Shown here in pieces: positions 1-32,041 of a DNA stretch of 32,041 nucleotides (the stretch's first letter is position 1; each line of letters starts with the position of its first letter). Both the position numbers and the translations under genes were made by a program. This DNA comes from Lysobacter antibioticus HS124 (GTDB lineage: Bacteria > Pseudomonadota > Gammaproteobacteria > Xanthomonadales > Xanthomonadaceae). Below the pieces are notes generated by a model. The model was not told the origin of the DNA, did no database searches, and was given only the letters and a program-made list of their open reading frames with translations. The stretch covers positions 10,209 through 42,249 of the forward strand of contig NZ_HG424569.1 in assembly GCF_000336385.2 (NCBI RefSeq), in the 5' to 3' direction.

Positions 1-1
1 C

Positions 2-424
2 GATGCGTTCTGGTGGTTGTCCAAGTCCGGCATCCTGCGCCTGCCGACCAACACGCCCCTGGCGCGGCGCTTGGCGATGCCCGATCCGGTCGTCGGCACG
101 AAGATCGACGAGCTCGCGCGCAGTGTCGGTTTCGCCGAGCGGGCGGTGGACGCCGACGGCGCGCAGTTGGTCACCGCCGACGGCCAGCGGATCGAGGCAT
201 CGACCGTGCTGTGGGCCACCGGCTACCGCAACGACTGGTCCTGGCTGAGCCCCGAACTGCGCGGCGCGGACGGCCAGCCCGAGCACAATGCGGGCATCGG
301 CGCGTCCGGCTTGCACTTCGTCGGCCTGTACCGGATGCGCAACCGCGGCTCGGCGCTGCTCGGCTTCGTCGGCCGCGACGCGCAACGCGTCGGCGCGGCC
401 GTCGCGCGCCGCGCGCGGCGCTGA
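2..424 (+). CDS. FAD-dependent monooxygenase, C-terminal part (5' end outside window)
   Basis: The reading frame is open from the first bases to a TGA at 422-424, so only about 140 C-terminal residues are visible. The segment VLWATGYRNDWSWL, around codons 70-83 of the visible part, carries the ATGY motif typical of flavin-containing and Baeyer-Villiger-type monooxygenases, where it lies near the NADP-binding fold. It is followed by a region with GLYRMRNRGSALLGFVGRD, consistent with the C-terminal FAD-contacting end of CzcO-like oxidoreductases. The Rossmann GxGxxG motifs would lie upstream and cannot be seen. The gene converges on the acyl-CoA dehydrogenase with 8 bp between stop codons. It could belong to the adjacent ACP/ligase/dehydrogenase module or simply abut it. 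The family call is fairly safe; the substrate is unknown. Confidence 0.7.
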   Translation, partial: DAFWWLSKSGILRLPTNTPLARRLAMPDPVVGTKIDELARSVGFAERAVDADGAQLVTADGQRIEASTVLWATGYRNDWSWLSPELRGADGQPEHNAGIGASGLHFVGLYRMRNRGSALLGFVGRDAQRVGAAVARRARR

Positions 425-432
425 GCCGCAAC

Positions 433-1683
433 TCAGCCGGCCTGCAGTTCGGCCGCCTGCGATTCAGCGGCCTGCGGCTCGGCGGCCGGTAGCCCGAACG
501 CCTGCTCCGGCTGCCACTCGTCGACCAGTCGGTCGTAGTTGGCGTAATCCGGCTCCAGGCCGGCGGCGACGATCTCCCACAGCATCTCGTCGGTGCCGCC
601 GCCGATGCGCGCCATCTTCACGTCGCGCCACCAGCGGCCCAGCGGCGACTCCGATTCCAGCACGCCGGCGCTGCCGAAGATGTGCATGCACTCGGACATC
701 ACCTCGCCGCCCAGGCGCACCACCGTGACCTTGGCCGCCGAGGCCGAGCGCACGTTGAAGCCGGCGCCGTCGGCGATCAGCCCGTTCAGCGCCAGCTGCA
801 TCATGTCGACCCGCGCCTGCAGGTCGGCGACCCGCAGGCGCAAGGCCTGATGGTCGAACAGGGGGGCGCCGAAGGACGTGCGCCGCTTCATCCGCGCCAC
901 GGTCACGCCCAGGGCCAGCTGGCAGGCGCCGACGATCTGCGCCGCCATGGCGAAGCGTTCTTGGGCCAGGGCCATGCTGAGCACGGCCAGGCCGGTGCCG
1001 GGCCGCGCGATCATCAGCTCCTCCGGCACCCAGGTGTCGAACTGCACCGGCGCGGTGCTGATGCTGCGCGCGCCGACGGTGTCGAACTGCTTGCCGACCC
1101 GCAGCTGCGAGGTCGGCACCAGGAACAGCGCCAGGTCGTCGCGGCCGGCGTGGCCCTCGTCGCTGCCGCGCAGCGCCAGCACGATGTAGTCGGCCACCGG
1201 CGAAGGCGAGGCCATCTTCTTGTGCCCGCGCAGGCGATAGCCGCCGTTTTCGCGCACCGCGGTCGAAGCCAGGCCGAGCATGTCCGAGCCCGCGCCGGCT
1301 TCGGTCGCGGAAATGCACAGCACGGCCTGGCCGGCGATCGCCTGGTCGGCGACCTCGCGCAGCCGTTCGGAACGGCCGAACCGGCGCAGCATCGCGATCG
1401 CCGAGTCGTGCAGGGTCACGCCGGAGGCGATGCCGCCGGCGCCGAGCCGGCCGAAGCGCTCGGACAAGGCCAGGGTGTGCTGCAACGCCGGCACCGGGCG
1501 CTCCTGCCACTTGGCGGCGAAGATGCCTTCCCGGCCCAGCAATTCGACGATGCCGCGCGGGAAGCGCCCGGCGACTTCGGCCTCGTCGATCATCCGCCGC
1601 GTCGATTCCTGGGCCAGCAGCGTGTCCAGGCGGTCCTTGAAGGAGGCGGCAGCGGAAATCGCGGTTTCGGTATCGAGGCTCAT
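433..1683 (-). CDS. Acyl-CoA dehydrogenase family protein, probably acting on an acyl-ACP
   Basis: The 416-residue product has the full acyl-CoA dehydrogenase layout. An N-terminal helical domain is followed by the flavin-binding stretch CISATEAGAGSD (residues 123-134), the middle beta domain, and a C-terminal helical domain ending with RIGGGTDEM (359-367). This subgroup lacks the usual YEGT glutamate. The likely catalytic base is Glu242 in the LAQERF motif, as in isovaleryl-CoA-dehydrogenase-like members. The ATG at 1683 lies 2 nt after the ligase stop, so the two genes are translationally coupled. With the neighbouring ligase and carrier protein, the expected reaction is alpha,beta-desaturation of a carrier-bound acyl chain (inference). 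Oddity: the last 17 residues are a threefold AAExQ repeat encoded by a 15-bp tandem repeat at about 439-485, beyond the normal family end. Confidence 0.85.
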   Translation of the reverse strand: MSLDTETAISAAASFKDRLDTLLAQESTRRMIDEAEVAGRFPRGIVELLGREGIFAAKWQERPVPALQHTLALSERFGRLGAGGIASGVTLHDSAIAMLRRFGRSERLREVADQAIAGQAVLCISATEAGAGSDMLGLASTAVRENGGYRLRGHKKMASPSPVADYIVLALRGSDEGHAGRDDLALFLVPTSQLRVGKQFDTVGARSISTAPVQFDTWVPEELMIARPGTGLAVLSMALAQERFAMAAQIVGACQLALGVTVARMKRRTSFGAPLFDHQALRLRVADLQARVDMMQLALNGLIADGAGFNVRSASAAKVTVVRLGGEVMSECMHIFGSAGVLESESPLGRWWRDVKMARIGGGTDEMLWEIVAAGLEPDYANYDRLVDEWQPEQAFGLPAAEPQAAESQAAELQAG

Positions 1684-1685
1684 GT

Positions 1686-3374
1686 TCAGCCGACCTGTTC
1701 CTGGTGTCGTGGGGCGCTCATGCCGTGCAGCATGGCCAGCTCGGTTTCGACGATGCTGATCGTGGCGGACCGCCGCGGCTTGCCCGACGGCGTTTTCGGC
1801 AGCGTGCGCGGCGGCACCACCGAAACCAGCCGCGGGCTGACGCCGAAGGCCGAGTAGACCGCGTCCGATACTTCGTTCTTGATCCGCGCGCTGGACTCCA
1901 GGTCGGCGCTGTCGGCGGCTTCGACCACCACCGCGAATTCCTCGCGTATGCCCGCCGCGGCCAGGGCGACGGCGATGGCGTTGCCCGGGCGCACCCCGTC
2001 GACGCGGCAGGCCGCGCGCTCGATATCGGTGGGGAAGATGTTGCGCCCCGCGACGATGATCATGTCCTTCAGGCGGCCGCAGACGACCACCTCGCCGGTT
2101 TCGGTGACGTAACCCATGTCGCCGGTGCTGAACCAGCCGCCGTCGCCGAGCAGCGACTGCTTGCCGTTCTGGGTGAGGTAGTAGCGCGCGACCGCATCGC
2201 CGCGGATCTTGAGTTCGCCGACCGTGCGCGCCTGGGCGCTGCCGGCGGGCGCATCGCCGACCATGATCTCGATGCCGGGCAGGGGCCGGCCCAGCCGGGC
2301 CAGGTGGCGCGCGCCGTCGCCGGTGCGCGGCGCCGCATGCGACTTGAGCTCGATCGCCGCCTGATCGACCGCGTCGAACTGCATGCCGGCGCCGGTCTCG
2401 GAAAACGAAATGGCCAGAGTGGCTTCCGCCATCCCGTAAGCGGCGACGAAGGCCGTGGCATCCAGCCCGAAGCGGGCGCCGGCTTCGATCACCGCGGCGA
2501 CGGTGGCGTGGTCGATGGGTTCGGCGCCGCTGAGCACGAAGCGCAGCGAAGACAGGTCGAACGCGCCGTCGGGCGCCGCGCGCAGATAGCGGGCGAGCAG
2601 GGCATAGGCGAAGTTCGGCCCCGCGGTCATGGTGCCGCGGTACTTGGAGATCAGCGCCGGCCACAGCCGCGGCGAGCGCAGGAAATCCGCGGGCGCCGCG
2701 CAAACCGCTTCCGCGCCGACCTGCATCGGCAGCACCATGAAGCCGATCATGCCCATGTCGTGGTACAGCGGCAGCCAGCTCACCAGCACGTCGCTGCGCG
2801 GGTCGAGCCGCGACGCGCTCACCATCGCCGCCGCGTTCTCGTACAGGTTGCGGTGCGAGATCGCCACCGCCTTCGGCAGCCCGGTGGAGCCCGAGGTGAG
2901 CTGCAGGAAGGCGATATCGTCCTCGCCGCAATCGACCGGCGACAGCGCCGCGCCTTCGGCCAGCGTTTCCGCGGCCAGCACCGCGGTGCCCTGCGCCTCG
3001 AACAGCGGCGTGGTGCGGGCGAACACGTCGCCGACGACCGCGACCTTGGCGCCGATCATCGCCAGCACCGCGAACGTGTCTTCCGCCCAGGCTTCGAGGT
3101 CGGCGCGCGGGCCGGGCTGATGCAGCATCGTCACCGACGCGCCGCGCATCCAGATGGCCTGGATTACCGGCGCGATGCTGGCCGGCTCGCCGACCAGCAC
3201 ACCGACCGTGTCGCCGGGCTTCACCCCGGCCGAGGCCAGCGAGCCGGCCATGCGGCGGGCGATCTCATGAATCTGCTGCCAACTGCGCCGCAGCGGCTGC
3301 TGCGGTTCGCCCGTCACCAGGCCGTGGCCGGACGCGGGCGCAGAGACGAATACCTGCTGGGTAAACCTGCTCAT
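1686..3374 (-). CDS. Fatty-acyl-AMP ligase-like adenylating enzyme
   Basis: The 562-residue product is an ANL-superfamily adenylating enzyme. Visible motifs in order are the P-loop LTSGSTGLPK (159-168), SWLPLYHDMGMIGF (199-212), AYGMAEAT (312-319), STGD (416-419), GRLKD (433-437) and the C-terminal PSGKPRR with the presumed catalytic Lys532. The SWLPLYHDMG segment is characteristic of FadD32-like fatty-acyl-AMP ligases rather than amino-acid-activating NRPS domains. Those enzymes activate a fatty acid with ATP and pass it to an acyl carrier protein, which here is encoded 72 bp upstream. The ATG at 3374 is preceded by AAGGA about 11 nt away, which is longer than ideal. The FAAL-specific insertion is not obvious by eye, so a CoA ligase is the alternative. 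Confidence 0.85.
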   Translation of the reverse strand: MSRFTQQVFVSAPASGHGLVTGEPQQPLRRSWQQIHEIARRMAGSLASAGVKPGDTVGVLVGEPASIAPVIQAIWMRGASVTMLHQPGPRADLEAWAEDTFAVLAMIGAKVAVVGDVFARTTPLFEAQGTAVLAAETLAEGAALSPVDCGEDDIAFLQLTSGSTGLPKAVAISHRNLYENAAAMVSASRLDPRSDVLVSWLPLYHDMGMIGFMVLPMQVGAEAVCAAPADFLRSPRLWPALISKYRGTMTAGPNFAYALLARYLRAAPDGAFDLSSLRFVLSGAEPIDHATVAAVIEAGARFGLDATAFVAAYGMAEATLAISFSETGAGMQFDAVDQAAIELKSHAAPRTGDGARHLARLGRPLPGIEIMVGDAPAGSAQARTVGELKIRGDAVARYYLTQNGKQSLLGDGGWFSTGDMGYVTETGEVVVCGRLKDMIIVAGRNIFPTDIERAACRVDGVRPGNAIAVALAAAGIREEFAVVVEAADSADLESSARIKNEVSDAVYSAFGVSPRLVSVVPPRTLPKTPSGKPRRSATISIVETELAMLHGMSAPRHQEQVG

Positions 3375-3446
3375 GATGCGATCGATCCTTGATCTTCCGG
3401 TATCGCGCGCCGGCGACGGAGCGTACCGTCGCGGCGACCGGGGGCT

Positions 3447-3743
3447 TTAGGCGGGGATTGCGGATTCGTCGGGAATCCCGGCGTCGCAAGCGACAGTGCG
3501 ATGGCGCGTCTGTTCGATCAGCCGGGTCACATCGCCGACGGTCTTGCAGCGGATCAGTTCCTCCTGCTGCAGCGTCACCCCCAGCCGCTCCTCGATCGAC
3601 ACCAGGCCGATCGCGAACGCGATGGAGTCGAAGCCCAGGTCGCCGATCAACAGCGCGTTCGGATGCACCCGCCCCGGTTCGATCGCCAGCTCGTCCCGAA
3701 AAACTGCTACGAGCGTCTCATAGACAGTCGGTTTTTCAGACAT
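3447..3743 (-). CDS. Stand-alone acyl carrier protein
   Basis: This is a 98-residue acidic helical protein. Its motif GDLGFDSIAFA (residues 34-44) places Ser40 as the 4'-phosphopantetheine attachment site. GFDS matches carrier proteins of secondary metabolism better than the DSL motif of fatty-acid-synthase AcpP. The ATG at 3743 has a good Shine-Dalgarno, AGGAG, 6 nt upstream. It is the first gene of the apparent three-gene minus-strand operon ACP, ligase, dehydrogenase, so it is the probable partner that receives the acyl chain from the adenylating enzyme. A C-terminal extension of about 15 residues after the last helix (from roughly residue 84) is unremarkable. No phosphopantetheinyl transferase is present in the window. 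Confidence 0.88.
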   Translation of the reverse strand: MSEKPTVYETLVAVFRDELAIEPGRVHPNALLIGDLGFDSIAFAIGLVSIEERLGVTLQQEELIRCKTVGDVTRLIEQTRHRTVACDAGIPDESAIPA

Positions 3744-4350
3744 AAATCACTCCTTTGATTTCCGACGAACGTAGCACCGAGGCTATCGCGTCCTGGCCGC
3801 CCGCAGCATGTGAACGGGGCGTTCTGCAGCAGGAATACGCGGTTTGGGGATGGGGTAGGACAAGGGGGGTTGACGTGCGTTGTGCGTTACGTGTGATCAA
3901 GTTCGCGGAGTGAAGATCCCAAGTGCGAAACAGTCTCCGTCCTCGCTGACGGTGCGGTTTCCATATCCGTCGTCTGATTCTCTCGACAGAAATGCACCGA
4001 CTGTGATGATGCCTCTCAGATCGTTACTCGCTACACCATTCTTGACCAAGGACTCGGCGCCATCCGCAGCCGGCTATAGATCAGCGCCCCGTGTCGGGGC
4101 AGGGGAGGTTGGCGGTCTGTTCTTCGGCTAGCGGTTAGCCGAAGCCAACAAGCGCCTTCGACTTCATCATCTCGCGGTACGAACAACTACCCGGCCACGG
4201 CTTCTCTGAACTTCCCCTGTGCTGATGCCGCGCTAGTTAGTCGGCCATGCTCAACGTCGGAGCCTGCCGTGACATCAGCAAGCACCGATAGCATCGCAGG
4301 CAGTTGGTAGCGATGGTAAGCCTGCTGCGGAATCTTCAGCACTGAGGACG
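3744..4350. other. Gene-poor, A+T-richer spacer at the island edge
   Basis: No complete gene is convincing here. The base composition drops visibly compared with the flanking operon. Two minus-strand stretches read like protein fragments without a proper start. One ends with TGA at 3899-3897 and includes the string DLRGIITVGAFLSRES. The other ends with TAG at 4189-4187 and includes KIPQQAYHRYQLPAMLSV. Both could be decayed genes. The upstream region of the acyl carrier protein gene, including its promoter, must lie at the left end, but I cannot point to a clear -35/-10 pair. Confidence 0.4.
4122..4144. repeat. Perfect 9-bp inverted repeat
   Basis: CTTCGGCTA at 4122-4130 and TAGCCGAAG at 4136-4144 are exact reverse complements around a 5-nt loop. 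No T-run follows on either strand, so it is not an obvious intrinsic terminator. It lies in the gene-poor spacer and could be a relic of a mobile element or a protein-binding site. Confidence 0.6.
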
Positions 4351-4482
4351 TTAGCTGCCCTTCTTGTGTTTGTGTGGCTTCAAGGAAGGTGTATTTCCAG
4401 GGGTTTCCTTGTTGTCTCGCTGCCGCTTGTCCGGTTTGCCGGTGGATTTCGCAATCCGCTTGGGGCCAGGTTTGATTGCCAT
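4351..4482 (-). CDS. Small basic hypothetical protein (43 aa)
   Basis: The ORF starts at an ATG at 4482 preceded by AGGG with about 5 nt spacing. It encodes 43 residues that are very rich in Lys, Arg, Pro and Gly (for example KSTGKPDKRQRDNKE and KPHKHKKGS at the C-terminus). There is no hydrophobic segment. The composition suggests nucleic-acid binding or a disordered polypeptide, but no family is recognised. Another in-frame ATG lies upstream in a longer frame at 4638, but the ribosome site favours 4482. It lies alone in the A+T-richer spacer, downstream of the nuclease-like gene on the same strand. It may be spurious. Confidence 0.35.
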   Translation of the reverse strand: MAIKPGPKRIAKSTGKPDKRQRDNKETPGNTPSLKPHKHKKGS

Positions 4483-4804
4483 GCTTTCCCTCATGTTTTG
4501 GATATGGCTAGGACTTCTTTTGCGCAGCCTAGTAGCTATGCCAAGACCCCTGGCGCTTATTAGGTGCACTGGTGTCATTAATGCATTGTCACGAAAGCCG
4601 CCCATTGAAATACGCGATTCAGTGACGGACTCGGTCATAGTCGAGCGATTTCGGGACCACGTCGTCTTCTGTTACTTTGGCAGCTCAACTCCCAAAGACG
4701 GCCGTAACCTGGTCAGCACCGCACCCAAGCTGGTCGTACCATCAGTACCTGCTCATAGACAGTTGGATGGTGCCAAGTATGTTGCGCAATCAGCAGAAGA
4801 TCGG
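4483..4804. other. Spacer downstream of the nuclease-like gene
   Basis: I see no supported gene, RNA or terminator in these 322 bases. Short frames on both strands lack ribosome sites and recognisable composition. Base composition matches the neighbouring island gene rather than the G+C-rich chromosome. Confidence 0.4.
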
Positions 4805-6895
4805 TTACGGCACGTTTGGTGTAGCAAGCCTCTCGCCTTTGGCATTGGTTGCGGTAGGCATGCTGCTTACTGTCAAGTCCTCTCGCCCTTGAAGTGAAAG
4901 AGGGACACCTCCCGCAACACAGTTCATTGTTATGAAATAGCCTGACCAATCGTCTTTGTTAACGGGATAGACAGGGACTATGCGTTTGCGCATGCCGTCG
5001 ACGAATCGCTTCATCTGTGGTGGAGACTCTAAATACGCTGGGGCGCGTTCCTCGGCCTCAATTGCGCTGGAATAGAGCATGGTTTTAAGTCGCTTTGAGG
5101 GCGCAGGTTCCCCTGGTTGATATGCCACGTCCTCAAGTTCTCCTCGCAGGAATCGGCCGAGTATGTACTCGTCGACAACAGGTACTCCCGCCGCCGGGAT
5201 TCCAGCATGCGTATTCGTGCTAACCACCACGAATGGAACGACTTTGAAATCTTCAGTAAGCTCAACACCAAAGTTATTCACATCAGTGATGAAGGCGGTG
5301 CGGTGGTCTTCAATAGCCTTTGCTTTGCGTAAAATTTGCTCAGCTGCCCCCAGGACTGTTCTTCGATGCATGGCAAAGCCTTTTGTGTCGGTAGGCTCAA
5401 GAATGCATTTTGCTTCCGCCACGAATACTGAGTTGCCGATGAAGAAGACCAAGTCGATTTGTTCGCTGACGCCGTCCGGTAGTTTGAATGTGTAGTCGTC
5501 CTTGATGCATGTTGCAACTTGTGACAAGAGCTTCGATGTATTGATGCCCTCAAGAACAAGTTCTCTGATATGGGTCTCGAATGCGGCCCCCCGCCTGCTC
5601 AGGTCGATCCCAGCTTGCCGCATCCATACGTCCACCAAGCGCCTTAGATTTGGGTGCACGATAGCTGCGAACACAGGCACCACTTTGCCTGGTCCAACGG
5701 GGACGAGCGGTTGTGACCATATTTCCTGTCCAGGCTCACCTCGAAACGTAAAGAACTCTACGATTTTCCTGCCTTCAGGAGGCCTTGTTCCAATCGCGGC
5801 GCTCATGGCTTCCACAAGTGCCTCGACCTGTAGCGTTGGTGCATAGTCCGGTAGCCAGGTGTGCGGGCGGTCGTCTTTTGGGATTCGGGTGTGCTTCTCG
5901 CCAAGGGACTGAGTTAGTACATGTGCAGCGCGAGATAGCACTGTCCATGCGTCTACCAGCGCGGACAGTGTTAGCCCTTGGAGGGATTCTTGACGTTCTT
6001 CCAGCAGTTCGCCGTAGTAGGGTTCGGCTGCGTGTGTACGTAATACCGAGAGCTCCTCAATGACTTCTGTTGAAGCGCCGTGACGGGATACCTTGATGAC
6101 CTGACGTTTTCCGCGACGCTCGATCCCGCAAACCTCACGAATCCTGAGTCGCGCTCCTCTTGCGAGCACTTGCCGTTGAAATTGAGTCGCCATGATTGTG
6201 AAAGCGGTGGATAGCGACGCTTGGCGTGCCAGCCCAATTTGGTGAGCTCGGATAACATCGATATCTTGAGGCTGAAATATCTTGCTTTGCCTCATTTGGG
6301 TTATTTTGTAGCTATTCCAAAGGCAGTCGTTCCATATGTCTTCGGCAAATCGATATGTGATGCCGAGATTGAACTCTAACGCTGCCTCCTTCCATTGCAC
6401 TTGGTTCATTTGAGGGTTGCCGGTCAGATTCGGCTTTGTCTGCAAGATGACCCGAATCGGTAGTTCAATGCCGTCGACGATGCTTTCCACAACTTCGTTA
6501 GGTAGCCAGTTGAATCCTCCGGCTAAGCTTAGTTTTACTCCGGCTAGCTCTTCGAGGGTGTATATTTCTTTGGATTCGCCCTCTCGCTCGGATAAAAAAT
6601 TTTCCATGGCAATCCTGGTTTTTTCGCGTGCGACAAAAAAATCATGGTTTGCTATTGCCAGGAACGCCCGCAACTTAGTCGTTGCAGAAATCGCGTCAGA
6701 TGAAGAGAGCTTCAGTACCGCACGGATTGCCTCCAGCTTCTCATGAATGGCGAGGCCGGCCGAATATGTGTTGCGATCTTGGTTATCCGGATTTGGTAAA
6801 CTGCCGAATGTATGGCTCCAGTTGTCGGCTGTAAATGCTCGTCTCAACGGTCCCGGTACATCCCCGTTTTGGACACGTTTTGTGAAGTCTCCCAC
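4805..6895 (-). CDS. Large protein with a PD-(D/E)XK nuclease-like core; candidate defence or mobile-element nuclease
   Basis: The 696-residue product starts at GTG 6895, with a perfect AGGAGG 5 nt upstream. I recognise no full-length family. Residues 434-525 have the order of a PD-(D/E)XK nuclease core: FETHIREL with Glu440, QIDLVFF with Asp481, VAEAKC with Glu494 and Lys496, then a helix AAEQILRKAKAI with Gln520. This is the arrangement seen in Mrr-, NERD- and restriction-like folds. Residues 1-430 are mostly helical and unassigned; 540-696 form a mixed tail. No signal peptide or membrane segment is seen, so it is expected to be cytoplasmic. The gene is clearly lower in G+C than the rest of the window, with different codon use, which indicates horizontal acquisition. 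A DNA-cleaving role in phage defence is inference; no methylase, helicase or ATPase partner is encoded beside it. Confidence 0.7.
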   Translation of the reverse strand: MGDFTKRVQNGDVPGPLRRAFTADNWSHTFGSLPNPDNQDRNTYSAGLAIHEKLEAIRAVLKLSSSDAISATTKLRAFLAIANHDFFVAREKTRIAMENFLSEREGESKEIYTLEELAGVKLSLAGGFNWLPNEVVESIVDGIELPIRVILQTKPNLTGNPQMNQVQWKEAALEFNLGITYRFAEDIWNDCLWNSYKITQMRQSKIFQPQDIDVIRAHQIGLARQASLSTAFTIMATQFQRQVLARGARLRIREVCGIERRGKRQVIKVSRHGASTEVIEELSVLRTHAAEPYYGELLEERQESLQGLTLSALVDAWTVLSRAAHVLTQSLGEKHTRIPKDDRPHTWLPDYAPTLQVEALVEAMSAAIGTRPPEGRKIVEFFTFRGEPGQEIWSQPLVPVGPGKVVPVFAAIVHPNLRRLVDVWMRQAGIDLSRRGAAFETHIRELVLEGINTSKLLSQVATCIKDDYTFKLPDGVSEQIDLVFFIGNSVFVAEAKCILEPTDTKGFAMHRRTVLGAAEQILRKAKAIEDHRTAFITDVNNFGVELTEDFKVVPFVVVSTNTHAGIPAAGVPVVDEYILGRFLRGELEDVAYQPGEPAPSKRLKTMLYSSAIEAEERAPAYLESPPQMKRFVDGMRKRIVPVYPVNKDDWSGYFITMNCVAGGVPLSLQGREDLTVSSMPTATNAKGERLATPNVP

Positions 6896-6900
6896 TTGCG

Positions 6901-6933
6901 CCTCCTAAAGTGTCGGGAATTTAATTTTCGACA
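6901..6933 (-). promoter_or_regulatory. Strong ribosome site and adjacent imperfect palindrome upstream of the nuclease-like gene
   Basis: Read on the minus strand, AGGAGG (6906-6901) lies 5 nt before the GTG and decides the start. Directly upstream, TGTCGGGAA (6911-6919) and TTTTCGACA (6925-6933) match as an inverted repeat at 7 of 9 positions around a 5-nt A/T-rich centre. The position, just before the ribosome site, would suit an operator, but no regulator is encoded next to it. Confidence 0.4.
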
Positions 6934-7169
6934 AGCATCTGGGTGTCTGCTGTAAATGGGCTGTGAGCACTTAAAGTTGTTTCTGTCTTTGCTTCAGAGT
7001 ATCCGCTTGCGACGGGAGCCTGTCGCAGTTGCTGCTGGTCTGTTTTCTAGAGTCTCTACATGAATATACGTGGAGGGCCGTCGAATACGGACTGTTCTGG
7101 TTGACAAAAATTGGCGGATTCGGCAGTGTCTCCATCAAGGAGCGTCGAAACTCCCACACACATAGCGGC
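6934..7169. other. Spacer between the nuclease-like gene and the C4-like RNA
   Basis: No gene is supported. A TTGACA hexamer at 7101-7106 reads toward the terminator and RNA region, but the position 17 bp further on (CAGTGT) is a poor -10, so I do not call a promoter. The promoter of the leftward nuclease-like gene should lie in this stretch. Confidence 0.35.
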
Positions 7170-7197
7170 ACCCACCTCCGACAATTGGTGGGTTTTT
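7170..7197 (+). terminator. Rho-independent terminator preceding the C4-like RNA
   Basis: ACCCACC (7170-7176) and GGTGGGT (7187-7193) form a 7-bp stem around a 10-nt loop, followed by a run of T to 7197 on the plus strand. Its position directly upstream of the structured RNA suggests it insulates that RNA from upstream transcription, or acts as an attenuator in its leader. Confidence 0.65.
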
Positions 7198-7330
7198 CAT
7201 GCCTGATGCTTGGGCGTGCCGACGCTTGCTTCTGCGTCGGGAGGGCGGCTAATACAACACCCGCAAGGGGAATACGCCCGCCGACTATGTGCGGTTTCGA
7301 ACCTCCCGACATCCCGCCGGTCGCGCAATG
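7198..7330 (+). ncRNA. C4-type phage antisense RNA (probable)
   Basis: The stretch contains ACAACACCCGCAAGGGG followed by a GCCCGCCGACTATGTGCGG block and CGAACCTCCCGAC. From memory this pattern matches C4 antisense RNA of phages P1 and P7, which represses the immI operon by pairing with the ribosome site of the downstream frame. Pairings visible in the sequence: hairpin CCGACGC/GCGTCGG (7219-7225 with 7234-7240), a perfect 9-bp long-range helix GTCGGGAGG/CCTCCCGAC (7236-7244 with 7302-7310), and CCGCA/TGCGG (7261-7265 with 7290-7294). The first two share bases 7236-7240 and are mutually exclusive. A small ORF begins 40 nt downstream, as in C4 loci. Family assignment was not verified by a covariance model, and the exact ends are uncertain. 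Confidence 0.6.
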
Positions 7331-7369
7331 TGCCGCGCGGGCTTCCGCCTAAGGACAGGAGTGCCGCGT

Positions 7370-7645
7370 ATGCCCCGCAAGCCCGAGTTCGCGCCCCCGC
7401 AGGAGGGGGTGGTGATGTCTGTCGATGCGTTCGAAGCGCTGTCCGCTTTCCAGCGGGAGTTGCACGGGATCGTGCGGACTCTGCAGCCGGAGGTATTGAT
7501 CGAGATCGGGTTTCCGGCCGGGCAGGACCATCGGGTGTTGCGGGAGGTGTTTCAGGCCTTGGCGCGGCGGTTGGACCCGGTATTGGCGGCCTGTGTTTGG
7601 ACGCTGGTCGGGGATGGCGGTGTTGGGGCGGGGCGGGCGCACTGA
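7370..7645 (+). CDS. Small hypothetical protein downstream of the C4-like RNA (91 aa)
   Basis: The ATG at 7370 has AGGAG 8 nt upstream; an in-frame GTG at 7361 is an alternative start. The predicted protein begins MPRKPEFAPPQEGVVM and has a helical, hydrophobic-polar central region (VDAFEALSAFQREL, then VLIEIGFPAGQDHRVLREVFQALARRLDPV). No signal peptide, membrane segment or known domain is apparent. In phage C4 loci the frame immediately after the RNA is the one whose translation C4 blocks, so this gene is the natural candidate target here. It is not visibly similar to Icd, the P1 product in that position. Its G+C is closer to the chromosome than that of the nuclease gene. Function unknown. 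Confidence 0.6.
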   Translation: MPRKPEFAPPQEGVVMSVDAFEALSAFQRELHGIVRTLQPEVLIEIGFPAGQDHRVLREVFQALARRLDPVLAACVWTLVGDGGVGAGRAH

Positions 7646-7792
7646 CGGCGGGCCGGTCTTGCTGCGGGCCGGTGTGGCTGGTCGCTGAGCCTCGATGGCG
7701 AGCCGTCGGGGCTGGGTGCGCGTTGATCGCGGGCCACCGGCGCGATCGGCCGTGTGGCATGGCATGCGCCGGCGCCGGGATGGCGTCTCGTG

Positions 7793-8875
7793 CTAGCGCG
7801 CGCCACTCGTCGCCGGCATATCCCGCACGAGCTTGTACAACTTCTGTAGGTCCGAAGGGTGCCCCTGCTTTTGGAACTGGCTGAAGATCAGGTAGCCCAG
7901 AATCGAGTTCCCGGTATCCCGCCGCGCCACCAGCGTCAGTTTCCGCGCCGGGTCCACCAGCAGGTATTGGCCGCCCCAGCCGTCGGCGTGCACGGTGTCG
8001 AGCTCGGAGTTCAACCACCAGGAGTAGCCGAAGCCGTCGTAGAACGGGTTCTGCGTGGCGGAATACGAGGTGGTGCTTTTGGCTATCCACTCGGCGGAGA
8101 CGACCCGCTTGCCGTTCCACAGGCCCTGCTGCGCTACCAGCGCCCCCAGCCGCGCCAGGTCGCGCGCGCTCATGTGGATGCGATAGGTTCGGTAATCGGA
8201 ATCGGAGCCGCGTTGGTCATAGATCACGTGCCCGCGGTGGAAGTCCTGCATGCCCAGCGGGGTGGCCAGCCAGGTATCGATGGCCTCGCCGATGGATAGC
8301 CCGGTCTTGCGTTCGAAGATGGCGCCCAGGACGTTGAAGTCCCAGTTGTTGTAGAAGTAGTTCGTGCCCGGCGCGAACTGGCCGCGCTGCGGGCGGCCTT
8401 CTTTGTTTTCCACCGTTTCCGCGCCGGAGGGCAGGTAGATGCCCGACCGGGCTTGAAGCAGGTGTTCGATGGTGGCTTGCTTCTCCGCCTGGGTGAGGGG
8501 CGTGCGGCTCTCGTCGACGCCTAGCGCTGCCAGATTCTCGTTCACATCGATCAACCCGCGGTCGACCGCCACGCCGAACAGCAGGCTGAGGATGCTCTTG
8601 CGCGCGGACGCCAGGTTCATGGGCGTGCCGACCTCGCCGTACTCCATCAACACCGTTTCGCCGCGCAGCACGACGAACGCATCGATGGCGTCCGCCTGGG
8701 TCGTTATGTAGTCCGTGAGCTTGTTCGCCTGCTCCGGAGGCAGCGGAGCTTGCGCGAGGGGCAGGGGGCGGGTGGCGGGTGCGTCCCGGTCGATGAAGGG
8801 CCGAAGGCCCAGTACCAGCGATACCGCCAGAGCCGCAAGCAAGGTGATGCCCAGGTACTTCAGGATGCGCCGCAT
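7793..8875 (-). CDS. Serine beta-lactamase-fold hydrolase, membrane-anchored or secreted
   Basis: The chosen start is the ATG at 8875, giving 360 residues beginning MRRILKYLGITLLAALAVS, an N-terminal signal or anchor helix. A start 36 codons upstream is possible but adds a non-signal-like leader. Class C beta-lactamase/penicillin-binding-protein motifs are present: S90-ARK93 (SxxK nucleophile and base), YNN at 175-177 (YxN), and HADG at 296-299 in place of the KTG box. The protein should be periplasmic. Such proteins act as esterases, peptidases or D-amino-acid hydrolases as often as true beta-lactamases, so no resistance role should be assumed. A second member of the same fold lies 336 bp upstream on the same strand. 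Confidence 0.85.
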   Translation of the reverse strand: MRRILKYLGITLLAALAVSLVLGLRPFIDRDAPATRPLPLAQAPLPPEQANKLTDYITTQADAIDAFVVLRGETVLMEYGEVGTPMNLASARKSILSLLFGVAVDRGLIDVNENLAALGVDESRTPLTQAEKQATIEHLLQARSGIYLPSGAETVENKEGRPQRGQFAPGTNYFYNNWDFNVLGAIFERKTGLSIGEAIDTWLATPLGMQDFHRGHVIYDQRGSDSDYRTYRIHMSARDLARLGALVAQQGLWNGKRVVSAEWIAKSTTSYSATQNPFYDGFGYSWWLNSELDTVHADGWGGQYLLVDPARKLTLVARRDTGNSILGYLIFSQFQKQGHPSDLQKLYKLVRDMPATSGAR

Positions 8876-9211
8876 GGATGGGCCCCCGTTGAGTACGTTG
8901 TCGGTGCCGTCCACCGGATCGGCGACGGAGCACGTTGGGTCTGACGCGTTCTTTCGATCCTTGGGCCAAAGCGCGACCCGCATCGTCGTGGCAGTGGCCG
9001 GATCGGGCCATGCCAGCAGTCGGGTTTGGCTAACGGCCTTTTGCGAGGCTGCAACAACAGCGGTGCGGGTTCAACCGGTCGACGCAACAGCTGCACCTAG
9101 CTTACTGGCCACAAACGGCGTCGGGCACTGTTTTGAGTCGTCCCCGATACCGTTTCCCGGGTGGCGAGCTCGCCAGGGGGCGGCGAACCCAGGCCTTGAT
9201 CCCGCTGTCGC
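8876..9211. other. Spacer between the two beta-lactamase-fold genes
   Basis: No gene is supported in these 336 bases. A 14-bp perfect palindrome, TGGCGAGCTCGCCA (9162-9175), lies about 40 bp past the upstream gene's stop. It has no T-run, so it is not a clear terminator. Confidence 0.4.
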
Positions 9212-10372
9212 CTACTTCGCCGGGCTCAAGGTCGGGAACAACGTGCCCAGCACGGTCTTGGTTGCCTTGTCGCCGCCCATGTCCTCGGTGGCGTTGGCCA
9301 CCACCAGGGCGCCGGTGTTCGTGTTCGGGAACAGCACCGCCCAGGCGAGCCAGTTGCCGTCGGAGCCGCCGTGCACCAGCACGGGGCCCTGGCGTCCTGC
9401 GATCGAATCCTGGACGCCCCAGTCCAGACCTGAGCCGCTGCCGGGTTGCGCCGTTTGCATCAGCCGGTACGAGGCGCGGCTCAGCAATTTGCCACGGCCT
9501 TGGCTGCCGGCCAGTTGGTCGAGGCAGAAGCGCGCCCAGTCGGCCAGGCTCATGTGCATGTTTCCGGCCGCGGTGTACATCATCGGCACGCCGTCGTCGG
9601 ACACTTTCGGCGCCGTCGTCACCGGCTTGCCGCCACGGTGGCCGAGCGGCTGGCCGGCCTGGGTGGGGCCGAAACCGGCGCTCGCCATGCCCAAGGGCTG
9701 GAAGACTTCGCGGCGCATCAGTTCCTCGAAGTCCGATCCGGTGGCGCGCTCGGCGATGACGGCCGCGATGAGGAAGCCGGTGTTGCAGTAGTTGAATTCC
9801 GTACCGGGTGCGGCAGCCGGCGCATCCTTCAACGCCTGGGCGATGAAGGCCAGGCGTTGTTGCGGCAACGGCCGGGTGTCGACGAAGAAGGTATCGAGGA
9901 CCTTCAGGTCGCGGATGTTCTCCGGCAGGCCCGACCGGTGCGAGAGCAGCTGGACCAGGGTGACCGAGCGGTATTCCGGTCGCATCGTCTCGGCCAGGTC
10001 GGGCAGCAGCGTCGCCAAGGGGGCGTCCCAGGACAGCACGCCGCGATCGACCAGCTTGGCGATCAGCGCGACCGTCATCGGTTTGCCGGTGGATCCGATC
10101 AGCCAGACATCGTCGGCGCCGACCGCGTCGGCCGCATCGCTGCGGCGCAGGCCGCGCACGGCTTGTTGGGCGATCGCGCCGTCGCGCATGACCAGCGCGC
10201 CGAGTGCGGGCGTCTGGGTGCCTTCCATCGCGCCTTTCAGCAGGGCGTCGAGATCGACGGCGTTCGGCGGCGGTACGTCGTTGGGGTGGGCCTGCACCGC
10301 AAGCGGCGCTTGCAGGAGCAGCATGGAGGCAAGAACGAGCTGAAGGAAGCTTCGACGCGCTGGATGTTTCAA
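9212..10372 (-). CDS. Secreted serine beta-lactamase-fold hydrolase (class C / D-alanyl-D-alanine carboxypeptidase type)
   Basis: The likely start is TTG 10372, with AGGGGA about 5 nt upstream. It gives a clean signal peptide, MKHPARRSFLQLVLASMLLL, with probable cleavage after AVQA near residue 28. A longer frame begins 27 codons earlier but adds a non-signal leader. The product has 386 residues. Catalytic motifs are S94-TGK97 (SxxK), Y195-CN197 (YxN) and H334-GG336 (HxG), as in EstB-type esterases and D-Ala-D-Ala carboxypeptidases. It is expected in the periplasm or outside the cell. Pairwise identity to the neighbouring hydrolase looks low apart from the motifs, so a recent duplication is unlikely. 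Substrate is unknown. Confidence 0.85.
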   Translation of the reverse strand: MKHPARRSFLQLVLASMLLLQAPLAVQAHPNDVPPPNAVDLDALLKGAMEGTQTPALGALVMRDGAIAQQAVRGLRRSDAADAVGADDVWLIGSTGKPMTVALIAKLVDRGVLSWDAPLATLLPDLAETMRPEYRSVTLVQLLSHRSGLPENIRDLKVLDTFFVDTRPLPQQRLAFIAQALKDAPAAAPGTEFNYCNTGFLIAAVIAERATGSDFEELMRREVFQPLGMASAGFGPTQAGQPLGHRGGKPVTTAPKVSDDGVPMMYTAAGNMHMSLADWARFCLDQLAGSQGRGKLLSRASYRLMQTAQPGSGSGLDWGVQDSIAGRQGPVLVHGGSDGNWLAWAVLFPNTNTGALVVANATEDMGGDKATKTVLGTLFPTLSPAK

Positions 10373-10553
10373 GTGGATCCCCTGGTGTGCGGCTGCTCGA
10401 TGGGTGGCGACGCGCCCCTTCGTCGCTACCGGGCCGCGGAGAAGCGCTTGCATGGATCGCGCGCCCGCCGCATGAATCGATGCTGCGGTTTACAGCGGAT
10501 GCGTGCATGAGCTGCAAGTCATGGCTGCGGCGGGATGAGGCATGGAGGCGATA

Positions 10554-10607
<54 letters not shown>

Positions 10608-10616
10608 CCCCCCTGG

Positions 10617-10637
10617 CCCCCCTTTTTCAAAGGGGGG
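10617..10637. repeat. Perfect 9-bp inverted repeat, C6T3 / A3G6
   Basis: CCCCCCTTT (10617-10625) and AAAGGGGGG (10629-10637) form a perfect stem with a 3-nt loop, directly after the hexanucleotide array. From memory this sequence type recurs in intergenic regions of related genomes; copy number cannot be judged from this window. It lacks a T-run after the stem on either strand. Confidence 0.6.
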
Positions 10638-10725
10638 AAGCGTTGGGGTGGGGGGCGTTGGGGCTGGAGGGGGTGAGGGTTGCGGTTGCGCTTGGAGGCG
10701 GATGCGGGCGTGGAATGGGCGCGGC

Positions 10726-10755
10726 CTGGGTCGCGGCTTACGCCGCTCCTACAGG
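10726..10755. repeat. REP-like palindromic element
   Basis: The element CTGGGTCGCGGCTTACGCCG and its continuation CTCCTACAGG contains the palindrome GCGGC (10733-10737) / GCCGC (10742-10746). GTAGGAGCGGC-type sequences are a familiar class of REP elements in pseudomonads and xanthomonads. Here it lies 40 bp from the 3' end of the pga operon, a usual position for such elements. Confidence 0.6.
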
Positions 10756-10793
10756 AAGGGGAGGCGCGCTTAGCCACGCCGGGGAGGGTGGGC

Positions 10794-11933
10794 TCAGCGC
10801 TGCGGCTTGAACTCGATCGGGACGATCACGACGGCGGCGATGGGGCGGCCGTTGCGTTTGGCGGGGGCGAAGCGCCAGTTGCGTACGGTGGCGACGGCGG
10901 CGCGGTCGAGGTCGCGGTTGCCGCTGCGTTTGCCGATCTCGACGCGTTGCGGGCGGCCGTCGGCGCCGACGCGCACGCGCAGGGAGACCAGTCCGCCTTC
11001 GCCGCGGCGCAGGGCGTCGAGCGGGTAGGGCGGTTTCGGGCTGTGGCCGGGCAATGGGCGGGGTTTGGCGCTGGCGCCGCGCGGGGCGGTGTCGCGTTGC
11101 GCGCGCGGTGCGGCGACCGCGGGCGTGGCGTCTGTCGCGTCCGCGCTCGGGGCCGGCGGTTGGGCGGTGTCGTCGTCGCTGGTGCTCGGCGGGTTCGGCG
11201 GCTGCGGCGGCGCCAGCGGCGGGCGGTCCAGGCCGGGCGCGCCTTCGATCTGCTGCGACGAGCTTTCGCTTTCGATCTGGCGGTAGCCGTGCGATACGAC
11301 CAGCAGCACGGCGACCACGAACACCACCGCCAGGCCCAGCATCGGGATCCAGGCGGTTTCGGGCAAGGTGTGGCGGGTGAAGGCCGGCATCGGCGCGGCC
11401 AGCGCCAGCGGCTTGGGCGGCAGCGGTTTGACCGCGGTGACGTCGAGCGGCACGGCCTGGTTGGGGTCCATGTGCAAGGTGCTGATGCGGCCTTGGTTGA
11501 GCGCTTGCGCGACCTCGGCGCTGGCGCCGAGCGCGGCGGCCACCTCTTCCAGCGCGACCGGCGGCGGTGCGCTGCGCCGCTCCACGCCGCTGAAGCGGTG
11601 GCGGTTGTATTCGGCCCACAGGATCAGCACCGTCGCGGCGCCGACCGCGGTGGCGGGCAGCGCCAGCAGCAGGAAGGGGTCGATCTCGTGCTGGCGCAGG
11701 TACAGTTCGGCTTCGGTGCGGCGGATGCCGAACAGCCACATGAACAACGTGATCAACGGCACCCACAGGTAGAGGTAGATCGCCCAGAAGGCGCCGGTGG
11801 TCAGGCCCCAGAAGGTGCGCGGCAGCAGCGGCTGCGAGTACGGCCGTTGGATCAGCCGCGAGTCGTGCTTGTGCCGCCGAGAGCGGCGGGGCTGCGGCCG
11901 CTGCGGCACCTGGCCGGGCTTGGGCGTGCTCAT
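10794..11933 (-). CDS. pgaD: PgaD-type PNAG synthase subunit fused to a TonB C-terminal domain
   Basis: The 379-residue product is about 2.5 times the length of ordinary PgaD. Residues 30-170 are PgaD-like: two membrane helices (about 46-69 and 87-107), then the cytoplasmic tail containing VALEEVAAALGAS. Next come a third membrane helix (about 195-214), a Pro/Ala/Ser-rich linker (235-300), and a TonB C-terminal domain (300-379) with KPPYPLDALRRGEGG and VRNWRFAPAKRNGRP. That tail should be periplasmic. The ATG at 11933 overlaps the pgaC stop in an ATGA junction. In E. coli, PgaD is required for PgaC activity and the PgaCD pair is activated by c-di-GMP. The added domain could reach peptidoglycan, PgaA/PgaB or an outer-membrane protein; that role is inference. 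No frameshift joins the parts: one continuous frame encodes both. Confidence 0.88.
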   Translation of the reverse strand: MSTPKPGQVPQRPQPRRSRRHKHDSRLIQRPYSQPLLPRTFWGLTTGAFWAIYLYLWVPLITLFMWLFGIRRTEAELYLRQHEIDPFLLLALPATAVGAATVLILWAEYNRHRFSGVERRSAPPPVALEEVAAALGASAEVAQALNQGRISTLHMDPNQAVPLDVTAVKPLPPKPLALAAPMPAFTRHTLPETAWIPMLGLAVVFVVAVLLVVSHGYRQIESESSSQQIEGAPGLDRPPLAPPQPPNPPSTSDDDTAQPPAPSADATDATPAVAAPRAQRDTAPRGASAKPRPLPGHSPKPPYPLDALRRGEGGLVSLRVRVGADGRPQRVEIGKRSGNRDLDRAAVATVRNWRFAPAKRNGRPIAAVVIVPIEFKPQR

Positions 11934-13189
11934 CGCAGCCCCCGATCCGGGCTCACCCACACCGCGCGGGTGCCGCGGCGCTTGGCCAGCGCCTTGGGCA
12001 CTGCGGCCACGGTGGTGGTGAAGCTCAGCAGCCAGAACACCATCGGGTACCAGATCATCCAGTAGTAGTTGCGGCCCACGCCGGTTTCGTAGCGGCGGTC
12101 GATGACGATGCTGGCGGCGAACTGCAACAGGCAGATCATCGCCAGGATCACGCCGTGCCACGACGGCAGCAGGGTCGGCACGCGCAGCTGCTCGGGCAGT
12201 TCGAACACCAGGCCCAGCGCCCACAGCAGGATGATGAAGGCCATCATGTAGGCCCAGGCCAGGCTCAGCAGGTATTCGCCCAGCACCGCCCACATGCGGC
12301 GGCGGCGCCACGAGACCAGGTCGCGGGTGTGGCGCAGCAGCACTTCGACGCCGCCCTGGGCCCAGCGCAGGCGCTGCTTCCACAGGCCGCGCACGGTTTC
12401 CGGCATCAGGATGAAGCACATCGCATTGGGCTCGTAGCGGATGTCCCAGTGGTTCATCTGCAGGCGCCAGCTGATGTCGATGTCCTCGGTGACCATGCTG
12501 TCGGACCAGTAGCCGATCTGGTGCAGCGCAGTGCGGCGGAACGCGCAGATCACCCCGGACACCGTGAAGATGCGGCCGTACACGCGCTGGGCGCGCTTGA
12601 TCATGCCGATGATCGAGGCGAACTCGCCGACCTGCAGGCGGCCGAGCAGGGTCGATCGGTTGCGGATGCGCGGGTTGCCGGTGACCGCGCCCACGCGCGC
12701 GCCCGAGCACAGGTGCCAGACCATCCAGTGGGTGGCGTACTCGTCGAGCAGGGCGTCGCCGTCGATGCAGACCAGGTACTCCGAGCGCGCCGCCAGCGCG
12801 CCCATGCGCATGGCGTTGGCCTTGCCGAGGTTGCGGTCGAGGTGGACGACCCGCAGCGAGGGGTACTGCGCGGCGAGCAGGTTGAGCTTCTCGCCGGTGT
12901 CGTCGCCGCTGCCGTCGTTGATGGCGATGACTTCGAACGCGGGATAGCGCTGCGCCATCGCCGAGGCGATGGTCTCGCGGACGTTGTCGCCCTCGTTGTG
13001 GCAGGGGATCAGGATCGACACGAACGGCGTCGACTCCAGCGGCGGCGGATCGGTGCGGCCGCGGGCGTGGCGCTCGCGGCGCAGGTAGTAGTACAGCCCG
13101 CCCGCGATCCAGAAGAACGACATCACGATCGGGTAGTAGAAAGCGAATTTGAACGACACCGCAAGCAAGGCGCTGAGAACCTCGTACAT
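11930..13189 (-). CDS. pgaC: PNAG synthase, processive glycosyltransferase 2
   Basis: The product has 419 residues, close to E. coli PgaC. An N-terminal membrane helix pair precedes a cytoplasmic GT2 domain with NDGSGD (91-96), DGD (143-145), TEDID (234-238) and QRLRW (272-276), the D, DxD, TED and QxxRW set of processive beta-glycosyltransferases. C-terminal membrane helices follow at about 305-330, 345-365 and 375-395. It polymerises UDP-GlcNAc into poly-beta-1,6-GlcNAc and threads it through the inner membrane together with PgaD. It is third in the pgaABCD operon, 65 bp after pgaB and overlapping pgaD by 4 bp. Confidence 0.95.
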   Translation of the reverse strand: MYEVLSALLAVSFKFAFYYPIVMSFFWIAGGLYYYLRRERHARGRTDPPPLESTPFVSILIPCHNEGDNVRETIASAMAQRYPAFEVIAINDGSGDDTGEKLNLLAAQYPSLRVVHLDRNLGKANAMRMGALAARSEYLVCIDGDALLDEYATHWMVWHLCSGARVGAVTGNPRIRNRSTLLGRLQVGEFASIIGMIKRAQRVYGRIFTVSGVICAFRRTALHQIGYWSDSMVTEDIDISWRLQMNHWDIRYEPNAMCFILMPETVRGLWKQRLRWAQGGVEVLLRHTRDLVSWRRRRMWAVLGEYLLSLAWAYMMAFIILLWALGLVFELPEQLRVPTLLPSWHGVILAMICLLQFAASIVIDRRYETGVGRNYYWMIWYPMVFWLLSFTTTVAAVPKALAKRRGTRAVWVSPDRGLR

Positions 13190-13254
13190 GGCAGTCTCCG
13201 ATGAGGCGCGCGTGCGCGGTGGAAGGGCCCGGCGCTTCGGCGCCGGGGGCGGGG

Positions 13255-15162
13255 TCAGCGTTCGATGTAGGGGAAACCGCGCGCGGACATGATTTCGCGC
13301 GCGTCGCGGGTCGAGGGGACGTCGTCGATGAAGTTGTCCGGGTACCAGGCCAGGTGGCGCACGCCGGCGGCCTGCAGGCGCCGCGCCATGGTCTTCAGCC
13401 GCTGCGCCGGGATCGGCTTGTTGTCGCGCCAGTCCACGGTCTGCAACTCGAACAGGGTCCGCGCCAGGCCGCGGGGCGAGCGCGCCACTTGCGCCACCAG
13501 CCGGTCCATCCAGGCCTGCGGCTCGCGGCTGTTCTCCATCCACGGCATCGCCATCACGGCGGTGTAGTCGTAGGCCTGGTTGAACGCGGCCAGGTTCTGC
13601 GCGAACCAGCGCTCGCTGTCCGGGCGCAGCACCGGCTCGGCGAACAGGTTGCGCACGGTGATCAGCTTCGGCCGCCACTTGCCGGCGGCGCGGGTCAGTT
13701 CCTGGGTGAATGCGATCAGGGCCTGGGTGCGCTGGGCCGCCTGTTCCGGCGCCTGGCCGCGCAGTTCGTCGTCGCGCAGCAGGGCGTCGTCGTGGAACAA
13801 CAGGCCTTCGCTGTAGCCGCTGACGGCGAGGTCTTCGTAGATGTCGGCGACGATCTGGCGCGCCTGCGGCTCGAACGGATTGAGGCGGAAGGTTTCCTTG
13901 GGGTTGCTGGCGGCGATGGCCAAACGGCGGCGCAGCGCGGCGTCGGGCAGCTCGAAGCCCAGCACCGGCAGCCAAGCGAACACCTTGACCCCGGCGCGGG
14001 TCTTCAGCTGCCAGGCGACCCGGTTGTACAGGTCGGCGCGCATCGGCAGGTGCCGATTGGGGAAGTACAGCGCGTCGGCCGAACCGTTGCCGTCGGGGTC
14101 GGCGAAGGCCTGCAGGAACACATGACTGGGGCCGACCTGCTTGACCCGCTCGATCAGCTTGTCGAGGTTGCGCGCCTGTTGCGCCGGATCGGCGTCGTAG
14201 ACGTAGTCCAGGTCGATCTGCAGCGCGCGCAGGCCGTCCAGGCCTTCGTCGTGGCGCAGTTCGTAGGCCAGGTCGTTGACGGTCGGGTTGTCGAACACCA
14301 GCAGCCGGGCGAGGCCGTGCAGGTCGCGGCGCAGGGTCTGGTGGCGGCCTTCCAGGTCGAAGGTGACCTGCATGCCGAGCTGGTCGGCGATGGCGTTGGT
14401 CTGGCTGTTGTAGGCCGCGTACGGCCACACCACCGATTGCGGGGCGACGCCGAGTTCGCGCTTGATCGCGGCGACGCTGTCGCCCAGGTCCTTGCGAATC
14501 CGCGCCAGGTACTCGGCCTCGGTCTCGTAGCGCTCGGCCTTGGGGTCCCAGACCCGGGTGATCGCCGCCGGCATGCTGTTGCCCTGCGGGTTGGAGGTCA
14601 CGCCGCGGTGCAGGGCGTGGCTGTGCGAGGCGACTTCGATCAGGCCCGAGGCCTGCATCTCGCGCAGTTGGTCCCAGGTGACGAAGTCGTCGTGGGTGAA
14701 CATGCGCGGGCCGTAGTCGACCTGCTGGTCGCGCGGCAGGTCGACCCAGGAGGTCACCACCGCCATCAGCGCCGGGTAACCGTAGGCGCGCAGCAGCGGG
14801 AAAGCGTGGGTGTAGATGCTGCGCAGGCCGTCGTCGAAGGTCAGCAGCACCGCCTTGGGCGGCAGCGGCTTTTCGCCGCGCGAGGCGGCGATGACCTGGC
14901 TCAGCGACACCGGGTGGTAGCCGTGGCCGGCCAGCCAGTCCAGGTGGGCGGCGAAGTTCTGGGTGCTGACCGCATAAGCGTCGGGATCGCCTTTGCGGGC
15001 GACGTCGTCGCGCACATCGTGGTAGCTCAGCACCAGCAATTCGTCGGCCTGGGCCGGCGCCAGCGCGGCCAGGGCCAGGGCCGCGGCGGCGAACAGGCTG
15101 CGCAGCGTGCGCGCGGCCCAGGCGTGGCGAGCGGCGGCGGGGAGTCGCAGATCCATGTTCAT
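13255..15162 (-). CDS. pgaB: PNAG de-N-acetylase / hydrolase
   Basis: The 635-residue product starts at ATG 15162 (MNMDL), 4-bp overlapping the pgaA stop, with GGAGAG just upstream. The N-terminal NodB-type deacetylase domain shows YHDV (47-50), TFDDG (108-112) and SHSHALHRG (179-187), the metal-binding Asp and His motifs. The C-terminal half is the PgaB glycan-binding/hydrolase domain, marked by GLLFHDDALLRDDE. The enzyme removes some N-acetyl groups from periplasmic PNAG so that it can leave through PgaA. The E. coli protein is a lipoprotein; here the signal peptide ends in an AQADE region with no cysteine, so a soluble periplasmic form or another anchor is expected. Confidence 0.94.
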   Translation of the reverse strand: MNMDLRLPAAARHAWAARTLRSLFAAAALALAALAPAQADELLVLSYHDVRDDVARKGDPDAYAVSTQNFAAHLDWLAGHGYHPVSLSQVIAASRGEKPLPPKAVLLTFDDGLRSIYTHAFPLLRAYGYPALMAVVTSWVDLPRDQQVDYGPRMFTHDDFVTWDQLREMQASGLIEVASHSHALHRGVTSNPQGNSMPAAITRVWDPKAERYETEAEYLARIRKDLGDSVAAIKRELGVAPQSVVWPYAAYNSQTNAIADQLGMQVTFDLEGRHQTLRRDLHGLARLLVFDNPTVNDLAYELRHDEGLDGLRALQIDLDYVYDADPAQQARNLDKLIERVKQVGPSHVFLQAFADPDGNGSADALYFPNRHLPMRADLYNRVAWQLKTRAGVKVFAWLPVLGFELPDAALRRRLAIAASNPKETFRLNPFEPQARQIVADIYEDLAVSGYSEGLLFHDDALLRDDELRGQAPEQAAQRTQALIAFTQELTRAAGKWRPKLITVRNLFAEPVLRPDSERWFAQNLAAFNQAYDYTAVMAMPWMENSREPQAWMDRLVAQVARSPRGLARTLFELQTVDWRDNKPIPAQRLKTMARRLQAAGVRHLAWYPDNFIDDVPSTRDAREIMSARGFPYIER

Positions 15163-17240
15163 TGCTCTCCCCAACGGAAGTTCAGATCGAAGCCGAGTCG
15201 TTCCTCGCGCTGGCCGTCGTAGACCGGGCGCGACCAGCTCAGGCCGTAGGTCAGCTTGCGGCCGGTGCCCAGCCCCCATTCGTGTTCGTAGCGCAGCTGC
15301 GGAATCCAGGCGCTGCCGTAGCCCTGCTGCCAGTAGGGGCCGGCGTAGGCGGTGAAGCGTTGCAGCAGGTGGCGGCTGTAGCGGCGCCAGGCGACGTGGT
15401 TCAGGCGCAGGCCGAGATTGAGCGAGGCGTCGCGGCTGGGGTTGAAGTAGGGCACGTCGGCATCGCGGCGGCTGGCGCGGCTGGCCGAGAGTTCGGCCAG
15501 GCCGTCGAGCTGCAGGTGCGGGCGGGTATAGGCGCGCTGGTCGAGCGACAGCGCGAACGCGCTGCGGCGGTTGTCGTCGCTGTAGCGCAGCTGTTGCACG
15601 CTGGCGGCGACCGCGGTGCGGTCGCTGGGCGTCCAGCGCAGGCCCAGGCTCAGCGCGTCGGCGTCGATGCCGGCGCGGCGCGCCTGCAGCGAAGCGTCCG
15701 GCGACTGCCGGTACCAGGACGCGCTGCCGCGCCAGGCGTCGTTGAAGCGCCAGCCGGCGTCGAGGTAATAGCCGGTGCGGTCGTCGCGGTCGAGCCAGCG
15801 GTCGCTGGCGCGGTCGACGCCGAACCCCAGGCTGAGCCGGTCGTAGGCGTACAGCGCGCCGACGCCCTGGCGGCGGTCGTGCACGCGTTCGCCCGGGTAG
15901 TCGGCCCAGGCGTCTTGCGCGTGCGCGGTGAGGCGCCAGCGATCGTGGATCAGCGGGCTGCGGATTTCGGCGCGGTGGGCGCCGTCGCGGCTGCCGAGCG
16001 GCGAGGTGCTGTCGCCGCCGCCGTCGGCGCGGCTGCGATGGCTCGAGGTCGACACCTGCCACTGCCAGCCCAGCCGGCTGTCCCAGGACTCGCGCATCTG
16101 CCGCACCTGCACGTCGCGTTCGCGGCGCGCCAGCAGCTCGTCGTGGATCGGCCGCGCCAGATCGACCCGGTCGTGTTCGAGGTAGGCGCCGATCTGGCCG
16201 ATCCGCGCGCCGACGCTGGTCGGTTCCAGGGTGCTGGCCATGCGGAAGCGTTCCAGCGCGCGCTCGGTCCAGCCGCGGCGCTGGTAGGCAACGCCGAGGT
16301 TGGTCTGCAGGCCGGCGTTGTTCGGGCCGATCGCCGCCAGCGCTTCCAGATCGCGCTGTGCGCCGACGGTGTCCTCGCCGTACAGGCCGACCATGATCAG
16401 GTTGGTGTCGGCGTCGTAGTGGCGCCAGTTGGCGTGGCTGACCTTGGCCCCGGGCACGCGTACGAAGGCGGGCTCGGCGGCCTTGATCTTCTGCAGTTGT
16501 CTCTTCGCGTCGTCGAAGCGCTCGGCCTCGGAATAGGCATAGGCCAGCTGCAGCTGCGAGTCGTGGTCTTCCGGCATTTCGCGCACGACCCGCTCCAGCA
16601 CCGTCGCCGCTTCCTCGGGGTGGCGCGCGGCCAGCAACGAGGCGCCGACCCAGGCCAGGGCGTACAGCGGCACCTGGACGCCTTCGGCCTGCAACTGGCG
16701 ATAGTTCTGCACCGTGTCGGCGTGGCGTTCGAGGATGTTGAGCATCACCAGCTCGTCGAAGCGCGTGCGCAGGTCGGCCTGGCGCTGGCTGTCGCTCTGG
16801 CTCTGGCGGTACTCGGCCATCGCGCTGCGCGCGGCGCGGATTTCCTCCAGCCGCTGCGCTTCGTTCTCCGGATACAGCCCGCCCCACACCACCATCCGCG
16901 CCAGGCGATTGGATTCCAGGCGCTGGCGTTCTTCGGCGCTGAACAAACCGGGACGTTCGCGGTACAGGCTCCAAGCGCGGTAGGCGTTGCCAAGATCGGC
17001 CAGGGTCAACACCTGCAGGCGATACAGCGCCTCGTCGCCGGGACGGACGGCGAGGCCGGCTTCGATCTGTGCCAGGGCCGCCAGCCACTGCCGGTCGGCG
17101 CGCAGGCGCTCGATCTCGGGCAGGGGGTTCAGGGGCTTGGGTTGACTCTCAGTGGCTGAAACTGACGAAAAAGGGCAGATTGAGCTCGCAGAAACCAAGG
17201 TGAAGGCAAGGGCGTAAGCAAGGCGATGCGTAATCGGCAT
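15159..17240 (-). CDS. pgaA: PNAG export outer-membrane porin with TPR domain
   Basis: The 693-residue product starts with a signal peptide (MPITHRLAYALAFTLVSASS, cleavage near residue 30). Residues 35 to about 360 are helical TPR repeats, with segments such as NLGVAYQRRGWTERALERFR. The rest alternates in the manner of an outer-membrane beta barrel and ends LGFDLNFRWGEQ, with aromatic residues near the terminus. This two-part design is that of PgaA, which captures deacetylated PNAG from PgaB and exports it. It is the first gene of the operon and divergent from the GH92 gene; a Clp/CRP site lies 56-71 bp upstream of its ATG. The ribosome site before 17240 is weak. Confidence 0.93.
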   Translation of the reverse strand: MPITHRLAYALAFTLVSASSICPFSSVSATESQPKPLNPLPEIERLRADRQWLAALAQIEAGLAVRPGDEALYRLQVLTLADLGNAYRAWSLYRERPGLFSAEERQRLESNRLARMVVWGGLYPENEAQRLEEIRAARSAMAEYRQSQSDSQRQADLRTRFDELVMLNILERHADTVQNYRQLQAEGVQVPLYALAWVGASLLAARHPEEAATVLERVVREMPEDHDSQLQLAYAYSEAERFDDAKRQLQKIKAAEPAFVRVPGAKVSHANWRHYDADTNLIMVGLYGEDTVGAQRDLEALAAIGPNNAGLQTNLGVAYQRRGWTERALERFRMASTLEPTSVGARIGQIGAYLEHDRVDLARPIHDELLARRERDVQVRQMRESWDSRLGWQWQVSTSSHRSRADGGGDSTSPLGSRDGAHRAEIRSPLIHDRWRLTAHAQDAWADYPGERVHDRRQGVGALYAYDRLSLGFGVDRASDRWLDRDDRTGYYLDAGWRFNDAWRGSASWYRQSPDASLQARRAGIDADALSLGLRWTPSDRTAVAASVQQLRYSDDNRRSAFALSLDQRAYTRPHLQLDGLAELSASRASRRDADVPYFNPSRDASLNLGLRLNHVAWRRYSRHLLQRFTAYAGPYWQQGYGSAWIPQLRYEHEWGLGTGRKLTYGLSWSRPVYDGQREERLGFDLNFRWGEQ

Positions 17241-17295
17241 GAACCACCAAGATCCGTGGGGAAGACGCGACCGGTCCGTGACGCGAATGAAAAAA

Positions 17296-17311
17296 TGTGA
17301 GCTAAGTCACA
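17296..17311. promoter_or_regulatory. Clp/CRP binding site (TGTGA-N6-TCACA)
   Basis: TGTGAGCTAAGTCACA is a perfect match to the 5-6-5 palindromic CRP consensus that the xanthomonad homologue Clp also recognises. It lies 56 bp from the pgaA ATG and 235 bp from the divergent GH92 ATG. No convincing -35/-10 pair for pgaA was found, so activation or repression cannot be read from the position alone. Confidence 0.8.
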
Positions 17312-17445
17312 TTGAGGCTTGCCCTCATTGACGCAAAAGCTATGCCAAAGACTCGTGAATCGCGGGCTTGATTTTTGCAGCGAAGTGCTTGTCCCGATTG
17401 GCTTTTGCGCATTGCCTGGATACGTTCGCAATGCTGCGGCGCGGT

Positions 17446-17477
17446 TTGACAGTCTCGATTTAGATCGATTTAAATCG
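17446..17477 (+). promoter_or_regulatory. Predicted sigma-70 promoter of the GH92 gene with overlapping palindrome
   Basis: A perfect TTGACA (-35, 17446-17451) is followed by a 17-bp spacer and TTTAAA (-10, 17469-17474, four of six consensus bases). The 12-bp perfect palindrome CGATTTAAATCG (17466-17477) is centred on the -10, the position expected for a repressor operator. A partial direct copy, CGATTTA, occurs 10 bp upstream. Transcription would start near 17481, leaving a leader of about 65 nt. Confidence 0.65.
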
Positions 17478-17545
17478 GGTGAAACGGCGTATCGGATATT
17501 CGCCAGCGGGCGAAGCGTGACGCCGCGCAAGCATGGGAGCGGGGC

Positions 17546-20500
17546 ATGTCGTTGGGTCATAACGCTCGCCGCGGTCGCGGCCGGCCGCAGGATGTCGCAA
17601 GCCGTCGGATCGCACGCCGTTGTTCGATCGCGGTCGCGATCGCATTGGCCTGGCCGGCGTTCGCGGCGGCGCCGCGCAGCTTCTCGACCTCGTTCGAAAC
17701 CGGCGAAGCGGTACCCGCAGCCGCCCCCGACGTGCCGGGCTCGCTGCATGTGGACGGTGGCCCGGACGCGGGCGCGGCCTTGACCGCCAAGCCAGGCGTC
17801 GGCTTCACCGGATTGCGCTCGCTGCGCTATCAAGGCGAGGGCGGGCACGAACAACGCCTGCACGCGTTCGACGTCGATCTGGCGCTGAGCAAGGACAGCG
17901 TGCTGTCCTATCGCGTATTTCCCTTGTCGGACGAGCGCGTGTCGGGACGGCGCGCGACGGTGCCGGCCGACGGCCTGCGCAACACTTCCGGTTTCGTTGC
18001 GGTCGATCTGGAATTCGACGACGGCAGCCGGCTGTCGCAGCGCGCGCCGCTGGACCGGTACGGCCAGCCGCTGACCGCGCGCGGCCAGGGGTTGGCGCGG
18101 CTGCTGTATCCGGACCAATGGAATGCCGTCTCCAGCCGCATCGGCGACGTCGCGGCCGGACGCCGCGTGCGGCGCATCCTGGTCGTGCACGATGCCGACC
18201 ACGCTGCGCCGTTCCGCGGCTGGCTGGACGATCTGCGCATCGAGCGCATGCCGGCGGCGAAGGGCCCGGCGCCGCGGCCCAGCGACTACGTCGACACCCG
18301 TCGCGGCAGCAATTCCAATGCGCGCTTCTCGCGCGGCAATACCTTCCCGGCGGTCGCGTTGCCGCACGGTTTCAATTTCTGGACCCCGACGACGAACGCC
18401 GGTTCGCACTGGATCTACCAGTACCAGGAGCGCAACGGCGACGACAACCGGCCGCGCCTGGAGGCGCTGGCGCTGTCGCACGAGCCCAGCCCGTGGATGG
18501 GCGACCGCCAGACCTTCCACGTCCTGCCGGCGATCGGTACCGCCCGGCCCGAGTTCGACCGCGGCAAGCGCGCGCTGAGCTTCGGCCACGACCAGGAGAC
18601 CGCGCGCGCCGACTACTACCGGGTGCGCTTCGACAACGGCCTGGTCGCCGAGCTGACCCCGACCGATCATGCCGCGATGCTGCGCTTCACTTTCCCGGAC
18701 GCGAACGCGCAATTGCTGTTCGATCATCGCGACGAGCACGGCGATATCCGGCTGAATCCCGACGACGGCAGCCTGAGCGGCTGGAGCGACAGCCGCAGTT
18801 CGCTGTCGACCGGCGCGACCCGGTTGTACTTCTACGCGCGTTTCGACCGGCCGGTGCGCGGCGGCGAGCGCCTGTCGCGCGAAAAGGGCCGCGACCGCGT
18901 GTCGGCCTGGTACGGCTTCGACCTCGGCGCCGAGCCGTCGCGGCAATTGACGATGCGCATCGCCACCTCGCTCATCGGCGTCGAACAGGCCAAGCGCAAC
19001 CTGGCGCTGGAAATCGGCGCCGACGAGGGCTTCGACGCGGTGCGCGAGCGCGCCCGCGCGGCCTGGGACGCCAAGCTCGGCGCGGTGCGCATCGAAGGCG
19101 CGCCCGAGCACGAACGCGCCACCTTGTACTCGAACCTGTACCGCCTGTTCCTGTATCCGAACAGCGGCTACGAGAACACCGGCACCGCAGAACAGCCGGT
19201 GTACCGCTACGCCAGCCCGTTCGCGCCCCCTGCCGGCGCCGATGGCGATACCGCCACCGGCGCGACCGTGGTCGACGGCAAGGTGTTCGTCAACAACGGC
19301 TTCTGGGACACCTACCGCACCAGTTGGCCGGCCTATGTCTTGCTGGCGCCGACCCAGGCCGGCGAGATGATCGACGGCTTCGTCCAGCAGTACCGCGACG
19401 GCGGCTGGATCGCGCGCTGGTCTTCGCCGGGTTATGCCGACCTGATGGTCGGCACCAGTTCCGACGTCGCCTTCGCCGACGCCTGGCTCAAGGGCGTGCG
19501 CAATTTCGACGTGCGTTCGTTCTATCAGTCGGCGATCCGCAATGCTTCCAGCGTCAGCCCGATTCCGGGCGCGGGGCGCAAGGGCATCGAGCGGGCGATC
19601 TTCACCGGCTACACCGACACCACCGTCGGCGAGGGCCTGTCCTGGTCGATGGACGGTTACATCAACGACTTCGCCATCGGGCGTTTGGCCGCGGCGCTGG
19701 CGCAGGAGGCGGCGGCCGACGATCCCTATCGCGCCGGCTACGCCGACGATGCGGTCTATTACCGCAATCGCGCGCTGGGCTACGTCAACCTGTTCCATCC
19801 GCAACTGGGTTTCTTCGTCGGTCGTCATCGCGACGGCCGCTGGCGCTACACCGCCAGCGAGTTCGACCCGCTGCGCTGGGGCGGCGACTACACCGAGACC
19901 AACGCCTGGAACATGGCCTTCCACGCGCCGCAGGACGGTGCCGGCCTGGCGGCGCTGTACGGCGGCCGGGTCGCGCTGGGCAACAAGCTCGACCTGTTCT
20001 TCGCCACGCCCGGCCTGTTCGAGGTCGGCAGCTACGGCCAGGTGATCCACGAGATGCTGGAAGCGCGCGACGTGCGCATGGGCCAGTACGGCCACAGCAA
20101 CCAGCCCTCGCACCACATTCCCTACATGTACGCCGCGGCCGGCCAGCCGTGGCGGACGCAGGAGAAAGTGCGCGACATTCTCGACCGGTTGTACGTCGGC
20201 GGCGAGATCGGCCAGGGCTATCCCGGCGACGAGGACAACGGCGAGATGTCGGCGTGGTGGCTGTTCAGCGCCGCCGGTTTCTATCCGCTGCGGATGGGCT
20301 CGCCGGAGTACGTGATCGGCGCGCCGCGCTTCGAGCGGATGAGCATCCGCCTGGAGAACGGGCGCGAGTTGCGCATCAACGCGCCCAAAGTCGGGGCGCG
20401 CAACCGTTACGTGCAGTCGCTGCGGGTCAACGGCGAGCCCTGGGACCGGTTGACGCTGCCGCACGAACTGCTGGCGCAAGGGGCGGTGCTGGATTTCCGC

Positions 20501-20986
20501 ATGGGCCCGTCGCCGTCGAACTGGGCCAGCGCGCCGCAGGCGCTGCCGGAATCGTTGAGCGCCGACGGCGAGAAGCCGACGCCCTGGCGCGACCTGGGCC
20601 GGCGCGACAACGCGACCGTGGCCGGCATCGCGGCCAAACAGGCGGCGGCCTTGTTCGACGACGACTCCGGCACCGGCGTGCGCCTGAACGTGCCGATGCC
20701 GTCGATCGCCTGGACCTTCAAGCGTCCGGCGACGGTGCATCTGTACACGCTGACTTCCTCGGCCAAACGCGGCGACGCCCGGGCCTGGGCCTTGCAAGGT
20801 TCCAACGACGGCGAGCAGTGGACCACCCTCGACGAGCGCAGCGGCCAGACCTTCGCCTGGCGCCGGCAGACGCGTGCGTTCGCGCTGGCGCAGCCGGCGA
20901 GCTACAGCCGCTACCGCCTGCGCCTGGTCGGCGAGGGCGGCGCGATCGAACTGGCCGAGGTGGAGTTGATCGGCGAAGCGCCGTGA
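17546..20986 (+). CDS. Secreted GH92 alpha-mannosidase with C-terminal F5/8-type domain
   Basis: The 1146-residue product starts at ATG 17546 with GGGAG 6 nt upstream. It has a long Arg-rich signal peptide ending at about residue 42 (VAIALAWPAFAAA). Residues 45-240 form a beta-rich, probably carbohydrate-binding domain. The GH92 catalytic part starts near residue 248 with YVDTRRGSNSN and PHGFNFWTPTTN, and includes the family hallmark GYPGDEDNGEMSAWWLFSAAG near 890. A galactose-binding-like (F5/8 type C) domain occupies about 1015-1146. GH92 enzymes are calcium-dependent exo-alpha-mannosidases acting on N-glycans and fungal or yeast mannans. For a predatory or mycolytic soil bacterium this would fit feeding on fungal wall mannan (inference). 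It is divergent from pgaA and apparently monocistronic. Confidence 0.92.
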   Translation: MSLGHNARRGRGRPQDVASRRIARRCSIAVAIALAWPAFAAAPRSFSTSFETGEAVPAAAPDVPGSLHVDGGPDAGAALTAKPGVGFTGLRSLRYQGEGGHEQRLHAFDVDLALSKDSVLSYRVFPLSDERVSGRRATVPADGLRNTSGFVAVDLEFDDGSRLSQRAPLDRYGQPLTARGQGLARLLYPDQWNAVSSRIGDVAAGRRVRRILVVHDADHAAPFRGWLDDLRIERMPAAKGPAPRPSDYVDTRRGSNSNARFSRGNTFPAVALPHGFNFWTPTTNAGSHWIYQYQERNGDDNRPRLEALALSHEPSPWMGDRQTFHVLPAIGTARPEFDRGKRALSFGHDQETARADYYRVRFDNGLVAELTPTDHAAMLRFTFPDANAQLLFDHRDEHGDIRLNPDDGSLSGWSDSRSSLSTGATRLYFYARFDRPVRGGERLSREKGRDRVSAWYGFDLGAEPSRQLTMRIATSLIGVEQAKRNLALEIGADEGFDAVRERARAAWDAKLGAVRIEGAPEHERATLYSNLYRLFLYPNSGYENTGTAEQPVYRYASPFAPPAGADGDTATGATVVDGKVFVNNGFWDTYRTSWPAYVLLAPTQAGEMIDGFVQQYRDGGWIARWSSPGYADLMVGTSSDVAFADAWLKGVRNFDVRSFYQSAIRNASSVSPIPGAGRKGIERAIFTGYTDTTVGEGLSWSMDGYINDFAIGRLAAALAQEAAADDPYRAGYADDAVYYRNRALGYVNLFHPQLGFFVGRHRDGRWRYTASEFDPLRWGGDYTETNAWNMAFHAPQDGAGLAALYGGRVALGNKLDLFFATPGLFEVGSYGQVIHEMLEARDVRMGQYGHSNQPSHHIPYMYAAAGQPWRTQEKVRDILDRLYVGGEIGQGYPGDEDNGEMSAWWLFSAAGFYPLRMGSPEYVIGAPRFERMSIRLENGRELRINAPKVGARNRYVQSLRVNGEPWDRLTLPHELLAQGAVLDFRMGPSPSNWASAPQALPESLSADGEKPTPWRDLGRRDNATVAGIAAKQAAALFDDDSGTGVRLNVPMPSIAWTFKRPATVHLYTLTSSAKRGDARAWALQGSNDGEQWTTLDERSGQTFAWRRQTRAFALAQPASYSRYRLRLVGEGGAIELAEVELIGEAP

Positions 20987-21407
20987 AGGCGGAAGCGGCC
21001 GGGGAGGAGCGCACGACGAACGGGATGCGCGGTCGCCGGCGACGATCGTTTGTCTGTCCGCGCGTCCGGCTCAGCGGTCGTTGACTGCGGCTGTGACGCG
21101 TTGCAGGCTTTAACGCAAGCCGAAGACATCGGTGCCGGCGAGCCCGCAACGCGCCACGGTGCGCGTGCGCATGGCCCGTTGCGCTTCGCTGAGGCGCTGG
21201 CGCCAGCGTGGTTCTCGTCGCGACCGTGACGGCTTGCAGGCTTTAACGTCGCGCTCCGATCCGTCGCAGTGCGACGTCGGTCCGTTCGTGCGAATCGTTC
21301 CCGGTTTGTCCCGGTATCGCCCCGGATTGTTCCTCGGCAGGCGGCGCTTGCGGGGCTAGGGTCGGGGAGCTGTCCCCATCCACCGGACGATCCGCAGCGA
21401 GGCGCAT
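20987..21407. other. Intergenic region with a repeated 15-mer
   Basis: No gene is supported in these 421 bases. TTGCAGGCTTTAACG occurs exactly at 21101-21115 and 21234-21248. The match extends leftwards through GTGACG with a few mismatches, giving two imperfect copies of about 24 bp in direct orientation, 133 bp apart. They could be operator half-copies or an intergenic repeat. The promoter of the following gene should lie after the second copy. Confidence 0.6.
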
Positions 21408-23726
21408 ATGGAACGCATGCGACGTAACCGCAGCGCAGGGCGGCTTGCCGCCGTGTTGGCCGCGGGCCTGATGCTGGCCGCGCCCTGGGCGCAGGCGCAG
21501 AACTTCGAAACCTATTACGGCAACCAACCTTGGCGCGACCGCGGCGAGGACGTCAAGACGGTCAACTTCTGTCCCGGCGGCGGCTCGGTCACCGTCGGCA
21601 CGCGCCGCTCCAGCGACGGCCAGGAACAGGTCCTGGTCACCCGCGCCAACGACAGCGGCGTCACCGACAATCCCGGCCTGAATACCTGGCAGCAGGCGTA
21701 TCCGATCGCCGGCAGCAAACTGTCGAACGCGTTCGGCGTGATCGAACTGACCGGCGGACGCGGTTTCGCCGTGACCGGTGCGGTCACCGTCGGCGACGGC
21801 AGTTTCGTCTATGTGCTGCAGATCGACTGCAAGGGGTATCCGCGCTGGACCACGCTGCTGGACAATCTCGATCCCTCGCACCGCGCCACCGGCTACGACT
21901 TGATCGAAGGCGGCACCACCGTGTCGAGCACCGCCGGCAACGGCCAGATCGTGGTGGTCGGCGAGGAGATCGACCGCAACGGCCGCAGCTTCGGTCGTAT
22001 CGCGCGCCTGGACCCGGCCGGCAACGTCATCTGGGATCAGGACTACGACGGCGGCAGCGATTGGCCGAATCTGCGCTTCCGTGCGGTGACCGAGAACCTG
22101 GCCGGCACCGGCGGCTACACCGATCTGGTGGTGGCCGGTTCGGCCTGGTCGGGCACGGCGCGCGGCGGCCTGATGTTCCGTACCGACGGCGGCGGCGCGC
22201 CGGTGTGCAGCAGCGTGCTCGCCACCGGTCAGGACCACCGCGACTTCCACGGACTCGCCGCGCTGTTGAGCCCGAACTATCAGGGCGAGACCGTGCTGGT
22301 CGGCGCCGCCAGCACGCTCAGCGGCGGCAACGCCCAGGTCTATATGGCGCGCTACTCGCGTCTGACCTGCGCGCCGAAAGTGCAATCGGTCTGGCAGGAC
22401 CGCGCCCAGGCCAGTTTCACCGCCTTCGACGTGGTCGAGGCGCGCACCCTCGACGGCCGCGACGGCGCACTGGCGGTGGTCGGCACCATCGCCGGCACCC
22501 AGGGCTTCCTGCTCGCCGCCAACCACCGCGACCTGCTGCGTTACGGCGGCCTGGGCCCGCGCCGCTTCGGCGACAAGTTCCGCGAAAGCCTGTACGCGAT
22601 CGACCGCAAGCGCGACCGCTTCATCCTCGCCGGCGACACCTACGGCGACTGGCAGGGCGTCGGCGATGCGCAGGACGTGTACTTCGTCCAGGTCGACCCG
22701 GGTTTGAACACCGGCTGCGCCGATCCCTGGGAGCCGGCCGCGGTGCCGGTCGACCTGCCGTACAAGCAACCTCTGCCGCATCCGATCCGGATTCCCGAGT
22801 TCCGCCGCGTCGACACCCCGCTGCTGCAGGCCAGCGATTGGGGCTATGCCTGCGCGCTGGACCCGCCGGAAGGTTGCCCGGGACTGATCAACAACGGCAT
22901 CGTCCAGCTCGGCGTGTCCAGCACCGGCTACCTCAACATCGAGTGCCCGAACATCGACCTGTCCAGCGGCCGCTACGGCACCCGCCTGGTCGGCCTGCGC
23001 TACATGCCGACCAACGGCGAAGCTTCGGCGCCGGGCGCACCGTGCGAAGGCTGGGGCGTGGCCAACGCCGATCCGGCGGCGCCGGTGAGCGGGCGCACTT
23101 CGCGTTGCGCCGGCACCAGCAACGTGTCGGTGGTGAGCTTCACCTACACCCCGAGCACGGCGACGTCGGTGGTCAACGTCGGCAACACCTTCCGCGTCAC
23201 CCACCAGTACACGCCGATCGCCGCGACCAGCTATCTGTACCGGGTCGACGTCAAGATCGACAACATCGGCCGCACGCCGGTCAACGACCTGCGCTACACC
23301 CGCGGCATCGACTACGACATCCCGCCGAACACGTTCTCCGAGTACATCACCATGGCCGGCGCTTCGCCGTTCCTGTTGGCCTGGAACAACAACGGCTTCA
23401 ATTCGCTGGACCCGTTGGCGGCCAACAGCGGCACTTCGGGACCGATGACCGACTTCGGCCCCGGCGACCTGGGATCGCACATGGACTTCCGCTTCGGCGT
23501 GCTGCCGGTCGGCGCTTCGCGCAGCTTCGTCACCTTCTACGGTGCGGCGCCGACCCAGACCGCGGCCTTGAACGCGCTGTCCATCGTCGGTGCGGGGCTG
23601 TATTCGTTCGGCCAGACCAACTGGGACGGCGTCGGCGGCGCCGGCAACACCAATCCCAACCCCGGCACCTTCGGCGCCACCACCGGCGCGCCGGCGACCT
23701 TCATGTACGGCTTCAAGACGCAGTGA
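21408..23726 (+). CDS. Large secreted protein of unknown function (772 aa)
   Basis: The ATG at 21408 is preceded by GAGG at about 6 nt and begins a signal peptide (MERMRRNRSAGRLAAVLAAG, cleavage near WAQAQ at residue 31). Residues 35-480 consist of repeated beta-blade-like segments such as VVVGEEIDRNGRSFGRIARL and FILAGDTYGDWQGVGDA, suggesting a beta-propeller with up to seven blades. From about 490 on, a distinct beta-rich domain carries DVKIDNIGRTPVNDLRYTRG and FGVLPVGASRSFVTFYGAA. That domain resembles regions I associate with surface or exported proteins carrying PEP-CTERM-like sorting tails, but no such tail is present. Eight or more Cys residues fit an extracytoplasmic location. It is followed by a strong terminator. 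Function not known. Confidence 0.75.
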   Translation: MERMRRNRSAGRLAAVLAAGLMLAAPWAQAQNFETYYGNQPWRDRGEDVKTVNFCPGGGSVTVGTRRSSDGQEQVLVTRANDSGVTDNPGLNTWQQAYPIAGSKLSNAFGVIELTGGRGFAVTGAVTVGDGSFVYVLQIDCKGYPRWTTLLDNLDPSHRATGYDLIEGGTTVSSTAGNGQIVVVGEEIDRNGRSFGRIARLDPAGNVIWDQDYDGGSDWPNLRFRAVTENLAGTGGYTDLVVAGSAWSGTARGGLMFRTDGGGAPVCSSVLATGQDHRDFHGLAALLSPNYQGETVLVGAASTLSGGNAQVYMARYSRLTCAPKVQSVWQDRAQASFTAFDVVEARTLDGRDGALAVVGTIAGTQGFLLAANHRDLLRYGGLGPRRFGDKFRESLYAIDRKRDRFILAGDTYGDWQGVGDAQDVYFVQVDPGLNTGCADPWEPAAVPVDLPYKQPLPHPIRIPEFRRVDTPLLQASDWGYACALDPPEGCPGLINNGIVQLGVSSTGYLNIECPNIDLSSGRYGTRLVGLRYMPTNGEASAPGAPCEGWGVANADPAAPVSGRTSRCAGTSNVSVVSFTYTPSTATSVVNVGNTFRVTHQYTPIAATSYLYRVDVKIDNIGRTPVNDLRYTRGIDYDIPPNTFSEYITMAGASPFLLAWNNNGFNSLDPLAANSGTSGPMTDFGPGDLGSHMDFRFGVLPVGASRSFVTFYGAAPTQTAALNALSIVGAGLYSFGQTNWDGVGGAGNTNPNPGTFGATTGAPATFMYGFKTQ

Positions 23727-23756
23727 TCGCCGCGGCGGCGGCCGGCGCTACGGCCG

Positions 23757-25055
23757 TCATCGCACGCGAGCCCCGGGGGCCTGCGCCCCCGGGGCGTTTT
23801 CGTACTCCGCGCGGCGCAGGCCGCGTTGCAGATGGACGACTCCGGCCAGCAGGCACAGCGCGATCGCCGCGGCCAGGGCCGCGGCCGCCGGCGCCAGGCG
23901 CAGGCGGTCGGCGAGCAGGCCGGCGAACAGCGTCGCCAGCGGCATCGCGCCCATGGTCGCGGCGGAGAACCAGGTCATCTCGCGGCCCATGCGCTGCGCA
24001 TCGGCATTGCGCTGCAGCCACGACAGCGACTGGATGCCGTAGTAGTTCGATGCCGCCGCGAGCAGGCAGAACGCGGCCAGGGTCGGCGGCAGCGCGGCGC
24101 TGGCGGCGAGCAGGGCATAGGCGAGGGCGGCCGCAGCCCAGCACAGCAGGATTTTGCGCAGCACCGCCCGCATGGGATCGGTGGCGCGCGCCGCCAACGG
24201 CGCGGCGACGGCGATGCCGGCGAACTGGGCCAGATAGATCAGGAAATAGCGCGCATCGCCGCGTTCGACCAGCAGCAGCGGCAATAGCACCTGCACCGGA
24301 CCGAAGGCGAGCACGGTGCTGATCAGCAAGTAGGCGTAGTAACTGCGCGGCACGGCGGCCGCGGCCGGGAGCGCCTGCGCCCCGCTGGATGCGTCCGGGC
24401 CGGCGCCTGCGCCGCGTACCGGCCCGCGCCGGCGCACCGCCGCCAGCAGCCACAACGAGGCCGCCACGCAAATGGCGTCGATCCAGAAGGCCCACGCCAG
24501 GCTGCGCGCGTCGTGGCTGCGCAGAATCAGACTGCCCGCGAGCATCGGCAACAGCGTCATCGCCAGGCTGGACGCGACCGCGAACACCGCGTTGCCGGCG
24601 GCGAGCAGGGGTTTGCGGATGTACAGGCCGAAGCTGGCGCGACCGGCCGGGTACGCCAGCGCCCAGACCAGGCCGCCGAGCAGGGCGATCGCGTATACGC
24701 TTTCGATCGTGATCCGGCCGCTGCCGGCCAGGATCGCCAATGCGGCATTGAGCGCCACGTAACAGGCGCGGCACCACCACAGCACGCGCAGCGGATCGAG
24801 CCGATCGAGCAGGCCGCGGCCGAATCCGAGCAGCAGCGCGCTGGGCAAGGCTTCGATCGCCGCGGTCAGGCCCAGGTCGAAGGCGCGGCCGGTCAGGCGC
24901 ATGACCAGAAACGGCAGGGCGATCAGGGTGAAACTGGCGCCGAAGGTGGTGATGAGATTGTCGAGCAACAGCCAGCCCAGGCGCGGATCGCGCCGGCTCA
25001 GCCGCCATAGGCGCGCGGCGTCGGCGGCGCGGCGGCGCAGCGCGAACCGGGGCAT
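23757..25055 (-). CDS. Major facilitator superfamily transporter
   Basis: The 432-residue product shows about 12 hydrophobic segments, with the usual central charged loop around residues 205-235 (RRRGPVRGAGAGPDASSG). Segments such as NLITTFGASFTLIALPFLVMRLTG near the N-terminus are typical of the EntS/MacAB-unrelated MFS efflux branch. It is expected in the inner membrane as an exporter; the substrate is unknown. The ATG at 25055 lies 25 bp after the stop of the methyltransferase-like gene, so the two are probably co-transcribed. The C-terminal tail after the last helix is encoded by the shared terminator stem. Confidence 0.85.
   Translation of the reverse strand: MPRFALRRRAADAARLWRLSRRDPRLGWLLLDNLITTFGASFTLIALPFLVMRLTGRAFDLGLTAAIEALPSALLLGFGRGLLDRLDPLRVLWWCRACYVALNAALAILAGSGRITIESVYAIALLGGLVWALAYPAGRASFGLYIRKPLLAAGNAVFAVASSLAMTLLPMLAGSLILRSHDARSLAWAFWIDAICVAASLWLLAAVRRRGPVRGAGAGPDASSGAQALPAAAAVPRSYYAYLLISTVLAFGPVQVLLPLLLVERGDARYFLIYLAQFAGIAVAAPLAARATDPMRAVLRKILLCWAAAALAYALLAASAALPPTLAAFCLLAAASNYYGIQSLSWLQRNADAQRMGREMTWFSAATMGAMPLATLFAGLLADRLRLAPAAAALAAAIALCLLAGVVHLQRGLRRAEYENAPGAQAPGARVR
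23770..23800 (+). terminator. Strong intrinsic terminator shared by convergent genes
   Basis: GCCCCGGGGGC (23770-23780) and GCCCCCGGGGC (23785-23795) form a perfect 11-bp stem with a 4-nt loop, followed by GTTTTC on the plus strand. It ends the 772-residue protein gene. It lies inside the last codons of the convergent MFS gene, where it encodes part of the APGAQAPGA tail. Confidence 0.85.
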
Positions 25056-25080
25056 CGGTGCGGCGTCGCTATGCGCCGGC

Positions 25081-25767
25081 TCAGGACGCGGCCGCGCCGG
25101 TGCGGCGCAGGAAGAACAATTCGCCGTCGCGCTCCACCGTCAGGCCGTAGGCGCTGGCGATGGCGCGCAGCTTGCCGGCGTCCAGGCGCCATACCGGCTC
25201 GACATCGTCGACGCCGAGGTCGAGGGTCCATTGCATGCCCAGCCAATGGGTGAGCACGAAGCCGCGCTCGCTCAGCAGCCCGGCCAGGGTTTCGAAATAG
25301 CGCTCCAGATGGCGCTGGCAGCAGGCGAAGCTGGCCAGGTTGTTGTCGAGAACGCAGTCGAAGCGGCGGTCGCGGAACCGTTCGGCGAACTCCAGGCCGT
25401 GCTTGTTGAGCAGATGGACCTGGTAGTCGGCGATGCCGAGGCTGCGGCCGTGCTCCCATTCGCCCTCCGCCACGGTCACCGAGGTCACCCGCGCGCGGCC
25501 GGCGAGCAGGCGCGCGACCGAGGAATTGCCGGTGCCGATGTGCAGCACTTCGCCTCCGTCCAGTTCGGCCCGCTCCAGCCAGAGATTGATCGCTTGCTGG
25601 TCTTCGGTGGGTTCGCACTGCGAGTAGTCGAGCAGCGGCCAGGTGGCGCGCTCTTCGGCGGCGCGGTGGGTGGCCGCGTGCGGTTCGCGTCCGCAATCCA
25701 GGCGCTGCGCGCCGATGTCGAAGCGCGGCCGGAACGCGGCGGCGGAGGCGAGCGAGGGTTCGTTCAT
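25081..25767 (-). CDS. Class I SAM-dependent methyltransferase-fold protein
   Basis: The start at ATG 25767 gives 228 residues; a much longer upstream frame has no protein-like composition. Motif I of a Rossmann-like methyltransferase is visible as GGEVLHIGTGNSS (71-83). TSVTVAEGEW (95-104) follows at the acidic ribose-binding position, then FDCVLDNNLASF (136-147) as motif IV and GFVLTHWL (169-176) near motif VI. The IGTGNSS form, instead of GxGxG with Asp/Glu, is unusual but known in some members. No signal peptide is present, so it is cytoplasmic. It is divergent from the glycosyltransferase/deacetylase pair and upstream of an MFS exporter. Modification of a small molecule or glycan before export is inference. 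The ribosome site is weak. Confidence 0.7.
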   Translation of the reverse strand: MNEPSLASAAAFRPRFDIGAQRLDCGREPHAATHRAAEERATWPLLDYSQCEPTEDQQAINLWLERAELDGGEVLHIGTGNSSVARLLAGRARVTSVTVAEGEWEHGRSLGIADYQVHLLNKHGLEFAERFRDRRFDCVLDNNLASFACCQRHLERYFETLAGLLSERGFVLTHWLGMQWTLDLGVDDVEPVWRLDAGKLRAIASAYGLTVERDGELFFLRRTGAAAS

Positions 25768-26184
25768 GGCAAGGGCCGAGTCGAGCGATGGAGGAGCCGG
25801 GTAATGCGGAGCGATGCGAATGCGGGCGCCCACAGCCGGCGGAGTGGATCGATTCTTCAACGCGCGCTGTCGCGGTGTCGAGAGAATGCGCGCGCCGTTC
25901 GCGGAACTGCTAAACGTCGTCACAGAAAAGCGAGTGCGCCTGCTTCCATTCTTGCTTGCGAAAAACGCGGCCATGCATCGCGTTTTCGACCGTAGCCAGG
26001 TTACGGTTTTGTTGCAGGTTCCGCCCGTTGCGCCGTTCCTCCCCCGTTGTAGCCGATGCAAGCACCGAACGTGCGGCCCTCGTCATGCGGGGCGTCGTAT
26101 CGACGCGTCCGGTCTGCCCAACAGACCCTGCGGTCCGCCGCGCGCAATGCGTGCGCGGAGCGCGTTGCCGGATGCGTTGTTCTC
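25768..26184. other. Divergent intergenic region with an inverted repeat
   Basis: This 417-bp stretch separates the divergent methyltransferase-like and glycosyltransferase genes and should hold both promoters. CGAAAAACGCG (25959-25969) and CGCGTTTTCG (25979-25988) form an inverted repeat with one unpaired A around GCCATGCAT, a candidate operator. Frames extending the two genes into this region lack ribosome sites and protein-like composition. I cannot define -35/-10 boxes with confidence. Confidence 0.4.
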
Positions 26185-27375
26185 ATGCTGAGCCAGTTCT
26201 TCTTGACCGGCCTGGTCGGTTTCTCGACCTTGATCCTGTTGTGTTGCCTGATCTTTCTCGCCGGTTGGGCGGTGTGGCGCGTCTTGCGGCGGCCGCCGTC
26301 GCCGACGTTGGCCGACTATCCCTTCGTTTCGATCCTGGTGCCGTTCTACAACGAGCCGCCGGCGTCGTTCCTGCGTACGCTGGAGGCGATCGAGAACGCC
26401 GAATACCCCGGCCGGATCGAAGTGCTGCTGGTCGACGACGGGTCCACGAACGCTACGCCGCAGGCGCTGGCGCAGTGGCTGCAGCCGCCGCGCGAAAAGT
26501 GCTATCGCCTGGTGTCGTTGGCGCGCAACGGCGGCGCCAAGGGCCTCGCCCTGGATGCGGCCTTGCCGCAGCTGTCGCCGGAGTCGGACGTGGTCACGGT
26601 GATCGACAGCGATACGGTGATCCTGCCGTGCTCGTTGCGGCGCGCGGTCGAGGCCCTGTACGCCTCGCCGCGCCATGCCGCCGCCTGCGGGCTGATCGTG
26701 CCCGACGAGCGCCATCGCTCCTGGCTGCACCGGCTGCAGTTCTACGAGCATGTCGGGGCGCTCGCGGCGATCCGCTATGTGCAGAGCAAGATCGGTGTGG
26801 TCAACGTGGTCGCCGGGGCGTTCTCGTTGCACCGCACCGCGGTGATCCGCGAACTCGGCGGCTGGGGCGACTGGCTGGGCGAGGACATTTCCTGGACCTG
26901 GCGCGCCTTCGCCCACGGCTATTCGATCGCCTACGCGCCCGACGCGATCGCGTACACGATCTGCCCGACCACGCTGCAGGGCCTGTTCCGCCAACGCCGG
27001 CGCTGGGCGCGCGGACGGCTGGAGTCGTTCCGCGTCGCCTGGCGCATCTCCTGGGCGCGGACCATGACCATGCTGCCGTGGTGGCTGCTGTGGGCGCAAT
27101 CGGCGCTGGTGCCGACCTTGCTGCTGTTGATCGCCGGCGCGTTGGTCTATCGCAGTCCCAGCCTGCTCGCGATCGCAGGACTGAACTGGTCGCTGATGGC
27201 GCTGCTGAATTTCGTCTCGATGATTCAGGCGCGCACCCGGCTGGGCCTGAGACCGTTGGACCTGGCCCTGGTCTCGGTGTGCAACACCGTCATCGACGTG
27301 CTGCTATTGCCGGCCAACCTGATCGGCTTGCTCGACGAACTGCGCGGCGGTCGCAAGACCTGGCTGACGCGCTGA
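26185..27375 (+). CDS. Membrane processive glycosyltransferase, family 2
   Basis: With the start at ATG 26185 the product has 396 residues; the frame is open upstream to 26056, but that part is Arg-rich and not membrane-like. An N-terminal double membrane segment (6-28) precedes the GT2 domain with VDDGS (83-87), DSD (141-143), GEDISW (232-237) and QRRRW (270-274), the complete catalytic set of processive beta-glycosyltransferases such as PgaC, hyaluronan synthase and NodC. Three C-terminal hydrophobic stretches follow. Only 7 bp separate it from the NodB-type deacetylase gene, so the two form an operon. The likely product is a beta-linked GlcNAc-type polymer or oligomer that is then deacetylated (inference). 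It is distinct from the true PgaC in this window. Confidence 0.85.
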   Translation: MLSQFFLTGLVGFSTLILLCCLIFLAGWAVWRVLRRPPSPTLADYPFVSILVPFYNEPPASFLRTLEAIENAEYPGRIEVLLVDDGSTNATPQALAQWLQPPREKCYRLVSLARNGGAKGLALDAALPQLSPESDVVTVIDSDTVILPCSLRRAVEALYASPRHAAACGLIVPDERHRSWLHRLQFYEHVGALAAIRYVQSKIGVVNVVAGAFSLHRTAVIRELGGWGDWLGEDISWTWRAFAHGYSIAYAPDAIAYTICPTTLQGLFRQRRRWARGRLESFRVAWRISWARTMTMLPWWLLWAQSALVPTLLLLIAGALVYRSPSLLAIAGLNWSLMALLNFVSMIQARTRLGLRPLDLALVSVCNTVIDVLLLPANLIGLLDELRGGRKTWLTR

Positions 27376-27382
27376 GCGGCGC

Positions 27383-28084
27383 ATGGACTGGCACGGATTC
27401 CTGCAGGCCCGGCCACAGGCCTATCTCGGCCGCGGCGCCGCGGACCGGCGCGTACTGGCGCTGACCTTCGACGACGGACCCGGTCGCGCCACGCCGGCCC
27501 TGCTCGATGCCTTGCGCGAACTCGATGTGCGCGCCAGCTTCTTCTGCGTCGGCGCGGCGATGCGCGCGCAGCCAGCGTTCGTACAGCGATTGCTCGATGA
27601 AGGGCACGAACTGGGCAACCACTCCGAGCGCCATGCCGATGCGCGCGGGATCGAGGCCGGGCAGTGGATGCGCGAGGAAGTAGAGCCGACGGCCGAGGCG
27701 CTGGCGGCGGCCGCGCGCGACCGGCCGGTCGCGGCGGCGCCGTTGTTCCGCCCGGCCTACGGCGAACTCGATGCCGCGCAATTCGACGCGCTGGCCGCGG
27801 CCGGCTACGTCGTGGTCGGCTGGTCGGTCGACCCGCGCGACTGGTTGGAACCGGACGCGCCGGGCTATGTCTCCTGCGTGGTCGAGTCCGTATTGGCGCG
27901 TATCCACCCCGGCGCGATCGTGCTGCTGCACGACGGCGACGACGAAAGCGGCGGCGCGCGCCACGGCATCGTCGAGATCGTGCGTCGGCTGGTGCCGGCG
28001 CTGCGGAACCAGGGCTATGGCTTGGTAAGGGCCGGCGAACTGATGGCGGCGACGGGCGCGGGCCGGACGACGGCGATAAGCTGA
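27383..28084 (+). CDS. NodB-type polysaccharide / chitooligosaccharide deacetylase, cytoplasmic
   Basis: The 233-residue product has all five NodB-homology motifs: TFDDGP (28-33, Asp30 and Asp31), HELGNHSERH (75-84, metal-binding His80 and His84), RPAYGE (123-128), GWSVDPRDW (146-154) and VLLHDGD (180-186). Such enzymes remove N-acetyl groups from GlcNAc polymers or oligomers with a divalent metal. There is no signal peptide or membrane anchor, unlike PgaB and peptidoglycan deacetylases. A cytoplasmic location, as for rhizobial NodB, is therefore indicated. It directly follows the GT2 gene and has no clear ribosome site of its own, suggesting translational coupling. Substrate is unproven. Confidence 0.88.
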   Translation: MDWHGFLQARPQAYLGRGAADRRVLALTFDDGPGRATPALLDALRELDVRASFFCVGAAMRAQPAFVQRLLDEGHELGNHSERHADARGIEAGQWMREEVEPTAEALAAAARDRPVAAAPLFRPAYGELDAAQFDALAAAGYVVVGWSVDPRDWLEPDAPGYVSCVVESVLARIHPGAIVLLHDGDDESGGARHGIVEIVRRLVPALRNQGYGLVRAGELMAATGAGRTTAIS

Positions 28085-28123
28085 CGCTTCGATGCCTTCG
28101 CGAGTCTGTCGGCTTTTGTCGCT

Positions 28124-28501
28124 TCAGGCTTCGGGCGGCTGCTGCTGCGGCGGCGGTACCGGCCGCGGTGCGCGGCGCGGTGGCGGCGCTTCGCGGTGCG
28201 GTTCGAGGTAGACCGCATTGAGCAGGGGCAGGGCGACGAACAGCGCTCCGAGCCACAGCATCGACGCAGTGAAGAAGCCGAAGCTGAGCAGCATGGCGCC
28301 CATCAACAGGGCGAACAGGCCCGAGCCCAGGCGCACGATCAGGGCGAACAGCGAGGATTCGATCCATGCCGCCGAGGCCAGCGCGACCACGAACGGTGCC
28401 AACCCGAACAGGGTGCCGATCGGCGAGGGACGGCCGCCGAAGGCGGTGAGAATGACCGCTGCGATGGCGATCCAGTTCCACAAGATCAGATAGCGTCCCA
28501 T
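28124..28501 (-). CDS. Small integral membrane protein (125 aa)
   Basis: The ATG at 28501 has AAGGA 9 nt upstream. The product shows three to four hydrophobic segments (ILWNWIAIAAVILTAF at the N-terminus, then GLAPFVVALASAAWI, LIVRLGSGLFALLMGAMLLS and ASMLWLGALFVALPLL). It ends with a Pro/Arg/Gln-rich cytoplasmic tail, RPVPPPQQQPPEA. No known family is recognised. It lies 92 bp downstream of the FG-GAP-like gene on the same strand and converges on the deacetylase gene with 39 bp between them. A role in the envelope is all that can be said. Confidence 0.65.
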   Translation of the reverse strand: MGRYLILWNWIAIAAVILTAFGGRPSPIGTLFGLAPFVVALASAAWIESSLFALIVRLGSGLFALLMGAMLLSFGFFTASMLWLGALFVALPLLNAVYLEPHREAPPPRRAPRPVPPPQQQPPEA

Positions 28502-28593
28502 GTGTTGCGGGTCCTTTGGCTGGGGATCGTTGGTCCGCGACGTTGCGTCAGGTAACGGCAGCGCGCGGCATAGGCCAAAACACAGGCCGCGAC

Positions 28594-29184
28594 TCAGCGC
28601 CGGCCGGGCGCTGGGGCCAGTCGGGTCAGGGCCCCCGGCTTCCAGGCGTAGTGCCAGGTATGCCGGCCGGGCGCGGGGCAGGCGGCGCTGTGGCCGTGTC
28701 CGGCGCCGGCATCGCCCTGACAGAACGGCGATGCCTCGCGAGCGAGGAACGCCACCGAAATGCGCTGGTCCGCCACCCGGATCGATTCGACCTCGCCGGG
28801 AATCTGCGCACTGGCGTTCTCGACGTAGCCGAGCGCGCGGACCCGGGCCAGATGGGCTTTCTCGGCGTCGTCGCTGAGGCGCGAGGGCTGCGCGCGCGGA
28901 TCGTTCGGGCGCAGTGCGTCCAGCACCGTCAGCGAGTTCTCGCAATCGAAATTGGCCTGGGCGCAGGTGGCCGTCAGCAGGAACAGGATTTCGGCGCGGC
29001 CGTCACCGTCGAGATCGGCGACCTGGACCCGGCGGGCGCGGAAATCGCTTTGGATGTCGTCGCCGTAGCGGTTGTCGGCGACCGCGTCCGCTGCGCGTTG
29101 GGCCGCGGTCGTATCCGCAGGCGCGGCGAACGACAGGCCCGCCCAACAGGCGAGCGACGACAAGACGACGGCAGTCCTTGGCAT
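28594..29184 (-). CDS. Secreted protein with an FG-GAP/VCBS-like calcium motif (196 aa)
   Basis: Starting at ATG 29184 the protein has a signal peptide (MPRTAVVLSSLACWAGLSFA, residues 1-20). A single VADLDGDGRAEILFL motif (about 55-69) follows, the DxDxDG calcium-binding turn of FG-GAP/VCBS repeats. Four cysteines fit a periplasmic or extracellular location. The C-terminal part (ALTRLAPAPGRR) is basic. Frame extension upstream of 29184 is Arg-rich and not protein-like. It is probably transcribed with the small membrane protein downstream. Specific function unknown; one motif is too few for a propeller. Confidence 0.7.
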   Translation of the reverse strand: MPRTAVVLSSLACWAGLSFAAPADTTAAQRAADAVADNRYGDDIQSDFRARRVQVADLDGDGRAEILFLLTATCAQANFDCENSLTVLDALRPNDPRAQPSRLSDDAEKAHLARVRALGYVENASAQIPGEVESIRVADQRISVAFLAREASPFCQGDAGAGHGHSAACPAPGRHTWHYAWKPGALTRLAPAPGRR

Positions 29185-29815
29185 GGCGACGATTCCCGGC
29201 GCCTCGAGGGTGAGGCGGCTGCGGCCTAGATTACGCCACCGTGCGCGCTGCGCAACGAGACGCCGGCGGTCTGGAGGCGGTGGCGCGACGTGGCCGCGCC
29301 GTGCCGGGCGGTCGTGTGGTGGCCCGGTGCGCCCGGCGCCGGTTTTATGCGGCCCAAGCCTCGCCAGCGACGACGGCCTAGACCGGAGCGGATTGCGTCC
29401 GCGGCTGCGCCCGCGGCGCCGTTGCGACCGCCTTGGCGCTGGCCGAGCCCGTCTTGCTCGACGCCTGCACACGCAGCGACGCCTGCGGCGAGGCCTGTCC
29501 GGAGCGGGTGCTTGCGCGCGACGCAGCGGGCCGGCGACCTGGCGCTATCGCGCGGATACCGACCCTTTATCGCGCCTGGGCGCGGCTTCGAGTTTTACGG
29601 CACTCCGAAAGGCGCGCGGTGATCTGGGCCCTGCCTCAAGCGGTGGCAGGGGCACGCGCGAGAAGACCTGCGTCGACTGCCCCAAGCGCATCGCCCCTTG
29701 GTTGCCGGACGTGAGCGGGGTGCCGCAAGGCTAGAACAGGGCGGCGCGAACTCGCCTGCGGGCGAGCAACCGACGGACGCGAACGGTTCCGTCCGCGCTG
29801 CCGCGTAGCGGGCGC
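29185..29815. other. Gene-poor region containing a ferredoxin relic
   Basis: No intact gene is supported in these 631 bases. Long overlapping frames exist on both strands but have Arg/Pro-rich composition typical of antisense or out-of-frame reading of high-G+C DNA. The only recognisable content is the NapF-like relic at about 29420-29625, listed separately. It also holds the upstream region of the secreted 196-residue protein at its left end. Confidence 0.5.
29420..29625 (+). pseudogene. napF: Decayed NapF-like 4Fe-4S ferredoxin fragment
   Basis: One frame reads APLRPPW up to 29436. The frame shifted by one base continues ALAEPVLLDACTRSDACGEACPERVLARD from 29436. Joined, they give the RPPWA...CTRC..C...CP pattern typical of NapF-type ferredoxins, with a single G missing at about 29436. 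The cluster spacing C-x2-x-x2-C-x3-C-P is kept, but the second cysteine is serine (AGC for TGC). The second iron-sulfur cluster motif cannot be read further on, and no nap genes are nearby. A one-base deletion, a lost ligand and a missing 3' part together suggest a dead fragment. The match is by eye only. Confidence 0.5.
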
Positions 29816-30301
29816 TCAGCGCGCGTCCGGAAACCGGTTGACCCGGTCGATGCCGTGGATGGCGGCGTTGCTCGCATGCAGGTTGGGCTGGACGAGCTTG
29901 GCGATGCCGACCATCACATGCCTGTCGACCGATTGGATCGCCAGGCTGTTTCCGTGCAAGGTCTTCAGCGAACTCCAGCGCTCGAACTCGGCCACGGTCT
30001 TGCGCCTGGCGATCAGGTGATGGCACAGCAAGTCGATCAGGCGCGGCTGGTTCGGCGCGAGCAACAGCGATTCGAGGTAGCCATCCGGAAGCATGCCGAA
30101 CGCTGCATCGGTGGGGATGAAGGCGGTGAACGGACCGGGCCCGTCCAGCAGTTCGCGCAATCCGGCGCGTTCGGCCGCGTCGCAGAACACGGAGAACCCG
30201 TGCTCGGCGGCGACTTCGAGCAGCTTTCTTGCGGTGCTGTCCGGGCGGGCGATGGAGACGATCCGCGGCATGACGCGCGCGGACAGGGCGGAGGAGTTCA
30301 T
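29816..30301 (-). CDS. FAS1 (fasciclin) domain protein, no signal peptide (161 aa)
   Basis: The ATG at 30301 has AAGGA 8 nt upstream. Nearly the whole protein from residue 25 is a single FAS1 domain: FSVFCDAAERAGL, GPGPFTAFIPTDAAFGMLP (the conserved GPFTxFxPTDxAF block), LLCHHLIARRKTV (H-x-hydrophobic block) and AAIHGIDRVNRFP at the end (I/V-H-x-ID block). FAS1 domains mediate adhesion and matrix contacts and are normally exported. Here the N-terminus (MNSSALSARVMPRIVSIARP) is not a convincing signal peptide. It sits 64 bp downstream of the small membrane protein gene on the same strand. A second FAS1 gene lies divergently 0.9 kb away. Confidence 0.88.
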   Translation of the reverse strand: MNSSALSARVMPRIVSIARPDSTARKLLEVAAEHGFSVFCDAAERAGLRELLDGPGPFTAFIPTDAAFGMLPDGYLESLLLAPNQPRLIDLLCHHLIARRKTVAEFERWSSLKTLHGNSLAIQSVDRHVMVGIAKLVQPNLHASNAAIHGIDRVNRFPDAR

Positions 30302-30365
30302 GTGGTTGTCCTTGGATGGCAGCGCACTGAAGCGCGCGCTGCGATGGTGCGATGGATGGAACGAA

Positions 30366-30707
30366 TCACCAGCCCCAGACGCTGATGGCCAGGAGCAGAA
30401 TGCAGCCCGATATCGCGGTCGCCCAGTACGAGGCGAGCATCTGCCCGCGATTGTCCTTGCAATACAGCGCGCCGCCGCGATCCTGGCTGAGTCGGAAGTT
30501 CCGGTCCCTGAGATAGATCATGAGATTGCGCGCACCGCGCGGCGTATTGGGCGGCCCGTTCCGTTCCGATGGGCGAGGGCTGCGGAGGTGATCGCGCTGC
30601 TTCGGATGCAAGGTGCCAAGCAGTTTCCAGAATCTGGCCCGAAGCAGGGATTCGATCGCGATCGCCGAAACGAACAGGATCAGCGCGGACAAGGTGATCG
30701 CGTTCAT
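30366..30707 (-). CDS. Small two-helix membrane protein, UspB-like layout (113 aa)
   Basis: The product has an N-terminal membrane helix (ITLSALILFVSAIAI), a charged cytoplasmic middle (about 22-90) with NLMIYLRDRNFRLSQD, and a C-terminal membrane helix (WATAISGCILLLAISVW). This layout and the charged block before the last helix resemble the universal stress protein UspB, but the similarity is by eye and weak. Its ATG (30707) overlaps the stop of the 83-codon gene in an ATGA junction, so it is translationally coupled to it. It is followed 64 bp later by the FAS1 gene. Confidence 0.65.
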   Translation of the reverse strand: MNAITLSALILFVSAIAIESLLRARFWKLLGTLHPKQRDHLRSPRPSERNGPPNTPRGARNLMIYLRDRNFRLSQDRGGALYCKDNRGQMLASYWATAISGCILLLAISVWGW

Positions 30708-30955
30708 TCGGCGCCCGCCCGGGCAGCGGCCAGCCGTCGCCGTAGTCCGCGCGAGCCCTTGTCAGGGAGCGGTTCGCGTCGGTCACGATCGGTAAAGTAG
30801 TGCCGCCACGGTGTGGCCGGCCTCAGCGGGGCGGGATCGGGAGCGAGAATGGGCCAGCCTTCGCTCTCTGCGTCCTGGATCGCTCGCAGGTCCTGCAGGA
30901 CGAGATTGCGCGCTGCGTGGGCCAGGAGCAGTTCGAGGTGCGCTTGAGCGTACAT
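30704..30955 (-). CDS. Small hypothetical protein (83 aa), first gene of the FAS1 operon
   Basis: The ATG at 30955 has GGAG about 6 nt upstream. The 83 residues begin with an amphipathic helix (MYAQAHLELLLAHAARNLVLQ) and become basic and Pro-rich. The stop overlaps the next start by 4 bp, which supports it as a real gene. No known domain. The frame is open much further upstream, but that part is antisense to the FAS1 gene on the other strand and is not protein-like. Confidence 0.5.
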   Translation of the reverse strand: MYAQAHLELLLAHAARNLVLQDLRAIQDAESEGWPILAPDPAPLRPATPWRHYFTDRDRREPLPDKGSRGLRRRLAAARAGAE

Positions 30956-31246
30956 GCCGTTCTCCGGCCTGCACGCTGAGGAGCGGCTGGCGGCAGACGC
31001 TTCGATGCTTGCAGGTACACACCCTATCAGACTTCCTGCGGTTCGGCGCGACGGCGAACTCGTCACGGCGAAGTAACGGAGCAAGGCGCATGTTGGCCGA
31101 GTTGCGGTGCAATGCCGCAACGGCTGCTCAAGCCGCGCCGCACGTCCATTCACTCTCCGCATTGAGTCATCGCTCCCGATACGCGGGGGCATCGGCTTCG
31201 GCCATCCTCGATTCGCCCGATGCGAATCCATCAGCAGGCCACTTCC

Positions 31247-31708
31247 ATGACTACTCCCCAGAACACCCAGCAAACCGAGACGTCGAACCTCAGCGTGCTC
31301 GACACCGTCGCCGCCAACGGTTCGTTCGGCATTTTCGGCCGCGCCGTGGAACAAGCCGGCTTGAAGGAAACCTTGGCTGGACCGGGACCGTTCACCGTCT
31401 TCGCGCCGACCGATGCGGCTTTCGACAGCCTGCCGGCAGGCAAGTTGGACGATCTGTTCAAGCCGGAAAACCAGGAGCAACTGAGCTCGATCCTCAAGTA
31501 CCACATCGTCAACGGCCGGCGCAGCGTGGCCGACGTGGGCAAGTGGGATGCGGCCAGGACCGTCAACGGCCAGCCGGCGCCGATCAAGCGCGAGGGCGAG
31601 ACCGTCAGCATCGACGGTGCGCGCATCACCGTGGCCGACCTGAGCTCGGCCAACGGGTTCGTGCACGGAATCGACAAAGTCAACCTGCCGGCGGCGAAGC
31701 AGAACTAG
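31247..31708 (+). CDS. FAS1 (fasciclin) domain protein (153 aa)
   Basis: Starting at ATG 31247 (MTTPQNTQQTETSN) the protein is almost entirely one FAS1 domain: FGIFGRAVEQAGL, GPGPFTVFAPTDAAFDSLP, ILKYHIVNGRRSVAD and GFVHGIDKVNLP. An in-frame ATG 27 nt upstream at 31220 lacks a ribosome site. There is no signal peptide, as in the divergent FAS1 paralogue, and the N-terminal 15 residues are polar and Gln/Thr-rich. Function may be adhesion or protein-protein contact; location is uncertain. A good terminator lies 42 bp after the stop, so the gene appears monocistronic. Confidence 0.9.
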   Translation: MTTPQNTQQTETSNLSVLDTVAANGSFGIFGRAVEQAGLKETLAGPGPFTVFAPTDAAFDSLPAGKLDDLFKPENQEQLSSILKYHIVNGRRSVADVGKWDAARTVNGQPAPIKREGETVSIDGARITVADLSSANGFVHGIDKVNLPAAKQN

Positions 31709-31750
31709 CGCACGCCGCGAGGCAGGGATAGCCTTCATCGAGATCGTTGG

Positions 31751-31775
31751 AAAGGCCGGCGCAAGCCGGCCTTTT
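31751..31775 (+). terminator. Rho-independent terminator after the FAS1 gene
   Basis: AAAGGCCGGC (31751-31760) and GCCGGCCTTT (31765-31774) form a perfect 10-bp stem with a GCAA tetraloop, ending in a T-run on the plus strand. It lies 42 bp after the FAS1 stop codon. Confidence 0.88.
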
Positions 31776-31988
31776 CCGTTGTGGCGCCGCCGGGCGGGTA
31801 AGCGACGGGGCCGTGGGCGCTGCGACAGGCGAATCGATCCAGGGTTCGCGGCAGCGCGCCGAGAGCGGCCCGGATGCCGGGTGCCGACCCTGCGCCGGTA
31901 CTGCGTTGGGCAGGCCGCGGGCGCAGCGTGCGTCGGCGGAGCTGCGATCCGGTCCTCCCGTGCCGCGCCGATGCGGTAGCCTTCGCCC

Positions 31989-32041
31989 ATGCGCATCCTC
32001 GTCGTCGAAGACCAAACGGACCTGCGGCAGGCGGTGGCCAA
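31989..32041 (+). CDS. Response regulator receiver domain, N-terminal end (3' end outside window)
   Basis: Only 17 codons are visible: MRILVVEDQTDLRQAVA. The hydrophobic strand followed by an acidic pair (VVED) is the first strand and acidic pocket of a two-component receiver domain, most like OmpR/PhoP-type regulators. The phosphorylated Asp and output domain lie outside the window. No partner kinase is visible. The 213 bp between the upstream terminator and this start hold no other recognised feature. Confidence 0.8.
   Translation, partial: MRILVVEDQTDLRQAVA

Follow-up and report, generated by a model that had tools for sequence, protein, structure and literature searches.

Why should PgaD, the regulatory subunit of the PNAG synthase, end in a TonB C-terminal domain, and what could the added domain do for the enzyme? 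To our knowledge it has not been settled how the inner-membrane PNAG synthase is aligned with the outer-membrane protein PgaA, and here a known outer-membrane docking domain was found attached to the regulatory subunit of the synthase, and retained. In the window, by which we mean the whole 32,041-nucleotide stretch of Lysobacter antibioticus HS124 DNA that was analyzed, positions 10794-11933 of the minus strand form one open frame of 379 codons plus a stop. The earlier note had read this frame as a PgaD part extended by a third membrane helix and, beyond a linker, by a TonB C-terminal domain, and analysis with Pfam, NCBIfam and hydropathy bore out both that architecture and its exact coordinates. 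The fusion is real, and the answer that we put forward, with a chance of being right that we judge evenly balanced, is that the protein serves the PNAG synthase as its PgaD subunit and carries, in addition, a passive tether across the periplasm.

The PgaD part (residues 27-158, comprising two membrane helices and a cytoplasmic tail; 11460-11855, minus strand) was recognized by TIGR03940 (3.1e-35, 121 bits against a cut-off of 31.45) and by PF13994 (residues 28-156, 2.1e-24, 86.6 bits, cut-off 27). At the other end, where the earlier note had placed a TonB C-terminal domain in residues 300-379, Pfam recovered PF03544 at residues 299-376 (10806-11039, minus strand; 4.9e-21, 75.4 bits, cut-off 24.6), with a genome match to the same bases and a match to TIGR01352 at residues 302-377 (5.1e-19). 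The third membrane helix (about residues 192-214; 11292-11360, minus strand) and the predicted periplasmic linker (about residues 215-298; 11040-11291, minus strand) lie between these domains. Hydropathy windows in the protein begin at residues 52, 87 and 196, the first two marking the membrane segments of the PgaD region, and three membrane segments were likewise present in all 17 fused proteins that are described below. An AlphaFold model made from the single sequence of the window protein alone had block-mean pLDDT values of 91-95 for residues 321-370 and was poor elsewhere (mean 57.1), the PgaD part and a helix at residues 192-226 falling in its low-confidence regions. When this model was compared with the PDB by Foldseek, the best 15 of 263 matches were C-terminal domains of TonB or TonB paralogues, of which only the top two passed an E value of 0.001, and the fold matches included TonB bound to FoxA, FhuA and BtuB. 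Consistent with this, the PDB sequence relatives of the fusion protein were TonB domains only (7 sequences, E up to 0.01).

The location of the added domain follows from the expected topology of the chain. Both the N- and the C-terminus of E. coli PgaD are cytoplasmic, and the third helix, which starts about 30 residues past the PgaD tail, should redirect the chain outward and so place the TonB C-terminal domain in the periplasm. The linker between this helix and the domain is 83 residues long in the window protein and 83-102 residues across the 17 fused proteins, which would in principle be long enough to span the periplasm. The description of this linker as Pro-rich in the earlier note holds for the window species (23% Pro) and fails as a conserved trait, the proline content ranging from 8 to 23% over the 17 proteins and that of alanine from 12 to 31%.

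In order to determine how widespread the fusion is, PF13994 was searched in overlapping samples from the family (198 genomes), genus (20), order (299), class (369) and phylum (398) of the window and in the genera of two relatives (52 and 4 genomes), and at every PgaD locus either the tail was read or the frames were scanned for a TonB C-terminal domain. A PgaD match was found in 170 distinct genomes; the match was below cut-off in five of these (G181, G486, G682, G782 and G1159), and in three genomes (G142, G782 and G797) it lay near a contig end. Five loci with no PgaD match in the box (L122, L123, L126, L233 and L234) are represented only by a scan for TonB C-terminal domains in frames of at least 60 residues. 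Seventeen of the 170 PgaD-bearing genomes carried the fusion, all with the same architecture. They comprised 15 of the 20 genomes of the window's genus, including a second genome of the window species, and two from a second genus (g28), in which the remaining 21 of 23 PgaD-bearing genomes are unfused. Thus the survey of PgaD homologues that the earlier note had called for returned the fusion in 17 of the 105 PgaD-bearing genomes of the family, and in none of the 65 PgaD-bearing genomes outside it. Five carriers besides the window were rechecked with Pfam and both domains were present in each.

The occurrence of the same architecture in 17 genomes, one of them the second genome of the window species, rules out chance or an assembly artefact, and the single open frame in 17 of 17 rules out the erroneous merging of two genes. 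An internal restart before the third helix was also rejected, as the nearby methionine is missing from some relatives in the alignment. In five of the 20 genomes of the window's genus, pgaABCD encodes an unextended PgaD and lacks a free-standing gene for a TonB C-terminal domain within the approximately 12 kb that were read; the pga operon in general can thus do without the arm, which counts against the tether. No remnant of the domain was detected at an E value under 0.5 in 11 unfused loci. At one distant locus (L217), where one of two models matched a TonB C-terminal domain, the PgaD frame is 141 amino acids long and ends 17 residues past the match, and there is no fusion. Separately, two 315-amino-acid frames (L230 and L231) from a distant family encode PgaD-like proteins whose C-terminal tails run to about 200 residues; a Pfam scan of L230 gave no further domain above cut-off, and these tails are a different PgaD extension.

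The fusion gene stands last in a pgaABCD operon on the minus strand, and the products of the other three genes all scored above their equivalog cut-offs. These were the following: the PNAG synthase PgaC (11930-13189; TIGR03937, 630 bits, cut-off 422), the deacetylase/hydrolase PgaB (13255-15162, with the start picked by eye; TIGR03938, 803 bits, cut-off 322) and PgaA, the outer-membrane export porin with TPRs (15159-17240; TIGR03939, 407 bits, cut-off 367; PgaA_barrel, 2.2e-50). The stop codon of pgaC overlaps the start of the fusion gene in the sequence ATGA, and the same overlap was present at all 17 fused genes. No lipobox was seen in PgaB of the window, and we considered whether the arm is a replacement for a missing PgaB anchor. 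A strict lipobox was absent from PgaB in all 14 fused rows that were readable, a count without two rows from the second genus, and also from 25 of 26 readable unfused rows, the sole match preceding the likely start; two other unfused rows matched only a loose pattern, and E. coli PgaB matches. Since the lipobox is lacking in fused and unfused PgaB alike, its absence is not specific to the fused rows, and the idea of a replacement anchor was rejected as an explanation.

Phylogenetic trees were used to trace the history of the fusion. In a tree of TonB C-terminal domains (53 rows and 77 columns, built from eight of the 17 fused domains together with 45 non-fused ones of seven genomes, the remainder of 71 non-fused matches being left out as not retrieved or too short, and with a bootstrap that had not settled), the eight fused domains formed one clade with support of 96/91; no parent of the fused domain emerged from this tree. 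The 63-row trees covered 59 of the 105 PgaD-bearing genomes of the family and four from the order, without the second genome of the window species. In that of the PgaD domain, 16 fused rows fell on one side of a branch, weakly (75/91), and in that of PgaC the fusion label needs two changes, as it does in the trees of PgaA (43 rows) and PgaB (44 rows, by a quick method). In the PgaC, PgaA and PgaB trees the two g28 carriers were placed near an unfused genus (g32) and away from the window's genus, and in the PgaC tree two unfused g28 genomes fall elsewhere. The fused PgaD therefore accompanies two separate PgaA/PgaB lineages. The single clade of fused TonB C-terminal domains, set against the division of the carriers into two groups in the pgaA, pgaB and pgaC trees, makes a single origin of the fusion probable, with subsequent loss or transfer of the fused gene. 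The operon itself looks mosaic, in that PgaA of the fused genus groups with another genus (g52), PgaB of the fused genus stands apart from that of the unfused species of the same genus, and PgaC unites the genus.

At the outer membrane, the C-terminal domain of TonB is known to recruit a short beta-strand of a partner protein. We propose that the third helix of the fusion turns the chain into the periplasm, where the long linker would carry this type of docking domain, and that the domain would hold the activated synthase beneath its export partners, most likely PgaA and possibly PgaB or peptidoglycan, so that the polymer would be made where export is possible. No pulling by ExbBD would be expected. 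The PgaD half retains the pattern W-A-x-Y-N-x-x-R-F after helix two, as in E. coli PgaD, and for this reason the usual PgaD role is expected of it. In the available text of one report, PgaD binds PgaC, c-di-GMP stabilizes PgaD with PgaC, and PgaD and c-di-GMP together activate PgaC (PMC8461298); the PgaD half of the fusion would accordingly bind PgaC and switch it on with c-di-GMP. The physical link between synthase and envelope that was suggested in the earlier note thus stands as the best reading in view of the true fusion and the linker of 83-102 residues, and it carries with it a topology that is predicted.

As the pore for PNAG, PgaA is the natural candidate for the partner in our proposal. 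It should be noted that the occurrence of the fused PgaD with two PgaA/PgaB lineages weakens the case for a co-evolved interface with PgaA, and that the N-termini of PgaA, which by eye are similar in fused and unfused species, count against PgaA as the partner. More tentatively, and with less confidence than we place in the tether itself, a TonB-type arm on the c-di-GMP-responsive subunit may join the synthase to the PgaA pore, in which case c-di-GMP could control the assembly of a machine that spans the envelope. An alternative that we consider unlikely, and yet the best of those that compete with the passive tether, is that the domain positions the synthase by fixing it to the cell wall, with no outer-membrane protein involved. 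The retention of one TonB-type arm alongside two PgaA/PgaB lineages suits a partner of this kind, which lies outside the operon, but within the Ton system the available text of one study shows peptidoglycan binding for ExbD and not for the C-terminal domain of TonB (PMC10771500).

The third helix was examined for the motor contact of a TonB energy transducer. According to the available text of one study, the membrane helix of the motor-driven proteins TonB and TolA has the motif Ser-x3-His-x6-Leu-x3-Ser, of which the His is essential (PMC12215075). Neither [ST]-x3-H nor the looser [STA]-x3-H was present in the third helix of any of the 17 fused proteins; a Ser-His does sit at the outer end of this helix in 12 of the 17, outside the spacing of the motif. 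Among 33 other proteins with a TonB C-terminal domain from seven sampled genomes, six, from five of these genomes, had [STA]-x3-H, and so the scan was able to detect a motor-type helix in the family; the other 27 also do not have it. This control has a gap, in that no protein with [STA]-x3-H was seen in the window's own genome, where a contig end truncates the probable canonical TonB. A proline-flanked pattern for the D-box, which is the ExbD-binding element of TonB as described in part of another paper (PMC10907165), had no match in the 17 proteins, but this pattern finds just one of the six [STA]-x3-H proteins. The missing Ser-x3-His led us to favor a passive trans-periplasmic tether over an energy transducer. 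On the motif evidence, the arm would be a TonB docking head without the known motor contact of TonB, TonB-like in how it works without being a TonB.

These data bear directly on energized export, in which the arm would couple to ExbBD and the proton gradient would open PgaA or another receptor. The fold of the C-terminal domain and a linker of the needed length are what such a mechanism calls for, but in addition to the absence of Ser-x3-His from the third helix in 17 of 17, the arm is anchored on the third of three helices rather than on a single N-terminal anchor, and no TonB plug domain was among the Pfam matches of the window's PgaA. We regard energized export as improbable.

Selection on the different parts of the fusion was estimated from dN/dS by the Nei-Gojobori method, which gives rough values on stretches as short as these. 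For six close pairs, dN/dS was 0.05-0.31 for PgaD, 0.17-0.57 for the TonB C-terminal domain and 0.28-1.32 for the linker, and for four wider pairs the corresponding values were 0.25-0.57, 0.25-0.61 and 0.75-1.64; the value for the TonB C-terminal domain was below 1 in all ten pairs computed. Between the window protein and a carrier of the second genus, identity was 57% in the TonB C-terminal domain and 12% in the linker. The third helix was weakly conserved, its identity being 27, 35 and 54% in the three wider pairs that include the window protein, and a juxtamembrane block ending in E-G-x-P-G-x-D-R-P in the alignment is common within the genus and mostly absent from the two g28 carriers. From these comparisons, the TonB C-terminal domain is conserved to about the degree of PgaD and no more tightly, and the linker changes quickly at a held length. 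The weak conservation of the third helix and the want of tighter constraint on the docking domain than on PgaD weigh against the tether.

A long and drifting linker would be expected to conduct a signal poorly, and this makes it hard to credit a sensor, in which the domain would sense the condition of a partner in the outer membrane or periplasm, for PgaD to relay to PgaC. In favor of a sensor are the activation of PgaC by PgaD with c-di-GMP, as given in the available text of PMC8461298, and the start of the third helix about 30 residues after the PgaD tail, and we give it a chance as slim as that of energized export. Equally slim is the chance that the fusion is tolerated as a bystander and that the arm matters little for PNAG, for although fused and unfused operons both occur within one genus, all 17 carriers have a complete arm, and its TonB C-terminal domain has dN/dS below 1 in all ten pairs. 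The passive tether accordingly remains the best supported of the readings, at a likelihood close to one half.

The resemblance of the fusion protein to known proteins differs along its length. PgaD of E. coli K-12 (137 amino acids) is of the same family (TIGR03940/PF13994), has the same W-A-x-Y-N-x-x-R-F pattern and is encoded at the same last position of pgaABCD, but it stops after the tail at residue 137, whereas the window protein continues for about 220 more residues through a third helix and a linker to a TonB C-terminal domain. TonB (PF03544/TIGR01352) is like the window protein in the sequence and fold of the C-terminal domain and in having a membrane helix and a long linker; in contrast to TonB, the helix of the window protein is the third of a PgaD, lacks Ser-x3-His and is encoded within a PNAG operon. 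By BLAST, the free-standing domains most similar to the fused one belonged to paired short TonB C-terminal domain proteins (44-64% identity over the pair proteins, the best match having 64%), which occur as a close pair in all seven genomes sampled, have no [STA]-x3-H in the helices that were read and, unlike the fused domain, have no PgaD part. A tandem pair of short TonB C-terminal domain proteins was also observed beside a serS-like gene (identified by eye) in one fused and one unfused genome (L259, 4395-6000, and L260, 4473-6000). As an analogy in the way of working only, ExeB/GspB of type II secretion, a TonB-like assembly factor of the inner membrane, reaches through the periplasm with such an arm to contact the outer-membrane secretin ExeD for assembly, as described in the part of the paper available (PMC4098917); ExeB is not a synthase subunit.

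The earlier note had stated that no function was described for this arrangement, and our search of titles and abstract openings, with supplements outside its scope, agreed in finding no published description of a PgaD-TonB fusion. A survey of exopolysaccharide operons reported PgaB fusions, and the term 'TonB' occurs zero times in its main text (PMC7112194); the fusion was not seen in the available text of a 2025 study of TonB/TolA evolution (PMC12204202). The available account of the PGA cluster of Lysobacter capsici CK09 describes a gene with a PgaD domain as not homologous to genes of the reference species and does not mention TonB (PMC10384520). As far as the literature was searched, PgaD-TonB is thus a real, conserved and undescribed variant of PgaD, and the genera that have both fused and unfused operons offer a natural comparison for the coupling of synthase and envelope.

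Several other genes in the window were noted. Downstream of the fusion gene are two adjacent serine hydrolases of the beta-lactamase family (PF00144; 7793-8983 and 9212-10453, minus strand), which were rejected as part of the system because, in the loci scanned, the first was confined to the same species and its sister, and the second to the same species alone. Upstream of pgaA, on the opposite strand, is a glycoside hydrolase family 92 protein (17546-20986, plus strand; PF07971, 4e-138). About 9 kb from the pga operon there is a second GT2 glycosyltransferase, which also matches Chitin_synth_2 (26056-27375, plus strand), followed directly by an apparent NodB-type polysaccharide deacetylase that was recognized by eye (27383-28084, plus strand), and this pair (26056-28084) is perhaps another locus for a GlcNAc polymer.
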